From Cetobacterium somerae (lineage in GTDB: Bacteria > Fusobacteriota > Fusobacteriia > Fusobacteriales > Fusobacteriaceae): a DNA stretch of 64,000 nucleotides. The position numbers were made by a program, and so were the translations under genes. The notes beneath the pieces were generated by a model that made no database searches, was not told where the DNA came from, and saw nothing but the letters and a program-made list of their open reading frames with translations. Positions 1 through 64,000 of this stretch are shown piece after piece. Each line of letters opens with the position of its first letter. Within the stretch, counting starts at the first letter, position 1. The DNA is taken from positions 62,001 to 126,000 of the forward strand of contig NZ_CP092520.1 of assembly GCF_022430525.1 (NCBI RefSeq), given 5' to 3'.

Positions 1-776
1 TTGGTTATTACTTAGATTTTATAAATAGAGTTTTAAAAGAGGCATTAAAATCAGATTACCAGTTATTAGTTGATGTAATAAACGATAATAGTTTTTCTAA
101 AGTAGAGTCGTTATATGTAAATAGAGATATTGTTGGAGGAATATTTATAGGATTTAAAGAGGGCGAAGAAAATATAAAAAAAATAATAAAGCAATACTCT
201 CCAATTGTATTAGTTGACTATCTTTTAAATCCAAGTTGTGAAAACAAAGGAGTTTATTATATAAATACAGAAGATTTTAATGGAGCTAAAGAAGCTACGG
301 AACACCTTATAAAATTAGGAAAAAAAAGAGTTATCCATATATCAGGAGATAGATGTAAACTTTCTGGAAAAGAAAGAGAAAATGGTTATTTAGAAGCTAT
401 GAAAAAATTTGGAATAGCTCCAATGATTTATAATGGTAACTATTCAGATGAAAAAGCTACAGAGATAGTAATGGAATTATTAGAGAAAAATATAGAGTTT
501 GATGGAGTGTTTTGTGCCAATGACAATATGAGTTATTGTGTAAATAATATTTTAAAAGAAAATGGAAAAGAGAATATTCCAATTATAGGGTTTGATAATT
601 TAAGAAATACAATTCCTTTAGGACTTATGTCGGTAGCTCCAGATATAAATAACTTGGCTAAAACAGCAGTAGAACTACTTGTAAATGATAAAGGAGAAAA
701 ACCAAAGGTAACTTTTGTGAAAACAACTTTAATAAAAGGTTTAGAGGAGTATGTAAAAGAGAGTTATTTAGATTAA
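1..776 (+). CDS. LacI-family sugar-responsive regulator, 5'-truncated
   Basis: The reading frame is open from base 3 to the stop at 774-776, so the gene starts before the window. What remains is the periplasmic-binding-protein-like sensor domain of a LacI/GalR repressor: a segment around ATEHLIKLGKKRVIHISGD, a GVFCANDNMS segment and IIGFDN near the C-terminus are typical of the family. The N-terminal helix-turn-helix lies outside the window. It ends 12 bases before the alpha-galactosidase gene on the same strand, so it probably controls the galactoside operon and answers to an alpha-galactoside or its product. The ligand is inferred from the neighbours only. Confidence 0.85.
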   Translation, partial: GYYLDFINRVLKEALKSDYQLLVDVINDNSFSKVESLYVNRDIVGGIFIGFKEGEENIKKIIKQYSPIVLVDYLLNPSCENKGVYYINTEDFNGAKEATEHLIKLGKKRVIHISGDRCKLSGKERENGYLEAMKKFGIAPMIYNGNYSDEKATEIVMELLEKNIEFDGVFCANDNMSYCVNNILKENGKENIPIIGFDNLRNTIPLGLMSVAPDINNLAKTAVELLVNDKGEKPKVTFVKTTLIKGLEEYVKESYLD

Positions 777-788
777 GTAGGAGGAAAG

Positions 789-2984
789 ATGATATATATA
801 AACGAAGAGAAAAAAGAGTTTCACTTACAAAGTATAAATATGAGCTATATATTTAATGTTATGAAAAATGGGCAATTAGGTAACTTATACTTTGGAAAAA
901 AAATAAAACATAGAGAAAGTTTCTCTCATTTTTTTCATCAACCAGAAGTAGGTATAGGAATAATAGCTCATCATGAAGATGATCCTGGATTTTCATTAGA
1001 GTATTATAAACAAGAGTATCCATCGTATGGGACAACAGATTTTAGAAAACCTGCTTTTCAAATAGAAAGTGGAGATAATAGTAGAATTAGTGATTTTGTA
1101 TATAAAGGGTATAGAGTTTATAAAGGAAAAGAAAAATTAAAAGGGTTACCTTCCACTTATATGGAAAATGAAGGAGAGGGAGAAACTTTAGAAATAGAGT
1201 TAGAAGATAATGTTTTAAATTGTAAACTGTTTTTAACATACACGGTGTATAAAGATAGAGATGTAATTACAAGAAATGCAAGGTTTGAAAACAATGGAAA
1301 AGAAAGTATAAATATTCATAGAGCTATGAGTTTTGCATTAGATCTTCCAGATTATAATTATGAAATGATACACCTTTCGGGAGCTTGGGCAAGAGAGAGA
1401 TTTATAAAAAATAGAAAACTTGAAGTTGGATGTCAATATATTGATAGTACTAGAGGGGCGAGTAGTGCTCATCAAAATCCATTCATAATTTTAAAAAGAC
1501 CTGAAACAACTGAAAATATGGGAGAAAGCATAGGTTTTGCTTTGGTTTATTCAGGAAATTTCTTAGCACATGTAGAGGTAGATCACTTTGATGCAACAAG
1601 AGTTACGATGGGTATTAATCCATTTGATTTTAAGTGGGAGCTAAAAAGCGGAGAAAGTTTTCAAACTCCAGAAGCAATAATTGTGTATAGTGATAAAGGA
1701 ATGAATGATTTAAGCCAAACTTTTCATAAACTTTTCCGTGAGAGAGTTGCAAGAGGGGAATGGAGAGATAAAGAAAGACCAATTTTAGTTAATAACTGGG
1801 AAGCGACATATTTTGACTTTAATGAGGAAAAAATTGTAGCTATGGCAGGAAAAGCAAAAGAGTTAGGATTTGAACTTTTTGTTTTAGATGATGGTTGGTT
1901 TGGAAAAAGAAATGATGATAAAACATCTTTAGGAGATTGGTTTCCAAATTTAGAAAAATTACCAAATGGAATTAAAGGTTTAGGAGAAAAAGTAGTAAAA
2001 GAGGGAATTAAATTTGGACTTTGGTTTGAACCAGAGATGATTAGTAAAAATAGTAGATTATATGAGGAGCATCCAGATTGGATTTTAGGAGTACAAAATA
2101 GAAGATTATCAATGGGGAGAAATCAATATATATTAGATCTTTCAAAAGAAGAGGTTAGAGATTATATAGTTAATATTTTATCTGAAAGATTTTCAGAGGC
2201 ACCAATAAGTTATGTAAAATGGGATATGAATAGAAATATGACAGAGATAACATATCAAGATTTACCACATAAATACATACTTGGATTATATGAGATCTTA
2301 GAGACATTAACAACTAAGTTTCCGCATATATTATTTGAATCATGTGCATCAGGAGGGGGAAGATTTGATGCAGGGATGTTACATTATATGCCACAAGTTT
2401 GGACTAGTGATGATACAGATGCAATAGTGAGACTAAATATTCAACATGGTACATCATTAGCTTATCCTTTAATATCAATGGGAGCTCATGTGTCAGATAT
2501 ACCAAATCATCAAACAGCTAGAAAAACTAGTTTAAAAACAAGAAATGATGTAGCTAGTTTTGGAAACTTTGGATATGAATTGAATCTTTTAGATTTTGAT
2601 ACTGAAATGGGGGAAGAGGTAAGACAGTATTTAAATTTTTATAAAAGAAATAGAAAACTTATACAGTTTGGAGATTTTTATAGATTAGAAAGTCCTTTTG
2701 AAAGCAATACAGCAGCTTGGATGGTTGTGAGTAAAGAAAAAGATGAGGCTTTAGTTGGACATTTTACAATTTTAGCTGAGCCAAATCCAGGATATAATAA
2801 AAAAGTGATACTAAAAGGTTTAGATTCTGAGAAAAAATATTTAGTAAATGATGAATTTGAAGCTTATGGAGATGAACTTATGAGTGTTGGAATTGTATTT
2901 CCACAACCAGAGAGATATTTTTCAAAAGATTCAGAAACTCAAGATTTTAAAAGTAGAATTTTTAAATTAAAAGAGATTAAATAA
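789..2984 (+). CDS. Alpha-galactosidase, GH36
   Basis: A 731-residue cytoplasmic glycoside hydrolase that removes terminal alpha-1,6-galactose from melibiose, raffinose and related sugars. Length and layout match GH36: an N-terminal beta-supersandwich, a central (beta/alpha)8 barrel and a small C-terminal beta domain. The barrel motif VLDDGWFGKR is present. KWDMNR carries the expected nucleophile Asp479. ESCASGGGRFD is followed by WTSDDTDA, which contains the expected acid/base Asp (541, or possibly 542). There is no signal peptide, so the substrate is hydrolysed inside the cell, consistent with the symporter gene 20 bases downstream. The start is an ATG behind a strong AGGAGG site. The family call is secure; the natural oligosaccharide is not known from sequence. 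Confidence 0.95.
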   Translation: MIYINEEKKEFHLQSINMSYIFNVMKNGQLGNLYFGKKIKHRESFSHFFHQPEVGIGIIAHHEDDPGFSLEYYKQEYPSYGTTDFRKPAFQIESGDNSRISDFVYKGYRVYKGKEKLKGLPSTYMENEGEGETLEIELEDNVLNCKLFLTYTVYKDRDVITRNARFENNGKESINIHRAMSFALDLPDYNYEMIHLSGAWARERFIKNRKLEVGCQYIDSTRGASSAHQNPFIILKRPETTENMGESIGFALVYSGNFLAHVEVDHFDATRVTMGINPFDFKWELKSGESFQTPEAIIVYSDKGMNDLSQTFHKLFRERVARGEWRDKERPILVNNWEATYFDFNEEKIVAMAGKAKELGFELFVLDDGWFGKRNDDKTSLGDWFPNLEKLPNGIKGLGEKVVKEGIKFGLWFEPEMISKNSRLYEEHPDWILGVQNRRLSMGRNQYILDLSKEEVRDYIVNILSERFSEAPISYVKWDMNRNMTEITYQDLPHKYILGLYEILETLTTKFPHILFESCASGGGRFDAGMLHYMPQVWTSDDTDAIVRLNIQHGTSLAYPLISMGAHVSDIPNHQTARKTSLKTRNDVASFGNFGYELNLLDFDTEMGEEVRQYLNFYKRNRKLIQFGDFYRLESPFESNTAAWMVVSKEKDEALVGHFTILAEPNPGYNKKVILKGLDSEKKYLVNDEFEAYGDELMSVGIVFPQPERYFSKDSETQDFKSRIFKLKEIK

Positions 2985-3004
2985 AAGCTCACGGGAGGAG
3001 TATC

Positions 3005-4360
3005 ATGGTTAGTTTAAAAACAAAATTATCATACGGTTTAGGTGCTTTAGGAAAAGATTATGCTTGTGCAATAGTTTATATATTTTTAATGTATTATTTT
3101 ACAGATGTTTTAGGGTTAGCTCCAGCCTTTGTAGGAACACTATTTTTAGTAGCTAGAATGTGGGATGCAATAAATGATCCTGCTATGGGTATGATTGTAG
3201 ATAATACAAGAAGTAAATGGGGAAAATTTAGACCTTGGATTTTAATTGGAACTCTTTTAAATGCTATTACAGTGGTTGGAATGTTTACAAAACCAGAGGC
3301 ATTTAGTGGGAAAAGTTTATATATCTATATATCTATTATGTATATTCTTTGGGGAATGACTTATACAGTTATGGATATACCATTTTGGTCTATGATACCA
3401 GCTCTTTCTGATGATAAAAAAGAAAGAGAGGAGATAGCAGTAGTACCTAGAATATTTGCAAGTTTAGCTTGGTTATCTCTTGGAAGTTTAGGATTACCAC
3501 TAATAGCATTTTTAGGAAAAGGAAATGAGGGAAGGGGATTCTCATTACTATCACTTGGAATTGCAGGAGTATTTATTTTAACAACTTTACTAATGGTAAC
3601 AAATGTAAAGGAGCAGATAAAAACTAAAAAAAATAGTGAAAAGATAAATTTAAAAGAAGCCTTTAGATTAATTTTGAAAAATGATCAATTGGTAGCATTG
3701 ATTGGAACAGTTTTAATGTATAACTTAATGGCGCAAATTTCTGGTGGAGTAGCAATATATTATTTTAAATATGTAATTGGAGTGGAAACTTTATTTTCAG
3801 TTTTCACTGGATTTTCAGGGTTAGCAGAGATTGGATCTTTAATGATGTTTCCAATTTTATCAAGAAAGCTAGGAAGAAAAAAGGTGTTTTTCTTAGCATG
3901 TGCACTTCCTGTAGTTGGATTTTTAATGTTATTCATTTTTGGAAATGTAGCACCAACAAATGGAACATTAATAGCTTTAGCTGGAATAGTGGCAAAGTTA
4001 GGTGGGGGATTAACTTTAGGTATTTCAACAGTAATGCTAGCAGATGTTGTAGATTATGGAGAGTTTAAGTTTGGAAGTAGAAATGAAAGTGTAATTTTCT
4101 CAGTTCAAACACTACTTGTAAAATCAGCATCAGCTGTAAGTGGATGGTTAATAGGAATGGGATTGTCACTAGTAGGATATGTTCCAAATGTAGCTCAAAG
4201 TGGGTCAGCTATAATGGGAATAAAATATTTGATGATAGTTTTCCCAATTCTACTTTCAATATTTGGGTATGTAATCTATAAAAAATATTATAGATTAAAT
4301 GGTGAATATTATGATGAAATAGTTGAAGCTATAAAAGTTAAAAGAGAAGTGGAAGCATAA
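3005..4360 (+). CDS. GPH-family glycoside:cation symporter (MelB-like)
   Basis: A 451-residue inner-membrane protein with about twelve hydrophobic segments. It begins like the glycoside-pentoside-hexuronide family (SYGLGALGKDYACAIVYIF) and keeps the N-terminal signature WDAINDPAMGMIVDNT followed by KWGKFRPWIL, whose acidic residues are typical cation-site positions in MelB relatives. It lies 20 bases after the GH36 gene and before a terminator, so it very likely imports the alpha-galactoside that enzyme cleaves, driven by Na+ or H+. The start ATG follows GGGAGGAG. Substrate and coupling ion are inferred from context. Confidence 0.9.
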   Translation: MVSLKTKLSYGLGALGKDYACAIVYIFLMYYFTDVLGLAPAFVGTLFLVARMWDAINDPAMGMIVDNTRSKWGKFRPWILIGTLLNAITVVGMFTKPEAFSGKSLYIYISIMYILWGMTYTVMDIPFWSMIPALSDDKKEREEIAVVPRIFASLAWLSLGSLGLPLIAFLGKGNEGRGFSLLSLGIAGVFILTTLLMVTNVKEQIKTKKNSEKINLKEAFRLILKNDQLVALIGTVLMYNLMAQISGGVAIYYFKYVIGVETLFSVFTGFSGLAEIGSLMMFPILSRKLGRKKVFFLACALPVVGFLMLFIFGNVAPTNGTLIALAGIVAKLGGGLTLGISTVMLADVVDYGEFKFGSRNESVIFSVQTLLVKSASAVSGWLIGMGLSLVGYVPNVAQSGSAIMGIKYLMIVFPILLSIFGYVIYKKYYRLNGEYYDEIVEAIKVKREVEA

Positions 4361-4363
4361 ATA

Positions 4364-4399
4364 AAAATGGTGTAGCTAAAAGTAGTTACACCATTTTTT
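4364..4399. terminator. Bidirectional intrinsic terminator
   Basis: An inverted repeat (ATGGTGTA and TACACCAT) with A-rich and T-rich flanks lies between the convergent galactoside operon and the Usp-like gene. It can end transcription from both sides. Confidence 0.8.
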
Positions 4400-4415
4400 A
4401 TTGGTTTATTTTAAT

Positions 4416-5177
4416 CTATCCTATAAAAATTGAAGTATTAAGATTTTCTAAAAGGTTTAATCCAGTTCGATTAGTTATTTTTTCAAAGAAAAAAGAACGA
4501 CTTAGATTTCCCATAAGTACTAAGTTAGATTTTCCTAAAGCAAAATAAAAATCTTTTAAAGTATCATCTTTAGAGTTAAAGTTTATAACATCAGCAGAAA
4601 GACCTTTGTTTTTTAGAAGTTCAACTAAGTAGTGCTTTTCATAATTACAATTCCATGTAAGTATTGGAATACTATCTGTATCTAAATTAGGGAAAAGACT
4701 TAAGAAGTTATAAACACTCTTATTAATTTTAACACCATCGTTAGAAACTATTGAGATATTTTCAAAAGTTAATGGTTTATTTCTTAAAATAATAATAGGT
4801 CTATAAGCTATTTTTAATAGTTCTAAGAATAAATCATTTAAATATACACTTTGTTCTAGCATAAGTAAGTCGGCAGTTTTTAAAAGAGTTTTAACTTCGT
4901 CTACTCCAACTTCAGATTGAACTATAAGTTCAGTTTCAATTTTGTATTTTCTTAAAGCTTCGTGCACTTGAGCAACAAAATCATCTTCCATCTCATTTAA
5001 AATTTCAGCAGCGCCACCTGAATTTAAAACAGTCTCGCTAATTGGAATTTTATAAGCAATGTCTCGAATATACATTGGAACGATGTCAAAACCAAAATGA
5101 GTTTTTAAGTGAATATAGCTTTTAAAAATAAGATCTAAATCATTGCCATTTTTTAATAGAATAACAACTTTTTTCAT
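4416..5177 (-). CDS. Divergent universal-stress-like protein
   Basis: A 253-residue cytoplasmic protein of weak similarity. It looks like two degenerate Usp-type alpha/beta units. The first half begins MKKVVILLKNGND and ends in a PIIILRNKPL strand. The second begins SIVSNDGVKINKSVYNFL and ends in LVLMGNLSRSFFFEK, which resembles the C-terminal MGSxGRS loop of Usp proteins, followed by SIFIG at the terminus. The glycine-rich nucleotide loop is poorly kept, so ATP binding is doubtful. A good Shine-Dalgarno (CGGGAGGA) precedes the ATG. It is transcribed alone. The function is unknown; the Usp assignment rests on fold-like patterns. Confidence 0.5.
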   Translation of the reverse strand: MKKVVILLKNGNDLDLIFKSYIHLKTHFGFDIVPMYIRDIAYKIPISETVLNSGGAAEILNEMEDDFVAQVHEALRKYKIETELIVQSEVGVDEVKTLLKTADLLMLEQSVYLNDLFLELLKIAYRPIIILRNKPLTFENISIVSNDGVKINKSVYNFLSLFPNLDTDSIPILTWNCNYEKHYLVELLKNKGLSADVINFNSKDDTLKDFYFALGKSNLVLMGNLSRSFFFEKITNRTGLNLLENLNTSIFIG

Positions 5178-5267
5178 AATGAAAATCCTCCCGATAAAAA
5201 TATCTACATCTGTATGTTCTGAAAAAAAATAAAAATCCTTTAAAACTTTAATAAAATAAAAGGAATG

Positions 5268-5296
5268 TTGTTTATTTTTTGTAAAATGATTATAAT
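5268..5296 (+). promoter_or_regulatory. Sigma70-type promoter
   Basis: TTGTTT at 5268-5273 and a perfect TATAAT at 5291-5296 are separated by 17 bases, just upstream of the small zinc-ribbon gene. Confidence 0.65.
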
Positions 5297-5314
5297 AATT
5301 AAGAGGTGATAAAA

Positions 5315-5548
5315 ATGCTAAATTTCTTTAGTTTTAAAAGGATTCAAGAGATTTTTAAAAATATAGCTAGAAATATAGAGTTGATTTTTGAACAGAGAGA
5401 GGGTCGAAACGAATTTTGTAAAATTTGTGGAAAAAGAGTTCCAAATAGTGATTTTTCAGAGCAATTTGAAGATGAAGGTGAATTGAGTAGTAGATGTTTG
5501 TATTGTAATAAAAAATTTATAAAAGCTAGAGAGAGGGTTATGAAATAA
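5315..5548 (+). CDS. Small protein with a zinc-ribbon-like CxxC pair
   Basis: A 77-residue protein. The ATG at 5315 is chosen because AAGAGGTGA ends six bases upstream; the GTG at 5306 lies inside that ribosome-binding site. The N-terminal half is basic and amphipathic (about residues 1-25). The C-terminal half holds CKIC and CLYC about 29 residues apart, a likely single zinc knuckle, and then a basic tail. It has its own promoter and terminator and no operon partner. No family is recognised; a nucleic-acid or protein-binding adaptor role is possible but unsupported. Confidence 0.6.
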   Translation: MLNFFSFKRIQEIFKNIARNIELIFEQREGRNEFCKICGKRVPNSDFSEQFEDEGELSSRCLYCNKKFIKARERVMK

Positions 5549-5565
5549 TCCTCTCTCTTTTTATT
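5530..5565 (+). terminator. Intrinsic terminator overlapping the stop codon
   Basis: AGAGAGGGTTA pairs with TAATCCTCTCT (one G-T wobble) and is followed by a T-rich tract. The stem begins inside the last codons of the zinc-ribbon gene. Confidence 0.75.
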
Positions 5566-5577
5566 TAGTAATATTTT

Positions 5578-6159
5578 TTAAATCTCTTTAAATGGATTTG
5601 GATTATGAACACATATAATTTTAGTTATGCAGTTTGTTTCATTTTTCCAATTGTGTGGTTTTGTCGAGTTGAAAGTAGTACTATCTCCTGGGTAAAGTAT
5701 AAACTCTTCATCCTCAAGATTTAAAGTTAAGACTCCTTCTAAAACAAATATAAACTCCTCTCCCTCATGAGAATACAGTTGTAAATTGTATGAACCATTA
5801 TCTGTGAAGGGCATAATATCTATTAATCTAGGATACAAATTATAAGCTTTTGTATTTGAGCTTAAATTATGTTGGATAATCTTATCTGTAATAGCTACAG
5901 CATCTCTATTGTAACTTCTTACAATTAACTTACTCTCCTCTTCTTTTTTATTAAAATCAAAGAAAAATTCTAATTCAACACCTAGAGAGTGAGCAATAAT
6001 CTCTAGAGAATCAATGGCGATACTTGTCATTCCTCTTTCTAATTGAGATAAAAAACCAACAGATAGATTGCAAGCAGTACTCAAATCTTTTAAAGTCATC
6101 TCTCTTTTTTTTCGAAGTTCTTTTATTAAAGAACCAATATTAGTAGAATATTTACTCAT
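5578..6159 (-). CDS. XRE-family regulator with C-terminal cupin
   Basis: A 193-residue transcription factor. Residues about 8-65 form an HTH_3 domain (IGSLIKELRKKREMTLKDL, then VGFLSQLERG as recognition-helix region). Residues about 115-185 form a cupin barrel (HEGEEFIFVLEGVLTL, PGDSTTFNSTKPHNWKNE) that would sense a small ligand. This architecture is common among regulators of amine, amino-acid or sugar metabolism. It is divergent from the hydroxyproline operon, and the intervening 276 bases carry two palindromes, so it is a good candidate regulator of that operon and of itself. The start follows AAAGGGGG. The ligand is not known. Confidence 0.85.
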   Translation of the reverse strand: MSKYSTNIGSLIKELRKKREMTLKDLSTACNLSVGFLSQLERGMTSIAIDSLEIIAHSLGVELEFFFDFNKKEEESKLIVRSYNRDAVAITDKIIQHNLSSNTKAYNLYPRLIDIMPFTDNGSYNLQLYSHEGEEFIFVLEGVLTLNLEDEEFILYPGDSTTFNSTKPHNWKNETNCITKIICVHNPNPFKEI

Positions 6160-6250
6160 TAAAACCCCCTTTATTGTAAAAAATATCTTTATAGTTTAAA
6201 TTATCATAAAAAATGATAAAATTCTAGAAAAATTTTTAAATTAAATCTAT

Positions 6251-6290
6251 AAATTCATATATATGAATTTCAAAGGCTTTATAAGCCTTG
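6251..6290. promoter_or_regulatory. Two adjacent palindromes, candidate operators
   Basis: Bases 6251-6270 form a perfect 20-base palindrome (half AAATTCATAT). It abuts a second inverted repeat at 6273-6289 (AAGGCTT, three-base spacer, AAGCCTT). Both lie between the XRE-cupin regulator and the hydroxyproline operon promoter. Neither has a T-tract like a terminator, so regulator binding is more likely. The binding protein is inferred. Confidence 0.5.
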
Positions 6291-6358
6291 AATTTTAGTT
6301 CAAAAATGGTTTTTAAGTTATTTTAAACATGTAAAATTCATAAAAATGAAAAAAGTAG

Positions 6359-6387
6359 TTGAAAAAAATAAAATTAAAGATTATAAT
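6359..6387 (+). promoter_or_regulatory. Promoter of the hydroxyproline operon
   Basis: TTGAAA (6359-6364) and TATAAT (6382-6387) with a 17-base spacer, about 50 bases upstream of the transporter start codon. Confidence 0.75.
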
Positions 6388-6435
6388 AGGCACAATACGA
6401 ATAATACGTTCAAAAAATAAAAGGGAGGTATTAAA

Positions 6436-7641
6436 ATGGAAATGACAGAACAAAAGATAACAGATGAAAATGCAGTAGAAGAAATGACAGAAAAAGAGAG
6501 CGTTGAAAGGGAAGTCGCCTCAGTTTCAAAGGAAACTTTTGTAGTTTTAACAGTATTTGTAACTCTTTTTATTTATCTTGGTAGCGTTATGGGAATTGAC
6601 AAAGTTTTTAGTGTTATGATGAAAACTGGTCACGATGTTTTAATGAACACATCTTTTTACATTATGGCTGTAGCCATTTTAGCAGGAGCAGTAGCTTCAA
6701 TTATGTCAGAGTTTGGAATTGTCGCTTTAATTAATAAAATAATATCACCACTTATGAGGCCACTTTTTGGATTACCAGGAGCAGCAGCACTAGGAGCTGT
6801 AACAACGTATATATCAGACAATCCAGCTATTTTAGGACTTGCAGAGGATCATGGATTTAGTAAATATTTTACAAAAGCTGAAAAAGTTACTTATACGAAT
6901 TTAGGAACAACTTTTGGAATGGGGCTTATTGTAACAGCGTATATGCTAAGTTTAGGAAGTGAGTATATTAAAGCGGTACTTATAGGAAATATAGGAGCAG
7001 TTATTGGAGGAGTATTCTCAGTTAGAATGGTTCTTAGATATGCTAAGAAATATTATAATGAATCAAGTAGTGAAAAAATAGATACTAAAGAAGAAGGAGA
7101 TCTTAGAAAGATTAGAGGAGGAAGTGCTTTTGAAAGACTTTTAGCATCTATGATGGATGGAGCTAAATCAGGAGTAACTCTAGGTCTTGCTTGTGCTTCT
7201 GGAACAGTTTTAATTTGTACATTTGTTATGATTTTAACATTTGGACCTCAAGGAGAAAATGGAACGTATGTGGGAGCAGCTTATGAAGGAGTTCAATTAT
7301 TGCCAAGGTTAGGATCATACTTTACACCAGTTGCAAAAATGTTATGGGGATTTGGGGAACCAGAATTGTTAGCTTATCCTTTTACAGCGTTGGGAGCTGT
7401 AGGAAGTGCTATGGGATTAACTAAAGGATTTATAGATAAAGGTTTAGCTAATGCAAATACAATTGCAGTATTTACAGGAATGGGGATTTGTTGGAGTGGT
7501 TTTTTAAGCACACATGTTGGAATGTTGGATACATTAAAACATAATCATTTTATAAAAATATGTATTTTATGGCAACTTTTAGGAGGGCTTATAGCAGGAG
7601 TTGCAGCAAACTATCTATTTAAACTACTATTATTATTTTAA
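6436..7641 (+). CDS. Gate-domain membrane transporter, candidate hydroxyproline importer
   Basis: A 401-residue integral membrane protein with a hydrophilic acidic N-terminal tail (about 30 residues) and about nine hydrophobic segments. It contains two nucleoside-recognition (Gate) type regions; one includes ALGAVTTYISDNPAILGLAED and the other FGEPELLAYPFTALGAVGSA. Proteins of this family are annotated only as nucleoside recognition domain or YjiH-like and their substrates are mostly unknown. It is the first gene of the hypE-hypD-proC operon and sits 14 bases before hypE, so transport of 4-hydroxyproline or a proline-containing compound is a reasonable inference. The start ATG follows GGGAGG. 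Confidence 0.75.
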   Translation: MEMTEQKITDENAVEEMTEKESVEREVASVSKETFVVLTVFVTLFIYLGSVMGIDKVFSVMMKTGHDVLMNTSFYIMAVAILAGAVASIMSEFGIVALINKIISPLMRPLFGLPGAAALGAVTTYISDNPAILGLAEDHGFSKYFTKAEKVTYTNLGTTFGMGLIVTAYMLSLGSEYIKAVLIGNIGAVIGGVFSVRMVLRYAKKYYNESSSEKIDTKEEGDLRKIRGGSAFERLLASMMDGAKSGVTLGLACASGTVLICTFVMILTFGPQGENGTYVGAAYEGVQLLPRLGSYFTPVAKMLWGFGEPELLAYPFTALGAVGSAMGLTKGFIDKGLANANTIAVFTGMGICWSGFLSTHVGMLDTLKHNHFIKICILWQLLGGLIAGVAANYLFKLLLLF

Positions 7642-7655
7642 AGGAAGTGAAGAAG

Positions 7656-8567
7656 ATGGCAATACCCTATGTAATAAATATACAGAAGTACTCTCTTCAT
7701 GATGGAGACGGAATAAGAACGACAATATTTTTTAAAGGGTGTCTTTTAAACTGTTGGTGGTGTCATAATCCAGAGAGTCAAAGATATACACCAGAGCTAC
7801 TTTTTAATTATGAAAGATGTAAAGGATGTAAAGAGTGTGAAAAAATTTGTCCAGAACATGTTATAAAAGTTGAAAAGAACATAGCTAAAACAGAAAGAGA
7901 AAGTTGTATATTATGTGAAACATGTTTAGATTATTGTGTAAACGAAGCTAGAGAAATAGTTGGGAAGCAATATCCAGTGGAAGAGCTTTTAAAAGAGATT
8001 GATAAGGATAAAATGTTTTATGAGGAGTCAGGTGGAGGAGTTACTTTATCAGGTGGGGAGATAATGACTCAAGATATTGGCTATTTAGTTGAGTTATTAA
8101 AAAAGATAAAAAAAAGAGGGTACCATGTTACTGTAGACACTTGTGGCTATGCTCCACAAAAAAATTATGAAGCTTTAATAGATTATGTAGATACATTCTT
8201 ATACGATATAAAAACAATGGACAACGAAGTTCATGAAAAGTATATGGGGAAAGGAAATGAGTTAATACTATCGAATTTAAAGTATTTAAGTGAGTGTGGA
8301 AAAAATATATACATAAGAATACCTTTAATAGGTGGAGTGAATAGTAGCCAGGAAAGTATTGAAAAAATTGTAAAGTTTTTAAAAGAGAATATTCAGGTAA
8401 AAAAAATAAATCTGCTTCCTTATCACAAAGCAGGAACCAATAAATATGAGAAGTTAGATTTAAGTTATTTAGGAGAAGATTTTGTTACACCTTCACAGGA
8501 AGAACTAGAAAAATATTTAGATATCTTTAGAAAAAATGGATTTTCAGATGTTAAAATAGGAGGGTAG
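7656..8567 (+). CDS. hypE: HypD-activating radical SAM enzyme
   Basis: A 303-residue glycyl radical enzyme activase. It keeps the radical-SAM cluster motif GCLLNCWWC (CxxxCxxC, Cys29, 33, 36), then an insert with two ferredoxin-like clusters (CKGCKECEKIC and CILCETCLDYC). SGGGVTLSGGEIM is the usual SAM-binding glycine-rich region. It would reductively cleave S-adenosylmethionine and place the radical on the glycine loop of HypD, whose gene follows five bases later. The ATG at 7656 is preferred over the GTG at 7647 because AAGGA lies only one base before the GTG. Assignment to HypE rather than another activase rests on the neighbour. Confidence 0.9.
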   Translation: MAIPYVINIQKYSLHDGDGIRTTIFFKGCLLNCWWCHNPESQRYTPELLFNYERCKGCKECEKICPEHVIKVEKNIAKTERESCILCETCLDYCVNEAREIVGKQYPVEELLKEIDKDKMFYEESGGGVTLSGGEIMTQDIGYLVELLKKIKKRGYHVTVDTCGYAPQKNYEALIDYVDTFLYDIKTMDNEVHEKYMGKGNELILSNLKYLSECGKNIYIRIPLIGGVNSSQESIEKIVKFLKENIQVKKINLLPYHKAGTNKYEKLDLSYLGEDFVTPSQEELEKYLDIFRKNGFSDVKIGG

Positions 8568-8572
8568 ATAAA

Positions 8573-10948
8573 ATGAAAAAAAGAGGAATGAATGAAAGAA
8601 TTCAAAAATTGAGAGAGCAAAGTGTGGAAACTCCAGCACATATTTATATTGAAAGAGCTAAATTAATAACAGAAGCGTATAAAAAGTATGAAGGAGAGGT
8701 TTCTATTCCAGAGTTAAGAGCTCTTGCTTTTAAACATTTTATGGAAAATAAATCTATTTGTATAAATGAAGGTGAGTTAATTGTAGGAGAAAAAGGTAAT
8801 GGACCACAGGCAGCTCCAACTTTTCCAGAACTTTGTTGTCATACTTTAGAAGATATGCATATTATGAATGATAGAGATTTAATATCTTTTAAAGTTACAA
8901 AAGAGGATTTGAAAATTCAGGAAGATGAAATTATTCCATATTGGGAGAAAAGATCTATTAGAAATAAAATTATAAACTCTATGGGGAAAGAGTGGAAAGA
9001 GTGTTATGAAAGTGGAATTTTTACAGAGTTTATGGAGCAAAGAGGCCCAGGACATACTGTAGGTTCTGAAAATATATATAAATATGGATTTTTAGATTAT
9101 AAGAAAAAAATTCAAAAAACTATTGAAAAACTAGATTTTTTAAATGATAAGGAAGCTTTAGATAAAAAACAAGAACTGAATGCAATGAGTATTTGTTGTG
9201 ATGCAATTATAACTTTAGGAAAACGTTATGCTGAGTTAGCTCATAAGTTGGCAAAAGTTGAAAAAGATCCAGTTAGAAAAGAGGAGCTTTTAGAAATTGC
9301 TAAAAATTGTGAAGTTGTACCAGCTCATAAGCCAAAAACATATTGGCAAGCTATTCAAATGTATTGGTTTGTTCATATTGGAGTGACTACAGAGTTAAAT
9401 CCATGGGATGCCTTTAGTCCAGGAAGATTAGATCAGCATTTAAATGGTTTCTATATAAAAGACTGCGAAGATGGAATTTTAAATGAGGAGAGAGGATTAG
9501 AACTTTTAGAAAATTTATGGATTAAGTTTAATAATCAACCTGCACCTCCAAAAGTTGGAATAACTTTAAAAGAGAGTAGTACGTATACAGATTTTGCAAA
9601 TATAAATACAGGAGGAATAACTCCAGATGGACAGGATGGAGTTAATGATGTAAGCTATTTAATTTTAAGATGTATGGATGAGATGAAACTTCTACAACCA
9701 AGTTCCAATGTTCAAATTAGTAGAAAAACACCTCTTAAGTTTTTAAAAGAAGCTTGTGCGATTTCACGTAAAGGGTGGGGACAACCAGCTTTTTACAATA
9801 CAGAAGCTATAGTTCAAGAACTTTTAAATGCTGGGAAAACTTTAGCTGATGCTAGAAGAGGTGGAGCAAGTGGATGTGTAGAAACTGGTGCTTTTGGAAA
9901 TGAAGCATATATATTAACAGGATATTTTAATCTACCAAAAATTTTAGAGTTAACTTTAAATAATGGTTATGATAAAATTAGTAACAAGCAACTAGGATTA
10001 AAATTGGGTTATGCAGAGGATTTTAAAAGCTATGATGAACTTTTTGAAGCTTATAAAAAACAGATAAAGTATTTTATGGATATTAAAATAGAGGGAAGTA
10101 ATATAATAGAAACAATTTATGCTAAATATATGCCAGTTCCATTTTTATCAGTTATAACAAATGATTGTATCTCTAGAGGAAAAGATTATAATGCTGGAGG
10201 AGCTCGTTATAATACAACGTATGTTCAAGGAGTAGGAATTGGAACAATAACTGACTCTCTAGCAGCTATAAAATATAATGTTTATGATGAAAAAAACTTT
10301 ACAATGGAAGAGTTAATGAATGCTTTAAATAATAACTTTGAAGGTAGTGCAAGAATATTAAATTTAGTAAAAAATAAAACTCCAAAATATGGAAACGATA
10401 ATGACTATGCAGATGATATAATGAAATCAGTATTTGAGTATTATAACTCAGTTGTAACAGATAGACCTAATATGAAAGGTGGAAGATATGCTATAAATAT
10501 GTTACCAACAACATGTCACGTGTATTTCGGTGAAGTTATGATGGCAAGTGCAAATGGAAGATTAGCTCATAAACCAGTTTCAGAGGGAATCTCTCCAGAA
10601 AAGGGAGCGGATATTTATGGACCGACAGCAGTTTTAAAATCAGCAGCAAAAATGGATCATTTAAAAACTGGTGGAACGTTGTTAAATCAAAAGTTTCTTC
10701 CAAATGTAGTAAAAGGTGAAGAGGGATTAAATCATATGGCAGATGTTGTAAAAACATATTTCAATATGGATGGACATCACATACAATTTAATGTAATAGA
10801 TAAAGAGACACTTTTAAAGGCTCAGCAAAATCCAGATGAATATAAGGATTTAATAGTAAGAGTTGCTGGATATAGTGATCATTTTAGAAATCTAAGTAAA
10901 GCTTTACAAGATGAAATAATAGATAGAACAGAACAAAACTTTAATTAG
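8573..10948 (+). CDS. hypD: trans-4-hydroxy-L-proline dehydratase (glycyl radical enzyme)
   Basis: A 791-residue glycyl radical enzyme that dehydrates trans-4-hydroxy-L-proline to 1-pyrroline-5-carboxylate. The radical loop RVAGYSDHF places the glycyl radical at Gly766, and the thiyl residue is Cys435 in SGCVETG with Glu437 beside it. Compared with the residue numbers I recall for Clostridioides difficile HypD (His160, Asp278, Ser334, Phe340, Cys434, Glu436, Tyr450, Gly765), all are found here one position later: His161, Asp279, Ser335, Phe341, Cys435, Glu437, Tyr451, Gly766. That fit is much better than expected for a pyruvate formate-lyase or glycerol dehydratase. The downstream proC consumes the product. 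Confidence 0.95.
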   Translation: MKKRGMNERIQKLREQSVETPAHIYIERAKLITEAYKKYEGEVSIPELRALAFKHFMENKSICINEGELIVGEKGNGPQAAPTFPELCCHTLEDMHIMNDRDLISFKVTKEDLKIQEDEIIPYWEKRSIRNKIINSMGKEWKECYESGIFTEFMEQRGPGHTVGSENIYKYGFLDYKKKIQKTIEKLDFLNDKEALDKKQELNAMSICCDAIITLGKRYAELAHKLAKVEKDPVRKEELLEIAKNCEVVPAHKPKTYWQAIQMYWFVHIGVTTELNPWDAFSPGRLDQHLNGFYIKDCEDGILNEERGLELLENLWIKFNNQPAPPKVGITLKESSTYTDFANINTGGITPDGQDGVNDVSYLILRCMDEMKLLQPSSNVQISRKTPLKFLKEACAISRKGWGQPAFYNTEAIVQELLNAGKTLADARRGGASGCVETGAFGNEAYILTGYFNLPKILELTLNNGYDKISNKQLGLKLGYAEDFKSYDELFEAYKKQIKYFMDIKIEGSNIIETIYAKYMPVPFLSVITNDCISRGKDYNAGGARYNTTYVQGVGIGTITDSLAAIKYNVYDEKNFTMEELMNALNNNFEGSARILNLVKNKTPKYGNDNDYADDIMKSVFEYYNSVVTDRPNMKGGRYAINMLPTTCHVYFGEVMMASANGRLAHKPVSEGISPEKGADIYGPTAVLKSAAKMDHLKTGGTLLNQKFLPNVVKGEEGLNHMADVVKTYFNMDGHHIQFNVIDKETLLKAQQNPDEYKDLIVRVAGYSDHFRNLSKALQDEIIDRTEQNFN

Positions 10949-10970
10949 TTAGAAAAAGAAGGAGGACACA

Positions 10971-11765
10971 GTGAGAATAGGATTTATAGGGGCAGGAAAT
11001 ATGTCTGGTGCAATAATAAAAGGGATAATCTCTTCAGGGATTGTTAAAAAAGAGGATGTATTTGCTGCTGATAAGTTTTTACCAACTTTAGAAAAAGTAA
11101 AAACAAACTATGGAATAAATATAACAGAGGATAATAAGGAGGTTGTAGAAAATTGTGATGTAATATTTTTAGCTGTAAAACCACAATTTTATAGTGAAGT
11201 AATAAAAGAGATATCACCATTTGTAAAAGAAACTACAACTGTGGTAACTATAGCCCCTGGACAAACTTTAAAAAATTTAGAAGCAACTTTTGGAAAAGAG
11301 ATTAAAATTGTTAGAACAATGCCAAACACTCCAGCAATGGTTTGTGAAGGAATGACAGCAATTTGTGCAAATAAAAAAGTTACTAAAGGGGAGTTAGACT
11401 ATATTTGTACTCTTTTAAATTCAATTGGAAAAGCTGAAGTTGTAGCTGAGTATATGATGGATGCTGTAGTTGGAGTTAGTGGAAGCTCACCTGCATATGT
11501 TTATATGTTTATAGAGGCTTTGGCAGATGGAGCAGTAATGGAGGGAATGCCAAGAGAGATGGCATATAAGTTTGCAGCTCAAGCAGTTTTAGGAAGTGCT
11601 AAAATGGTTTTAGAAACAGGGATACACCCAGGAGCTTTAAAAGATATGGTTTGTTCTCCAGGAGGGACAACAATAGAAGCTGTGAGTATTTTAGAAGAAA
11701 GAGGAATGAGAAGTAGTGTTATAGAAGCGATTAGAGGTTGTGTAGCTAAAGCTAGAAAAATGTAA
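10971..11765 (+). CDS. proC: Pyrroline-5-carboxylate reductase
   Basis: A 264-residue NAD(P)H-dependent reductase. The Rossmann motif GFIGAGNMSGAIIKG opens the protein, AVKPQF and RTMPNTPAMV follow, and the C-terminal dimerisation domain holds GSSPAYVYMFIEALADGA and SPGGTTIEA. It reduces the 1-pyrroline-5-carboxylate formed by HypD to L-proline, which closes the hydroxyproline-to-proline route and regenerates oxidised cofactor. It starts with GTG behind GGAGGA, 22 bases after hypD. The operon position indicates a catabolic, electron-sink role rather than proline biosynthesis only. Confidence 0.95.
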   Translation: MRIGFIGAGNMSGAIIKGIISSGIVKKEDVFAADKFLPTLEKVKTNYGINITEDNKEVVENCDVIFLAVKPQFYSEVIKEISPFVKETTTVVTIAPGQTLKNLEATFGKEIKIVRTMPNTPAMVCEGMTAICANKKVTKGELDYICTLLNSIGKAEVVAEYMMDAVVGVSGSSPAYVYMFIEALADGAVMEGMPREMAYKFAAQAVLGSAKMVLETGIHPGALKDMVCSPGGTTIEAVSILEERGMRSSVIEAIRGCVAKARKM

Positions 11766-11777
11766 GGGGGAGAAAAA

Positions 11778-12086
11778 GTGGAGTTTAAAAATGTAAAGGT
11801 TATAAAAAAGGCAAATGTATATTTTGATGGAAGGGTAGATAGTAGAACAATTATATTTGAAGATGGAAGTAGAAAAACTTTAGGGTTTATGCAAAAAGGA
11901 GAATATGAGTTTGGAACAGCAGCTCCAGAAGTAATGGAAGTTTTAGGTGGAGAGATGCTAATTAAAAGAGCTCAAGATTCTGGATTTATCAAGATAAAAG
12001 AGGGAGAAAGTTTTTCTGTAGAGGGAGATTCATCTTTTAAAGTTGTAGTTAATGATTACGCAGATTACTGTTGTTCTTATAAATAA
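11778..12086 (+). CDS. ppnP: Pyrimidine/purine nucleoside phosphorylase, PpnP family
   Basis: A 102-residue single-domain cupin of the PpnP (YaiE, DUF1255) family. [33 protein letters not shown]-like and [13 protein letters not shown] align by eye with E. coli YaiE. Family members split nucleosides with phosphate to base and ribose-1-phosphate. It starts with GTG seven bases after GGGGG and lies 12 bases after proC. Its place at the end of a hydroxyproline operon is not explained by the pathway; it might be a passenger, or help process a co-imported nucleoside. The operon terminator follows at once. Confidence 0.85.
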
Positions 12087-12088
12087 AG

Positions 12089-12127
12089 AAAATCCCCTTT
12101 TGGCTAAGCCAGAAGGGGATTTTTAAT
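12089..12127. terminator. Strong bidirectional intrinsic terminator
   Basis: AAAATCCCCTT and AAGGGGATTTT arms enclose a second inner stem (TGGCT/AGCCA). A T-tract follows on the plus strand and A-rich DNA lies on the other side. It separates ppnP from the convergent polyphosphate kinase gene. Confidence 0.9.
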
Positions 12128-12131
12128 TAAT

Positions 12132-13577
12132 CTAAACTCCGTACAGACATTTTTCAATCTCTTTTATAATTTTCTTTAATACAAAAATTCGAGCATAGTA
12201 TTTGTCATTAGCAGGAACTATATACCAAGGAGAAGAGTTAGTAGAGGTTCTAGAGATCATCTCTTCTACAGCTTCTTTATATTCTTTCCACTTTTCACGG
12301 TTTCTCCAATCCTCTTCAGTTATTTTCCATTGTTTAGATGGAGTATTTTCTCTTTCTTTAAATCTTTTTAATTGCTCCTCTTTAGATATCTGTAACCAGA
12401 ATTTAATAATAATAGAACCATTATTTACCCACTGAGTTTCCATATCCGTAATCTCTTGATAAGCTCTTTTCCACTCATACTTAGTGGCAAATTTTTCCAC
12501 TCTTTCCACAAGAACTCGACCGTACCATGTTCTATCAAAAATAGCTACATGGCCATATCTAGGAAAGGATCTCCAGAATCTCCAAAGGTAGTGTTTACTC
12601 TTTTCAACATCGTTAGGAGCTGCAATTGGGATAACATCATAACCTCTAGGGTCCATTTTTTCAACAACTCTTTTAATATTTCCACCTTTTCCAGCAGCGT
12701 CCCAACCTTCATAGGCTATTATAACAGGGATACGCCTAGTGTAAAGTTCATGATGAAGATTTGAAATTTTATTTTGTAGTTTTACTAACTCTTTTTTATA
12801 CTCTTTTTTATCAATTGTTTTAGAAAGATCCACATCATCTAAAGAGTATGGTTTTTTATAAGGAAGAAGTACATCATCAGGTCGCACTTCTTTTTGATTT
12901 AAATAACTTTCTATTTTTTCAACAATTATTCTAAAAACTTCAGATTTAGCTCCATATAAACTATTTGAAGAGATAATATTCCATCCACAATCATAGTTAT
13001 TAGTTCGTTCAATAATATCTTCCCAACTTTCAATAATAGATTTATAATTAAAATTTTGTTTCCAAGCGTATGGAGTTACTTTCCATGATTTAGCTGGATT
13101 TTTTTTAGCTTTAAAGTATCTTTTCTTCTGAATTTTTCTAGAAACATGAAGAAAAAATTTAATTATTAACATTCCACTTCTAATAAGAGAACGTTCAATT
13201 TTATTTATCTCTTTACATCTTCGAGTGATATCAGTCGATTCTTGAAAAGCTAAATCATACCAAGATTTATCAAAAATATGAAACTCTCCTTTTCCAGGAA
13301 TATCTTCTAAGTATTGTTTTAAAGGAAGGTTATTTTCAGCTAAAGGATGATTATGGTTAATAACACGATATCCTCTAGGATCTAAAGTTACAAGAATTTC
13401 ATTTATAATAGCACCCTTTCCTGAAGCTTCAAGACCTTCAAAAATAATTAAAATAGGAATTTGTTTCTCTTTACCAACTCTTTGAAGTTCAGCAAGTTTT
13501 AACTTTAAGGGGTCAATAGTTTTATGATACTCCTTTTCCTTCATTTTTAAACAGCTTTCATTATTTAAAATGCCCAT
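12132..13577 (-). CDS. pap: Polyphosphate:AMP phosphotransferase, tandem PPK2 domains
   Basis: A 481-residue protein made of two PPK2 domains, the class II architecture. The N-terminal domain (about 20-235) has a Walker A loop GLEASGKG and FDKSWYDLAF in place of the usual FDRSWYNR. The C-terminal domain (about 255-480) has the fuller set GWDAAGKGGNIKR, DPRGYDV, FDRTWYGRVLVERVE and a KFWLQIS strand. In known class II enzymes the C-terminal domain carries activity, which fits the better motif conservation here. It would phosphorylate AMP to ADP with polyphosphate. It lies 73 bases downstream of the RelA/SpoT-domain gene on the same strand with no evident terminator between them. Confidence 0.9.
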   Translation of the reverse strand: MGILNNESCLKMKEKEYHKTIDPLKLKLAELQRVGKEKQIPILIIFEGLEASGKGAIINEILVTLDPRGYRVINHNHPLAENNLPLKQYLEDIPGKGEFHIFDKSWYDLAFQESTDITRRCKEINKIERSLIRSGMLIIKFFLHVSRKIQKKRYFKAKKNPAKSWKVTPYAWKQNFNYKSIIESWEDIIERTNNYDCGWNIISSNSLYGAKSEVFRIIVEKIESYLNQKEVRPDDVLLPYKKPYSLDDVDLSKTIDKKEYKKELVKLQNKISNLHHELYTRRIPVIIAYEGWDAAGKGGNIKRVVEKMDPRGYDVIPIAAPNDVEKSKHYLWRFWRSFPRYGHVAIFDRTWYGRVLVERVEKFATKYEWKRAYQEITDMETQWVNNGSIIIKFWLQISKEEQLKRFKERENTPSKQWKITEEDWRNREKWKEYKEAVEEMISRTSTNSSPWYIVPANDKYYARIFVLKKIIKEIEKCLYGV

Positions 13578-13650
13578 AAAAAAACCTCCTTATTTTGTAA
13601 ATTCTATTTCTAGAATATACAAGAGTAAGAAGGCAATTCCTGTTTTGAAT

Positions 13651-14562
13651 CTATAATTGTTTTTCTCTATAGTCTAAAAGATTTTTAATCATTAGATCAT
13701 AACGAGCTGGAAATTTTTTACTACCATTTCCAAAGTATTTTTTCATAATTTCTAACTCCTCTATTTTAGAGAAATCCTCTAAGGTATTTATATTATTACT
13801 ATGTAAAAGAGTAATAATTTTTGGACTTATGCCTTGAGAGAATGTGATATTGAATTTTTTATTTAGATATTTTCTTAATGATGTAGAGTTTATCTCAATT
13901 TCGTGCAGAGTATTTCCTTCGATAGTATTTACAACTTTCTTTTCATACTCTGTTATCTCTTTTGAAATACTTTCAAACTCTCTATCTGCAATTTCTAAAA
14001 ATCCAGCTAAAAGTTTAAATCTTCTTTTTATATCTGTGGGAAGTTGTCCACTAAACTTATAGTTTTTATCGTGCTCTACTTCAGCCCAAGCATGTTGTAG
14101 TATTGTTCTAACTTGGATTTCAAATTTTAGTCCTTCAAATCTTTCGAACTCAGGAAGCTCTAAAAGAGTTTTAGGAAGAGTTGCAACTAAGTGAATAGAT
14201 TTATATCCAACTTTGTCTTCTCCTAAAGTATCGCTTTTATCAACACTGTTGCTTTCATCAATTATGAATGCGTGTCTTAAAAAATGTTCAACAATCTTAG
14301 TTTCACTTTCTAAAAATGTGATAACTCTAAGACCACATAAATCTGTAGCTTCTTCAATACATGTATAACCTTTTCGTTCTACTTTCTTTTGGAAGCTTTC
14401 TCGAGTTTTAGCTCTACTTGTAATTGAATGATAGATAATCTTTTCTTTTTCAAAGGACTGCTTTAAAAAACGTTCTAATCTTTTTCCCAATTTACGATAA
14501 AGCTCTCTATTTTTTTTGTAGTAGTTTAATAATTGAAATTGATTACAGTTAATTTTTTCCAT
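13651..14562 (-). CDS. RelA/SpoT-domain (p)ppGpp synthetase-like protein
   Basis: A 303-residue protein with a single RelA_SpoT synthetase domain at about residues 40-175. It shows SRAKTRESFQKKVERKGY, DLCGLRVITF, GYKSIHLV and the signature EIQVRTILQHAWAEVEHD. No HD hydrolase, TGS or ACT domain is present, so it is a stand-alone synthetase. After a coiled-coil-like stretch (175-215) there is a C-terminal extension of about 85 residues of unknown role, longer than in typical small alarmone synthetases. It lies upstream of the polyphosphate kinase on the same strand; coupling of alarmone and polyphosphate responses is an inference. Confidence 0.85.
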   Translation of the reverse strand: MEKINCNQFQLLNYYKKNRELYRKLGKRLERFLKQSFEKEKIIYHSITSRAKTRESFQKKVERKGYTCIEEATDLCGLRVITFLESETKIVEHFLRHAFIIDESNSVDKSDTLGEDKVGYKSIHLVATLPKTLLELPEFERFEGLKFEIQVRTILQHAWAEVEHDKNYKFSGQLPTDIKRRFKLLAGFLEIADREFESISKEITEYEKKVVNTIEGNTLHEIEINSTSLRKYLNKKFNITFSQGISPKIITLLHSNNINTLEDFSKIEELEIMKKYFGNGSKKFPARYDLMIKNLLDYREKQL

Positions 14563-14638
14563 AGTTACCTCTCTTAAAAAAATAATATCTACATATAGTT
14601 ATATCACAAAAATAAAAAAATCCTTGTTTTTTTTATTG

Positions 14639-14644
14639 TATAAT
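14639..14644 (+). promoter_or_regulatory. Minus-10 element of the leader/transporter unit
   Basis: A perfect TATAAT lies 44 bases before the leader-peptide start. The region 17 bases upstream is A-rich and offers no convincing -35 box, so only the -10 is called. Confidence 0.5.
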
Positions 14645-14687
14645 GCTACAATAACTCAAAATAATTATTCTTAGGGAGGTGTATTAA

Positions 14688-14762
14688 ATGAAAAAGCAAT
14701 TAGATATCTTAAAAATTAATACATCTTTAACAGAAACAGTTTTATTTTGGTGGTGGCCATAG
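14688..14762 (+). CDS. Tryptophan-rich leader peptide (24 aa, WWWP-stop)
   Basis: An ATG preceded by a strong AGGGAGGTG opens a 24-codon frame. It ends with three consecutive TGG codons, CCA and a TAG stop, so the peptide finishes LFWWWP. A hairpin begins four bases after the stop, and a perfect intrinsic terminator lies about 100 bases downstream, before the NSS transporter. Its ribosome-binding site and start context are almost identical to those of the transporter. Three clustered Trp codons are the classical mark of Trp-controlled attenuation, while Pro directly before the stop recalls TnaC-type stalling. I could not find a convincing antiterminator pairing, so the mechanism is open. Confidence 0.8.
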   Translation: MKKQLDILKINTSLTETVLFWWWP

Positions 14763-14765
14763 TTA

Positions 14766-14795
14766 GTTTGTAACCTGAGAATGCAGGATACAAAC
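14766..14795 (+). promoter_or_regulatory. Leader hairpin directly after the WWWP peptide
   Basis: A 12-base stem with one A-A mismatch (GTTTGTAACCTG at 14766-14777 and CAGGATACAAAC at 14784-14795) and a six-base loop. It starts four bases after the leader stop codon, so a ribosome held at the Trp codons or at the stop would cover or touch its left arm. It lacks a clear T-tract. Confidence 0.7.
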
Positions 14796-14859
14796 TTATT
14801 TTAGCTTGGTCAAAAACTAAAAAAGATTGTATCTGATAGATTAAATTGAGAAACCATTT

Positions 14860-14893
14860 ATTCCACAGATATATTTCTGTGGAATTTTTTTTT
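14860..14893 (+). terminator. Attenuator-type intrinsic terminator before the NSS transporter
   Basis: A perfect 10-base stem (ATTCCACAGA and TCTGTGGAAT) with a six-base loop is followed by eight T residues. It ends 24 bases before the transporter start codon, so transcription must read through it to express the transporter. Confidence 0.9.
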
Positions 14894-14917
14894 ACAAAAT
14901 TTAGGAGGTGTATTAAA

Positions 14918-16231
14918 GTGAACGACAAAAGAGAAAAGTTTAGTAACAGAATCGGATTTATTTTATCATGTGTAGGAGCAGCCATAGGACTTGGAAATAT
15001 TTGGCTTTTCTCTTGGAAGTTAGGAACTTATGGTGGAGCAGCGTTTTTAATACCATACTTTATATTCATGGCACTATTTGCTTATATCGGATTAGTTGGG
15101 GAGATATCATTTGGAAGAATGATGAAAAAAGGTGTTTTAGGTGTTGGAAAACTTATGGAAAAAAAGAAAGTACCATTTGCTAAGTTTTTACCAATTGTTC
15201 CAATAGTTTCTGTAGCTGGAATATTTACATTTTATGTAATAGTTTTTGGATGGATAATAAAATATTTTGTAACATATCTAATGGTAGATATGAATACTTT
15301 AAATTATGAAGAGTATTTTATGAGTTTTACAGGAAATACAGAATCAATATTCTGGCATTTTGTAGCTGTAGTTTTAAGTGTTGGAGTAATATCTTTAGGA
15401 GTTATAAAAGGTATTGAAAAGATAAATAAAATTGTAATGCCACTTATGTTTATAATATTCTTTGGACTTATGATAAAATCTTTAAGTCTTCCTGGAGCTA
15501 TGGAGGGAGTTAAATTTTTATTAAATCCAGATTGGGATAAACTTCTAAATCCAGTAACTTGGGTAATGGCTTTAGGTCAAGCATTTTTCACAGTGGGAGT
15601 AAGTGGATCAGCACTTTTAGTTTATGGTAGTTATTTAGATAAAGATGTAAATATATCTGTAAGTGTTGTTCAAACATGTATTTTAGACACTTTAGCAGCA
15701 CTAATGGCCGGATTTATAATTATACCTGCAGCTTTTGCTTTTGGATATGGACCTGGAGCAGGACCAAGCTTACTATTTATAACGCTTCCATCTGTGTTTA
15801 ATAATATGGCTGGTGGAAGAATTTTAGGAATAATATTCTTTTTAAGTGTTATATTTGCAGCGATATCATCTGCAATAAACCAATTGGAAGTTCCTGTAGA
15901 AGCAGCTATGGAAAAGTTTAATATCTCTAGAGTCAAAGCTAGTATAATAGTTGGTGGAATTTTATTTTTAATAGGATTACCATTGGATTTAGATATGAAT
16001 CTATTTGGAACTTTTGCAGATACAATGACAATCTATTTAATTCCTCTTGGAGCGATTATAATTTTAGGATTCTATTTCTATGGAATAGATTCAAAATCTA
16101 TAGAATATGAGATTGATTTAGGAGCAAAACATAAAGTTGGAAAGTATATTGTAAAAATAGGAAAATATATATTTGTACCTGGAGTATTAATAATTCTGAT
16201 ATTAGGAGTTTTATATGGAGGTATAGGATAA
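14918..16231 (+). CDS. Sodium:neurotransmitter symporter-family transporter, probable tryptophan importer
   Basis: A 437-residue inner-membrane protein of the NSS (LeuT/TnaT/MhsT) family. The first transmembrane segment carries the unwound-helix signature GAAIGLGNIWLF, where the sodium and amino-acid sites lie, and ASSAIN-like residues occur in segment 8 (AAISSAINQLEVP). About eleven hydrophobic segments are visible, as in shorter bacterial NSS proteins. The start is the GTG at 14918, seven bases after AGGAGGTG; an in-frame ATG further upstream has no ribosome site and overlaps the terminator. The Trp-rich leader peptide makes tryptophan the leading substrate candidate, since family members also carry other hydrophobic amino acids. 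Confidence 0.9.
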   Translation: MNDKREKFSNRIGFILSCVGAAIGLGNIWLFSWKLGTYGGAAFLIPYFIFMALFAYIGLVGEISFGRMMKKGVLGVGKLMEKKKVPFAKFLPIVPIVSVAGIFTFYVIVFGWIIKYFVTYLMVDMNTLNYEEYFMSFTGNTESIFWHFVAVVLSVGVISLGVIKGIEKINKIVMPLMFIIFFGLMIKSLSLPGAMEGVKFLLNPDWDKLLNPVTWVMALGQAFFTVGVSGSALLVYGSYLDKDVNISVSVVQTCILDTLAALMAGFIIIPAAFAFGYGPGAGPSLLFITLPSVFNNMAGGRILGIIFFLSVIFAAISSAINQLEVPVEAAMEKFNISRVKASIIVGGILFLIGLPLDLDMNLFGTFADTMTIYLIPLGAIIILGFYFYGIDSKSIEYEIDLGAKHKVGKYIVKIGKYIFVPGVLIILILGVLYGGIG

Positions 16232-16234
16232 GAT

Positions 16235-16272
16235 AAAAATCCCAAGAGTTTAAATACTCTTGGGATTTTTTA
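16235..16272. terminator. Bidirectional intrinsic terminator
   Basis: A long stem (arms AATCCCAAGAGT and ACTCTTGGGATT) flanked by A and T runs lies between the NSS transporter and the convergent autotransporter gene. Confidence 0.9.
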
Positions 16273-18903
16273 TTAAAAAATGTAACTTATTCCAGCACCA
16301 ATTCTCCAAGAGTTCTCTTTAGAAAATTCGTATAAATAGTTAGTATATATAGAAAGTCCTGTTTGAAGTTCCCCAACTTTAACATTAATTCCAATTTCTT
16401 GAGAAAATCTATTTTTGTTATTTATATCTATAGAACCAGTTTCATTTCCCAAAGATTGCACTTTAAATTTCATATTTTTATCAATATTGTTTAAGTCTTG
16501 TTTTAGATATCCAACTAAAGAAAGTTTAACTCCATAGTTTTTAATATCAAATTTTTTTCCTAAATCTCCACCAAGATAGAAAGTATTTAAGAATCCATTT
16601 AATTTATCTAAGTTAAGATTATATGTTCCATTGTGTTCATCAATACTTTTTTGAAATACTCCCATTGATTGGAATTTTCCAATTGGTTCTACATAAAAAG
16701 AGTTCCAATTAAATATTTTTGATATTTTTCCCATTCCACCAACATAGAAAGTTTTAATTTTAGAATCTAAACTTTCATTGAAATCTACAGTTTTGACAGA
16801 TGTTAAAGTATCATTGTATTGAGAGTAATCAAATTGAATATTTCTATCTAAATCGCCTTTAGAATATCCAAGAAATAAAGCTCCAAGTCCATTAAAATTA
16901 TTTTTATTATAGTTTAAATAACCTGTTCCTTGAAATAAATTATCCTCACGTTTTCCGTAGTCATTTTTAAATTTGTCACTTAATCGAGTATAATTAAGAA
17001 GCCAACCACTACTGATAGAAGAGGTTAAAGGATAGTTTTTACCAATAAAAAGACTATTTAACTCTTGATTATACCCAAGAATATTGTCATAACCACTTTT
17101 ATTAACTTTTTCAAAAGAGTATCCGAAAATATATCTCTCTTTAGATAAAATTTTTGGAATTTCAGTTAAATGAGATAAAATATTATTGTTTCCAAACTCT
17201 ATGGCATCTCTAGTTTGATAAATAAGAGATGGGAAATATCCACGACCAAAAATTTCATTTAAATAATTTTCAAAATGATCACTACTTTTAGAAGATAGAA
17301 TTATATCAAACAATCTATCTTTAGATGGATTTTTAGAATCGTAATAGATATTTTCTAAATAATTACCTAAAGGATCATTTGTAAGAACAGAAAAGCTAAG
17401 TTTACTAAAGATAGCTTCATTTCCGTGTAGAATTAATTTATAGCCGTAGAGATTGCTTTTTATCTCTTTTGCAGATTTTATAATGGTATTATCTAGAGTA
17501 GCTTTACTCATAAGATTGTAGTTATTTCCCATATAACTTTTTCCTAAATAAATAGTTTCAATAGATTTTTTTTCAGAAGAGGTAACAATAGAACCACCTT
17601 TCTCCATAACTAAATTACCACCTCGATATATTAAAGGGAGATTATTATCAGTAGGTTTAACTATTTTACCCCAGTTATGAAGAGTACCTTTTCCATTTAA
17701 TAAAATACCATTTTTATTCAGGTTAACTACACCACTTGGTTCATTTGTTCCAATTGCTGAATGACCAAGTTGGAATGCAAAACTTCCATCAGTATATATA
17801 TCTTGAGGAGCAGGTGGATTGATATTAATAAGTCCAAAGTTTTTTAGAACAGTATTTTTTCCACCACTCATTCCTGAATAACTTCTACCATTTATATTTA
17901 TAGTCCCATTATTTATTGCGACTCCAGCTTCAGAAACACCCATACCACTAGAAACAATATTGTTTGGATTTTTTCCAGTGTCATCCATTGTTAAAGTCCC
18001 ATTATTTATAATAGTTCCTCCAGGTGAAAACATACCAAAGTTAGTGTTATATGTTTTTATGATACCATCATTAACTCCAATACCACCTTCAGAAGCACAA
18101 ATACCAATATTCCCATTAGTTATATCAATAACACCTGTTGATGAGTTAGTAAAGTGTCCCTTTCCAATAACTTGAACTCCTTGATACCCGTTACCAGAAA
18201 TAGTACCGTTATTAATTCCTGTTGTATTTCCATAAATTTGAATACCAGTTGCGTAGTATGAATTTAAGTGAATATTTCCGTTGTTGATTCCTAAACCGTC
18301 ACTGATAACATTGATACCAGTTCCATAAAGACCATTAATATTTATATTTCCATCATTAATAACAGTTCCACCACCAGAAGCTTGCATTCCAGTTGTAGTA
18401 GTATTATGAGGATTATTATCAATAGTTAAAGTATTTTTGTTAAAAAGAGTATAGCCAGTTAGAATACTACCCATTCCAACAAAATGATCTTTGTTAATAG
18501 TAAAATCACCCATTAAAGGGGCTTTGTCTGTGTATAAAGTTTTTCCGGGATAATAATATTTACCATAGAAAATATATCCATTTTTAGGTGATGGAGTAGT
18601 ATGAGGTTGTTCTGGTGGTTCAACTTCATGGACGTGATCTGTAGATGGGTGTTCTGGTGTGGGAGGCGTAGGAATAATAGGTGGAGCAGGTGGAAGAACT
18701 GGTTTTTGAGGTGGAACAATAGGTGGAAGTGTAATAGCTTGAGTTGATAATTTGAAATAAGAGTTGTTAGTTTGACTCATAGGTCGAGTGTTGTCTTTAA
18801 AGTAATTATAATCTGACCAAAAGATGAGGCCACTTTGCTCTTGGGCAAAGACACTGGATGTTTGTAAAGTTACTGCAAGTAGTAAAAGATTAAAATTTTT
18901 CAT
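16273..18903 (-). CDS. Type Va autotransporter with proline-rich stalk
   Basis: An 876-residue secreted surface protein. The ATG at 18903 is used because AGGAGG lies just before it; a TTG further upstream overlaps that site. Residues 1-20 form a signal peptide ending SSVFA. Residues about 45-105 are rich in Pro, His and Glu (for example LPPIVPPQKPVLPPAPP). Residues about 145-430 are repeats of the GxxINNGxI kind, predicted to form a right-handed beta-helix. About the last 270 residues are an autotransporter barrel ending in YIF. Fusobacteria carry many such proteins as adhesins; the ligand here is unknown. It is transcribed alone with terminators on both sides. Confidence 0.9.
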   Translation of the reverse strand: MKNFNLLLLAVTLQTSSVFAQEQSGLIFWSDYNYFKDNTRPMSQTNNSYFKLSTQAITLPPIVPPQKPVLPPAPPIIPTPPTPEHPSTDHVHEVEPPEQPHTTPSPKNGYIFYGKYYYPGKTLYTDKAPLMGDFTINKDHFVGMGSILTGYTLFNKNTLTIDNNPHNTTTTGMQASGGGTVINDGNININGLYGTGINVISDGLGINNGNIHLNSYYATGIQIYGNTTGINNGTISGNGYQGVQVIGKGHFTNSSTGVIDITNGNIGICASEGGIGVNDGIIKTYNTNFGMFSPGGTIINNGTLTMDDTGKNPNNIVSSGMGVSEAGVAINNGTININGRSYSGMSGGKNTVLKNFGLININPPAPQDIYTDGSFAFQLGHSAIGTNEPSGVVNLNKNGILLNGKGTLHNWGKIVKPTDNNLPLIYRGGNLVMEKGGSIVTSSEKKSIETIYLGKSYMGNNYNLMSKATLDNTIIKSAKEIKSNLYGYKLILHGNEAIFSKLSFSVLTNDPLGNYLENIYYDSKNPSKDRLFDIILSSKSSDHFENYLNEIFGRGYFPSLIYQTRDAIEFGNNNILSHLTEIPKILSKERYIFGYSFEKVNKSGYDNILGYNQELNSLFIGKNYPLTSSISSGWLLNYTRLSDKFKNDYGKREDNLFQGTGYLNYNKNNFNGLGALFLGYSKGDLDRNIQFDYSQYNDTLTSVKTVDFNESLDSKIKTFYVGGMGKISKIFNWNSFYVEPIGKFQSMGVFQKSIDEHNGTYNLNLDKLNGFLNTFYLGGDLGKKFDIKNYGVKLSLVGYLKQDLNNIDKNMKFKVQSLGNETGSIDINNKNRFSQEIGINVKVGELQTGLSIYTNYLYEFSKENSWRIGAGISYIF

Positions 18904-19002
18904 AACTTTTCCTCCTGACAAATAAAATATTGTGCACTATTAAACAAAAAGTACTATACATAGAAAAGAATTGAAATCCTTCTTTTTTGTTTGGAAATTT
19001 AT

Positions 19003-19037
19003 ACCAAATAAAAAAGAGTTAGAATAACTAACTCTTT
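19003..19037 (-). terminator. Terminator of the MATE gene
   Basis: AAAGAGTTAG and CTAACTCTTT arms overlap the end of the MATE gene and run into a T-tract when read on the minus strand. Confidence 0.8.
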
Positions 19038-20377
19038 AATGGATTCTTATAAAATTTATCATGGTAGATTTTAATAAATATTGCTGCTTCAACAGTCCAT
19101 TGTAATGATGTGATCCACCAGAAATATGTAACAGGCATTCTTTTTAAATATATAAAGTAATACATTAAAGGTAATCTTATACACCAGTTACAAAACAATA
19201 CTATTCTAAATGGAGTTTTAGTATCTCCCATTCCTTTAAGGGCACCTGAAAGTACCATATCTATAGCTGTAGGAATCTGTTGAATAGATCCAATCATAAG
19301 ACAAGCAGCCCCAAGAGCGATAACTTCAATCTCATCGCTTTTTATAAATAATCTAACTAAATTTTCAGAGAAAAATAGAAATATTAGAGAGAAAAATCCC
19401 ATGACAATACAAGCTAGAAGTAGAGATGTATTAGCATATTCTCTAGCTCCTTTTAAATCTTTTTCTCCAATACTATGCCCAACTAAGGAAACTGCAGATA
19501 TAGCAAATCCCCAACCTGGCATAAAGGAGATGCTTTCAATGGTTACAGATATTTGATTAGCAGAGAAAGCTAAACTTCCAAGTTTCATAACCATCATAAC
19601 ACTTAAAAGTCTTACAATACTAAAAGCTCCCTCTTGCAGTCCAGATGGAACAGCTAAATCAACAAGCTCTTTTAAGTAATTAAAGTTAACTTTACCTTTT
19701 AAAGATATTTTAAATGGTAGTTTTTTAAGTTGACTTAAAATAAATAAAAATGCACATATATTTCCAATTGTAGTAGCAATGGCAGCACCTTCAACTCCTA
19801 GTTCAGGAAAACCAAACTTTCCAAATATAAGTGTATAATCTAAAGAAAGATTTACAATATTTAAAATAGCAGCTCCATAAAGAGGAGTTTTAGTATTTTT
19901 ACATCCACGGAAAACACCGTTTAAAAGATTAGTAACCATATTGAAGAAAAGTCCAATAGAACAGATTCTCATATATTTATAACCTAAAGTTAATACATCT
20001 CCTTTAGCTCCAGCTAAACTTAATATATTTTTTGAAAAAATAAAAAAGATTAGAAAGACAAGAACAGCAATAACTCCACCAATTTTAACTCCTAGATCAG
20101 CCATATCTTCAGCTTTTTTATGCTCTTTAGCTCCAAGGCAACGAGCTACAATAGATGTTATAGATATAGATAGGCCCATAGCAATTAAGATATTAATAAA
20201 AGTATACATAATTTCAGAACTGAAACCAACAGCGGAAACAGAGATTTGTCCACCATACTTTCCAACCATAAGTGTATCAAAAACCCAGATTAACATATAG
20301 AGTATCATTTCACCAACAGCGGGAATAGCTAATTTTATAATCTCTTTTGACCGATTTAAAAATGCACTTTTAATCAT
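19028..20377 (-). CDS. MATE-family multidrug/metabolite exporter
   Basis: A 449-residue inner-membrane protein with twelve predicted segments in two similar halves. The first helix region shows LAIPAVGEMILYMLIWVFDT and MVGKYG, and the second half opens LAVPSGLQEGAFSIVRL, the duplicated pattern of MATE transporters. ALKGMGDTKTPF in the second half matches FRGCKNTKTPLYG in the first. It would export cationic compounds or metabolites by Na+ or H+ antiport. It is expressed alone. The substrate cannot be told from sequence. Confidence 0.93.
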   Translation of the reverse strand: MIKSAFLNRSKEIIKLAIPAVGEMILYMLIWVFDTLMVGKYGGQISVSAVGFSSEIMYTFINILIAMGLSISITSIVARCLGAKEHKKAEDMADLGVKIGGVIAVLVFLIFFIFSKNILSLAGAKGDVLTLGYKYMRICSIGLFFNMVTNLLNGVFRGCKNTKTPLYGAAILNIVNLSLDYTLIFGKFGFPELGVEGAAIATTIGNICAFLFILSQLKKLPFKISLKGKVNFNYLKELVDLAVPSGLQEGAFSIVRLLSVMMVMKLGSLAFSANQISVTIESISFMPGWGFAISAVSLVGHSIGEKDLKGAREYANTSLLLACIVMGFFSLIFLFFSENLVRLFIKSDEIEVIALGAACLMIGSIQQIPTAIDMVLSGALKGMGDTKTPFRIVLFCNWCIRLPLMYYFIYLKRMPVTYFWWITSLQWTVEAAIFIKIYHDKFYKNPLKS

Positions 20378-20449
20378 AAAAATTTCACTCCCCTTAACTT
20401 ATATAAAGTTCCTAGATTCTATCATAAAGGTTATATAAAAGTCAAAAAT

Positions 20450-20478
20450 TTGCAAGATAGACAAAAATTGAGTATAAT
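20450..20478 (+). promoter_or_regulatory. Promoter left of the IS element, probably the original promoter of the P60 gene
   Basis: TTGCAA (20450-20455) and TATAAT (20473-20478) have an ideal 17-base spacer. The element's left end begins about ten bases downstream, so the promoter now reads into the IS. The P60 gene on the far side has no comparable promoter between the IS right end and its start. Confidence 0.6.
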
Positions 20479-20590
20479 ATATCAGTTACCAAATTGTGCG
20501 TAAAGCTCCTTGCTTTAGTTATGGGGATATAAGCATATCTTTTAATTATTGACATTAGATAAATATAAAAGTATAAAGTGAGGTGGTAAT

Positions 20591-22066
20591 GTGAGTAATT
20601 TTGTTGTTGAATTTAAACTTAAAACAGAAATTTATCAAGAAGATATTTTAGAAAAAAGATTTGAAATAGCTAGAAAAATATATAATGCTTTAGTAACTAA
20701 AATTGCAAAACGTTATCACGAATTCATTAAAACTAAGAGATATAGAAAAGTTCAAATAGTTCTAACTCAATGTAAAAATATAAAAAATGAAGAGTTGAAA
20801 AAACAATCTTTAAAAGAGTTGAACCTTCTATATAAAGAATATGGATTTTCTGAATATAAGTTTCATGCTGATGTAAAAGAGTTTCAACATCATTTTAAAA
20901 AAAATTTAGATAGCTTTACTGCTCAAAAATTAGCTACAAACTTATGGAAAAGTTATGAAAAATTTATTTTTGGAAATGGAAATAAGATTCACTATAAAAA
21001 ATTTGATTCTATGTTTTCTATTGAAGGGAAATCTAATAAAACAGGAATTAGATTTTTAGATAATAATTTAATATGGCTTGGTCTTAAAGTGCCAGTAGTA
21101 ATAAATAAAAATAATCAATATGAGGTAGAGTCTTTAAAAAATCCTATTAGTTATTGTAGAATAATTAGAAAATTTGTAAGGAACAAGTATAAATATTATC
21201 TTCAAATAATTTTTAAAGGTGTGCCACCAGCTAAGATTAATCTAAAAACTGGAGAGATAAAGAATCCTATTGGTGAGGGTAGAGTAGGATTAGATATAGG
21301 AACACAAACACTTGCTATATCAAGCGAAAAAGAAGTAAAAATTTTAGAAATAGCAGATAGAGTTAATAATATTGAACACATGAAAAAAAATATTTTAAGA
21401 AAGCTAGATAGATCAAGAAGAGCAAGTAATAAAGATAATTTTAATCTTAATGGGACAATAAAAAAACAGGGAAACAAAAGGGTTCTTTGGATTAAATCTA
21501 ATAGATATGTAGCACTTCAGAAAAAATTGAAAGAGCTATATAGAAAACAAGCAGATGTGAGAAAATACCAACATGAAAAATTAGCTAATGAGATAATCTC
21601 TTTAGGAGATGATTTTTTTGTAGAAAAAATGAGTTTTTCAGGACTACAGAGAAGAGCAAAAAGAACTGAGGTAAATGAACAAGGGAAATTTAAAAGAAAA
21701 AAAAGATTCGGAAAGTCCTTAGGAAATAAGGCTCCAAGTATGTTTTTGAATATCTTAGAGAGAAAACTTTTGTCATGGAATCTGAGTTTAAAAAAAATAG
21801 ATACATGGAGTGTAAAAGCCAGTCAGTATAATCATATAGATGATAGTTATAAAAAGAAAAAATTAAGTGCTAGATGGAATATAATAGAAGGAGAAAGAGT
21901 ACAAAGAGATATGTATTCAGCATTTTTAATTATGAATGTGAATGAAGATTTAAAATCAATAGATAAAAAAAGATGTGAAGAAACATACAAGAATTTTTTA
22001 AAATTGCACAATGAAGAGATAAAAAGGTTAATAGGTAATAAAAATTTAAGTAGTATAGGTATATAA
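20591..22066 (+). CDS. tnpB: TnpB-like RuvC nuclease lacking the Cys zinc finger
   Basis: A 491-residue OrfB/TnpB-family protein. The three RuvC acidic residues are visible: Asp235 in VGLDIGTQTLAIS, Glu345 in FFVEKMSFSGL and Asp440 in VQRDMYSAFLIMN. In standard TnpB two CxxC pairs form a zinc finger between the last two motifs; here this stretch (KASQYNHIDDSYKKKKLSAR) has no cysteine. The segment after RuvC-I is rich in Lys and Arg (RKLDRSRRASNKDN). Standard TnpB proteins are RNA-guided DNA nucleases that use a right-end omega RNA. The start is GTG behind AGGTGG. Activity of this zinc-less branch is not established from sequence. Confidence 0.85.
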   Translation: MSNFVVEFKLKTEIYQEDILEKRFEIARKIYNALVTKIAKRYHEFIKTKRYRKVQIVLTQCKNIKNEELKKQSLKELNLLYKEYGFSEYKFHADVKEFQHHFKKNLDSFTAQKLATNLWKSYEKFIFGNGNKIHYKKFDSMFSIEGKSNKTGIRFLDNNLIWLGLKVPVVINKNNQYEVESLKNPISYCRIIRKFVRNKYKYYLQIIFKGVPPAKINLKTGEIKNPIGEGRVGLDIGTQTLAISSEKEVKILEIADRVNNIEHMKKNILRKLDRSRRASNKDNFNLNGTIKKQGNKRVLWIKSNRYVALQKKLKELYRKQADVRKYQHEKLANEIISLGDDFFVEKMSFSGLQRRAKRTEVNEQGKFKRKKRFGKSLGNKAPSMFLNILERKLLSWNLSLKKIDTWSVKASQYNHIDDSYKKKKLSARWNIIEGERVQRDMYSAFLIMNVNEDLKSIDKKRCEETYKNFLKLHNEEIKRLIGNKNLSSIGI

Positions 22067-22243
22067 GGTTTTAAAAATTAAAAAAAAAACGTCTTGAATC
22101 GGGCGTAATACTATCGCAAATTTGTTCAATGGAATAATTGATAGTGAAAGTCTAAAAGAAAAAATATAGTGCATTTCATCTTTCGAGAGAAATGAGAATA
22201 TTTGATATTTTAGAACCCCCTGTCTTTAGACATGGGGAGGTTC
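22067..22243 (+). ncRNA. Candidate omega RNA at the element's right end
   Basis: The 177 bases between the tnpB stop and the right-end hairpin hold no gene and finish with the hairpin at 22213-22243. In related elements the guide RNA overlaps the 3' end of tnpB and ends at the right boundary, with the guide taken from flanking DNA. The RNA is inferred from position and structure only; here the guide would come from bases just after about 22243. Confidence 0.45.
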
Positions 22244-22279
22244 AGAAAAATAACAAATACAAAAAGACAGGAGATGATT

Positions 22280-22798
22280 ATGGGGAAAAGATTAATAAAA
22301 TTGTTTACCTTTTTCATACTTGCCTTTAGTTTTATAACATCAGAGGTTCATGCATTAAGTTTTACTAAACCAAAGGTCGTAGAAAAAATTGAAGTGGATG
22401 AGGAGATTTTAAATCAGAAAAAAGAATATATAAAAAGTAGTAAAATAACTGATTTCTATTCAAGTTGGCGTGGGACTAGGTATCGTTATGGAGGAACAAC
22501 AAAAAAGGGAGTTGATTGTTCAGCACTTATGCAGCATCTGTATAAAGAGCAATTTGATGTAGAGCTTCCTAGAACAACACTTACTCAGGTTAAGATTGGT
22601 GAGCAAGTTGTTGGAAATAGAGAAAATTGGAAAGTAGGAGATCTTATTTTCTTTAAAATGAATAGTAGAATAAAACACGTAGGTGTATATATAGGAAATA
22701 ATAAATTTGTTCATGCAGGAAGAAGTACAGGAGTTACAATATCTGAGTATGATAGCTACTGGGCTAAAAGATTCTGGCAAACAAGAAGAGTAATATAA
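22280..22798 (+). CDS. Secreted NlpC/P60 peptidoglycan hydrolase
   Basis: A 172-residue exported protein. The start is the ATG at 22280, six bases after AGGAG; an ATG at 22274 abuts that site. Residues 1-24 are a signal peptide (MGKRLIKLFTFFILAFSF, cleavage near VHA). The NlpC/P60 domain follows at about 60-170, with catalytic Cys in GVDCSALMQHLY, His in KHVGVYIGNNKFVHAG and the RYRYGGTTKKG entrance. It would cut D-glutamyl-diaminopimelate type stem-peptide bonds. The IS element sits only about 35 bases upstream and probably separates the gene from its promoter, so expression may be reduced. Confidence 0.88.
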   Translation: MGKRLIKLFTFFILAFSFITSEVHALSFTKPKVVEKIEVDEEILNQKKEYIKSSKITDFYSSWRGTRYRYGGTTKKGVDCSALMQHLYKEQFDVELPRTTLTQVKIGEQVVGNRENWKVGDLIFFKMNSRIKHVGVYIGNNKFVHAGRSTGVTISEYDSYWAKRFWQTRRVI

Positions 22799-22813
22799 TA
22801 AATGGTTAAAAAT

Positions 22814-22842
22814 TTGACAAGAGATAAAAAATAGAGTATATA
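22814..22842 (+). promoter_or_regulatory. Promoter of the FMN-binding-like gene
   Basis: A perfect TTGACA (22814-22819) and TATATA (22837-22842) with a 17-base spacer lie 53 bases before the start codon. Confidence 0.75.
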
Positions 22843-22895
22843 AAATGATTGAAGTAACATTATTAAATAATAACTAAAAACTAGGGGGAGATATT

Positions 22896-23318
22896 ATGAA
22901 AAAGATGTTAATTTTAATTGGAGCTCTATGTATAACATCATTGGGATTTGCTAAGATGAATGATGGAGTGTATAAAAGTGAAGCAAAAGATTTTGATAAA
23001 AGAGGTTGGAAAGTATTTTTGGATCTTACAGTGAAAGAGGGAAAAATTGAATCTGCAAATTTTGATTACATCAATAAAGATGGAAAATTAAAAAGTGAAG
23101 ATGTAGAGTATAATAAAAAATATAAAGAGATTAGTAAAATAGATGTACCAGAGCTTAAAGAGATTTTCTCTGAAGAGTTAGTACAAACACAAAATCCAGA
23201 TGAAATAGATAATGTTGCTGGAGCAACAGAATCGTTAGTACAGTTTAAGCTACTTTCAAAAGAGGCGATTATAGCATCTGAGTCTGGAGTTAAGGAACCT
23301 GTAAGAATAGATTTATAG
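22896..23318 (+). CDS. Exported FMN-binding-like protein
   Basis: A 140-residue protein with a signal peptide (MKKMLILIGALCITSLGFA). The mature part resembles one FMN-binding domain of the kind flavinylated by ApbE: a beta-rich region (DGVYKSEAKDFDKRGWKVF) and, near the C-terminus, DNVAGATESLVQFK, similar to the (S/T)GAT flavin-attachment motif. It might hold covalent FMN and act in extracytoplasmic electron transfer. No ApbE or partner reductase is in the window. It has its own promoter and terminator. The flavinylation site is degenerate (AGAT rather than SGAT), so this is tentative. Confidence 0.6.
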   Translation: MKKMLILIGALCITSLGFAKMNDGVYKSEAKDFDKRGWKVFLDLTVKEGKIESANFDYINKDGKLKSEDVEYNKKYKEISKIDVPELKEIFSEELVQTQNPDEIDNVAGATESLVQFKLLSKEAIIASESGVKEPVRIDL

Positions 23319-23322
23319 AATT

Positions 23323-23352
23323 AAAAAAGGGAAAATTAATTTCCCTTTTTTT
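23323..23352. terminator. Intrinsic terminator between convergent genes
   Basis: AAAAGGGAAA and TTTCCCTTTT arms with a T-run follow the FMN-binding-like gene and face the end of phnP. Confidence 0.85.
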
Positions 23353-23355
23353 ATT

Positions 23356-24192
23356 TTACTTAATGGACAATCCATCATATGCAACAGAGATATTAAAATT
23401 TAAAGATTTCATAAGTTTCTCAATCTCTTCGTGAGTTTTTTTAGGATCATGACCAAAGTGTGTAACAGTTATTGGAGTCTTAGAATCGATACAGTTAAAA
23501 TCTTTCAATCTATTCAAAACCATATTTAGTGTGAAAATATCAAGATGGTCTGAGTTATCCTTTTGAAAATCTAAAAAAGTACATTCAATAACAATATCAT
23601 CAAATTTAAAATTTTTCAAAAATTCAAATGTTTCTAAAGAGTAGATGCCAGTATCAGAAGCATGCAATCTAGTAAATTTTTCATGTTTTATTATAAAGTT
23701 TGTACCTTGCTCATTACCATTTAAACCTGTATGTTTTGCTTCAATAGGTATAATTTCAAAATCTTCAATAGTAAAAGGAGTATAATAACTCATAGGAATT
23801 ATATTAAGATGACCTATTTTTTCCTGAAGATTTTTTTGATGCTTAGGTTTTATTGCTGTTTTAATCTGTTCTTTTAGCCACACTTCAGATGAACTATTAA
23901 CATATATATTCATAGGATTTTTAATTTTTATAAGTTCTTGTATATCTAAATGATCATTGTGAGTATGAGATAGAAGAACACCTTTGATTCTACTAAAATC
24001 TATACCATTTTCTAAAATCTGGGTTCTAATATCTGGTGAAAAGTCTAATAGTATTTTATCCCCCAATAAAAAAGTTGACCTTTTACGAATATTTTTTCCT
24101 TTAAGTTTTCTTAAAGAATTACAATACTCACATGAACAAAATACATCAGGAAGTCCATTTGCAGACCCCGTTCCTAAAAAAATAGTTTTCAT
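23356..24192 (-). CDS. phnP: PhnP-like metallo-beta-lactamase-fold phosphodiesterase
   Basis: A 278-residue cytoplasmic hydrolase. It has the PhnP-specific structural zinc motif CxCxxC (Cys19, 21, 24) before the catalytic HTHNDHLD motif (His76, His78, Asp80, His81), then a HASDTG segment and VTHFGHDP near the C-terminus. E. coli PhnP opens 5-phosphoribosyl 1,2-cyclic phosphate made by C-P lyase and also acts on cyclic nucleotides. It is the last gene of the phn transporter operon, two bases after phnE. No C-P lyase genes are in the window, so its substrate here may be another cyclic or diester phosphate. Confidence 0.85.
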   Translation of the reverse strand: MKTIFLGTGSANGLPDVFCSCEYCNSLRKLKGKNIRKRSTFLLGDKILLDFSPDIRTQILENGIDFSRIKGVLLSHTHNDHLDIQELIKIKNPMNIYVNSSSEVWLKEQIKTAIKPKHQKNLQEKIGHLNIIPMSYYTPFTIEDFEIIPIEAKHTGLNGNEQGTNFIIKHEKFTRLHASDTGIYSLETFEFLKNFKFDDIVIECTFLDFQKDNSDHLDIFTLNMVLNRLKDFNCIDSKTPITVTHFGHDPKKTHEEIEKLMKSLNFNISVAYDGLSIK

Positions 24193-24194
24193 TT

Positions 24195-24998
24195 TTAACC
24201 TCTCTCTGTATAAGTTTTTAGTAGTGAACCTAAACGCTCTACAGAAACTGATATAATCATTAAAACAATTAAAGCGGTTCCAGCAGCGTTAAAATCATAA
24301 GACTTTATAAATTTTGATATTATGTAACCTATTCCCCCAGCACCAACAACTCCTATAATAGATGATTGTGCCATATTAGATTCAAATCTCAGTGCAGTCC
24401 ATCCAGTAATAACTCTTTTTATATTTGGAAGTATTGCAGCTTTCATAATATTTAACCAAGATGCACCAGTAGCTTTAATGGCTAAAATACTTTCCTCTCC
24501 TAAATCTTCGATAGATTGAAAGTATGCCTTAGTGAGATAAGCCACTGTATGAACAGAAAGTCCTAAAATTCCAGAAAAAGGTCCAAGACCAACAGATGAT
24601 ACAAATATAACAGCCCAGATTAAAGAGGGCACCGCTCTAATAAAAGATATATATGACTTTATAGCTAAAGATAAAGGTTTCCAAGGTGCTGTATTTGAAG
24701 CTGTTAAAAAAGCTAGAGGAACAGAGAAAACAACTCCTACTAAGGTAGCCATAAAAGCAATTTCAAAAGATTCCCAAACAGCGATTAAAACAAACTTAAA
24801 AACAGAGGTATCTGGTTTTCCAAACTCTAAAAGAATATTTCCCAATTTATTTAATCCTCTTGCAACTCTTCCAAAATCTAAGTTTAACTTAAAAAAAGAT
24901 AGAAGGAACAAAATTGAAATTCCTAACATAATTTTATTTAAAAACTTATCATTTTTATGATCTTTTATTTTTATTTTTCCAAAATAGTTTTTCTTCAT
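24195..24998 (-). CDS. phnE: PhnE-type ABC permease (second copy)
   Basis: A 267-residue inner-membrane permease. After one N-terminal hydrophobic segment it has the binding-protein-dependent permease fold with FIRAVPSLIWAVIFVSSVGLGPF and the EAA-type loop around EESILAIKATGASWLNIMKA, followed by IIGVVGAGGIGYIISKFI, all typical of PhnE. It follows the other PhnE directly and precedes phnP. Two different PhnE proteins probably form a heterodimer, as in several phosphonate and phosphite systems. Confidence 0.92.
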   Translation of the reverse strand: MKKNYFGKIKIKDHKNDKFLNKIMLGISILFLLSFFKLNLDFGRVARGLNKLGNILLEFGKPDTSVFKFVLIAVWESFEIAFMATLVGVVFSVPLAFLTASNTAPWKPLSLAIKSYISFIRAVPSLIWAVIFVSSVGLGPFSGILGLSVHTVAYLTKAYFQSIEDLGEESILAIKATGASWLNIMKAAILPNIKRVITGWTALRFESNMAQSSIIGVVGAGGIGYIISKFIKSYDFNAAGTALIVLMIISVSVERLGSLLKTYTERG

Positions 24999-25775
24999 TT
25001 AAATAATCCTCTTTCTTAAAATATTAGAGATGATTTCGGTTGCAATGGCACAAACAACAATTAAAAGAATACCCATAGCAGCAGTGTTGTATTTCATAAG
25101 ACTCAGGTTATTACTTATGTACATTCCAATTCCTCCAGCCCCAACTAAACCTATTACAGCAGAGGAACGAATATTGCTCTCTAAAGAGTAGATAGTCCAA
25201 GAGATAAATCCAGGAATAGCTTGAGGAATAGCTCCAAATCTTATAACTTGTAGATGAGACATTCCAGTAGCTTTTAAAGAACTAAGTAGCTCTAAATCAA
25301 CTTCATCGATAGTTTCATAATAAAAACGAGTCATGTCTCCAATGTTTCCAACAGTTAAAGCTATGATTCCAGTTGTTATGCCAACACCAAAAGCAGGAAC
25401 AAACATTAGTGCCCAGATTATATTAGGAATATTTCTTAAAACTGTGGCAAAACTTTTAACAAAATTTCTAATTGGTTTAAAATGCATAGTCTTTTCTGAG
25501 CATAGAAAACCTAGAAAAAATGAGATAGTAGAGGAAAAAATTAATGAAACTATAGCTACACAAAATGTATCAAGTAAAGGTGTCATATAGTTATTATAAC
25601 TTTTCCAATTTACAGGTAACATCTCCTCAGTTATAAATGAAACTGCAGATGGAAGTTCAACTAAGAAAGATAAAAAAGAAAAATCCAATCTATAAGCTAT
25701 GAAAAGGTAGATAATGGAGATAACTCCTAAAGTAAAGATATCGTTTTTATTAAACATTTTTACCGTATATTTCAT
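24999..25775 (-). CDS. phnE: PhnE-type ABC permease (first copy)
   Basis: A 258-residue permease with the same layout: NIPNIIWALMFVPAFGVG, the cytoplasmic coupling loop ELLSSLKATGMSHLQVIRFG, and VIGLVGAGGIGMYISNNL. The start ATG at 25775 lies seven bases after GAGGAG and inside the 3' end of phnC, an overlap of 26 bases that suggests translational coupling. It pairs with the adjacent second PhnE. Confidence 0.92.
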   Translation of the reverse strand: MKYTVKMFNKNDIFTLGVISIIYLFIAYRLDFSFLSFLVELPSAVSFITEEMLPVNWKSYNNYMTPLLDTFCVAIVSLIFSSTISFFLGFLCSEKTMHFKPIRNFVKSFATVLRNIPNIIWALMFVPAFGVGITTGIIALTVGNIGDMTRFYYETIDEVDLELLSSLKATGMSHLQVIRFGAIPQAIPGFISWTIYSLESNIRSSAVIGLVGAGGIGMYISNNLSLMKYNTAAMGILLIVVCAIATEIISNILRKRII

Positions 25776-26499
25776 TTATAATCTCCTCTGTTAAATTTTC
25801 AGGAGTATTGTCAAATACTATAACTCCATTTTTCATTCCAATAATTCTAGTGGCGTAATTTTTAGCAAACTCAACTTGATGAAGATTTACAATACAAGTT
25901 ATATTATCCTCAAGACAGATGTTTTTTAGGGTTTCCATAACAATTTCAGAAGATTTTGGATCTAAACTTGCAATAGGCTCATCAGCTAAAATTAGTTTTG
26001 GATTTTGTGCAAGAGCTCTAGATATTCCAACTCTTTGCTTTTGTCCTCCGCTTAGTTCAGAAGCTTTTTTATAACAGTGTTCTTCAAGTCCTAATCTTTT
26101 AAGAATATTTAAAGCTTTTGTTTTATCATTTTCAGAATAAAGTTCAAAGAAACCTTTAAAGTCAGACATATAACCAAGTCTTCCGTGAAGAACATTTTGA
26201 ACAACAGATAACCTTTCAATAAGATTATAGTGTTGGAAAATCATTCCAATCTCTCTTCTCACTTTTCTTAGTTTTCCACCAGAAACTTTACAAATATCTT
26301 CTCCGTTAAAAATAACACTTCCACTACTAAGTGGATTCATAGCGTTAATAGATCTTAGTAATGTAGATTTGCCAGCTCCAGAAGAACCTATAATAGCTAC
26401 AAATTCCCCTTTTTTTATAGATAAGTTAATATTATTTAGAGCTAAAAAACTATTGTTATAGCTTTTAACTCCATCTTTTATAGTTATAATAGTGTTCAT
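25750..26499 (-). CDS. phnC: PhnC-type ABC transporter ATPase
   Basis: A 249-residue ATP-binding subunit. Walker A is GSSGAGKSTLLR, the Q-loop lies at IGMIFQHYNLIERLSV, the signature is LSGGQKQRVGISRAL and Walker B is LILADEP, with a switch His in IVNLHQVEF. The sequence is of PhnC type. It lies between phnD and the two phnE genes and powers uptake of a phosphonate or other organophosphorus ligand delivered by PhnD. Confidence 0.93.
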   Translation of the reverse strand: MNTIITIKDGVKSYNNSFLALNNINLSIKKGEFVAIIGSSGAGKSTLLRSINAMNPLSSGSVIFNGEDICKVSGGKLRKVRREIGMIFQHYNLIERLSVVQNVLHGRLGYMSDFKGFFELYSENDKTKALNILKRLGLEEHCYKKASELSGGQKQRVGISRALAQNPKLILADEPIASLDPKSSEIVMETLKNICLEDNITCIVNLHQVEFAKNYATRIIGMKNGVIVFDNTPENLTEEIINEIYGKNV

Positions 26500-26515
26500 A
26501 TATTCCCCCTAAAAA

Positions 26516-27436
26516 TTAATCCTCTTTAATCTCTGTTAAATTAAGATTTTTCATAACTTGTCCGATTATTTTAAAGTTTTCTTTTGTAACCTTAATATGT
26601 TGTTCTCCATTTTTCTTTCCATAAAAATTTTCCATGAAGAACTTATCATTATAGTTTAAGAAAAAGTTTTGTAATTTTTCTTTTAAATCTTGTGGCATAC
26701 TTTCTTGAACTAACCAAAGATTGTCAGGGATAACAGAACTTTTATATATAATCTTGTGATTATCCTCTGTAAAAAACTTTCTATTTTTAACATACGAGTT
26801 AGATGAAATAACTCCAATATCTGCATCTTTATCTAAAAGCGCTCTAACAGTATTTGTTGTAGAACCAGTTTCATAAGGTTTAAACTTAATGGTAAAATCG
26901 TTAGAATCTTTAATTATTCCACTTGTAATAAGATCATTTACAGGCCAAAGATATGTAGAACCTGAAGATTGTTTTGTATAAGCAAAAGTGTAAGGACTCT
27001 TTGGATTTATCAAATCTTTTTCACTGAACTCATTTATATTTGTATCTGGTCTAGTTAAAAAATATGAAAACTTCCCCCAATTTTCTAATTTTCCATCTTT
27101 AGCAAAAGAAACTAAAGGTTCAATCTGAGTTTTAGTAGCAGCCATAAAATATGGCATAGCTCCTGTATATGCTACATCAGTTCTATTTTTCTTGGCTTTT
27201 AAAGATTCTGTTAAAGCCATATCAGATGATGGTTCAAACCATTCAACTTTCATTCCAACAGCATTTTCAAGATCTTTTAAAAATTTATCTTTAGCCACAA
27301 CCTTAGATTCTAAATCTTCATCAATTCCAAAGGCGATAACAAGTTTTTTCTCTTTTGTTTCCTCTTTACCACATCCAGTTATAAAAAGCCCAGAACTAAG
27401 TAACCCCAATGTAAATAACTTATTTAAAGTTTTCAA
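26516..27436 (-). CDS. phnD: PhnD-type substrate-binding lipoprotein
   Basis: A 306-residue lipoprotein with a signal sequence and lipobox FITGC (lipidated Cys near residue 22). The mature part is a phosphonate-type binding protein: VIAFGIDEDLE, then RTDVAYTGAMPYFMA, then the conserved SSGSTYLWP loop that contacts the phosphoryl group in PhnD relatives, and DKDADIGVISSNSY. It begins 19 bases after the histidine phosphatase gene, so phosphatase and transporter are co-transcribed. The ligand could be a phosphonate, phosphite or phosphate ester. Confidence 0.9.
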   Translation of the reverse strand: MKTLNKLFTLGLLSSGLFITGCGKEETKEKKLVIAFGIDEDLESKVVAKDKFLKDLENAVGMKVEWFEPSSDMALTESLKAKKNRTDVAYTGAMPYFMAATKTQIEPLVSFAKDGKLENWGKFSYFLTRPDTNINEFSEKDLINPKSPYTFAYTKQSSGSTYLWPVNDLITSGIIKDSNDFTIKFKPYETGSTTNTVRALLDKDADIGVISSNSYVKNRKFFTEDNHKIIYKSSVIPDNLWLVQESMPQDLKEKLQNFFLNYNDKFFMENFYGKKNGEQHIKVTKENFKIIGQVMKNLNLTEIKED

Positions 27437-27455
27437 ATCTATATCCTCCCAAATT

Positions 27456-28730
27456 TTATTTTAATTTATTAGTGTAAAAGTTTTTAACGTCATCCCATTT
27501 ATAGTATGGTTTCATAGAAGTTGCTATTGGTAACTCGGCATCTTTTTCGTTATGTAAAATTTTAACCAAGATATCATTTTGATTATTTTTATAGAATATC
27601 CACTGAATATTTGTAGACATGCCAGAGATATCTCTTCCTAACCATTTATCATAAACCTTTTCAATATTGTCCTCTTTTGCTGAGTAACCATTGATCTCTA
27701 ATAAAGTTATAAATGGGATAGTAGTTTCAGCATGAGCGAATCTCAAATTAGCTGAAGTGTTTTGATTTTTTATAGCATCATCACTTGTAACTATAAAGTT
27801 TTCTAGGAGAGGAAAGGCTATGTTAGTAGCAATATCTTCACCATTTTTTCCAGGTCCCTTCTCATAGAAATCATTTAGATTATCAACCTCTTCATACCAC
27901 TTTAGTTGCTCTTCACTAAAGTATTTCCCAAAACCTAAATCTTTTCCAATGTTAGCTTGAATAATATATAAATCATAAAGGTTTCTAACTGCGTCAGTTG
28001 GATTTTTTAAAACTGTTTTACCTTTACTATCTTTTAATTTAAATTCACCATTTTCTAATTTTTTAATAAAATCTTTAGAGAAAAGTTGATTTAAAACTTC
28101 ATTATTAAAATTTTTACTTTTAGAGTATGTGTTTAGCTCTTTTTTCCAAGAACCATTTTCTGAAAACTCTTCATACTCTGGAGAAAGATCAAAAAATCTT
28201 AAAAGTATATCTTTTTTATTGTTTGTTGAAACTTTAAAATTTATATTAGGTGTGTACTGGCCAAGCTCCTCTAAAAAAGCATCTCTGCTTTGTTGAGCTC
28301 TTTCAACATAAGTAGATGAAGCGAATATATCTTTTCCGAAGATTTCTTTATTATTTTCATAGAATCTTTTAGCAATATCTTTTTGTTCTTTAACTCCAAC
28401 ATCAGTTAAAAGACCGTAATTTCCTTTTTCAATCTCCATTAGTTGTGCTATAGAGTTTTTTAACTCTAACCCTTCAGGAGTAATAGCACCTTCTTTTTCT
28501 GCAATGGATAGCAATTCGTATAAAGATACATCATATTTAGGTGAAGATAGATGTCTAGATCCATGTCTTCCTAAGTGATTTATAAAAAATGGTTTATATC
28601 CATTAGGTACAGGTGCTGTAGAAATCTCTTTAACATTGTATGGTTGCTTAGTACCTAAGTAGTTAAAGTCTGTTGAAAAAGCTGAAGTAGCTAAAGTGGT
28701 AAAAATAGCTAAAAATTTAATGGTATTCAC
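27456..28730 (-). CDS. Exported histidine phosphatase, HAE-type (MINPP/phytase-like)
   Basis: A 424-residue secreted phosphatase. The GTG at 28730 is chosen: it follows GGGAGG by ten bases and begins a clear signal peptide (MNTIKFLAIFTTLATSAFS). The catalytic motif is HLGRHGSRH (His56), which would be phosphorylated. The proton-donor motif is HAE at 333-335 rather than HD; HAE is the mark of multiple inositol polyphosphate phosphatases. Such enzymes dephosphorylate phytate or other phosphomonoesters outside the inner membrane. It is the first gene of the phnD-phnC-phnE-phnE-phnP operon, which suggests release and uptake of a shared phosphorus compound. Confidence 0.82.
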   Translation of the reverse strand: MNTIKFLAIFTTLATSAFSTDFNYLGTKQPYNVKEISTAPVPNGYKPFFINHLGRHGSRHLSSPKYDVSLYELLSIAEKEGAITPEGLELKNSIAQLMEIEKGNYGLLTDVGVKEQKDIAKRFYENNKEIFGKDIFASSTYVERAQQSRDAFLEELGQYTPNINFKVSTNNKKDILLRFFDLSPEYEEFSENGSWKKELNTYSKSKNFNNEVLNQLFSKDFIKKLENGEFKLKDSKGKTVLKNPTDAVRNLYDLYIIQANIGKDLGFGKYFSEEQLKWYEEVDNLNDFYEKGPGKNGEDIATNIAFPLLENFIVTSDDAIKNQNTSANLRFAHAETTIPFITLLEINGYSAKEDNIEKVYDKWLGRDISGMSTNIQWIFYKNNQNDILVKILHNEKDAELPIATSMKPYYKWDDVKNFYTNKLK

Positions 28731-28839
28731 TTTTAAAAATCCTCCCTGTAAAAAATATTTATCAGACTCATTATAAACTAGGTATGTTAAATGAAAATTA
28801 AAATGAAGTAAAAGAAATGTTATTTTATATACAAAAAAA

Positions 28840-28876
28840 TAAAAAAACACAGAGGTTTCTATAAAACCTCTGTGTT
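28840..28876 (-). terminator. Terminator of the YjeM-like permease gene
   Basis: AACACAGAGGTTT and AAACCTCTGTGTT form a perfect 13-base stem, followed on the minus strand by a long T-rich tract. Confidence 0.9.
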
Positions 28877-28889
28877 TTCTATGTAAAAA

Positions 28890-30320
28890 CTATTTATTTG
28901 TTTTTCTAGCTATTTTAGGGAAGATAAGTCCAAGTCCAACTAAAACAACTGGTGTTAAAATGTTAAGAGTAATTTGGAAGAACCACTCAGAACTGAATGT
29001 TTCAATGTTTTTAGGGAAGATACCCATTAAACATGCAAATGATGTAAATGCAAAACACCAAACTCCAATTGCAGTTGCAATTTTATCATTTTTAACAAAC
29101 TTAAATCCTGAACTATCACTTAAAGCTTTATTTTTAATTAATCCTCTAAGTCCAATGTATGCTAAGAATACCCATAAGTATCTAAGTGGCATAACAATTG
29201 AGTTTAAATCAAGAAGCCAGTTATAAAGGTTGTTCATATCTCCAATTCCAAGTGCAGGAATTATAATTAAGATTCCAACAAGTACAGCTGTTAACTTATA
29301 TCCATTAATAGGTGCTCCATTTTCATTTGTTTTAGTAAATGCAGCTGGTATAAAGTTCTTATCCCCTTCTCCAATTAATATTTTTAATGGAGCGTCGATA
29401 GAGAACATAAGTGCTGATATTTGAGATAAAGTATTAGCTACAGCATATAAAACCATAAGTGCATTTCCAACACCGTAGTACTCACCTAAAAGTTTAAATG
29501 CATAGTATTGACCATTCATTTTTAAGTCAGCAGGGATGTTTCCACTGTTAAACATGATTCCCATAGCAAATGAACCAAGTAGAGCTGACATACCAACCAT
29601 AGCAGCAAGTGCTAACATCCCTTTAGGGAAGTTTTTGTGAGGATTTTCAACGTCTTTAACGTATGGAGAGATTTTCTCGCATCCACCAACAGCAAATACT
29701 AACATAGATATAGTAGTAAAATATGTAAAGTCAAATTTAGGCATAAATGTTGCCAGTGACCAATCAGTTGTAGCAGGATTTATACTCATAAGAGATGGTG
29801 CAGCAACTGTTAATAAAATATATAAAATACCCATGAAGAACATAGATGTTCCAGCAAGAGCTCCTATTCTTTTTAAAGAGTTCATACCTTTAGATGATAA
29901 CCAAAGGAAAAGTAGGAAGATTCCTAAAACAAAACTCTGTAAAACTAAAGGATTAAAAGTTTTTATCATGTCTCCATTTTGGAAGAAAACCCAACTTAAA
30001 GCAACTAGTGCACTTTGAGGTTTTTGTGCTAAATAAGGGATGTGAACAACCCAATATGTCCAACCAGCAAGATAAGCTATCATAGGTCCATAAGTTGAAC
30101 CAACCCAACTTGAAACTCCTCCAGCTTTATGATCAAACACAGATCCCATTTCTCCAACCATAAGTGCATATGGTAAAAAGTAAAGAGAAAGAATTAATAC
30201 CCAAGAAACTACAACTGTTAAACCTTGATTTGCGTAGTTATTAACAACGTTACCAAATCCCCAAACAATTGTGAATCCCATCATGGCTAGCATACGCCAG
30301 TTTAATTTTTTTGATTCCAT
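28890..30320 (-). CDS. APC-family amino-acid permease, YjeM/GadC-like
   Basis: A 476-residue inner-membrane protein with about twelve hydrophobic segments. The first carries the APC unwound-helix pattern (FTIVWGFGNVVNNYANQG). SWVGSTYGPMIAYLAGWTYW and VFAVGGCEKISPYVKDVENP match the YjeM branch related to glutamate:GABA antiporters. It likely exchanges or imports an amino acid. It is divergent from malX, and the shared intergenic region holds a palindromic operator close to this gene. The substrate is unknown. Confidence 0.88.
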   Translation of the reverse strand: MESKKLNWRMLAMMGFTIVWGFGNVVNNYANQGLTVVVSWVLILSLYFLPYALMVGEMGSVFDHKAGGVSSWVGSTYGPMIAYLAGWTYWVVHIPYLAQKPQSALVALSWVFFQNGDMIKTFNPLVLQSFVLGIFLLFLWLSSKGMNSLKRIGALAGTSMFFMGILYILLTVAAPSLMSINPATTDWSLATFMPKFDFTYFTTISMLVFAVGGCEKISPYVKDVENPHKNFPKGMLALAAMVGMSALLGSFAMGIMFNSGNIPADLKMNGQYYAFKLLGEYYGVGNALMVLYAVANTLSQISALMFSIDAPLKILIGEGDKNFIPAAFTKTNENGAPINGYKLTAVLVGILIIIPALGIGDMNNLYNWLLDLNSIVMPLRYLWVFLAYIGLRGLIKNKALSDSSGFKFVKNDKIATAIGVWCFAFTSFACLMGIFPKNIETFSSEWFFQITLNILTPVVLVGLGLIFPKIARKTNK

Positions 30321-30362
30321 TAATTTAGTACTCCTTTTTTTGTTAAATATTTCACTTTAATA

Positions 30363-30376
30363 TGTACAATTGTACA
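30363..30376. promoter_or_regulatory. Perfect palindrome, candidate operator
   Basis: TGTACAATTGTACA is a perfect 14-base palindrome 43 bases upstream of the permease start. A related copy, TGTACAATTTGTG, lies at 30508-30520, 33 bases before the malX start, and GGTACAA occurs at 30384. A TATAAT at 30417-30422 lies between the two copies. The pair suggests one regulator controlling both divergent genes. Confidence 0.5.
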
Positions 30377-30552
30377 CCAAAGAGGTACAAAAATCAAATA
30401 ATTTTTTCTTATGTGGTATAATGAAAAGTAATTTTCATAAATAAAACTATTAATTTCTTTCAAAAAATTATGAAAAAGATTATGAATTGAACAAAAGTAT
30501 TTTTATATGTACAATTTGTGATATAAAAAAAGTTTTAAGGGGAGTGTGTCAG

Positions 30553-32091
30553 ATGACTACCAAAAATAGAATAAGTGCATGGGAGTTTTTCCAAAGCTTA
30601 GGAAAAACATTTATGTTGCCGGTAGCTTTACTAGCAGCAATGGGAATTTTACTTGGAATAGGTGCTGCCTTTACTGGTGGAACAACAATAGAGATGTTTC
30701 CGTTTTTAGGAAACAGTTTTTTACAAGGTATATTTAACTTTATGATAAAAATAAGTTTAGTTGCCTTTTCATTTTTACCACTTATGTTTGCTGTGGCAAT
30801 TCCACTGGGAATGGCTAGAGAGAACAAAGAGATTGCAGCTTTTGCAGGACTTATGGGTTACATTGCAATGCAGCTTGGAACAAATTTCTATTTAAGTGAG
30901 ACTGGACTTTTAAAAGTTGTAGATACAAAGATGGTAATGGGAATTCAAAGTATCGATACAGGAGCACTAGGAGCATTAATATGTGGAGTTATAGTTTTCT
31001 TTATCCACGAGAAGTTCCAAAACGTTGAGTTACCAGATGCTTTCTCATTCTTTGGAGGAACAAGATTTGTAGCAATTGCAACAGTTTTAATAATGTCAGT
31101 GGTTGGACTTGCAGTGCCAATGGTATGGCCGTTCTTTGCAGCTGGAATAAATAAAGTTGGAGCAGCAATCCACGGAGCTGGACCATTTGGACCATTCCTA
31201 TTTGGAGCTGGAGAGAGATTACTTCTTCCATTTGGACTTCACCACATCTTAGTTGCAACAATAAGATTTACAGAAGCTGGAGGAACTTATGTAACTCAGG
31301 CAGGAGAAACAATTCATGGAGCTTTAAATATATTTTATAATCAATTTGCACAAGGAGCAGAGTTTGTATCTCCAGAAGCAACAAAGTTCTTATCTCAAGG
31401 TAAGATGCCAACATTTATGTTTGGACTTGGAGGAGCAGCTTTAGCAATATATAAATCAGCATACTTAGAGAATAGAAAAAAGATCAAAGGACTTTTAATA
31501 TCAGCAGTTGTAGCATCAGCAGTTGGTGGAATAACTGAGCCAATCGAATTTATATTCCTATTTATTGCACCAGTTCTTTATGTGTTCCACGCAATTATGA
31601 CTGGACTTGGATTTATGGTAATGGGACTTTTAAAAGTAGCTATTGGAAACACTGATGGAAACATAATTGACTTCTTAGTATTTGGAGTGTTCCAAGGATT
31701 CTGGACAAAATGGTTCTACGTAATTCCTGTTGGAATTATCTGGTTCCTAATTTACTACTTTGTGTTTAAGTGGTATATTGTAAAATATGATATCCCAACT
31801 CCAGGAAGAGATAACTCAGCTCAAGCACAAGAAGCTGTTGATAGTGGAGATATAGCTGGATATACAGCTAAAGTTATGTTAGAAGCTTTAGGTGGAAAAG
31901 AGAACATTGTAAGTTTAGATAACTGTATAACAAGACTTAGACTTGTAGTTAAAGATGCAAGTATAATAGATGTAGAAGCTGTTAAAGCAGCAGGTGCAGT
32001 AAACGTAGTAAAACTAAATGATACAAATGTACAGGTAATAATTGGACCAAAAGTTCAAATGTTAAAGAAGCAATTACAAAAATTAATGTAA
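30553..32091 (+). CDS. malX: PTS glucose/maltose-type EIICB (MalX-like)
   Basis: A 512-residue PTS permease. The ATG at 30553 follows AAGGGGAG by eight bases; earlier in-frame starts have no site. Residues about 1-420 form the EIIC membrane domain (LLAAMGILLGIGAAF, FGAGERLLLPFGLHHI, GGITEPIEFIFLF). The C-terminal EIIB domain holds the phosphocysteine Cys458 in LDNCITRLRL. No EIIA domain is fused, so it must use a separate EIIA. It would import and phosphorylate glucose, maltose or a related sugar. The next gene is malY, as in the E. coli malXY pair. Confidence 0.88.
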   Translation: MTTKNRISAWEFFQSLGKTFMLPVALLAAMGILLGIGAAFTGGTTIEMFPFLGNSFLQGIFNFMIKISLVAFSFLPLMFAVAIPLGMARENKEIAAFAGLMGYIAMQLGTNFYLSETGLLKVVDTKMVMGIQSIDTGALGALICGVIVFFIHEKFQNVELPDAFSFFGGTRFVAIATVLIMSVVGLAVPMVWPFFAAGINKVGAAIHGAGPFGPFLFGAGERLLLPFGLHHILVATIRFTEAGGTYVTQAGETIHGALNIFYNQFAQGAEFVSPEATKFLSQGKMPTFMFGLGGAALAIYKSAYLENRKKIKGLLISAVVASAVGGITEPIEFIFLFIAPVLYVFHAIMTGLGFMVMGLLKVAIGNTDGNIIDFLVFGVFQGFWTKWFYVIPVGIIWFLIYYFVFKWYIVKYDIPTPGRDNSAQAQEAVDSGDIAGYTAKVMLEALGGKENIVSLDNCITRLRLVVKDASIIDVEAVKAAGAVNVVKLNDTNVQVIIGPKVQMLKKQLQKLM

Positions 32092-32097
32092 TAAAGT

Positions 32098-32120
32098 GGG
32101 GGGAAATAATCCCCCCTTTT
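32098..32120 (+). terminator. Hairpin between malX and malY
   Basis: Six G and six C residues pair across a seven-base loop and are followed by four T residues. With such a short T-tract it may act as a partial terminator or a 3'-end stabiliser that lowers malY expression relative to malX. Confidence 0.65.
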
Positions 32121-32145
32121 ATATAGGAGAATATTAGGAGGACTT

Positions 32146-33300
32146 ATGAATTTTGATGAAATTATAAATAGAAAAGGAACTTACTGTACTCAGTGGGATT
32201 ATATAGAGGATAGATTTGGACCTGGAACAAAGGATTTAACTCCATTTTCTATCTCTGATACAGATTTCAAATGTCCTCAAGAGATTTTAGATGCAATAGT
32301 AGAAAGAACAACTCATGGAATTTTTGGATACTCACGTTGGAATCATGAGGATTATAAAGGGGCTATAAAAAACTGGTATAAAACTAGATATTCTACAGAG
32401 ATAAATAGTGATTGGGTTGTATATTCGCCAAATGTAATCTATAGTATCTCTATGCTACTAGAGGAGCTACTTGGAAAAAATGGAAAAGTTATGACTCACA
32501 CTCCAAGATATGATGGGTTTACAAAAATTTTAAAACCATATGACCTTTTTGAAGTAACTTTAAAAGAGGATGAGAATGGAGAGTTTCATACAGATTTTTC
32601 TGTAATAGAAGAGGGATTTAAAAATGGAGTTAAAGCGTTTTTGCTTTGCAATCCTGAAAATCCAGTTGGAAAGGTTTGGAAGTATGAGGAGTTAAAAGAA
32701 CTTATAGAACTATGTGAAAAGTATGATGTAGTTTTAATCTCAGATGATATTCATATGGATATAGCTAGAAGAGAGGTAACTCCAGTGTTAAAAATAGACA
32801 CGAAGAGATGTTTAATTGTAAGTTCAGCATCAAAAACTTTTAATACACCAGCTCTTGGAGGATCATATGCAATAATTCCTCAAGATGATATTAGAGAAAA
32901 GTTTGTAACACATTTAAAAGAGGTAGACTCACTATCATCTCCAACAATTTTTGGAGTGCTATCAACAATGGTTGCATATAATAGTTGTGGATACTGGGTG
33001 GATGAGTTAAATAGTTACCTAACTAAAAATTGTGAGTATGTGGAAAAAGAATTAAATGGATTTTATGGAATTAAAGCTAATATTCCAGAGGGAACATATC
33101 TTATGTGGATAGATTTAAAAGATTGTAATATAGATATGGATAGATTTAAAAAGGCACTTATTGAAGATGGAAAAGTGGCAATTATGTCTGGAGAAGCTTA
33201 TGGTGACAAAAATAGAATACGTTTAAATGTAGGATGTCCACTATCAAAAGTTAAAATAGCTGTTGAAGGAATTAAAAGAGCTATTGAAAAAGTAAGGTAA
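32146..33300 (+). CDS. malY: MalY/PatB-type C-S lyase aminotransferase-fold enzyme
   Basis: A 384-residue PLP enzyme of fold type I. The N-terminal DFKCPQEILDAIVERTTHGIFGY, LCNPENPVGKVW, and the PLP lysine in SSASKTFNTPALGG match MalY/PatB cystathionine beta-lyases. It would cleave C-S bonds of cystathionine or cysteine to pyruvate, ammonia and a thiol. In E. coli MalY also represses the maltose system by binding MalT; no MalT is seen here. It follows malX and precedes a regulator gene on the same strand. Confidence 0.9.
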   Translation: MNFDEIINRKGTYCTQWDYIEDRFGPGTKDLTPFSISDTDFKCPQEILDAIVERTTHGIFGYSRWNHEDYKGAIKNWYKTRYSTEINSDWVVYSPNVIYSISMLLEELLGKNGKVMTHTPRYDGFTKILKPYDLFEVTLKEDENGEFHTDFSVIEEGFKNGVKAFLLCNPENPVGKVWKYEELKELIELCEKYDVVLISDDIHMDIARREVTPVLKIDTKRCLIVSSASKTFNTPALGGSYAIIPQDDIREKFVTHLKEVDSLSSPTIFGVLSTMVAYNSCGYWVDELNSYLTKNCEYVEKELNGFYGIKANIPEGTYLMWIDLKDCNIDMDRFKKALIEDGKVAIMSGEAYGDKNRIRLNVGCPLSKVKIAVEGIKRAIEKVR

Positions 33301-33328
33301 GAAAGTTATAATATCTTAGGTGATGTGA

Positions 33329-34585
33329 ATGAGTTTAAAAAGAAAAGAGTTAGAAGTTTTAAAACTTATAAATACTGGGAAAACAGTAGATGAGATTCTT
33401 TTTCAAATGGAAACAAGTGAAAGAAATTTAAGATATATAATTGATAATCTAAACTTTTATCTAAAAAAAATATTGGATAAATGGATAGAGAAGGATAGAA
33501 AAAAACTGTTAGTTCATCTAAGTGAGAGTGAACTAAGAAGATTTTATAAAGTGGTTTATGAAAACTACTATATATTAGAGCAAGAGGAAAGGGCAGAGGT
33601 TATACTTATGACCTTTCTTTTTGTGAAAGATGTAAGACTTAGTTTTATAGAGGAAAAGTTAGGAATAACAAGAGCTACTTTGAAAAAAGATATAGATGTT
33701 TTAAATGAAAGTTTGAAAAGATATAGTTTAAAGTTAGAATCAGAAAAAAATAGATTCTCTATAGTTGGAAATGAAAAAAAATTGAGACATTTGAAGTCTA
33801 TAAAGTTTTTAGAATATTTTGATGTAGAGATAACACCTTTAGATATAGATTATATTTTTCAAAATGTAGATAGAGATTTGTTAAGTGAGTTAAAAGAGGT
33901 TATTTTAAATATCAGTAAGAAATTTTCTGTGGAGTTTAAAGAGGACTTTGTAAAACTTATGGAGATATTTTTATATGTTTCTTTTGAAAGAGTAAAAGAG
34001 GGACATGTTATAGATAGAAAGGTTAACTATGAGTTTTTAGTTAATACTACTCACTATGAAATAGCAAGAGATAGTTTGGAAAAATATTTAGATAAAGAGT
34101 TAAGTTATGAGTTAGTACATATAACAGAGTACTTTATTAGTGGTGGAGTAACTGAAAATATAGAGGAGCTAAAGGAAAGTACTGAAAAATATTTAGATGG
34201 ATTAATTTTAGCACTGGAAAAAACTTTTAATGGATCTTTAAATTATGATGAGCTTAGTTCAAAACTTATGGGGTACTTAATCCCAGCTATATATAGACTA
34301 AAAAATAACTTTAGTATAAAAGAGAGTGGAGAGAGAGATGAAATCTTTACTTTAGTGGAAAAGTACTCTAAAGATGAAAGTTATCTTCCTGAAAAATTAA
34401 CTGAAAATGAGGTTTTTCATATAGCTAAGGAGATTAAAACTTATATGGAGAACGAGAAAAATAGAGTTATAAGTTTGAAAACTCTTTTGGAAATTATAGA
34501 AAATAATAGTGAGAGAGTAAACAAAGAGAAGCTAATAAAAGAACTATTAGAAATTTATGGTACTTTTATAAAAAAGGGAGTTTAG
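33329..34585 (+). CDS. Mga/PRD-type helix-turn-helix regulator
   Basis: A 418-residue DNA-binding protein. It has an N-terminal HTH (EVLKLINTGKTVDEILFQME) and a second HTH at about 105-135 (FIEEKLGITRATLKKDIDVL) as in BglG/LicR/Mga regulators, then helical regions that resemble degenerate PRD domains without clear regulatory histidines. The start ATG follows AGGTGATG, 28 bases after malY, so it is probably co-transcribed with malXY and may control them. No EIIA or EIIB-like domain is evident at the C-terminus. Confidence 0.7.
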   Translation: MSLKRKELEVLKLINTGKTVDEILFQMETSERNLRYIIDNLNFYLKKILDKWIEKDRKKLLVHLSESELRRFYKVVYENYYILEQEERAEVILMTFLFVKDVRLSFIEEKLGITRATLKKDIDVLNESLKRYSLKLESEKNRFSIVGNEKKLRHLKSIKFLEYFDVEITPLDIDYIFQNVDRDLLSELKEVILNISKKFSVEFKEDFVKLMEIFLYVSFERVKEGHVIDRKVNYEFLVNTTHYEIARDSLEKYLDKELSYELVHITEYFISGGVTENIEELKESTEKYLDGLILALEKTFNGSLNYDELSSKLMGYLIPAIYRLKNNFSIKESGERDEIFTLVEKYSKDESYLPEKLTENEVFHIAKEIKTYMENEKNRVISLKTLLEIIENNSERVNKEKLIKELLEIYGTFIKKGV

Positions 34586-34633
34586 GAAAAACTCCCCCTT
34601 GACTTTAAAATTTTTAAAGTAGATAATTAATAT

Positions 34634-36040
34634 TTATAGATTAAGATCTAATTTTATAACTTCAAAATCATTAGTGTCAAAATTTAACTCTGTGAAAACT
34701 CCGACGGTTTTAACAGAGTTATTTTTTTTAAAATTTTCAAATAGTGGCATAGTAACAAAGTCTTTTATAAAAATGTTATATTTATATTCTAATCTATCTT
34801 TTAGATTTTCAACAATATATCTAGGGACATCTTTATACACCACTACAACTTCTTTTTTATCCTCTTTTATACAGTTCATTATAAAAAAAACAGAAACGAT
34901 GTCATTAAAAGATAAGTTCCAATAGTATTGTTTTAATTCTGTAAAAAGGGAGATACATTTATGAATAATTTCTTTTTCAATATTCAGGTTAAAAAATAAA
35001 AACTCTTGAACAGGAATATAGTGTTTTTGTCTACTAGAAAACCCAACTCTCAAAATAATCTTTTTTAGAGCTAACTCTTCTTTAGAAGTTAAATGTCTAT
35101 TCAAAATTTTTTTACTAGCTGCATTCCAAGAGATAAGATGATCTTCGAAATATATGGCCTCTTCTGGGAAACTTCCAGTACATATTTTTAAAATATTTAA
35201 AAAGTATGGGATTTCATTAAAATCAATATCTTTGAAAAGTGAATGGTGTAAAATATTATAAAATGAGTTTAAATCATCATTTGAAAAAAGTTTAGAAAAA
35301 TAAAAATTAAAAATAGAAAAGTCTTTTAAAATATTTCCAAAAGTATTATTATAATTATTTCCTAAGTCATCAAAGTATTTAAAGCTAATATAAAAAGCTT
35401 TGAGTAACTCTCTATTACAAAAAAAATTATCCATATTTGAAAGTGTTAAGAGTTTTTCAATATCCTTTAATAAAAAAGTATCAATTTCACTATTATGGAT
35501 TAAAGAGTGAAAGTAATCTATAAAAATTGGTGGAAGATACTGCTCTTCAATCAGATACTTATATATGTAACATGAAAGTGCTCTTTTTCTATTTATATTT
35601 TCCCCTGTTAAAAATACACCCTTACCAGTGTGACTTTCAATAATTAATTGAAAGTTTTCCAAATCCTTTTTAATATCAGTTAAATCACCATTAACAGTAC
35701 GTCTAGAAACATCTAGTTTTTTAGAAAGAGTTTCTAAATTAAGGCTACCTTTTACAAGAAGCTTTAAAGTTAAAAAAAATACTCTTTCATTTTTTGAAAT
35801 TACTTGTTGTTTTTTTAGTATAGAAAAAAGATCATTACAGTTTAAAATCTCTTTAATCATCAAGTCAATTTTATTTGTTTTATTTATATCTGGAATAGAA
35901 CTATAAAGATCCTTAAGATATACATTTAAATTTGCTCTTGAAAGCTCTAAAAAATTTTCTAAAAAATCCAAGTTATTTCCCTCTGTGAAATTTAAGAGAT
36001 TTAAAACTCTTAAATGTTTTGAACAAATTGTAATTGCCAC
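34634..36040 (-). CDS. LicR/BglG-like regulator with two helix-turn-helix regions
   Basis: A 468-residue regulator that starts with GTG behind GAGGGGG. HTH regions are at about residues 8-40 and 95-125 (NLETLSKKLDVSRRTVNGDL); GKGVFLTGENINRKR follows as in PRD regulators. The middle part is helical. The C-terminus (VVVVYKDVPRYIVENL, then VKTVGVFTELNF) looks like a degenerate EIIB-type alpha/beta domain without an obvious Cys. It faces away from malXY and toward the polysaccharide locus, with 191 bases before the next gene. The target is unknown. Confidence 0.7.
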   Translation of the reverse strand: MAITICSKHLRVLNLLNFTEGNNLDFLENFLELSRANLNVYLKDLYSSIPDINKTNKIDLMIKEILNCNDLFSILKKQQVISKNERVFFLTLKLLVKGSLNLETLSKKLDVSRRTVNGDLTDIKKDLENFQLIIESHTGKGVFLTGENINRKRALSCYIYKYLIEEQYLPPIFIDYFHSLIHNSEIDTFLLKDIEKLLTLSNMDNFFCNRELLKAFYISFKYFDDLGNNYNNTFGNILKDFSIFNFYFSKLFSNDDLNSFYNILHHSLFKDIDFNEIPYFLNILKICTGSFPEEAIYFEDHLISWNAASKKILNRHLTSKEELALKKIILRVGFSSRQKHYIPVQEFLFFNLNIEKEIIHKCISLFTELKQYYWNLSFNDIVSVFFIMNCIKEDKKEVVVVYKDVPRYIVENLKDRLEYKYNIFIKDFVTMPLFENFKKNNSVKTVGVFTELNFDTNDFEVIKLDLNL

Positions 36041-36231
36041 AATTCTTCCCCCTCTTTGAAAATGAATTCCAGTTTATTATAGAGTAAAAAAGTTCAGAAG
36101 TCAAACACTTTTGAAAAAATATTATAAAAAAATAAAAAAATTTCAAGTAGAAAAAAAGAAGAGTTATCGAGTATACTACCCTTAGATATAAAAAAGGTTT
36201 TCATACTAATGAAAAATATGGAGGGGAAAAC

Positions 36232-37056
36232 ATGATGAAAAAAGTTTTAGTGGGAACAATGCTATTAGGCTCAGCACTTTATGCATCAGATTTATCAACC
36301 GTTACTGGAGAGAATGTAGCAACTTTTGCAAAAAAAGAAGTAGTGAGTGATAAACCGTTAATCTATTTAGCTGATAATTTTCATGAAATGGCAACACTAC
36401 CTAGTTTTTCTTTAGGAGCACCTTCTGGACTAGTTTCGTCATACGGAGTAGTTTTTGCAGGTATTTCAGGAAGAAGAGACAGTGATAACACTGATGGAGC
36501 AATGTCACTTGGAATGGGATTTGGAGATGCCAATAAAATAGGAGGAGCTGTATCTTTAGGAATTGGAAGTATTGATCCAAGAGATGGCGGATCTTTTAAT
36601 AGAGGAAACTTAAACTTAAATGTTGGACACCATTTCAAAGAATATGGATTTGGTTGGTCAGTAGGTATGATAGGACTTGACCTTTGGCATGATAATGGAC
36701 TTGATGGAGATTATCAAGATCCAAGTTTTTATACAGCAGTTACAAAATTATGGGCAAATGAATTTATACCTGTAGCTATTACAGCTGGATTTGGAAATAA
36801 TTCATATGCAGATATAAATAGAGAAAATGATAGAAAAGATAAAGTTGATGGATTTGGAGCAGTAGCACTTTACGTACATCCTCAATTAAGTGTAATAGTT
36901 GATTATACAAGTAATATATTAACAGCAGGGGTAAGTTTAGTACCATTCCCAGATTATCCAGTTTCACTTACTTTAGGAGCAACAAATATAAATGAACAGG
37001 GATCAAATGATAAAGTAGCTGCAATTGGATCTTTAGCAGCAGCATATGTATTTTAA
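36232..37056 (+). CDS. Outer-membrane beta-barrel-like protein
   Basis: A 274-residue exported protein with a signal peptide (MMKKVLVGTMLLGSALYA). The mature part has alternating hydrophobic strands rich in Gly (SLGMGFGDANKIGGAVSLGI) and ends in YVF, the outer-membrane insertion signature. No named family is recognised. It opens the polysaccharide region, 12 bases before a small secreted protein, and a strong terminator follows the pair. An envelope or export role connected with the polysaccharide is possible but rests on position. Confidence 0.7.
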   Translation: MMKKVLVGTMLLGSALYASDLSTVTGENVATFAKKEVVSDKPLIYLADNFHEMATLPSFSLGAPSGLVSSYGVVFAGISGRRDSDNTDGAMSLGMGFGDANKIGGAVSLGIGSIDPRDGGSFNRGNLNLNVGHHFKEYGFGWSVGMIGLDLWHDNGLDGDYQDPSFYTAVTKLWANEFIPVAITAGFGNNSYADINRENDRKDKVDGFGAVALYVHPQLSVIVDYTSNILTAGVSLVPFPDYPVSLTLGATNINEQGSNDKVAAIGSLAAAYVF

Positions 37057-37068
37057 TGGGAGGTAAAA

Positions 37069-37335
37069 ATGAAGAAAATTTTATTAATAATGACATCACT
37101 TTTATTAGTAAGTAGTTTAGCATTAGCAGCTGAGCCAGAGGAGACACCAGCAGCACAGGAGACTCCAGCAGTAACACTTTCAAAAAGCGATTCATTTTTA
37201 GTGGCTTTTGGAATGAAAGATTCTCCAGATGGAGAAGAAAATCAAACAGGTTCAACAGCTGTAGCTCACGCATCAGCTCATGGAAATGCAATAAGTTTAA
37301 CACATTTACAAAATACACCTTATAGCTACAAATAA
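37069..37335 (+). CDS. Small exported protein of unknown function
   Basis: An 88-residue protein with a signal peptide (MKKILLIMTSLLLVSSLALA) followed by a Pro/Glu/Thr/Ala stretch (AEPEETPAAQETPAVT) and a short polar, His- and Ser-containing tail ending YSYK. The start follows GGGAGG. It is 12 bases after the outer-membrane protein and just before a terminator. Group 4 capsule loci of enterics also begin with a tiny exported protein (GfcA), but there is no sequence match; the comparison is only positional. Confidence 0.65.
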   Translation: MKKILLIMTSLLLVSSLALAAEPEETPAAQETPAVTLSKSDSFLVAFGMKDSPDGEENQTGSTAVAHASAHGNAISLTHLQNTPYSYK

Positions 37336-37394
37336 GAAATAAAAATTAAGTAACACTGAAAGCAACACATAAATAATTATTAATAATTAAAGTG

Positions 37395-37423
37395 AAAAGC
37401 TGTTCAGAGAACAGCTTTTTTTT
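37395..37423 (+). terminator. Strong intrinsic terminator
   Basis: AAAAGCTGTTC and GAACAGC arms (with the A/T run extending the stem) and eight T residues separate the outer-membrane pair from wzz. Transcription reading through would lead into the polysaccharide genes, so it may act as an attenuator of the kind seen before capsule operons. Confidence 0.85.
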
Positions 37424-37454
37424 ATGAAAAAAATATTGGAATATGGGGAGAAGG

Positions 37455-38198
37455 ATGAGGAGAAAAGAGGATTTTTACGAGGATGACTTCTATGAAGATG
37501 AGGAAGAGTTAGATTTAATGGATCTTGTTTTTACACTTCTTAGAAGATGGAAGTTAATTACCTTGATAGCTATACCAGTTTTTGCACTAGGAGTTTTCTT
37601 TGCAATGACTAGACCAACTGTGTATAAAGCTGAGATGACAATGATGGTATCAAGTGGAAGAAATTTCAGTGCTAGCTCACTAGATGGTGGAGAGCTATCA
37701 GTAAATCAAAAGTTAGCCACAACTTATGCAGAGATAGCTAAGAGTAACGCTATTTTAAAAAGCGTTATTAAGAAATATGATTTAGAAACAAGTTTAAAGG
37801 GATTACAAAATAGTGTTACAATATCTCCAGTTCAAGATACAGAGCTACTTCAATTGACATATAAAAATGGAGATCCAGCTTTAGCCGCAGCTGTGGTAAA
37901 TGAGATTGGAAATGAGTTTATGTTAAAAGTTCGTGAGGTTATGAACTTTCAAAATATAAAAGTTGTTGAACCAGCAGAGATTCCAAGAGAGGCATTGCCT
38001 AAAAAGCGTGCGTTAATAATTGCTATCTCATTTGTGCTTTCAATTATGATGGGATGTATGGCAGCATTTATAGTTGAGTTTTTCTTCTGTAAGTTACGTA
38101 AGCCAAAAGACATAGAGAAAATTTTAGGGACATCAATGCTTGGAATGGTTCCAGATTTCAATCTTTCTCTAGTAGATGGAGGTAAAGATGGAAAATAA
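37455..38198 (+). CDS. wzz: Wzz/CapA-type polysaccharide co-polymerase
   Basis: A 247-residue inner-membrane chain-length protein. The ATG at 37455 is preferred to the one at 37443 because GGGGAG lies between them. After a strongly acidic tail (DEEELDL) a first transmembrane segment lies at about 27-47 and a second at about 183-205, with the Wzz domain between (YKAEMTMMVSSGR). PAEIPREALPKKR before the second segment is the usual Pro-rich motif. It partners the separate BY-kinase that follows, an 11-base overlap. Confidence 0.88.
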   Translation: MRRKEDFYEDDFYEDEEELDLMDLVFTLLRRWKLITLIAIPVFALGVFFAMTRPTVYKAEMTMMVSSGRNFSASSLDGGELSVNQKLATTYAEIAKSNAILKSVIKKYDLETSLKGLQNSVTISPVQDTELLQLTYKNGDPALAAAVVNEIGNEFMLKVREVMNFQNIKVVEPAEIPREALPKKRALIIAISFVLSIMMGCMAAFIVEFFFCKLRKPKDIEKILGTSMLGMVPDFNLSLVDGGKDGK

Positions 38199-39018
38199 AG
38201 CAAGAAGACAGTTATTTTTTAAAGATGCTGATAATCATGAGATGAATGAGGCTCTTAGAGTTATTAGAACAAATTTACATTTTTTAAATGAGAAAGAGAA
38301 AGCAAGAACAGTACTTGTTACAAGCACTACACCTAAAGAGGGAAAAAGTACAATAGCTTCTAACTATGCAATGAGTATAGCTATCACAGGAAAAAAAGTT
38401 TTACTAATAGACTGTGATATCAGAAGACCAAGAGCTCACGAGAGCTTTGGAGTTAATTTTAATCGTGGGTTAGAATCAGTATTGTCAGGAGAATGTAAAG
38501 TTGAAGATGTTATTTTAAAGGATGTAGAGAAGAATTTAGACATTCTTCCTACTAGAAATGTGACACATAATGTAACAGAGCTTTTTTTAGGGGACAAAAT
38601 GAAAGGATTGTTACAAGATTTAAAAGATAAATACAATACAGTAGTACTAGATACACCACCACTTATAATTGCAAGTGATGCAGCGATACTTTCAAAACAT
38701 TGCGATGGAGTAGTGTATGTTGTAGCTTATGACCAAGTTGCTAAAAGAGAGTTAGAGTTTGGTAAAACTATGCTAAATAATGCAAAAGCAAATATATACG
38801 GATTTGTTGTAAATAAAGTTGATAAAAATGGTTTGTCATATGGAAACTATGGATATTACAACAATAACTATTCATACTATAAGGATTATTACACAGAAGA
38901 GGGAGAAGCGTTAGCAAAAGCGTATAAACCTCAAAAGGGATTTAAAGGGTTCGTTGAAAAACTAAAAAGAGACTACAAGAGACAGTTAAGTGGGGATCAA
39001 AAGGGGAAAAGATGGTAG
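38188..39018 (+). CDS. BY-family tyrosine autokinase (CpsD/CapB-like)
   Basis: A 276-residue cytoplasmic kinase. Walker A is TPKEGKSTIASNYA, Walker A' is VLLIDCDIRRPR and Walker B is VVLDTPPLI. The C-terminus has a Tyr cluster (YGNYGYYNNNYSYYKDYY), the autophosphorylation site. The kinase is separate from its membrane activator Wzz, as in Firmicutes, although this is a double-membrane organism. The ATG at 38188 is chosen because GGAGG lies five bases upstream. It would control chain length and export through phosphorylation cycles with the next gene's phosphatase. Confidence 0.92.
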   Translation: MENKARRQLFFKDADNHEMNEALRVIRTNLHFLNEKEKARTVLVTSTTPKEGKSTIASNYAMSIAITGKKVLLIDCDIRRPRAHESFGVNFNRGLESVLSGECKVEDVILKDVEKNLDILPTRNVTHNVTELFLGDKMKGLLQDLKDKYNTVVLDTPPLIIASDAAILSKHCDGVVYVVAYDQVAKRELEFGKTMLNNAKANIYGFVVNKVDKNGLSYGNYGYYNNNYSYYKDYYTEEGEALAKAYKPQKGFKGFVEKLKRDYKRQLSGDQKGKRW

Positions 39019-39698
39019 ATATCCACACTCACTTGTTATTTGGAGTTGATGATGGACCTAAAACAGTAGAGGAATCTATTGAGATGATCAAGGATGGAAT
39101 GAAGTTAGGATTTAATGAGTTCTATTTAACATCTCATTACAATAAAGGGAGATTCTGTAATGAAAACTATGATGAAAATTATAAGATTTTGCAGAAAAAG
39201 TGTGAAGAGTTAAATCTAGAAGTAAAACTCCATAAAGGGAATGAAGTTTATTTAGATGAAAATATAGATATGGTTTTAAAAGAAAAAAATTTTAATTTAA
39301 TGTGGGATAAATTTATTTTAGTAGAATTTTCACCTTTGACATCAGTACCAGCGGGAGAAAATTTAATAAAAAAAGTTTTGGTAGCAGGATTTCACCCAAT
39401 TTTAGCTCATGTGGAAAGATATACTAACTTTAAAGGTAGCGATTTAATGAGGTTAAAAAAACTTGGAGTTAAATTTCAGGTAAACATAGGGGGAGAGAAA
39501 CCTAAACATATAGTTAGATTGCAAAAAGAGAAACATATTGATTTTTTAGGTAGTGACGCTCACGGAGTGGAGAGACGAAGTTATAGGGAAATTCAAAAGG
39601 AGGCTAAGGGGCATGAGAAAAAACAACCTGTTAACAGGGTTTTTAATTCTTTCTTTAGGAGCATATTCACAGGGGCTTGGATTGGAGGAGATTCTTAA
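39012..39698 (+). CDS. PHP-type tyrosine phosphatase (CpsB/CapC-like)
   Basis: A 228-residue manganese-dependent phosphatase. The metal motifs DIHTHLLFGVDDGP, LTSHYNKG, ILAHVERY and FLGSDAHG are all present. It would dephosphorylate the BY-kinase's tyrosine cluster. It overlaps the kinase by seven bases. Its C-terminal 28 codons overlap the start and signal peptide of the TolC-like gene by 86 bases, and the usual C-terminal helix after SDAH is replaced by an unusual tail (VNRVFNSFFRSIFTGAW). Confidence 0.9.
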   Translation: MVDIHTHLLFGVDDGPKTVEESIEMIKDGMKLGFNEFYLTSHYNKGRFCNENYDENYKILQKKCEELNLEVKLHKGNEVYLDENIDMVLKEKNFNLMWDKFILVEFSPLTSVPAGENLIKKVLVAGFHPILAHVERYTNFKGSDLMRLKKLGVKFQVNIGGEKPKHIVRLQKEKHIDFLGSDAHGVERRSYREIQKEAKGHEKKQPVNRVFNSFFRSIFTGAWIGGDS

Positions 39699-40851
39699 AA
39701 GAGTTGAAAGCGATAATCCTGAGGTTAAAGTTAAAGAGTTAGATGTAAAGATAAAAGAGAAGGGTAAAAAGAAAGCGTTTAGAAATTTAATTTTGCCACC
39801 AGTAACTATACAGAGTGAAAACGACTGGGAAACAGCTAAAAATGAGGGATTTGGATTTGAAAAGATAGAGGCTACAATACCTCTTTTCCAAGGTGGAAAG
39901 ATGATGAACACCTATAAAAAATCTAAGAGTGAGTTAGAATTATCTAAAGCAGAACAAAGATTAGCAGTGTATTCTTGGCAGGAAGCTGGAGTAAACTCAT
40001 ATTTTGCAGCATTAAATTATAAAAAGCAGCGAGAGATAACAGATTTAACAATAACAGCGCTACAAAAACAGCGTAATAGACTTGATGGACTATATAAAGA
40101 GAATAAGATGATTCCAAAATCTGAAGTTTTAAAAGTTGAAGCGGATATTGAAAACAATAAAGCAATAAACTTTGAAAACGCTCAAAAAGAGAGAGCATCT
40201 AAGGAAACTTTAATGCAACTTCTTGGATATGATTTAGATAAGGCAATAACATTAGATGAGTTTAATGCAGCAGATTATCTAAAATCTCTTGGAACAATTA
40301 AAAAAGTTGAAGATCCAAGAAATACAACTTTAGGTAAAGCACAAAATTTAATGGTTGATTTAGCTGAATATGATCTGAAAATTGCAAAAGCTGATCTGTA
40401 TCCAATACTGTATGTTAAGCCATCTCATAAGTTTAAAGAGGAAAATTTAGATACGCATAAGTATGAAACGGTAAACGAGGGAAGAGTTGAAATTGGAGTT
40501 AGATATACTTTTGCTTGGGGCGCAACTTTGGATTCAGTGGATCAAAGCGAATATAAGCTAGATCAAGCTAAGATAAAATATGACAATAACATCGCAGGGA
40601 TAGAGTTAGACATGAGAAACAAACTTGGAGAGATAGAGTCTCTTGCAGGACAAAGTGAAGCTCAAAAGAAAAGAGTGGAACTACTTAGAGAAAACCTAAA
40701 AATTGATAACTTAAGATATGACAATGAGTTAGTTACAACTTTTGACTACTTAAACTCAGTAAATCAACTTAGAACAGCTGAAGAGGATTTCTATAAACTT
40801 CAAAGAGGATTAGTTTTAGCTGTAATTGAGTATGAGAATCTATATAAGTAG
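39613..40851 (+). CDS. TolC-family outer-membrane channel protein
   Basis: A 412-residue protein. The ATG at 39613 is used: it follows AAGGGG and opens a signal peptide (MRKNNLLTGFLILSLGAYS). The mature part is mostly long alpha-helices with short beta stretches, repeated twice, with the typical LEEILKRVESDNPEVK start and FDYLNSVNQLRTAEEDFYKL near the end. It would form a trimeric exit duct. It is followed by an adaptor and an FtsX-type permease, so the three form an export set inside the polysaccharide locus. Confidence 0.85.
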   Translation: MRKNNLLTGFLILSLGAYSQGLGLEEILKRVESDNPEVKVKELDVKIKEKGKKKAFRNLILPPVTIQSENDWETAKNEGFGFEKIEATIPLFQGGKMMNTYKKSKSELELSKAEQRLAVYSWQEAGVNSYFAALNYKKQREITDLTITALQKQRNRLDGLYKENKMIPKSEVLKVEADIENNKAINFENAQKERASKETLMQLLGYDLDKAITLDEFNAADYLKSLGTIKKVEDPRNTTLGKAQNLMVDLAEYDLKIAKADLYPILYVKPSHKFKEENLDTHKYETVNEGRVEIGVRYTFAWGATLDSVDQSEYKLDQAKIKYDNNIAGIELDMRNKLGEIESLAGQSEAQKKRVELLRENLKIDNLRYDNELVTTFDYLNSVNQLRTAEEDFYKLQRGLVLAVIEYENLYK

Positions 40852-40860
40852 GGGAGAGTT

Positions 40861-42180
40861 ATGAATAAGAAATTAATGATTGGTGCTGTGATAGCAACCT
40901 TAGCTCTTGGAGGATATCTTCTAGTTAATAAAGTAACTGGAAAAGATGTTAAAGTTTCAAAAATTGAGATGGGAAATCTATCTAGCTCAATACTTTACGC
41001 AGGAATGGTTGCTCCTGGAGAGGTTATACCTGTATATGTTGAAGCTCCAGTACTAGTTGAATCAGTAATGGCAAGAGTGGGACAAGAAGTTGAACCAGGA
41101 GATAAACTACTGACTTTTAGTTCTAAGAGTGTTATTGAAAATGATAAAGAGTTAAGAATAAATCAGTTGGATATAAAAGATATAAAACTTCGAATAGCTG
41201 ACCTTGATGGTGGATCACTAAAGTTAGAGTTAGATAACAGAAAACTTGAGATGAGAAACTTAGAGGAGAAGATAAGAGGAGATGAAAGAAGACTTCCAGT
41301 ATTAACAGCGGAAACGAGAACTTTAAAAGAGAAAGCTGAAGCTTACAAAAAGCTACTAGCTGCTGATGGAGTTTCTAGTACAGAAGCGAACAAAGCTGTG
41401 AATGAAGCTGAGAAAAAAATAGTCGAACTAGAGGATTTGAAAACTAGTTTAGAGTTAAATAGACAAAAGTTTGAACTATCAGCTGTGAGTTTTGAAAGTT
41501 TAACAAGAGAGTTACAAATTGAGGAAGCGAAGTTAAAGTCAAGTTTAGAGAAGTTACAACTTATGAATGAGATTTTAGTTCGTCGTGCAGAGCAACTAAA
41601 AAAACCTCTCGAAGCACCAGTAGCTGGAGTTATTACAACAATAGATGTGACAGAGGGAAGTAACGCTTTTAGTGGACAGAGATTACTAGCTATTTCACCA
41701 AAGGGTGAGAGTATAGTAAAAGTTGAAGTTCCAATGTATCAGGCAAGTAGTGTTGCACCAAGACAAAAAGCCATAGTGAGAAGTTCATCATCAGGTGGAG
41801 ATCTATGTTATGACGGTGTTGTATCTAGAGTTTCTAGTGTAGCTCGTGAAAGTGTTTTAGGTGGAAAAAACGATAAAGTTATAGAGGTTGAAGTAAAAGT
41901 TGCTGGAGCTAATGATTTAAAACCTGGATTTATAACTGACGTTGAGATAAGCAGCGAAAGTAGTCGTAGTGTAGCAACTGTATCATCTTTTTCTGTAATA
42001 GAAGAGGGAGATAGAAGTTATGTTTACATAGTGGATGAAGGAAGAGTTCGTAAAACTGAGGTAAAAATTGGAGCGAAAACTTCAACAGATTATGAAGTGC
42101 TTAACTTACCGCTAGGAACTGAGGTTGTAATAAATCCATTTAAAGTTAGTAACGGTGAAAGAGTAAAGGCTGTGATCTAA
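40861..42180 (+). CDS. Periplasmic adaptor (HlyD/MacA-like membrane fusion protein)
   Basis: A 439-residue protein anchored by an N-terminal hydrophobic segment (LMIGAVIATLALGGYLL). Split lipoyl halves (EVEPGDKLLTFSSKSV and LEAPVAGVITTIDVTEGSN) flank a long coiled-coil hairpin at about 90-245. Beta-barrel and membrane-proximal domains follow. It lies ten bases after the TolC-like gene and overlaps the permease gene by one base (TAATG), so it should bridge the two. Confidence 0.88.
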   Translation: MNKKLMIGAVIATLALGGYLLVNKVTGKDVKVSKIEMGNLSSSILYAGMVAPGEVIPVYVEAPVLVESVMARVGQEVEPGDKLLTFSSKSVIENDKELRINQLDIKDIKLRIADLDGGSLKLELDNRKLEMRNLEEKIRGDERRLPVLTAETRTLKEKAEAYKKLLAADGVSSTEANKAVNEAEKKIVELEDLKTSLELNRQKFELSAVSFESLTRELQIEEAKLKSSLEKLQLMNEILVRRAEQLKKPLEAPVAGVITTIDVTEGSNAFSGQRLLAISPKGESIVKVEVPMYQASSVAPRQKAIVRSSSSGGDLCYDGVVSRVSSVARESVLGGKNDKVIEVEVKVAGANDLKPGFITDVEISSESSRSVATVSSFSVIEEGDRSYVYIVDEGRVRKTEVKIGAKTSTDYEVLNLPLGTEVVINPFKVSNGERVKAVI

Positions 42181-43256
42181 TGAGATTTTGGATGGCATTT
42201 AGGTTTTTAAAGGGAAATCTAGAAAGAGCAGCGTTTCCTTTGATGGCAGTTATAGTTGGAGCTATGTCTTTGGTTATGACTCTATCGCTGGGAGATGGAG
42301 CAAAAAATATTATAGATAAAGATCTATCTGCCATAGGAGGAAATAGGATTCTCGTAGGTGGTGGATCACTGAGTAGTAAAGATTTAGAGCTAATGGAAAG
42401 AATGCCTTTTGTAGAGTATGGAGTTTTCCCAGAAAAGAGAAAACTTGTAGGTAATACACTGTATAGAGGTTATAGTAAAAAAGCTTTAAAGGCTATGAGG
42501 CTACCAAGTCTTAAAGAGAATGAGGTAGTTTTAGATAGAAATCAGTTTTTAGACGCAGAAGTGGGGGCAGAAGTAGAGCTACAAACTGAGTTAGGAAAAA
42601 GGAAATTTACAATTAGGGATTTGTATCAAGAGGAGAGTCCATTTGAAACTATGAAAATGGGCGATAGAGTCATAGTTAGTGATGAAACTTTTGAAAGAAT
42701 CTTTGGAAGGAGTAACTACAATAGCTTAGTAGTCTCCTTTCCACAAGATGAAGACGGGGAGGAATATATACCAGTTGTACTAAGAGAGCTTAACAGGTCT
42801 CGGTTGCTTTACAACCAGGTGCGTGTTTTAGAAACGCCAGCAGTCTATAAAAAAGTGGAGAGGATAAAAAGCTTTGTAGGAAAAAGTTTATTTATCCTCT
42901 CTTTTATTTCTTTAATTGTTGGTGGAGCTGGGATTTTAAATCTAATAGCTTCAGCGGTAAGAGAGAGAACATCATATATAGGGATACTGAGAACAGTGGG
43001 GATGGGTAAAAAAAATTTGATGGAAATATTTTTAATAGAGGCAGCAGTGGTGATAACTTTAGGAGCTGTTATAGGAGTAATCCTTGGAGTGGCGGTGTCG
43101 TACCTAGCTGGAAATTTACTAAAAATACCACCATATTTTAACTTTATAAAATTGGTAGGAGCATTAGTTCTTACAATGGGTGTTGGTCTAATATTTGGAG
43201 TTTTCCCAGCTAAAAGAGCAGGAGAGTTAGAGATAGTAGAGGCACTGAAAATTTAA
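42180..43256 (+). CDS. MacB/FtsX-type ABC permease without ATPase domain
   Basis: A 358-residue permease. One transmembrane segment near the N-terminus (about 17-37) is followed by a periplasmic domain and three C-terminal segments with GGAGILNLIASAVRERTSYIGILRTVG, the FtsX signature. The MacB-type nucleotide-binding domain is absent and no ABC ATPase gene lies nearby in the locus, so an ATPase must be supplied elsewhere or the protein works in another way. It forms an export set with the preceding adaptor and TolC-like protein. Confidence 0.85.
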   Translation: MRFWMAFRFLKGNLERAAFPLMAVIVGAMSLVMTLSLGDGAKNIIDKDLSAIGGNRILVGGGSLSSKDLELMERMPFVEYGVFPEKRKLVGNTLYRGYSKKALKAMRLPSLKENEVVLDRNQFLDAEVGAEVELQTELGKRKFTIRDLYQEESPFETMKMGDRVIVSDETFERIFGRSNYNSLVVSFPQDEDGEEYIPVVLRELNRSRLLYNQVRVLETPAVYKKVERIKSFVGKSLFILSFISLIVGGAGILNLIASAVRERTSYIGILRTVGMGKKNLMEIFLIEAAVVITLGAVIGVILGVAVSYLAGNLLKIPPYFNFIKLVGALVLTMGVGLIFGVFPAKRAGELEIVEALKI

Positions 43257-43269
43257 GGGAGGGAATGAA

Positions 43270-45132
43270 ATGGTAGAAGAAAAGTTACTAGATGAGTTAC
43301 TGTCAAATAAGCGTAATTTTGTAAAGCTAGGAATCGATGTACTATCTATAGTTTTAGGTGTTGGATTTGCACTGCTAGCTAGATTTGAAGATTCATGGTT
43401 AATTAATGCTAAAAAAGAGTATGTGTTTATCTATGGTAGTTTCTTCTTAATGTTTTATCTTTTTAAAAGAGATGGAATAAAAAGCTGGAGTTTCACTAAC
43501 TCACTAGATGTTTTAAATTTAATGTACACTCATACATTAACGTTAGTTACAACAATAGTATATATGTCAAGTTTAGGTATGAGTTACTCAAGGGCAACTG
43601 TTCTATTAACAGCAGTTTTCGCTATGGTTTTACAACTAGGTGGAAGATTTGTTTTTAGATTAAATAGGACATATACTCGACCTAAAAAGGGTGAAGATGA
43701 TGATAAGAAAAGAGTTATTGTTTACGGAGCTGGAGAGATGGGAGTTAATCTAATAAGAGAGGCTAAAATCAATAAGGAGTTTCAATACAACATACTTGGA
43801 TTTGTTGACGATGATCCTAAAAAGCGTGGAATATATGTGAATGGAGTAAAAGTTCTTGGAAATATTGGTGAGTTAGAGGAGATTTTAGAAAGAAAAAGAG
43901 CAAAGGGTTTGATTATAGCTATATCAGATATAGATAAAGAGAGCATTAAAAATATAGTTGAAAGATGTAAGAAAAAAAATATAAAAGTAAAGATTCTTCC
44001 ACAAGTTGGAGTGGTATTATCAAATGATAAACTTTCTAACCAGATAAGAGATGTGAGTATAGAGGATCTTCTTGGAAGAGAGCAGATACTTGTAAATGGA
44101 GATAGTATTCATAAACTTATTGAAAACAGAGTTGTATTTGTAACTGGTGGAGCTGGAAGTATTGGAAGTGAGCTAGCTCGTCAAATAGCAAAGCATAATC
44201 CTAAAAAACTTATAACAATAGATGTAAATGAAAATGATCTTTATTTCTTAGAGTTAGAGTTAAAAAGAAAGTATAAAAATTTGAATCTTCAAAGTGAGAT
44301 CTGTAACATTAGAGAGCAAGATAAGTTAGAGATACTATTTAAGAGATATTCACCAAATTTAGTTTTCCACGCAGCAGCTCATAAACATGTGCCTCTTATG
44401 GAGCATAACCCAGAGGAAGCTATAAAGAATAATATCTTTGGAACAAAAAATGTTTCTGAAATGGCTATAAAGTATGGAGTGGAAAGATTTGTACTTATAA
44501 GTACAGATAAAGCTGTAAATCCAACAAATATAATGGGAGCTACAAAGAGAGCTTGTGAGTTAGTTGTGGAGGAGATGAACAAAAGATCAGAGACTAAGTT
44601 TATGGCTGTAAGATTTGGAAATGTACTTGGAAGTAATGGTTCAGTTATACCAATATTTAAAAAGTTAATAAGCGAAGGTAAAAATCTAACGCTGACACAT
44701 CCAGATATAACAAGATACTTTATGACAATACCTGAAGCAGCTCAACTTGTTATAGAAGCAGGAGCCTTAGGAAATGGTGGAGAGCTATTTATCTTAGATA
44801 TGGGAGCACCAATAAAGATAATGGATCTAGCTAAAACTATGATTGAATTATCAAATGCACCAGTAAATATAGAGATAGTTGGACTTCGTCCAGGAGAAAA
44901 GCTTTATGAAGAGCTTCTTTATGATGTGACTAAAGCCACTAAAACAGATAACAACAAGATATTTATAACTGATATAGATAGAATGAACGTGGATTTAGAG
45001 TATCACTTAGAGAAACTAAAAGCAGCAGTAAAAAATCCAAAGCAGGATGAATTAAAAGAATTAATGAAAAAATTTGTGCAAACATACAGGGAGGGAAGTT
45101 ATGAGAAAGGCAATCAATCTATCAGTGCCTAA
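43270..45132 (+). CDS. pglF: UDP-GlcNAc 4,6-dehydratase, membrane-bound (PglF/WbpM/CapD-like)
   Basis: A 620-residue enzyme with four N-terminal hydrophobic segments, a first Rossmann unit (VIVYGAGEMGVNLIREA) and a catalytic SDR domain (VFVTGGAGSIGSELARQ, STDKAVNPTNIMGATKR, VRFGNVLGSNGSVIP). It converts UDP-GlcNAc to the 4-keto-6-deoxy sugar, the first step to bacillosamine. The aminotransferase, acetyltransferase and phosphosugar transferase needed afterwards follow directly, which favours the PglF role over other dehydratase pathways. Confidence 0.9.
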   Translation: MVEEKLLDELLSNKRNFVKLGIDVLSIVLGVGFALLARFEDSWLINAKKEYVFIYGSFFLMFYLFKRDGIKSWSFTNSLDVLNLMYTHTLTLVTTIVYMSSLGMSYSRATVLLTAVFAMVLQLGGRFVFRLNRTYTRPKKGEDDDKKRVIVYGAGEMGVNLIREAKINKEFQYNILGFVDDDPKKRGIYVNGVKVLGNIGELEEILERKRAKGLIIAISDIDKESIKNIVERCKKKNIKVKILPQVGVVLSNDKLSNQIRDVSIEDLLGREQILVNGDSIHKLIENRVVFVTGGAGSIGSELARQIAKHNPKKLITIDVNENDLYFLELELKRKYKNLNLQSEICNIREQDKLEILFKRYSPNLVFHAAAHKHVPLMEHNPEEAIKNNIFGTKNVSEMAIKYGVERFVLISTDKAVNPTNIMGATKRACELVVEEMNKRSETKFMAVRFGNVLGSNGSVIPIFKKLISEGKNLTLTHPDITRYFMTIPEAAQLVIEAGALGNGGELFILDMGAPIKIMDLAKTMIELSNAPVNIEIVGLRPGEKLYEELLYDVTKATKTDNNKIFITDIDRMNVDLEYHLEKLKAAVKNPKQDELKELMKKFVQTYREGSYEKGNQSISA

Positions 45133-46279
45133 TTTAGATGTAGATCCAATAGTGGAAAATCTAAAAGAGTGCATAGAATCTGGGTGGGTATCAACTGGAG
45201 GAAGATTTATAGGTGAGTTTGAAGAAAAAATTGCAAAATACGTAGGAACTTCCGAAGCAGTTGGAGTTCAATCTGGAACTGCAGGACTTCATACATCATT
45301 AAGAGTTTTAGGAGTAAACCCTGGAGATGAAGTTTTAGTTCCAACACTTACTTTTATAGCTGCTGTTAATCCAGTGACTTACCAAGGAGCAATTCCTGTA
45401 TTTATAGGTTGTGATGACACTCTTTGTATGGATCCAAATCTTTTGGAAAAGTTTTTAAGAGAAGAGTGTATTGTTAGAGATAGAGTTACATATAACAAAA
45501 AAACTAATGCTAAAATAGCTGCTTTAGCAGTGGTACATGTATTTGGAAATATGGCAAATATGGAAAAAATAATAGAACTAGCTAAAGAGTTTAACTTTAA
45601 AGTTTTAGAAGATGCTACAGAGGCACTTGGAACTTATTATACAGAAGGAAAATATGCTGGAAAGTATGCTGGAACTATGGGAGATGCAGGAGTATTTTCT
45701 TTCAATGCCAACAAGATAATTACAACTGGAGGAGGAGGAATGGTTGTTTCTAATAATCCTGAAATTTTAAATGAAATAAGATTCTTAACAACTCAAGCTA
45801 AAACGGATCAACTATATTTTATTCATGATGAGATTGGATATAACTATAGAATGTTAAACCTTCAAGCTGCCCTTGGAACTAGCCAGATAGATAATTTAGA
45901 AAGTTTTATCGAGACAAAGATAAAGAACTATAATTTATATAAAGAGGCTATAGAAAATATTGAGGGATTAACACTGTTACCGTTTAATTCTGATATTAGA
46001 CCAAATTATTGGTTTTATTCAGTGCTTGTAGATGAAGAAAAATATGGAATGAATAAAGATAAGCTATTAAAAAAATTAGTAGAAGCTAATATTCAAACAA
46101 GACCTATTTGGGGATTGATTCACCAGCAAAAGCCATATCAGAATCATCAAGCATATGGAATAGAAAGAGCAATATGGTATCATGACAGAGTTTTAAACAT
46201 TCCATGCTCATCTAATCTAACTGAAGAAGATGCAAAATATGTAATTGAAAAGTTAAAGGAGTTCCAAGATAATGTATAG
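45101..46279 (+). CDS. pglE: LegC/PglE-type UDP-sugar aminotransferase
   Basis: A 392-residue PLP aminotransferase of the DegT/DnrJ/EryC1 family. It shows ESGWVSTGGRFIGEFE, VGVQSGTAGLH, LEDATEALGTYY and the PLP lysine in FSFNANKIITTGGGG. It would aminate the C4 ketone made by PglF. The ATG at 45101 follows AGGGAGG and overlaps pglF by 32 bases. LegC enzymes of legionaminate synthesis are close relatives; the next genes favour the bacillosamine route. Confidence 0.88.
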   Translation: MRKAINLSVPNLDVDPIVENLKECIESGWVSTGGRFIGEFEEKIAKYVGTSEAVGVQSGTAGLHTSLRVLGVNPGDEVLVPTLTFIAAVNPVTYQGAIPVFIGCDDTLCMDPNLLEKFLREECIVRDRVTYNKKTNAKIAALAVVHVFGNMANMEKIIELAKEFNFKVLEDATEALGTYYTEGKYAGKYAGTMGDAGVFSFNANKIITTGGGGMVVSNNPEILNEIRFLTTQAKTDQLYFIHDEIGYNYRMLNLQAALGTSQIDNLESFIETKIKNYNLYKEAIENIEGLTLLPFNSDIRPNYWFYSVLVDEEKYGMNKDKLLKKLVEANIQTRPIWGLIHQQKPYQNHQAYGIERAIWYHDRVLNIPCSSNLTEEDAKYVIEKLKEFQDNV

Positions 46280-46880
46280 ATGCTTTTTTAAAAGATTTAT
46301 AGATATTTTAGCTGCCTTAATAGTTTTTACATGTTTTTGGTGGGTATTTTTGATAGTTGGATATTTAGTGAAAACTAAACTGGGAAGCCCAGTGATATTT
46401 AAACAAGAAAGACCAGGAAAAAATGGTGAGATATTTACTATGTATAAATTTCGTAGTATGACTGATGCTAAAGATAAGGATGGAAAACTACTATCTGATA
46501 CTGAAAGACTTCCTAAATTTGGAAAACTATTAAGAGCAACTAGTTTAGATGAGTTGCCAGAACTATGGAATGTATTAAAAGGAGAGATGAGTTTAGTTGG
46601 ACCAAGGCCTCTTTTAGTTGAGTATCTAGGAAGATATAGTGATTTTCAAGCTAGAAGACATGAAGTTCTTCCAGGAATTACAGGATGGGCTCAAGTAAAT
46701 GGACGTAATGCAATCTCTTGGGATGAAAAATTTAGATTAGATGTAGATTATGTTGATAGCTATAACTTTTTACTGGATATACAAATACTGTTTTTAACAG
46801 TAAAAAAAGTATTTGTAAAAGAGGGAATATCTCAAGAGAATAATGCAACTATGACAAAATTTGAAGGTAATAAATTATGA
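46272..46880 (+). CDS. pglC: PglC-like undecaprenyl-phosphate phosphosugar transferase
   Basis: A 202-residue initiating transferase with one N-terminal membrane segment, the small monotopic form. Motifs include FKQERPGKNGEIFTMYKFRSM, SLDELPELWNVLKGEMSLVG, PRP and PGITGWAQVNGRN. It would place phospho-diacetylbacillosamine on undecaprenyl phosphate to begin repeat-unit assembly. It overlaps pglE by eight bases and pglD by four. Confidence 0.92.
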   Translation: MYRCFFKRFIDILAALIVFTCFWWVFLIVGYLVKTKLGSPVIFKQERPGKNGEIFTMYKFRSMTDAKDKDGKLLSDTERLPKFGKLLRATSLDELPELWNVLKGEMSLVGPRPLLVEYLGRYSDFQARRHEVLPGITGWAQVNGRNAISWDEKFRLDVDYVDSYNFLLDIQILFLTVKKVFVKEGISQENNATMTKFEGNKL

Positions 46881-47533
46881 AAAAAATTATCGTAATTGGT
46901 TCGGGTGGTCATGCAAAAGTTGTAATTGATATTATTTTACAGAGAAATAAAGTTTTAGATGATAATCTAAAGATAATAGGAATTTTAGATGATAAATATA
47001 ATGAAGATGAAAAAATAGAAATTTTTGAAACTCCTGTTATTGGTAAAATTGATGAAATGCTTGAATTACAAGAAGATGTATATTATGTAATTGCAATTGG
47101 AAATAACAGTGTTAGAAGAAAAATAGCAGAAAAGTATTCTGATAAAAAATTTATAACATTGATTCATCCAAAAGCAATTATAGGAGAGAAAGTCAGTATT
47201 GAAGAGGGAACTGTTGTAATGGCGGGATCTATAATTAATTCTTACACTAAAATAGGGAAACATTGTATTTTAAATACTGGAAGTATAATAGAACATGACA
47301 ATACAATAGAAGACTATGTTCATATATCGCCAAATGCTACTCTTTGTGGGGGGATTACAATAGGAGAAGAAACTTGGATAGGAGCAGGAGCAACTATTAT
47401 ACAAGAAAAAAAGATAGGAAAGAAAGTTATGGTAGGAGCAGGAACTGTAATAATAAAGAATATAAGAAAATATTTTAAAGTTATAAGGCAAAATCCAATT
47501 AGATTAATAAGAACTGAAATAGAGGGAAATTAA
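46877..47533 (+). CDS. pglD: PglD/NeuD-family sugar N-acetyltransferase
   Basis: A 218-residue two-domain enzyme: an N-terminal Rossmann-like sugar-binding part (IIVIGSGGHAKVVIDIILQ) and a C-terminal left-handed beta-helix of hexapeptide repeats (about 95-195). A likely catalytic His is in SIIEHDNTIEDYVHISP. It would acetylate the C4 amine with acetyl-CoA to give UDP-diacetylbacillosamine. It overlaps pglC by the ATGA tetranucleotide. Confidence 0.9.
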   Translation: MKKIIVIGSGGHAKVVIDIILQRNKVLDDNLKIIGILDDKYNEDEKIEIFETPVIGKIDEMLELQEDVYYVIAIGNNSVRRKIAEKYSDKKFITLIHPKAIIGEKVSIEEGTVVMAGSIINSYTKIGKHCILNTGSIIEHDNTIEDYVHISPNATLCGGITIGEETWIGAGATIIQEKKIGKKVMVGAGTVIIKNIRKYFKVIRQNPIRLIRTEIEGN

Positions 47534-47534
47534 A

Positions 47535-48713
47535 ATGAAAATATTATATTTACATCAATACTTTAATACAAATAAAGAGGCTGGTGGAACAAGGTCATAT
47601 GAATTTTCAAAATTTTTATCTGAGGATAACGAAGTTACTATAATAACAGGAAGTCAGAATTATATAGAAGGTATATTAAAATTTAGAGTGATTTCAACAA
47701 AGACTAAGTATAATCAACAAATGAATTTTTTTCAGAGAATATATAGTTTTTTTCATTATTTAATCAAAGCAATATATTTAGGGAATAAAGAACGCGAAAT
47801 AGATATTATTTTTGCAACTTCGACTCCTTTAACAATAGGAGTGCCTGCATTAATTTTAAAAAGATTCAAGAAAACAAAATTAATATTTGAAGTTAGAGAT
47901 GTATGGCCAGATATTCCAGTAGAGTTGGGATTTATAAAAAATAAAATTTTAATTAAAATTTTAAAATGGTTTGAAATGAAAATTTATAATAGTTCTGAAC
48001 AAATTATAGTTGCTTCGGAAGGGATGTATGAAAATTTAATTAAAAAAGGAGTAAAATCTTATAAAATTGAAGTTATTCATAATCTATCGAATGTTTATTT
48101 ATATGATCAAGTTACAGAAATTGAAAAAAATATTGAAAGAAAAAAGTATAATCTTGAAAAACATTTTATATGTATTCACCCTGGAACTATGGGGTTTGTA
48201 AACGGACTTGACTATATTCTAGATGTTGGAAAAATTATTCAAGAAAAAGATAGACAAATTAAAATATTGCTTGTGGGTGAAGGAAAAGAAAAGGAACGAT
48301 TAAAAGCAAGAATTAGAAATGAAAAAATAAAAAATATCTTAATTATGGATTCACTTCCAAAATTAGAAATAGTAAAATTAATAAAAACCTCAGATTTAGG
48401 ATTAATGATAACTAAAAAGTTTAAAATTTTAGAAGATAACAGTGCAAATAAATTTTTTGATTTTTTGGCTGCAGGACTCCCCGTATTAGTTAATTATGGA
48501 GGATGGCAAAAAAAAGTATTGGAAGAATTTAAAGCTGGATATGGATGTTCACCAGATAATCCAAAAGAGATGGCTGATAAAATTTTGATGATAAAAGAAT
48601 CAAAAGAAAAGCAACAATTAAGTAAGAGTGCATATGAATTGGCAAGAAAAAAATATTCAACCAAAATAGCGTGTGAAAAATTGAATAATATAATAAAAAA
48701 AATAGAAAAATAG
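47535..48713 (+). CDS. GT4-family glycosyltransferase
   Basis: A 392-residue cytoplasmic GT-B glycosyltransferase of the WbuB kind. It begins MKILYLHQYFNTNKEAGGTR, contains FEVRDVWPDIPVELG and HPGTMGFVNGLDYIL, and a donor-site region SANKFFDFLAAGLPVLVNYGG. It starts one base after pglD. By position it may add the second sugar to lipid-linked diacetylbacillosamine, the role PglA has in Campylobacter. DNA from here onward is visibly more AT-rich than the preceding genes. Confidence 0.85.
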   Translation: MKILYLHQYFNTNKEAGGTRSYEFSKFLSEDNEVTIITGSQNYIEGILKFRVISTKTKYNQQMNFFQRIYSFFHYLIKAIYLGNKEREIDIIFATSTPLTIGVPALILKRFKKTKLIFEVRDVWPDIPVELGFIKNKILIKILKWFEMKIYNSSEQIIVASEGMYENLIKKGVKSYKIEVIHNLSNVYLYDQVTEIEKNIERKKYNLEKHFICIHPGTMGFVNGLDYILDVGKIIQEKDRQIKILLVGEGKEKERLKARIRNEKIKNILIMDSLPKLEIVKLIKTSDLGLMITKKFKILEDNSANKFFDFLAAGLPVLVNYGGWQKKVLEEFKAGYGCSPDNPKEMADKILMIKESKEKQQLSKSAYELARKKYSTKIACEKLNNIIKKIEK

Positions 48714-48721
48714 GGGGAAAA

Positions 48722-50035
48722 ATGAACAGTAAAATTTTAACTGGACAAGAAAAAATAACAGTAATAGGAATGGGCTACGTAGGTTTACCCTTAGCTGTAG
48801 CTTTTGCAGAAAAAGGGGCTAGTGTTATTGGATTTGATCTTAATGAACTCAAGATAAATAAATATAAAAATGGAGAAGATCCAACAAATGAAGTGGGAGA
48901 GGATAGACTTAAAACTGTAAAAACTATAGAATATACAACAGATGAGAAAAAAATATCTGAAGGGAAATTTATAATCGTGGCAGTTCCAACTCCAGTAGGA
49001 AAAAATAATATTCCTGATCTTGGTCCAGTAGAGGGAGCCTCAAGAGTAATAGGTAGAAATCTAATTAAGGGTTCATATGTTGTTTTTGAATCAACTGTAT
49101 ATCCAGGAGTAACAGAGGATATATGTGTGCCTATTTTAGAAAAAGAATCTGGATTAAAGTGTGGAGTAGATTTTAAAGTAGGGTATTCACCAGAGAGAGT
49201 TAATCCAGGAGATAAAGTAAATACAGTGGAAACAATAGTGAAAATTGTATCTGGAATGGATGAAGAATCTTTAGGAACAATAGCTAAGGTATATGAAATC
49301 ATAGTAAGACCGGGAGTTCATAGAGCATCATCTATAAAAGTTGCAGAAGCAGCAAAAGTTATAGAAAATTCACAGAGAGATGTTAATATAGCCTTTGTAA
49401 ATGAGCTTGCAATGATATTTGAGAAAATGGGAATAGATACTCACGAAGTATTAGAAGCAGCGGGAACAAAATGGAATTTTTTAAAATTTTTACCAGGACT
49501 TGTGGGAGGACATTGTATAGGTGTAGATCCATATTACTTAACATACAAATCAGAAGAGCTTGGGTATATTTCCCAACTTATACTTTCTGGAAGAAGGATT
49601 AATGATGGAATGAGCAAATTTGTAGCTGAAAAATGTGTTAAAGAGATGATAAAAGCCGGAAAGGTAATTAGAGGAGCAAAGGTGTTAATATTAGGCCTAA
49701 CATTTAAAGAGAATTGCCCAGATCTTAGAAATTCTAAAGTTGTAGATGTAATAAAGGAACTGAAAGAGTATGAGGTAGAAATTTTAATAAATGATCCAGT
49801 TGCAAATTCACATGAGGCGGAAGAGGAATATGGAATTAAGTTTACAGCTATTGATGTTGTAAAAAATATCGATGCTGTGATAATGGCAGTAAAGCATGAT
49901 GAATTTATGACGATAACTAAAAATGACCTTAAAAAATTATATGCGAAGTCTGAAGAAAAACCATTAATATTTGATTTAAAAGGAATATTTAATAAGAAAG
50001 AAATGGTTGAAGAATTTAATTATTGGAGAATGTAA
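48722..50035 (+). CDS. UDP-N-acetylhexosamine 6-dehydrogenase (TviB/WbpA/WbpO-like)
   Basis: A 437-residue nucleotide-sugar dehydrogenase. The N-terminal Rossmann motif is VIGMGYVGLPLAVAFAEKG. FESTVYPGVTEDICVPILE follows, then the catalytic Cys in LVGGHCIGVDPYYLTYK, and a C-terminal domain with LGLTFKENCPDLRNSKV. It oxidises UDP-GlcNAc or UDP-GalNAc to the uronic acid, making an acidic residue for the repeat unit. TviB-like proteins prefer N-acetyl sugars; which epimer cannot be read from sequence. Confidence 0.9.
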   Translation: MNSKILTGQEKITVIGMGYVGLPLAVAFAEKGASVIGFDLNELKINKYKNGEDPTNEVGEDRLKTVKTIEYTTDEKKISEGKFIIVAVPTPVGKNNIPDLGPVEGASRVIGRNLIKGSYVVFESTVYPGVTEDICVPILEKESGLKCGVDFKVGYSPERVNPGDKVNTVETIVKIVSGMDEESLGTIAKVYEIIVRPGVHRASSIKVAEAAKVIENSQRDVNIAFVNELAMIFEKMGIDTHEVLEAAGTKWNFLKFLPGLVGGHCIGVDPYYLTYKSEELGYISQLILSGRRINDGMSKFVAEKCVKEMIKAGKVIRGAKVLILGLTFKENCPDLRNSKVVDVIKELKEYEVEILINDPVANSHEAEEEYGIKFTAIDVVKNIDAVIMAVKHDEFMTITKNDLKKLYAKSEEKPLIFDLKGIFNKKEMVEEFNYWRM

Positions 50036-50047
50036 TAGGAGTAAAAA

Positions 50048-51166
50048 ATGAAAATATTATTTTTGTGTACTTATTATCATAGAGCGATGATTTTTAGGGA
50101 TTTAATGGAAGCTTTAAAAAAAATTGGAAAAAATGTTGTTGCGTTTAATGCAGTATCTTATGGAACAAAAATAGATAAAAAATATGAAAATATAATGGAC
50201 GACTTAGTAATTCATAGAGAATGTTTTTCAAAATGGGATAGATTTTTTTATTTTTATAAACAAAAAAAAATTTTTAAAGAATTAATAAAATCTGTAAATT
50301 TAAAAAATATAGAAATGATACATGCACATACTCTCTTTAATGGAGGGTATGTAGCTTATTTGGCTAATAAGCAATTTAAAATACCTTATATTATTTCTGT
50401 AAGAAATACAGATATGAATATTTTTTTAAAATTACCATATTTTAAAAAAATAGCTAATCAAATTATTGAAAACTCTTTAGGTGTACAATTTTTATCAATT
50501 CCATATAAAAAATTATACTTAGAAAAATATTGTAATGATAATCAAAAAATAAGATTAGAAGAAAAAAGTTCTGTAATACGTAATGGATTAGAAGAATTTT
50601 GGATAAATAATAGATTAACTCAAGAAAAAAAAATAGATAAATTTATTATAAAAATTCTGTGTGTAGGAAAAATAGATAAAAATAAAAATTTAAGTACAAC
50701 ACTAAAGGCAATAGAAATACTAAGGAAAGTTGGATATGAAATTGAATTTACAATTGTTGGTCAAGTAGTAGAAAAAGAGATTTTTAAAATTTTAAAAACT
50801 AAAAATTTTGTAAAACTAATAAAATATTTAAACAAAGAGGAATTGTTAGAAGTATACAGAAAAAATGATATCTTTGTAATGCCATCTATAAATGAAACTT
50901 TTGGAAGAGTATATGCTGAAGCGATGACACAAGGATTACCGGTCATTTATTCTAAAAATCAAGGATTTGATGAAATTTTTGAAGATGGTTATATAGGAAA
51001 TGCTGTTCCAAGTATGGATGCAGACTATATAGCAAAAAAAATATTAGAAATAAAAGATAATTATGAATTAATATCGAAAAGATGTATTGAAAATTCTGGA
51101 ATGTTTAATTGGAAAAACATAGCAGCAGAGCTTAATAATTTTTATAAAGAATTGAGTAATAAATAA
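50048..51166 (+). CDS. GT4-family glycosyltransferase
   Basis: A 372-residue GT-B glycosyltransferase. MIHAHTLFNGGYVAYLANKQ and IPYIISVRNTDMNIF lie in the N-terminal acceptor half. KILCVGKIDKNKNLSTTLKA, VMPSINETFGRVYAEAMTQG and YSKNQGFDEIFEDG in the C-terminal half form the nucleotide-sugar site with the EX7E-type pair. It would add one residue of the repeat unit. Confidence 0.87.
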   Translation: MKILFLCTYYHRAMIFRDLMEALKKIGKNVVAFNAVSYGTKIDKKYENIMDDLVIHRECFSKWDRFFYFYKQKKIFKELIKSVNLKNIEMIHAHTLFNGGYVAYLANKQFKIPYIISVRNTDMNIFLKLPYFKKIANQIIENSLGVQFLSIPYKKLYLEKYCNDNQKIRLEEKSSVIRNGLEEFWINNRLTQEKKIDKFIIKILCVGKIDKNKNLSTTLKAIEILRKVGYEIEFTIVGQVVEKEIFKILKTKNFVKLIKYLNKEELLEVYRKNDIFVMPSINETFGRVYAEAMTQGLPVIYSKNQGFDEIFEDGYIGNAVPSMDADYIAKKILEIKDNYELISKRCIENSGMFNWKNIAAELNNFYKELSNK

Positions 51167-51230
51167 AAGTTAATTTAATTATTGATAAAATTAAAATAAT
51201 GTCTTATAAAGACGTATGTGAGGAGAAAAA

Positions 51231-52346
51231 ATGAAAGTAGGTTTATTAACATTTCATAATGCAATAAATTATGGAGCAGCATTACAAGTTTATGCTTCTC
51301 AAAAAGCTATAAAATCACTTGGAGCAGAATGCGAAGTAATAGATTATGTTAATGAAAGTAGAAAAAATGCATATAATACTAATTATCATGCTTTTCAACA
51401 ATTAAAAAATAAAAAAATAATTTCATCTTTAAAATATTTTTTAGGAGGGATATTTTTATCATCTAGAAAGCAAAAATTTTTAAAATTTTATGATAAAAAT
51501 TTAATATGCACAAAAAAAACATATAAGAATATGAAAGAAGCTGAAACTTTAAATGAAAAATATGATAAATTTATCGTAGGCAGTGATCAAGTTTGGAATT
51601 ATAAAAATAATGGTAGAGATTTTTCGTTTCTTTTAGAGTTTGTAAAAAATAAGAGTAAAAAAATTTCGTATTCTTCTAGTTTTGGATTAGCGTCAATACC
51701 CGAAGAATATAAAAATTTGTACATAAAAAATTTAAAAGATATAAAAAATATTTCTTGTAGAGAAAGTTGTGGGATAGAATTGATTGAGGAATTAACAGGC
51801 AGAAAAGCACAATTAGTTTTAGATCCAGTTTTTCTTTTAAGTAAAAAAGAATGGTTATCTTTATGTAATATTAAACCTTCGAAATTTAAATATATCTTTT
51901 CATATACAAATAAACCTAATCAATGGGAAAATTTTATAGAAAAAACAAATTATCAAATTGAAGATAAAAAAGTATATAAAATAAGCAAAAATCTAAAAAT
52001 AAATGATTTTTTAAGTTCGAAAATAAAAATAAGTTATTCAATTTCACCTATTGAATTTATAGAAACAATAGCTAATGCAGAATTAGTAGTTTCAGCTTCA
52101 TTTCATTGTATAGCAATGGCTATAATATTAAATGTTCCTTTTGTGGCTATATTGGTTGGAGATAAAGGAAAAGATGAAAGAGTTTTAAATATCCTTAGAA
52201 TAACTGGATTAGAGAATAGAATATTTAATGAAAGAATGACAGAAAAAGAAATAAATACTCCAATAGATTATGAAGTTGTTCAAGAAAAATTAGATAAATA
52301 TATAAAGAGTTCAGTAAAATTTTTAAAAGACTCGATTTTTAATTAG
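51231..52346 (+). CDS. Polysaccharide pyruvyltransferase-family protein
   Basis: A 371-residue protein of the PS_pyruv_trans family. It starts VGLLTFHNAINYGAALQVYA, has KFIVGSDQVWNYKNNG, a YSSSFG segment, SCRESCGIELIEELTGRKA, LVLDPVFLLS and VSASFHCIAMAIILNVPFVA, all usual for this family. It would attach pyruvate ketals to a sugar and add negative charge. Some members add phospho or other groups, so the exact reaction is open. It has a 64-base leader. Confidence 0.85.
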   Translation: MKVGLLTFHNAINYGAALQVYASQKAIKSLGAECEVIDYVNESRKNAYNTNYHAFQQLKNKKIISSLKYFLGGIFLSSRKQKFLKFYDKNLICTKKTYKNMKEAETLNEKYDKFIVGSDQVWNYKNNGRDFSFLLEFVKNKSKKISYSSSFGLASIPEEYKNLYIKNLKDIKNISCRESCGIELIEELTGRKAQLVLDPVFLLSKKEWLSLCNIKPSKFKYIFSYTNKPNQWENFIEKTNYQIEDKKVYKISKNLKINDFLSSKIKISYSISPIEFIETIANAELVVSASFHCIAMAIILNVPFVAILVGDKGKDERVLNILRITGLENRIFNERMTEKEINTPIDYEVVQEKLDKYIKSSVKFLKDSIFN

Positions 52347-52359
52347 GAGTGAGAAAATA

Positions 52360-53220
52360 ATGAAAATTTTAGAAAATGAAGAGTTAAGAAACTATACAAC
52401 TATAAAAATAGGTGGTAGAGCTGAAAAAATGTATTTTCCACAATCGCCAAAAGAGTTTTCAGATTTATTAGAAAATTATGGAAAAGAAGAATCGTTATAT
52501 ATAATTAGTGGTGGTTCAAACTTATTAATAAATGATTTAAAAGTATTTAAAAAAGTTATTTCTTTAAAAGAAATGAATTGTGAAATATCGCAAATAAAGG
52601 ATGGGAAATTTTATATAGGGGCTTCAGTCCCTCTTCAAAAATTAATAAATTTTATTAATGATAAAAGTTATGGAGGAATAGAATATTTATATTCACTTCC
52701 AGCATTAGTGGGTGGAGCTGTGGCCATGAATGCTGGAAGAGGAAAAATTCATAAATTATCAATAAGCGATTATATCGAGGAATTACATGTGTATGATTTT
52801 GAAGAGAAAAAAAATAAAATTTTAAATAAAAGTGAGTGTGACTTTAGTTACAGACATTCTGTATGTAAAGAAAAGAAAATTTTTGTAATAGGAGTTATTT
52901 TTAATTTTGAAAAAATGGAAAAAATAGAATCAGACAAAAGAAAAAAAACAAGAATGGAATTAGTGAGAAGACTCCAAGATAATTCAGGATACAATTTTGG
53001 AAGTGTTTTTAGACAAAATAATAAATATTTAATGCAAATAATAAAATTTATAGGGTTAGGAAATTCAAAAGGAGTTCACTTTTCTAAAAAAACTTCCAAT
53101 TGGATTATCAATAATGGAAATGGAAGTTTTAAAGAAGCATATAATTTAATAGAAAAAATAAAAAAAATACATAAATTTTTAGGATTTAATGCTATAACAG
53201 AGGTTATTCTTTGGAAATAA
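52360..53220 (+). CDS. MurB-like FAD-dependent UDP-enolpyruvyl sugar reductase
   Basis: A 286-residue MurB paralogue inside a polysaccharide locus. It keeps the FAD-site motifs GGSNLLINDL and LVGGAVAMNAG, the substrate region SYRHSVCK, the proton-donor serine (Ser215) in FGSVFRQ and the C-terminal Glu281 in TEVILW. It therefore looks catalytically competent. MurB reduces UDP-GlcNAc-enolpyruvate to UDP-MurNAc. In this place it could make a lactyl-ether sugar such as muramic acid for the surface polymer, or be a second copy of the cell-wall gene. No MurA homologue is in the window. Confidence 0.8.
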   Translation: MKILENEELRNYTTIKIGGRAEKMYFPQSPKEFSDLLENYGKEESLYIISGGSNLLINDLKVFKKVISLKEMNCEISQIKDGKFYIGASVPLQKLINFINDKSYGGIEYLYSLPALVGGAVAMNAGRGKIHKLSISDYIEELHVYDFEEKKNKILNKSECDFSYRHSVCKEKKIFVIGVIFNFEKMEKIESDKRKKTRMELVRRLQDNSGYNFGSVFRQNNKYLMQIIKFIGLGNSKGVHFSKKTSNWIINNGNGSFKEAYNLIEKIKKIHKFLGFNAITEVILWK

Positions 53221-53257
53221 AAATATAAAATATTAGTCCGAAAAAAGTAGGAGAAAA

Positions 53258-54538
53258 ATGATGAAAAAAAATGTAATAGGATTAATATTAACATTATTAA
53301 TGTTTAAAATAACTACAGATTATATATATGTAAATTTAATTGGAAAAATTTTTGGATATTCAGGATTTAAAGTTCTAATTAATAATTTTAATTTAATTAT
53401 ATCTTATTTATTAGTAGTCTTAATAATTCCGTTTATTAGAAAATTAAATAAAAAAAATACATTTTCAAGTATAATTGTGTTGCTATTAGTATATCTTTCA
53501 TATATTCCATTTACAACAATGGTAGCATATTTCCCAATGGAAAAAAAATTTATTGTTCAATGTTTAAGTTATTGGATGCTAATATTCGTTTTTTATATTA
53601 TGATACCAAAAATAAAAATAAAAAAAGTATTTAAAAAAAATACGAATAAGAAAATTTTAATGTTTATAGTTTTTATTTTAGTTGGAACAATAGTATTTAT
53701 TTCAGGAAGATATACAGGGTTTAGATTTAAAATAAACTTTCATAATGTTTATGAATTAAGAAGTGAAGCTCAAACTTTTAAAATACCTATAATATTAGGA
53801 TATATATATTCAGCTTCAAAATCTATAAATCCTCTTTTATTAGCATATTATTTAACAAAGAAAAAATATGAGTATTCTATATTGATTTTCATTATTCAGA
53901 TATTAAGTTTCTCAATTAATGGTTCAAAAACAATTTTGACGACGACTTTATTAGCAGTAATATTTAATATGTTTTATAAAAAAAAATATTTAAAGTTACT
54001 TCCTTGGATCTTTATTAGTTTTAATTTTTTAGGAGTGTTAGAAGTGTATATATTAAAAACATATACAATAATAAATTATTTTATAAGGAGAGTATTTTTT
54101 GTTCCTAATTTACTTAATTATTATTATTACGATTTTTTTAAAAAGAATACTCCTGATTATTTAAAACAAAGTTTTTTGAGATATTTAAATCAAAAATCTG
54201 AATATCCACCGATAGACAATATGATAGGTGATATTTATTTTAATAAACCTGAAATGGGTGCAAATAATGGTTTATTTAGTGATGCATATGCAAATTTTGG
54301 AATTTTTGGAATTTTTCTAATGCCCCTAGCAATAATATTTATACTAAAAATATTAGATTCTTGTGCTGAAGGGTTGGAAGATAAAATATTATTAACACCT
54401 GCTATAACCTTGGCTTTTATTTTTATTAGTTCATTTTATTTTACAATTTTATTAACTCATGGTTTAATTGGATTATGCATAACGTTATATTTTTTAGAAA
54501 AACGAAGAAAACTTAAAAAATATAGGAGAAAAATATGA
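53258..54538 (+). CDS. wzy: Wzy-type O-antigen/repeat-unit polymerase
   Basis: A 426-residue, very hydrophobic protein with about eleven transmembrane segments and one larger loop at about 270-345 (RVFFVPNLLNYYYYDFF and the following charged region). Its sequence is poorly conserved, as expected for polymerases, but FSINGSKTILTTTL and the size fit oligosaccharide repeat-unit polymerases (Wzy/EpsG-like). A cytoplasmic basic tail ends the protein. It would join lipid-linked repeat units on the periplasmic side. Confidence 0.78.
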   Translation: MMKKNVIGLILTLLMFKITTDYIYVNLIGKIFGYSGFKVLINNFNLIISYLLVVLIIPFIRKLNKKNTFSSIIVLLLVYLSYIPFTTMVAYFPMEKKFIVQCLSYWMLIFVFYIMIPKIKIKKVFKKNTNKKILMFIVFILVGTIVFISGRYTGFRFKINFHNVYELRSEAQTFKIPIILGYIYSASKSINPLLLAYYLTKKKYEYSILIFIIQILSFSINGSKTILTTTLLAVIFNMFYKKKYLKLLPWIFISFNFLGVLEVYILKTYTIINYFIRRVFFVPNLLNYYYYDFFKKNTPDYLKQSFLRYLNQKSEYPPIDNMIGDIYFNKPEMGANNGLFSDAYANFGIFGIFLMPLAIIFILKILDSCAEGLEDKILLTPAITLAFIFISSFYFTILLTHGLIGLCITLYFLEKRRKLKKYRRKI

Positions 54539-55395
54539 AAAGTCAAATAAGAGGTTTTATAAGAAGAATATTAAATTTAAAAAAAAATGAGACTATTAAT
54601 AGTGGAATTGAAAGAAAAAAAATAAATATTCAAAAAAAATTTTATAAATCAAAAATAACTAAAGAGAAGTTGAAAGAAAATATTCAAAAACTAGGTGTGA
54701 GAGCTGGAGATAATTTGATAGTCCATTCATCTTGGAGACAATTTTACAATTTTTTAGGAACACCACAAGATGTAATAGAAGTTTTAAAAGAAATTTTAGG
54801 AGAAGATGGAACTTTAATTATGCCATCTTATGGAGAGAATATAAGATATTTTGATGTAAATAAAAGTAAATCAAATGCAGGCGTTATAACAGAAATTTTT
54901 AGAAAATTACCAGGAACTTTAAGAAGTCATTGTACTCATTTTTCAATGTCTGCTTATGGAAAAAATTCAAAATATTTAACAAAAGATCATTTTTTTAGTA
55001 AATATGGATTTGATAAATATTCCCCATACTCAAAGTTTATAAAATTAGATAATTCAAAAATATTATTCTTAGGATTAGGAAAAGAACCTACTAAAATATC
55101 TTTATTTCATTGTGTTAGTGCAGAGCTAATGGAAAATAATAAATATTTTGAGAGTTTATTAAGTAACGTTTATAATTCAAAACTCGTAATAGAGGATCAA
55201 GAATATTCAAAAAAGATGATTACAAGGAAAAGTGGACATTCAAATAATAATAAAAATTTTAAAAAAATATTTAGAGAGATAAAAAATAAAAGATATCAAA
55301 AGATATCAAATTTAGAAATGGTTATTATTGATGCAAAAGAAGGATTTCAAAAAGCAAGAGAATTTGCAGAAAAAGGAATTTATTGTTATAAATAG
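54535..55395 (+). CDS. AAC(3)-like acetyltransferase of a polysaccharide locus
   Basis: A 286-residue protein of the aminoglycoside 3-N-acetyltransferase family. It shows LGVRAGDNLIVHSSWRQF, LGEDGTLIMPSYG, a HCTHFSMSAYGK segment and ILFLGLG. In polysaccharide clusters members of this family acetylate amino sugars rather than drugs. It overlaps wzy by the ATGA tetranucleotide. There is no reason from context to expect aminoglycoside resistance. Confidence 0.8.
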   Translation: MKSQIRGFIRRILNLKKNETINSGIERKKINIQKKFYKSKITKEKLKENIQKLGVRAGDNLIVHSSWRQFYNFLGTPQDVIEVLKEILGEDGTLIMPSYGENIRYFDVNKSKSNAGVITEIFRKLPGTLRSHCTHFSMSAYGKNSKYLTKDHFFSKYGFDKYSPYSKFIKLDNSKILFLGLGKEPTKISLFHCVSAELMENNKYFESLLSNVYNSKLVIEDQEYSKKMITRKSGHSNNNKNFKKIFREIKNKRYQKISNLEMVIIDAKEGFQKAREFAEKGIYCYK

Positions 55396-55416
55396 TTTAT
55401 AAAAAAGGAGAGAAAA

Positions 55417-56628
55417 ATACTAAAAAAAATAAAATCAAAAAAAATAAAAGAAGTGAGTCAAGATATGTTTGTAAATATAATTGCTTCATTTATTCCAATA
55501 TTATTTTTACAATTTATATTATTACCAATTATTGGAAGAAAATATGATGAGGCAACTTATGGTTTAATGTTAACAATAATAAGCTTAGTGACTCTATCAA
55601 CCCAATCTTTGAGCATAGCTTTAACGAATTCTAGATTATTAAAAAATTCTGAATATACAGAAAAAAATACAGTTGGAGATTTTAACATATTATTGGTTGC
55701 TTATTGTATGATTAATAGTATAGTAGTTAGTGTAGGGACATATTTATATGAAGATAAATTCAACAGTCTTAATATATTGTTGGTTGTTTTTTTGTCGAAT
55801 TTGCAACTAATTAGAAAATACACTTTAGTGTCTTTTAGATTAAAAATAAATTATACTGGAATTTTAAATAGTAATATTTTTTTAATAATCGGTTATCTTA
55901 TAGGTGTAATTGTATTTATATATACTAAGAAATGGGAAGTTGTTTATATCTTTGGAGAAATGATTAGTTTAATATCGATACTGAAAAGGTCCAATATATT
56001 AAGTGAATCATATAGAAAAACCATATTATTTAAAGAAACCTTTAAACATAGTAGTACGATATTAGTGGCTTCATTTTTAGGGACAGCTAGTTCATATATA
56101 GATAGATTAATATTATTTCCAATATTGGGAGGAAAGATTGTTACTGTTTACTATGTATCAAGTCTCTTAGGAAAAACTTTGTCACTATTGATTGGACCAA
56201 TAAACAATGTATTACTAACTTATATATCAAAAATGAAAAAGATTGAAAAAAACTCTTTTGACTTTTTGGTAATATTTTCTGCTATTTTAGGTGGAATAAG
56301 TTATTTTATAATAATAGTTGTAAGTAAACCGTTATTAAAAATTTTATATCCGTTGTATGTAAATGAGGCGATGAAGTTAATATATATAACAACTTTAACA
56401 TCAATAATTTTGATGTTGAGTAATGTAATAAATCCGATAATTATGAAATTTTGTGATATTAAATGGCAGATGTGGATTAATATTTTTAATAATTTTAATT
56501 ACATTGTTCTTTCATTATTACTAGTAAAGTATTATGGGATATATGGCTTTTGTTTTGCAGCTTTGATGTCATCAATACTTAAATTCATTTTAATGATAAG
56601 TATTTATAAAAAAAGAAAAGAGCATTAA
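55417..56628 (+). CDS. wzx: Wzx-type flippase with apparent AUA start
   Basis: A multi-pass membrane protein (about twelve segments) of the polysaccharide flippase family (for example SSYIDRLILFPILGGKIVTVYYVS). The best Shine-Dalgarno, AAGGAG at 55405-55410, is followed seven bases later by ATA at 55417, in frame with the gene and giving a normal basic flippase N-terminus (LKKIKSKKIKE). The first standard start, GTG at 55453, has no ribosome site and would remove this tail; an ATG at 55465 is no better. Either AUA is used or an ATG has mutated. It would move undecaprenyl-linked units across the inner membrane. Confidence 0.75.
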   Translation: MLKKIKSKKIKEVSQDMFVNIIASFIPILFLQFILLPIIGRKYDEATYGLMLTIISLVTLSTQSLSIALTNSRLLKNSEYTEKNTVGDFNILLVAYCMINSIVVSVGTYLYEDKFNSLNILLVVFLSNLQLIRKYTLVSFRLKINYTGILNSNIFLIIGYLIGVIVFIYTKKWEVVYIFGEMISLISILKRSNILSESYRKTILFKETFKHSSTILVASFLGTASSYIDRLILFPILGGKIVTVYYVSSLLGKTLSLLIGPINNVLLTYISKMKKIEKNSFDFLVIFSAILGGISYFIIIVVSKPLLKILYPLYVNEAMKLIYITTLTSIILMLSNVINPIIMKFCDIKWQMWINIFNNFNYIVLSLLLVKYYGIYGFCFAALMSSILKFILMISIYKKRKEH

Positions 56629-57410
56629 AAAATATTTAAAGAGAAGAATATAAAAATAAATATTATAGAAAAAGAGGGTTTAAAAATTAAACTTTATTTT
56701 AAAAATTTGCAATTTGGAAAAAATTTTATAAATTATATGTTCCAGATGGATTATGAAGTTGAGAAAGTGAAGTATAACTTTTCAATAGTTCCCTTTGGAC
56801 TAGTATCTTTTATATTTCACTATGGACAGAAAGTTTTTGAGAGAATGATGATATATAGAAGAAAATAGAGAGATACGATTTTTTAGACCTGAGATGAATA
56901 CTAAGAGAATGAACAAATATTGTGAGAGATTATATATGGTAGAGATTTCAGAAGAGTTACTTATAGAGACACAATATCAGCTATTGTTTCTAAAGAGCGT
57001 GAAAGTATATTACCAGGAAGTTTAAGGATTAAGAAAAATAATATTTCGAGTATTTTAAATTTTATTTTTAATATAAATTCAGTCTTTTATTCTTTTTAGA
57101 GAGTATATCAAATTTTAAATATTCAAATAGGCTATCTTAAATTGGGTACTTTAAAGATACTTGTTGTTAAGAATAGCTTTTTTTACTCTAAACGACCCTC
57201 ATACTTTTGTAAATACAGAAAAATTGACTTTGTAATGACTGCCTATTTTATTTTACAACAAATATACTCCAAAAAATAGGAGTGTTTATAGCTAAAAATA
57301 GTAAGGATAAAATATATGAATTTGAAGAGAGTTATACTCAATTTATATGTTATCAGTAACTTTTTTATAGTTTATATATATAATTAATATTACCATTCAT
57401 TAATTTATGG
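56629..57410 (+). other. Decayed intergenic stretch after wzx
   Basis: About 780 bases with no intact gene. In the wzx frame the sequence stays open for 79 codons after the wzx stop, to a TAG at 56866-56868, without a good start. It reads with protein-like segments such as NFSIVPFGLVSFIFHYG. A further piece (IRFFRPEMNTKRMNKYCERL, about 56875-57030) and an overlapping frame (YRDTISAIVSKERESILPG) also look like coding remnants separated by frameshifts. I could not assign a family. From about 57060 to 57400 I see only AT-rich DNA with hairpins. Confidence 0.5.
57131..57184 (+). terminator. Possible terminator in the decayed region
   Basis: GCTATCTTAA (57131) can pair with TTAAGAATAGC (57167-57177) with one bulged base, followed by seven T residues. 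The loop is long (26 bases), so strength is uncertain. It could end the polysaccharide transcript. Confidence 0.45.
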
Positions 57411-57922
57411 TTGGAAAAAGAATTTTTATTATCAACTGTAACAGTAGTTTTCATATTAATCAATCTTTTCATAGATCTAATAAGAGCTAATGTTGGAGAT
57501 AGATATGTGCTTGAAAAAATGAAAGAACTTGATGTAAATATAGGTGGAGAGCAGTCAGGATATATAATATTATCAGACTTTGGAACAACAGGAGATGGAG
57601 TACTAACATCTGTTAAACTGGTAGAAGCTATAAGAGATTCAGGAAAATCATTAGATGAACTGGTAGGAGAAATAGTAGATTGCCACAACTATTAATAAAT
57701 GTTAGAGTAGATAATAGTAAAAAAAATCTATGGAATAAAAATGAAGCGATAGTTAAGTTTATACAAGAAAAAGAGTTAGAGATGGCAGGTTTAGGAAGAG
57801 TATTAGTAAGAACATCTGGAACAGAACCAATAGTAAGAGTAATGGTTGAAGGAAAAGAGATGGCAACAGTGAACAGAGTAGCAAAAGAGATTGCTGAAGT
57901 TGTTGAAAAAGAGTTAGTTTAA
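57411..57922 (+). pseudogene. glmM: glmM 3' fragment, frameshifted
   Basis: Two overlapping frames encode the C-terminal third of phosphoglucosamine mutase. The first gives LIRANVGDRYVLEKMKEL, GGEQSGYIIL and TTGDGVLTSVKLVEAIRDSG. The second gives LLINVRVDNSKKNLW, GRVLVRTSGTEPIVRVMVEG and a normal C-terminus. At 57681-57684 the sequence reads TGCC where a WPQ codon series (TGGCCACAA) is expected, so one G is missing and the frame breaks. The first about 60 bases are further degraded and the N-terminal two thirds are absent. It is a relic, presumably of a duplicated or displaced gene, since GlmM is essential. Confidence 0.88.
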
Positions 57923-57946
57923 GAAAAAATATAAGATTTTGGTTAT

Positions 57947-57973
57947 AGGTAGAGTAAAAAGCTCTACCTTTTT
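57947..57973 (+). terminator. Intrinsic terminator after the glmM relic
   Basis: AGGTAGAG and CTCTACCT arms with a seven-base loop and a T-run. A near copy occurs at 63766-63791 after rdrB. Confidence 0.85.
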
Positions 57974-58014
57974 AACTACAAAGTAAAAATATAAAATAAA
58001 AGGAGAGACAATAA

Positions 58015-61000
58015 ATGAGCAATACAAAAATAGGAGCAAGAAATTTGTCAGATAAAGAGTTAGAAGTTTTGTTGCCAAATTGGGAAGATATATTTTCAGA
58101 GATTGTTAAAATAAGAGATAGCTCGATAAGAAAAGATGAAGAAGACTCAATATTAAAAGAGGAACCTGAGTTTGAGAAACATCATAATAATGTATTTTCA
58201 ATATTAGGAGAAAGAGGAGCAGGAAAAACGTCTGTTCAATTAAGTTTGAAATATAGACTGATGGAGCACTATAAGAATAAAGAAGAATATAAGAATGATA
58301 CTATTTTACAGCTGATAGTTCCACAAGATATGGAGGGAAATTCAAGTGCAATAGGGTGGATAATTGCTTATTTTTCAAATTTAGTTGAGAAGATAGAAGA
58401 GGATTTTAAAGAAAATAGGCAACTGTTTTATTATGAAAAGAATTGTAAAATTAATCCAGTATTAATGAAATTTAAAGAGTTAAAAAAATCTTTTTTTATA
58501 AGAAGTGAAAGTTATAAAAATAGTATAAATAGTGATAACTCTATAACAGAGTACATAGAAAGAAATGGAGAGGTAATAAAAGAGGATATAAATCTTTCTA
58601 AAAAATTTAAAGATTTTATAGATGAGTATGTAAAGTATAAAAAAAACGTAAATAAAAACAATGCTTCCGAGCCATTAATACATATATTTTTTGATGACGT
58701 AGATATAAGTAATAAAAAATGTTTAATGGTATTAGAAACAATAATGAGATATCTTTCTCATGCAAATATAGTTGTTTTTGTAGCAGGAGATTATTCAACA
58801 TTTAAAGAGACAATAACACTAAAATATTTAAAAGATGATGGATTGTTGTATAAAGACTTATTGAATGAAACTTTTGAAAAATGTACTGCTTTAGAAGTTC
58901 GACAGACATTAGCGTATGATTATTTGAAAAAAGTACTATCGCCAGCTTTAAGGTATGAACTAAAAAAATATAATTTAGATGAAAAGAAAGACTTTAAATA
59001 TGGTAAGCTAGATGACAATAAATTTAAATTAAAAAACTTAATTGAAGAAAAATTAGGAAATAATTTTAATAATATCTATTATGATCTTTTAGATTCAAAA
59101 CCTAGAGGACTTATGAATATATACTATTTTTTAGAGAGTGCTAAAAAATATGAAGAGTTAGATGAGAAGAATAAAAATCTTTTTATAAAAAGAATATTAA
59201 ATATTATAATTGATTCATCTAGTATATTGAATATAGAAAAAGAAAGCATAGAGGAGTTAATAGAGATTCAAGATAAAAAAGTAATAGTTAATTTTGAAAA
59301 ATTTAGTTTTAAAGATTTCTCTGAACAAAATTTATTGAAACTGTATTTAATGGTTTTTATAGATGAATTAATAAATGAGAATCAAACTATATATGAAAAA
59401 GAGATTTTAAACTATTTTGTAGAATATTTTAAAACGAATTTAAACCTAGCTTCGATATCATACAGTTCTAAAGAGATGTATGATATATTCTTAACTAAGA
59501 GTGATTTAGTAAAAAATATTGAATTGTTTCATCTCATAAGAAAAGAGCTAGGGAATAGAAAAATAGAGGAGAGTGATTTTATAAGTGCTTACGTTCAAAG
59601 TTTAACTTTAATTTTACAAGGGCAATCTATTCCTGATTATTTTTGTGAAAATCTAATTTATAATAAAGAGAAGATTAAAAGAATTATTGAAAAACTTCAG
59701 AATAGTAATAAGATAGAGGAAAATCAAGTTAGAAAAGAGATGGAATTTATATTTCAAAATTTGTGTTTAGTAGATGGGATTAGAGATATTATAGAGGAAC
59801 CTTTAAATATTAATTTGGATGAATGGAAAAAAATATGTGGTGGAATAAAGAAAAAAAATAACTACGAACTACTTTCAGAAAAAAGCTCTCGTTGCTTAGA
59901 GAGTAATTTTAAAGAGTTTGGTTTAGGTAGTATGAATATAATGGATACTAGTCTAATTGAAAAGTTGGAAAATATGAGAAAAGATGTAAGAGATATACTA
60001 AATACTGCAGAACTTTTAGAGTTTGAATTAGATAATAAATTACAGGAAATAATTGAGTTAGAAGATGAGTGGAAAAATATATTTTTAAGAAAAGATATAA
60101 ATATTGATGAACAAAGAGAAAAAAGAACTAGATTAATAAATGATTTAAAACAAGAATATTCGAATAATTTGGAAATTGGAGATTTTGTTGAGTTAAGTAA
60201 GATAATTCGAGGTGGATTGTTCAGAGAGTTTAAAATTAATACTTTAAAGTTAGATGAAGAGTTACAAAATTTAGGGATAATTTTAGAGAGTAATTCAATG
60301 GAGGCAGTAGAAAAACAGATAAAAAAGATCGAGAAAAGTATACAAAATGAAGAGGGTAATTTACAAAGAGTGATGAAAATACGTGAAATAGTAAATAAAC
60401 TTGATTTTCTTAAAATCCATTATATGGTCTTAAATGAAACTTCAAAATGTAATGAAATAGATGTAAAAGCAGAATTAAATTCAAGTTTTCTTAAAATTAG
60501 AGAGAATTATATTGAAATATACGAAAAAGAGCTGAATCACTATTTATATGAGTCACTGTTTAAAAGCAAACCATTAAAAGAGATATCACAGATGTTAGAT
60601 GATATAGATGAAAGAATTTTTGAATTGGAAAATGGACTTATTTTAAGTAAAGAAATCTTGTCAATAAAAGATGAGGTAATTTTAAATATTATAAAAGAGA
60701 GTGCATATTCAAGATTACTTAATTTAAATAACTATATAAATCCAATGAAGTTCTTAAAGTTATCTAAAGATAGTATTAAGAATATAAGAGGACTTTCTTT
60801 AAATCAAGGAAAAGATGTAATAAATAAAGAGTTAATTTATGTACAAAATTATATATTAAAAAATATAAATATGAGTAGGGAACAATTTATGAATATAGAG
60901 TATGAAGAGTTTGTATCAGATTCTAATTATATAAATTTAAAAGTTTATTTAAACTTATTTAAGATGCTGCTAAAAGAAAAGATGGAGAAAAGTAAAATAA

Positions 61001-61098
61001 AAATAGCTGGGTCTAGAGAAGAGAAGTTAAAGAGTTTAGAAAAGAGTTTGAAGACTAAAACAAAATTAAAAAACTTATTTAGTGAGAGTAAAAAATGA
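58015..61098 (+). CDS. rdrA: RADAR system ATPase RdrA
   Basis: A 1027-residue P-loop ATPase. Walker A is GERGAGKTS (Lys71), preceded by an acidic N-terminal tail, and Walker B is HIFFDDVDIS (Asp227-Asp228). A large helical C-terminal part (about 600-1000) with charged coiled-coil-like stretches follows. The immediate partner gene, overlapping by ATGA, is a very large adenosine deaminase, which is the defining RADAR pair. In described systems RdrA forms ring-shaped oligomers that associate with RdrB shells and are needed for defence when phage infects. The assignment rests on this pairing, size and motifs; RdrA alone would be called only an NTPase. Confidence 0.9.
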   Translation: MSNTKIGARNLSDKELEVLLPNWEDIFSEIVKIRDSSIRKDEEDSILKEEPEFEKHHNNVFSILGERGAGKTSVQLSLKYRLMEHYKNKEEYKNDTILQLIVPQDMEGNSSAIGWIIAYFSNLVEKIEEDFKENRQLFYYEKNCKINPVLMKFKELKKSFFIRSESYKNSINSDNSITEYIERNGEVIKEDINLSKKFKDFIDEYVKYKKNVNKNNASEPLIHIFFDDVDISNKKCLMVLETIMRYLSHANIVVFVAGDYSTFKETITLKYLKDDGLLYKDLLNETFEKCTALEVRQTLAYDYLKKVLSPALRYELKKYNLDEKKDFKYGKLDDNKFKLKNLIEEKLGNNFNNIYYDLLDSKPRGLMNIYYFLESAKKYEELDEKNKNLFIKRILNIIIDSSSILNIEKESIEELIEIQDKKVIVNFEKFSFKDFSEQNLLKLYLMVFIDELINENQTIYEKEILNYFVEYFKTNLNLASISYSSKEMYDIFLTKSDLVKNIELFHLIRKELGNRKIEESDFISAYVQSLTLILQGQSIPDYFCENLIYNKEKIKRIIEKLQNSNKIEENQVRKEMEFIFQNLCLVDGIRDIIEEPLNINLDEWKKICGGIKKKNNYELLSEKSSRCLESNFKEFGLGSMNIMDTSLIEKLENMRKDVRDILNTAELLEFELDNKLQEIIELEDEWKNIFLRKDINIDEQREKRTRLINDLKQEYSNNLEIGDFVELSKIIRGGLFREFKINTLKLDEELQNLGIILESNSMEAVEKQIKKIEKSIQNEEGNLQRVMKIREIVNKLDFLKIHYMVLNETSKCNEIDVKAELNSSFLKIRENYIEIYEKELNHYLYESLFKSKPLKEISQMLDDIDERIFELENGLILSKEILSIKDEVILNIIKESAYSRLLNLNNYINPMKFLKLSKDSIKNIRGLSLNQGKDVINKELIYVQNYILKNINMSREQFMNIEYEEFVSDSNYINLKVYLNLFKMLLKEKMEKSKIKIAGSREEKLKSLEKSLKTKTKLKNLFSESKK

Positions 61099-63743
61099 AA
61101 ATAGATACAAAATATATAGATAGAACATTGAACACAATACTATCTCCTTTTAGAAATATAGAGTTTTTTGAAAATGATATCTTTAAAAATTCCAAGAATA
61201 TTAGCGAAGTTTTAAATGAATTATATCCTATATTAAATAAAGAAATAGAAATTTTAAATTTAGATGAATTAGAATTAACATTTAAAAAATTTTATGGATT
61301 ATCTTTTCAAAAGTTAAAAGATAATCCGGAGAAGAGATATTTACAACTTTTAAAATCTTTTAGTGAAAGTTTTTTAACTCATAGAGATGGTGAAATAACT
61401 TTTAAATATTGGAATAGTGAAAAAGACATTTTTAAAGCTTTTGACAGTGTGGAAAAAGTTTTAATTTGGAATAGTTTAACACGAATAATTCCAACAGATA
61501 TAATTGGAGTTTTATTTTTAAGGGCAAATAAACTAAATGATTTAGAAAACTTGAAAAACTATTCATCTATAATAAAATTAGAGGATAAGCAGTTAAATTC
61601 AATACTAAAAAAAGGTATCTCTGAAACTCATCTTCATGCATCTGCTTCAACAGATTTTTATAACTCTTGGAAAAATTTAATGAGATTAAAAAATAGAAAT
61701 GAAAGTTTTTATGAAGATAGAATACTGGGAAAATTTGAAAAGTTAGAGAAATTTAAAGTTTTAGCAGCTATATATAGAATTTTATTAGCGGATTTTATAT
61801 GTAAAAGAGATGAAGATGAGTTAGATTTCAAAAGATATCTAAAAGAGAAAAGAAAGGACATATATTATAAATTAGAATACAAAGAGATAAAAGATGGAAA
61901 TACTCAAGAGTTGGAAGAAATTTTTCATAAGTTAAAAGAGAATATAATTTCTAATGGAAATTTTACGGTTGAAGAGTTTGAAAAGCTAAAAAATGGTGAT
62001 ATTTTAAGATATATTTGGAAAGAGGAAGATATAGAAGAGTTAAAAACAAATGAAGAAAATATTTTTTTAATGAAGTGTTTAAACTATTTAGATTTAGGTG
62101 AAAATAAAGATAAAATATTTTTAGAATGTTTCTTTGATTATTTAAAAGTAAAAAATGTTTATTTTAAAATTATGGTTCAAGGAAATAAAGTTAAAGGTTT
62201 AGATATTTTTACTAATTATTTTAAAAGGTCAACAAAAATAGGTGCTGATGAAGATGAATATTGGTGGGAGCATAGAATTAGAACTCAATTTAAAGATTCT
62301 AATTTAAAAAAAGTTGAATTTAGAATTTCACCAAGTACATCATTTGACATTATGAAAAAAGAGTTATTAGCTATTTTTCAGAGTTATAAAAAAGTTTTAG
62401 AAAGTGAGTTTTTTGACGGAGATATAGATTTTCCAAAAATAGGTATAATATACCATTTTATTAAAAGTAGAGATCAATCAAAACTTCAAAAATGTTGGTA
62501 TAAAAAGTGTAAAAATAAGTCAGAGCACGGATTATTAAATTTTAATAAAAATATAATTCAATATGAAAAAGAAAAAAAGAATATTTTAGAATTAAGAAAA
62601 ATTAGAAATCTATCAAAATATATTGTAGGAGTAGATGGTGCAAGCATTGAGAACAATACAGAGCCTTGGGTATTTACATCTATTTATGATGGGATAAGAG
62701 ATAGTGATAATGGTTATAGATGTGATAGTGGACGAGGAATAAAAAGTTTAGGTTTTTCTTTTCATGCAGGAGAGGATTTTAGACATATTATAACAGGCAT
62801 AAGAAGAATAGATGAAACTATGAAATATTTTAAATATCATTCAGGTGATAGAATAGGTCATGGGATAGCCTTAGGTGTAGATATGAAAAGATGGTGTGAA
62901 CATCATCCAGTAATAATACTTCCTAGAGTAGAATATTTTGAAAATTTAATTTGGATGTGGGGAAAAAGTCGAGAACGTATCTTAGAAATGAATCTTACTT
63001 ATTTGGAGAAATTAATTTTTGACACAGGAAAAGATATATATGGGAAAATGGATGGGATAACAATATTTAATTTATGGGAGATGTATTGTAAGAAGTTTGA
63101 AAAATTTCATGTAGAAGATATTAGCACAAAAGGTTATAGTCCATGTTTAATATCAGTAGATTCAAATATTGAAGAGTTAGGAAGAGAGAGGTTTGAAAGA
63201 GTTTTGTGCTTTAAAGATAAAAATCAAATATGGACACTAGAAAGTCTATTAAAAGCATATCACTGTGAAAAATATTTGTGTAGAATGAATGAACCTATTC
63301 AAATAAGAATAAAAAAAGAGGAGATAGAGATATTTGAAAAGCTTCAAAAATTAGTTTTGAAAAAAATATCTGAAGATGGGATAATAATAGAAACTAATCC
63401 AACGTCAAATATGGCAATAGGGGAGTTAAAAAGTATTTTTGAACACTATATAACTAATTTAAATAGATTAGAGTATGAAAAAGATGATGAAAATTATAAA
63501 TATTTAATGGTTAGTATAAATAGTGATGATCCATCTGTTTTTAATTCTATATTAAGTAATGAGTTTGCTTATATATATTATTCTTTGATAAATGAGGGGT
63601 ATCCAAAAGAGGTAGTTTTGAGATGGATAGATAAGGTAAGAGAGTATGGTATGAATAGTAGTTTTATAGATGATAAAAAGCAAAATTTAGATAAAACTAT
63701 AATTGAGTTATGCGAAATAATAGAGACTTTAAATAAATATTAA
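61095..63743 (+). CDS. rdrB: RADAR system adenosine deaminase RdrB
   Basis: An 882-residue metal-dependent deaminase. The adenosine deaminase motifs occur in order: HLHAS (His179, His181), HAGE (His557, Glu560), RIGHG (His589), NPTSN and SDDP (Asp811, Asp812). About 375 residues separate the first two motifs, a large insertion far beyond metabolic adenosine deaminases and as expected for RdrB. All zinc and catalytic residues are kept, so the enzyme should be active. Described RdrB enzymes convert adenosine to inosine in RNA or in ATP/dATP pools during phage infection. It is translated with rdrA through a four-base overlap. Confidence 0.93.
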   Translation: MKIDTKYIDRTLNTILSPFRNIEFFENDIFKNSKNISEVLNELYPILNKEIEILNLDELELTFKKFYGLSFQKLKDNPEKRYLQLLKSFSESFLTHRDGEITFKYWNSEKDIFKAFDSVEKVLIWNSLTRIIPTDIIGVLFLRANKLNDLENLKNYSSIIKLEDKQLNSILKKGISETHLHASASTDFYNSWKNLMRLKNRNESFYEDRILGKFEKLEKFKVLAAIYRILLADFICKRDEDELDFKRYLKEKRKDIYYKLEYKEIKDGNTQELEEIFHKLKENIISNGNFTVEEFEKLKNGDILRYIWKEEDIEELKTNEENIFLMKCLNYLDLGENKDKIFLECFFDYLKVKNVYFKIMVQGNKVKGLDIFTNYFKRSTKIGADEDEYWWEHRIRTQFKDSNLKKVEFRISPSTSFDIMKKELLAIFQSYKKVLESEFFDGDIDFPKIGIIYHFIKSRDQSKLQKCWYKKCKNKSEHGLLNFNKNIIQYEKEKKNILELRKIRNLSKYIVGVDGASIENNTEPWVFTSIYDGIRDSDNGYRCDSGRGIKSLGFSFHAGEDFRHIITGIRRIDETMKYFKYHSGDRIGHGIALGVDMKRWCEHHPVIILPRVEYFENLIWMWGKSRERILEMNLTYLEKLIFDTGKDIYGKMDGITIFNLWEMYCKKFEKFHVEDISTKGYSPCLISVDSNIEELGRERFERVLCFKDKNQIWTLESLLKAYHCEKYLCRMNEPIQIRIKKEEIEIFEKLQKLVLKKISEDGIIIETNPTSNMAIGELKSIFEHYITNLNRLEYEKDDENYKYLMVSINSDDPSVFNSILSNEFAYIYYSLINEGYPKEVVLRWIDKVREYGMNSSFIDDKKQNLDKTIIELCEIIETLNKY

Positions 63744-63765
63744 TAAATTATAAAATTATAGTTAG

Positions 63766-63791
63766 AGGTAGAGTTTGATGCTCTGCCTTTT
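63766..63791 (+). terminator. Intrinsic terminator of the RADAR operon
   Basis: AGGTAGAG and CTCTGCCT arms (one G-T pair), seven-base loop, short T-run. It closely resembles the terminator at 57947-57973 just upstream of rdrA. Confidence 0.75.
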
Positions 63792-63815
63792 GACATAAAT
63801 AAAGGAGATGAGTAA

Positions 63816-64000
63816 ATGAAAAAAGAGAAAGTTTTTAAATTTTTATCTATAGCTGTAATGCTTTCTATATTTTGGTTTTCTCATCAAGATGCCAAAGAGT
63901 CAGCTAGACAATCAACATATGTAAAAAAACAAGTAAATAAAGTTATAGGTAAAGGAATAAAATATAATATTAGAAAAAATGCTCACTTTTTTATATATAT
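63816..64000 (+). CDS. VanZ-like membrane protein, 3'-truncated by window end
   Basis: The frame opens with ATG behind AAAGGAGATGAG and runs off the end of the window. The first 61 residues hold one hydrophobic segment, then FWFSHQDAKESARQS and NIRKNAHFFIYI. The pattern of a first helix, (F)SSQ-like loop and R-K-x-A-H-F is typical of VanZ-family proteins. It lies after the RADAR terminator and is probably a resident gene marking the edge of the defence insertion rather than an accessory RADAR subunit, but the rest of the protein is not visible. Confidence 0.7.
   Translation, partial: MKKEKVFKFLSIAVMLSIFWFSHQDAKESARQSTYVKKQVNKVIGKGIKYNIRKNAHFFIY

Follow-up and report, generated by a model that had tools for sequence, protein, structure and literature searches.

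What is the function of a 24-codon reading frame that ends in three adjacent Trp codons, a Pro codon and a stop and that stands ahead of a transporter gene? The question is raised by a locus in Cetobacterium somerae, where such a leader precedes a gene of the sodium:neurotransmitter symporter (NSS) family (table 1). All coordinates refer to the window, the whole 64,000-nucleotide stretch of DNA that was analyzed. Judged from the sequence and its relatives, the locus is most probably a ribosome-mediated transcription attenuator that reads the supply of Trp-tRNA and controls the NSS transporter.

Table 1. Features of the leader region and of the gene behind it (window positions)
Feature	Position	Strand	Basis
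Likely promoter, TTGTTT (-35) and TACAAT (-10) with TGC before the -10	14623–14651 (approximate)	+	Reading of the sequence
Leader RBS, AGGGAGG	14674–14680	+	Sequence; same position in relatives
Hairpin P0, leader RBS (about 14675–14687) with leader codons 10–14 (about 14716–14728)	14675–14728	+	z about -2.9
Leader peptide ORF, MKKQLDILKINTSLTETVLFWWWP-stop, 24 codons	14688–14762	+	ATG 14688, stop TAG 14760–14762; frame recurs in relatives
Tandem Trp codons (three TGG), regulatory	14748–14756	+	Sequence; conserved in relatives
Segment A, leader codons including WWW, partner of the D region when the RNA is untranslated	14731–14763	+	Folding, duplex tests
Segment B, 5' arm of the post-stop hairpin	14765–14777	+	Folding, duplex tests
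Segment C, 3' arm of the B:C hairpin, alternative partner D	14784–14804	+	Duplex tests, covariation
Segment D, antiterminator strand, core UGUAUCUG at 14828–14835; rival partners A, C and E	14817–14836	+	Duplex tests, masked folding, covariation
Segment E, terminator 5' arm and loop; D-pairing part 14866–14873	14860–14875	+	Terminator reading, duplex
Segment F, terminator 3' arm and U tract	14876–14893	+	Terminator reading
Regulated gene, NSS transporter, predicted Trp importer	14918 (GTG)–16231	+	Family models, MhsT likeness, clade

The leader had been predicted from the DNA alone as a 24-codon frame with a strong ribosome site, three TGG codons, CCA and TAG. The frame is real and its coordinates were confirmed, with the Pro codon (CCA, 14757–14759) directly before the TAG. 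The sequence TGGTGGTGGCCNTRR occurs a single time in the entire genome (2.97 Mb; reversed control, 0), and the leader RNA (14670–14895) folds with z = -6.9 (0 out of 200 shuffles were equally stable). A consensus scan did not find the likely promoter. Ahead of the orthologous gene, TGGTGGTGGCC-stop is present in eight Cetobacterium genomes, and a WWW or WW leader precedes 13 orthologues within two genera. The second genus, which belongs to the same family, carries WWSS-stop, WWRS-stop, WWRSF-stop or WWWSF-stop at the equivalent place, and a more distant locus has a leader with NWWSS. Conservation of the leader frame had been proposed as a check on the original prediction, and the frame, its start, the Shine–Dalgarno sequence and the Trp codons do recur at the orthologue in other Cetobacterium and in the second genus. 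By these comparisons, the Trp codons of the leader are conserved and the Pro codon is not, and the conserved ORF, RBS and WWW run predict that the short ORF, with its run of cognate codons, is translated. No leader was found before the more distant orthologues (about 67% identity) of a third genus. In the Cetobacterium MAG G007 (L022; also L009) the leader and both hairpins are gone and a terminator is retained before the transporter, by natural deletion or by an assembly fault. A separate case is L045 (G003, one of the eight Cetobacterium genomes with TGGTGGTGGCC-stop), where leader and terminator are intact and are followed by another gene, with the transporter on a different contig; this looks like an insertion between leader and transporter.

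The Trp codons are accompanied by a further hairpin, P0, in which the pairing is maintained despite base changes in most W-type leaders, with changes on both sides in the second genus. P0 was sought in the non-Trp members (His, Tyr and Phe) of the RNA family described below and is absent from them (mean z about +0.4). The RBS of the E. coli trpL leader is apparently self-sequestered and that leader is limited to one ribosome. P0 in the W-type leaders resembles this arrangement and, as modeled, may hide the leader's own RBS and limit ribosome reloading, to one ribosome per leader.

Six segments (A–F) of the window RNA can form the mutually exclusive pairings A:D, B:C, C:D, D:E and E:F. The B:C hairpin (14765–14777 with 14784–14796) consists of 8 + 4 pairs with one A/A mismatch and begins three bases past the stop; the 12 pairs of the originally predicted hairpin are present. 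The perfect terminator predicted ahead of the transporter was found, with 10 perfect pairs (14860–14869 with 14876–14885) followed by T8. The C:D duplex joins 14786–14804 with 14817–14834, and the A:D duplex joins the leader codons (14723–14763) with the D region (14803–14841). No antiterminator had been recognized at first; a pairing had been sought only with the 5' arm of the terminator as a whole. An antiterminator does exist: the core UGUAUCUG of segment D pairs with CAGAUAUA in the loop and the upper part of the terminator 5' arm (8 pairs in the window, one of them G-U, -8.7 kcal/mol), and native D and E partners beat swapped partners in 2000 out of 2000 permutations. D:E and E:F are an exclusive choice between antiterminator and terminator, as is indicated by native versus swapped pairing.

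In the attenuator model the segments, pairings, conservation and homology are taken from the sequence and the folds are computed, and from these we infer the following order of events. When Trp-tRNA is scarce, the ribosome would halt on the TGG codons and cover A; B:C would then form and leave D free for E, the terminator would fail and the transporter would be made. When Trp-tRNA is plentiful, the ribosome would reach the stop and cover B, so that C:D and the terminator E:F would form and the gene would be off. In an untranslated RNA, A or C would tie up D, with termination as the outcome.

The pairings were examined across the family by a duplex swap test in which native and swapped segments were compared at 32 non-redundant loci, with 2000 permutations and reversed-sequence controls. 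Native duplexes were more stable than swapped ones for D:E (-13.5 vs. -10.0 kcal/mol), A:D (-19.3 vs. -13.8 kcal/mol) and B:C (-15.8 vs. -10.1 kcal/mol), with 0 out of 2000 permutations as good in each case, and all three also outdid the reversed-sequence controls. The C:D pairing covaries, with 10 pairs changed on both sides and values above all 500 shuffles on five out of five measures. In the family alignment the paired fraction of D:E lies above all shuffles and its double changes are modest (6 pairs changed on both sides; 123 out of 500 shuffles were as high). An alignment of the Trp loci (A1, MAFFT) that placed segment D wrongly in the second genus was left out of the pair counts.

The position of the ribosome was represented by a 30-base mask during equilibrium folding of the RNA before the terminator 3' arm exists, and the mask at the stop served as a masking control. 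The expected number of D:E pairs in the window was 11.1 with the ribosome on the first regulatory (W) codon, 6.6 with no ribosome and 4.0 with the ribosome at the stop; the corresponding values over 170 loci were 6.3, 3.9 and 2.5. D:E was favored by the stall over the stop at 89 of these loci and by the stop over the stall at 7, and the difference is absent at L027, L028 and four Pro loci. Within such footprint-masked equilibrium folding, the position of the ribosome would thus pick the structure. The D:E duplex of the window is short and, under the model, has to prevail through timing, an aspect that lies outside equilibrium folding.

The downstream half of the structure has a published relative. 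The trpB motif (RF04312) matches 14787–14896 with 32.1 bits (E = 0.007), below its gathering cut-off of 59 bits; the best among all genome matches reached 57.6 bits. The counterparts of the motif's two hairpins are C:D and E:F, and the published description contains neither a leader peptide nor segments A or B (PMC11109978). The motif was reported from Firmicutes and Fusobacteria, where it mostly lies ahead of genes for amino-acid transporters. A riboswitch was proposed by its authors, who also suspected that the right shoulder of P1 contains an antiterminator and left a classic attenuator possible (PMC11109978). A first covariance model (R1, RNAalifold on alignment A2) recovered the terminator only. 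For the second model (R2) the C:D structure was set by hand on 28 members, all below the cut-off for RF04312 and none of them a Trp-NSS locus. The window was its best match (47.5 bits, E = 1.5e-6; next match in the window, 30.8 bits; background terminators, ~31 bits). R2 also recovered 13 out of 13 leader-bearing orthologues (L024 marginally, 32.2 bits), so that by this model the two-hairpin scaffold in the window and its orthologues is homologous to the trpB-motif members. The leader-less G007 locus was not found by R2 on the right strand.

A family survey of Fusobacteriota and Clostridia yielded 167 matches to RF04312, every one below the cut-off. Leaders were chosen and false positives removed partly by eye, and L094, L098, L099, L159, L161, L166, L188, L193, L194 and L215 were judged false or leader-less. 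At about 157 of the 167 places inspection showed, just upstream, a leader ORF enriched in a single codon class. Runs of at least three identical residues (H, Y, F, W, P, L or R) within the last 13 codons are present in 112 out of 165 leaders, compared with 3.8 (maximum 10) in nucleotide shuffles. The codon run matches the gene that follows: His runs precede hisZ/HisS-like genes (40 out of 40) and polar amino-acid binding proteins of the His-type transporter (28 out of 28), with two His only in 2 out of these 68 leaders, Pro runs precede PutP (4 out of 4), Leu runs a second NSS subfamily (10 out of 10) and Trp runs two TrpX-like binding proteins. Assignments made by eye add Tyr runs before TyrRS-like genes (4 out of 4, identified from sequence), Phe/Tyr runs before BrnQ-type genes (15 out of 15) and a Phe or Tyr run before a TrpY-like ABC permease. 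Trp, Tyr or Phe runs precede 44 out of 45 members of the aromatic NSS subfamily, where L036 was included on the strength of its WW. Besides the Trp version, a His (C1:853420) and a Pro version (C1:520939) are present in the home genome.

These codon blocks bear directly on other explanations of the locus. The leader could act as in E. coli tnaC, which likewise has Trp and a Pro before the stop: free tryptophan would arrest the ribosome at Pro24-stop, and this arrest, not starvation, would set the outcome. The original prediction had considered such a use of the penultimate Pro; all Cetobacterium leaders seen do end in WWWP-stop, and the RNA fold would be altered by a ribosome that waits at the stop. 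TnaC-like arrest is nevertheless quite unlikely because the Pro before the stop is not conserved: a Pro with essential Trp upstream is expected for this type of arrest, and it is confined to Cetobacterium, being missing from all of the second-genus leader endings listed above. Furthermore, the scaffold also occurs with His, Tyr, Phe, Leu and Pro codons that match other genes, unlike a Trp-specific arrest peptide, and a ribosome at the stop is predicted by the folding model to favor termination, a response opposite to that of tnaC.

A true riboswitch, in which C:D and the terminator bind the amino acid directly, is the published guess for the trpB motif, which was presented as a strong riboswitch candidate (PMC11109978), and the strong covariation of C:D agrees with it. 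It is very unlikely here, as one scaffold stands before His, Tyr, Phe, Leu, Pro and Trp genes and the part that changes is the upstream codon run, which is far in excess of shuffles (112 against 3.8), whereas the hairpin sequence is variable and has no obvious fixed pocket. That the frame is there by chance, ahead of an ordinary terminator and with no regulation, would fit the G007 relative, which has lost the leader yet retains terminator and gene; conservation in two genera, the exclusive pairings and the family-wide match of codons to genes make this extremely unlikely. The Trp-dependent attenuation that had been predicted originally is supported by the Trp-codon leader, the exclusive pairings and the conservation, all of them features of sequence.

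Among the classic attenuators, that of the his operon in E. coli and Salmonella has segments A–F, with B:C and D:E forming on a stall and C:D and E:F with the ribosome at the stop. The window shares this six-segment logic and differs in that its untranslated RNA uses A:D in place of A:B. The E. coli trp leader has tandem Trp codons and a terminator like the window but four segments. The window was unmatched by His_leader (RF00514) and Trp_leader (RF00513) in a scan of all Rfam families with E up to 10. His leader attenuators are known from bacilli (hisZ and a hisS paralogue, 2010; PMC2965389) and from C. difficile and others (2022; PMC9413887). In the available portions of both papers, these Firmicutes leaders combine a His-codon leader, attenuator hairpin, antiterminator and terminator before his genes, as in the window scaffold, and are described for his genes only, with no link made to the trpB motif, to other amino acids or to NSS genes (PMC2965389, PMC9413887). 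On that description they are very likely the His branch of the attenuator family to which the window belongs.

A member of the family may also have been catalogued as a small RNA. The Enterococcus sRNA_2410 model (RF02863) matches a brnQ-type leader (L101:1458–1648) with 64.6 bits (cut-off 61), and in its consensus segment D pairs with UUAGCUACUUUAGAUAG, a stretch that can be read as Phe-Ser-Tyr-Phe-Arg-stop; this is the A:D pairing. Two short transcripts of sRNA_2410 were seen on Northern blots (PMC5593968). Unlike the window attenuator it is listed as an sRNA, and it may be the terminated leader of a member of this family. A match to the C. difficile sRNA SQ1002 (34.8 bits, cut-off 128) was too weak for use.

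Overall, the trpB-motif class, together with one or more of the catalogued Enterococcus sRNAs, probably constitutes one ancient modular attenuator family of the Fusobacteriota and Firmicutes, in which a fixed RNA switch is combined with an exchanged codon block (Trp, Tyr, Phe, His, Leu or Pro) and the substrate of the transporter can be read from the leader. The Firmicutes His attenuators are already known; the unified, codon-swappable family appears to be new. In the accessible portions of the open-access literature no paper linking the His attenuators to the trpB motif was found, and the open-access literature yielded no Trp, Tyr, Phe, Leu or Pro versions on the scaffold, in Fusobacteria or before NSS genes.

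The transporter belongs to the NSS family (PF00209), with 104.8 bits to NF037979 (cut-off 50) and a PF00209 score above its cut-off here. Its closest named relatives are from Cetobacterium, and its closest solved relative is 4us3 (E = 7e-72), which we take to be MhsT, a transporter of Trp and other hydrophobic amino acids. The W-leader transporters group in a single clade (100/100). Where LeuT has Ser256, the aligned residue is Gly in 12 out of 12 W-leader transporters and in 0 out of 27 Y/F transporters; opposite LeuT 359, Asn is present in all W and Y types, and Ala or Val in 9 out of 13 F types. No trpB gene over the cut-off was found in 12 Cetobacterium genomes, which suggests that Cetobacterium depends on imported Trp. 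Two tryptophanase-like genes are present and one of them is directly ahead of a different NSS paralogue, so that the window transporter looks like the scavenging one. Trp as the substrate, proposed originally from the leader, agrees with MhsT as the nearest structure, with a W clade that has its own pocket change and with the lack of a trpB gene over the cut-off, and stands as a prediction.

A near-invariant structured element, CCGTCCGCCTATCTGaaaaCAGATGACCGGGGTAGACTAAAAACGGAGG, was observed at L230:690–735 (G000:C4) and also at L227, L228, L229 and L232. It overlaps the RBS of a gene resembling tryptophanase/tyrosine phenol-lyase, which in turn lies ahead of an NSS paralogue. The element has no Rfam match with E up to 0.1 and may represent a translational riboswitch or a protein site not described before. 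Elsewhere in the window, a trans-4-hydroxy-L-proline dehydratase (glycyl radical enzyme, NF043068, 1513 bits) is followed by a pyrroline-5-carboxylate reductase-like gene identified by eye (8573–12086), and an autotransporter-like protein, also identified by eye, is encoded on the minus strand (16273–18921), convergent with the NSS gene.

If the family is as proposed, leader translation, not ligand binding, would be the mechanism behind an orphan riboswitch candidate that has been published and counts more than 900 members, and one RNA scaffold would serve at least six amino acids through a change of codons, a use comparable to that of T-boxes. The substrates of many uncharacterized NSS, BrnQ-type and ABC transporters would then be predictable from the genome, including that of an SLC6-family Trp importer in a bacterium whose search for a tryptophan synthase beta gene gave none.

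Follow-up and report, generated by a model that had tools for sequence, protein, structure and literature searches.

A probable two-gene RADAR system of Cetobacterium somerae in a divergent, Bacillota-centred clade

Two overlapping genes of Cetobacterium somerae very probably constitute a complete, divergent two-gene RADAR system, with rdrA first and rdrB second. They lie in the window, by which we mean the whole stretch of 64,000 nucleotides that was analysed. The first-pass annotation, made from the letters alone, had placed open reading frames of 1027 and 882 residues at 58015-61098 and 61095-63743 and had called them RADAR. Both frames are where it put them, joined by an ATGA overlap at 61095-61098, and its reading of the pair is upheld by the profiles and fold of RdrB and by the N-terminal profile, the clade profile and the fold of RdrA. 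The motifs it listed (P-loop, HxH, HAGE, RIGHG and SDDP) are all there, the P-loop as GERGAGKTS at RdrA residues 65-73 and HxH as HLH at RdrB residues 179-181.

Results

The gene pair

The features of the region are as follows.

57471..57922, + strand: glmM (phosphoglucosamine mutase) 3′ remnant in two frames (Pfam PGM_PMM_III, PGM_PMM_IV)
57947..57969, + strand: terminator-like hairpin, AGGTAGAG-TAAAAAG-CTCTACCT and a T tail, between the glmM remnant and rdrA (hairpin search)
58000..58005, + strand: AAGGAG ribosome-binding site, 9 bases 5′ of the rdrA start (sequence)
58015..61098, + strand: rdrA, divergent AAA+ ATPase assigned to RADAR, 1027 aa (ORF, profiles, fold)
58207..58233, + strand: Walker A GERGAGKTS, RdrA residues 65-73 (clade alignment)
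58426..58539, + strand: RdrA helical insertion, residues 138-175 (profile alignment to 8hr7, the crown of E. coli RdrA)
58693..58704, + strand: Walker B DDVD, RdrA residues 227-230, within FFDDVD 225-230 (alignment)
59104..59106, + strand: RdrA R364, candidate sensor 2 arginine (invariant in 31 clade members)
61095..63743, + strand: rdrB, divergent adenosine deaminase assigned to RADAR, 882 aa (ORF, profiles, fold)
61629..61637, + strand: RdrB HLH, residues 179-181, zinc ligands H179 and H181 (invariant in 32)
62763..62774, + strand: RdrB HAGE, residues 557-560, zinc ligand H557 and catalytic E560 (invariant in 32)
62859..62861, + strand: RdrB zinc ligand H589 in GDRIGHG, RIGHG being 586-590 (invariant in 32)
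63525..63533, + strand: RdrB active-site DDP, D811-P813, SDDP being 810-813 (clade alignment)
63816..64000, + strand: vanZ-like host gene running beyond the window, not part of RADAR (Pfam VanZ)

The host assembly comprises 2.97 Mb in 7 contigs and is 98.8% complete. Contamination was rejected as a source of the pair, since it lies within a 705-kb contig and both of its flanks are syntenic with the genus. The GC content of the pair is 24%, that of the adjacent polysaccharide genes 20-25% and the window mean 28.8%.

The catalytic residues of both proteins are intact. RdrB retains the zinc histidine tetrad H179, H181, H557 and H589 and the catalytic glutamate E560 (E. coli H152, H154, H498, H530 and E501), and in the clade profile H557/E560 align with E. 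coli H498/E501 and H589 with H530. Within the active-site DDP, D811 and P813 are invariant in 32/32 clade members and D812 is found in 30 of the 32. In the alignment of 31 RdrA clade members, G65, R67, G68, G70, K71 and S73 of Walker A and D227, D228 and D230 of Walker B are invariant. The sensors of the AAA+ domain were assigned from the same kind of alignment, by which we infer that R364 is the equivalent of E. coli R377.

RdrB is recognised by sequence and by fold

The second protein matched the PADLOC RdrB profile with an E of 1.6e-37 and the NCBIfam RdrB model with 6e-53, as against 1e-7 for the metabolic ADA profile; Pfam A_deaminase barely attains its cut-off. The NCBIfam score is 180 bits, below the model cut-off of 800. 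When the PDB was searched with the single sequence, E. coli RdrB (8fnw) was the only structure found (E 9e-23), and the clade profile reached the same structure at E 5.6e-55, the best metabolic deaminase following at 8e-7.

An AlphaFold2 model built on the clade alignment (pLDDT 83.8, pTM 0.88) has the predicted fold of an RdrB, insertions included. Its top Foldseek match is E. coli RdrB (E 8e-24), and VIA-align superposes the two over 689 residues with a Z of 35.0 and an rmsd of 3.5, whereas other deaminases (ADAs, Cad1) align through the core alone, over 309-386 residues with Z 25-29.5. Since only the E. coli RdrB alignment extends over those 689 residues, the insertions that distinguish RdrB are present. 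RdrB thus has neither the best profile match nor the compact single domain of a metabolic adenosine or AMP deaminase. By profile and by fold, the deaminase falls with RdrB and the ATPase with RdrA, the two points on which the first-pass annotation had staked its reading.

Differences from the E. coli protein are nonetheless large: the two RdrBs are 15-18% identical by structure and 882 versus about 799 aa long. In E. coli RdrB, the three consecutive glutamates E595-E597 are required at the three-fold axis, where they hold the trimer interface (PMC9994260); this interface is known from the E. coli protein and is not established as family-defining. The window RdrB has no counterpart, the segment aligning to G-K-M-D-G, and the position is poorly conserved and mostly non-acidic in the clade. 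Because these equivalents are not conserved, shell assembly through the same contacts is doubtful.

RdrA is recognised through its N-terminal half

At full length, RdrA matched no RdrA model in PADLOC or NCBIfam, and as a single sequence it gave nothing useful against PADLOC, NCBIfam, Pfam or the PDB; a tblastn search of plasmids with it also gave no match. Residues 1-295 alone match PADLOC RdrA at E 1.5e-9. A clade profile of 31 members returned solved RdrA structures as its first three matches, E. coli RdrA at E 1e-10 and Streptococcus suis RdrA at 1.4e-4. Curated profiles recover RdrB, albeit under the NCBIfam cut-off, and RdrA through its N-terminal part only. With RdrA unmatched at full length, automated annotation would be liable to overlook the pair.

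The RdrA model is good for about residues 1-470; the C-terminal half is predicted to be helical, with pLDDT mostly below 50. Residues 3-476 have the predicted fold of an RdrA ATPase, with Z 22.6 to E. coli RdrA and 19.3 to S. suis RdrA (379 residues), the next fold family being Cdc6/ORC at Z 12.8. The clade-profile alignment to E. coli RdrA spans the segment that forms the crown, which in E. coli docks onto RdrB (PMC9994260). In our model the putative crown segment is helical, but the clade does not conserve the full set of E. coli crown residues K150, E151 and R162.

The two halves of RdrA have diverged to very different degrees. Compared with its nearest relative, that of the Peptostreptococcaceae locus L015, the protein is 46% identical over residues 1-470 and 17% over 471-1027. 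A C-terminal lobe serving as a variable sensor has been proposed for RdrA (PMC9994260), and this divergence is in line with that idea.

The overall plan is that of the E. coli RADAR (8fnv, 8fnt, 8fnw, 8hr7): adjacent genes with the AAA+ ATPase first and the deaminase second, the zinc tetrad and glutamate, the RdrB insertions, and an RdrA ATPase half with a putative crown-like insertion. Unlike the E. coli RdrA of 947 aa, the window protein has 1027 aa and a C-terminal half without detectable similarity. The RADAR of S. suis SS993 (RdrA 8fnu) resembles it in the RdrA ATPase half. As S. suis RdrA was a weaker match by sequence than the E. coli protein, its membership in the clade of the window is unlikely despite its Bacillota host.

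The pair sits at the end of a surface-polysaccharide locus

The gene debris reported beside the pair is real: 57471-57922 holds the 3′ part of glmM in two frames. This remnant is 97% identical to an intact glmM elsewhere in the same genome (G000:C1:624766, contig 1), which makes the debris a partial duplicate of a gene that the host retains in working form. It is also 86% identical to the intact glmM-galU-vanZ locus of a congener, G003. There the order is flippase, acyltransferase, intact glmM, galU and vanZ (flippase, acyltransferase and galU named by eye from the sequence). In the window, only the 3′ remnant of glmM is left, galU is missing, and the position of galU before vanZ is taken by RADAR. 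The G003 vanZ-like copy, which follows galU, is 72% identical. VanZ was considered as a RADAR accessory and rejected, since G003 has it too and yielded neither rdrA nor rdrB.

The setting is not the defence island that had been assumed: the pair lies where a surface-polysaccharide locus ends, and the ten genes flanking it have no defence match in PADLOC. The remark that SLATT and Csx27 accessories are missing was correct for the same ten genes.

The region has 4 terminator-like hairpin sites, as against a mean of 0.7 in shuffles. Similar GGTAGAG..CTCT(A/G)CC hairpins flank the pair, at 57947-57969 and, as GGTAGAG...CTCTGCC 3′ of rdrB, at 63763-63790; the congener without RADAR has a single copy, after galU.

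The clade is centred on Bacillota

A scan of genome contigs yielded 80 RdrB loci. In an 86-row RdrB tree, the window is the sole non-Bacillota row of a 37-row clade (SH-aLRT 100), and in a bootstrapped 42-row tree it pairs with L015 at 100/99, the two RdrBs being 46% identical. In most loci of the clade whose contig carries both genes, rdrA and rdrB are adjacent and in the same order. The divergence noted in the first-pass annotation is more than AT-rich drift of a fusobacterial type; it is inherited, the system belonging to a Bacillota-centred RADAR clade.

Within Fusobacteriota, rdrB is present in 4 of 98 genomes, including that of the window, and the other three belong elsewhere. These RADARs (L006, L007, L079) share the phylum and, where both genes are on the contig, the rdrA-rdrB order, but their RdrBs are 25-30% identical to that of the window and fall in another clade, itself well supported, that includes Bacteroidota rows. 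One of them adjoins recQ. Neither rdrA nor rdrB was found in any other sampled genome of the genus, and blastn of an rdrB segment against E. coli genomes gave no match. Because the window is the only row of its clade from outside Bacillota, horizontal acquisition from that phylum is likely and is the simplest reading of the trees; the donors were apparently Clostridia-type bacteria.

Genes beside RADAR in relatives

Two close relatives have a gene fusing HAM1 and SIR2_2 domains directly upstream of rdrA and in the same direction (L015:1301-3010, +; L017:1977-3380, +), that of L017 ending 6 bases from rdrA. Pfam gives the HAM1 domains E values of 6e-35 and 9e-34 and the SIR2_2 domains 1.9e-16 and 4e-27, in that order of loci. 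The HAM1 part has VEHT in place of the catalytic DDSG of host RdgB, and the SIR2 part retains TTNY and KLHGD. Loss of DDSG with the SIR2 motifs kept is what would be expected of a sensor-NADase. Among 391 genomes of the class of L015, a gene spanning HAM1 and SIR2 occurs only in the genome of L015 itself. With the fusion so rare, chance is an unlikely explanation for finding it twice next to a system that is itself rare. Solo SIR2 genes (L118-L120, 49-51% identical to the SIR2 half) were considered as Kongming and set aside, with no HAM1 or deaminase neighbour within 1.5 kb.

In Kongming, the dITP signal acts through KomB and the NADase KomC, and NAD+ is depleted (PMC12948488, PMC12774641). 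Given this and the production of dITP by RADAR, we propose that (d)ITP may also be a signal in the RADARs of L015 and L017. The analysis suggests that the fusion may be a dITP-sensing NADase coupled to RADAR in a Kongming-like manner. We found no report in the open-access literature of RADAR (d)ITP as a signal. Kongming (KomA-KomB-KomC) resembles these systems in a deaminase chemistry leading to dITP and in the HAM1 and SIR2 domains beside two close relatives of the window. It differs in that the window has no HAM1-SIR2 gene and that RADAR RdrB deaminates triphosphates directly. Neither Kongming partner, HAM1 (KomB) or SIR2-like (KomC), flanks the window pair, and its own genome has RdgB only and no SIR2 match.

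Other neighbours vary among loci. Csx27 and SLATT are reportedly RADAR accessories, from the work of Gao and colleagues in 2020. Membrane genes of Csx27-like type lie next to one or the other RADAR gene in L028, L041 and L049 and, weakly, in L040; PMC7699616 mentions Csx27 and SLATT alongside RADAR. At L144:6288-8996, L114:1013-17083, L042:2896-10276 (G098:C54), a RADAR pair lies downstream of a type III RAMP operon with two TIGR03986 proteins (E 1e-94, 1e-88) and Csx10-like and Csx7-like proteins. Also present are a NARF domain, a 902-aa protein, Cas10-like by eye, without an NCBIfam match, and a second RdrA-like ATPase of 1381 aa, again by eye. No CRISPR array was present near the RAMP genes of L042 in the stretches read. 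G098, a Peptostreptococcaceae MAG, has three different RdrB genes (L111, L112, L113). At the third of them (L116), rdrA is accompanied by a gene for a membrane protein, and the locus adjoins a cluster resembling Dnd phosphorothioation (by eye).

Oceanirhabdus sp. W0125-5 carries two RADAR pairs of different branches in tandem (L019:4132-16696). On a Rhizobium leguminosarum plasmid (L009:5131-10867), the genes after RADAR encode an adenylosuccinate synthetase-family protein and a DUF7002 protein, a possible link to the handling of inosine nucleotides. The rdrA of L017 (3387-6794) and the rdrB of L018 (6986-9838) are each in two ORFs, through a frameshift, a programmed event or a sequencing error.

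Discussion

Knowledge of the family, and in particular the mechanism of known RADAR including dITP production (PMC9994260), suggests how the window pair would work. Family traits include a heptamer-dodecamer assembly, turnover of (d)ATP to (d)ITP and restriction of phages. RdrA, an AAA+ ATPase, would be expected to assemble as a ring, with its long, fast-evolving C-terminal half, predicted to be helical, as the probable sensor of a phage trigger. Its crown-like insertion should dock the ring onto RdrB, a zinc adenosine deaminase that carries RADAR-type insertions and would be expected to form a shell. On infection, RdrB should turn ATP and dATP into ITP and dITP, so that the nucleotide pool is poisoned and the phage is stopped. 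With the active sites fully conserved, the interface glutamates without counterpart and the crown residues not kept as a set, the chemistry is expected to be the same and the assembly contacts would probably differ. The pair was probably acquired from Bacillota, and it takes the place of galU where a surface-polysaccharide cluster ends.

It might be argued that the second gene encodes a metabolic adenosine or AMP deaminase, or a Cad1-like one, which happens to neighbour an unrelated STAND or AAA+ ATPase. The catalytic core has the common ADA fold, with Z values of 25-29.5 to Cad1 and ADAs, and Pfam A_deaminase is just at its cut-off. Cad1, a CARF-adenosine deaminase of type III CRISPR, shares the ADA core and is reported to turn ATP into ITP (PMC11645235); unlike the window protein, it has a CARF sensor in place of RdrA and no RADAR insertions. 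RdrB profiles outscore ADA profiles by far, the E. coli RdrB match covers twice the residues of other deaminases, insertions included, the neighbouring ATPase has the RdrA fold, and the pair recurs in about 30 Bacillota loci. The metabolic explanation is already contradicted by the evidence in hand and retains hardly any credibility. A decaying, non-functional remnant is also very improbable. Although a broken glmM copy adjoins the pair and the C-terminal half of RdrA is highly divergent, neither frame is truncated, a good ribosome-binding site and a translational overlap are in place, and every catalytic residue is intact.

Somewhat better placed, though still unlikely, is a RADAR whose main output is signalling, the (d)ITP made by RdrB activating a separate effector that is encoded elsewhere or was lost here. 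The fusion genes directly 5′ of rdrA in L015 and L017, their motifs as for a sensor-NADase and the depletion of NAD+ by Kongming speak for it. Against this, the genome of the window has an ordinary RdgB only, with the SIR2 half unmatched, and the fusion occurs in just two loci. We prefer a complete RADAR that would act by poisoning nucleotides. A broader and tentative idea, which we hold to be possible but would not bet on, is that this branch is a modular platform in which (d)ITP is both messenger and poison: HAM1-SIR2 would read it in L015 and L017, the RAMP genes of L042 may supply the trigger, and the window would hold a minimal form without an effector.

Current models do poorly on the large RADAR clade to which the window pair is a well-supported addition: they miss RdrA at full length and score RdrB far under the NCBIfam cut-off. 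RADAR has likely spread from Bacillota into Fusobacteriota. The active sites, the overall fold of RdrB and the ATPase half of RdrA are conserved in RADAR; the trimer-interface glutamates and the C-terminal half of RdrA are not, which bears on the question of what triggers RADAR. With a HAM1-SIR2 gene beside two close relatives, the idea that dITP may serve as a signal in RADAR becomes testable.
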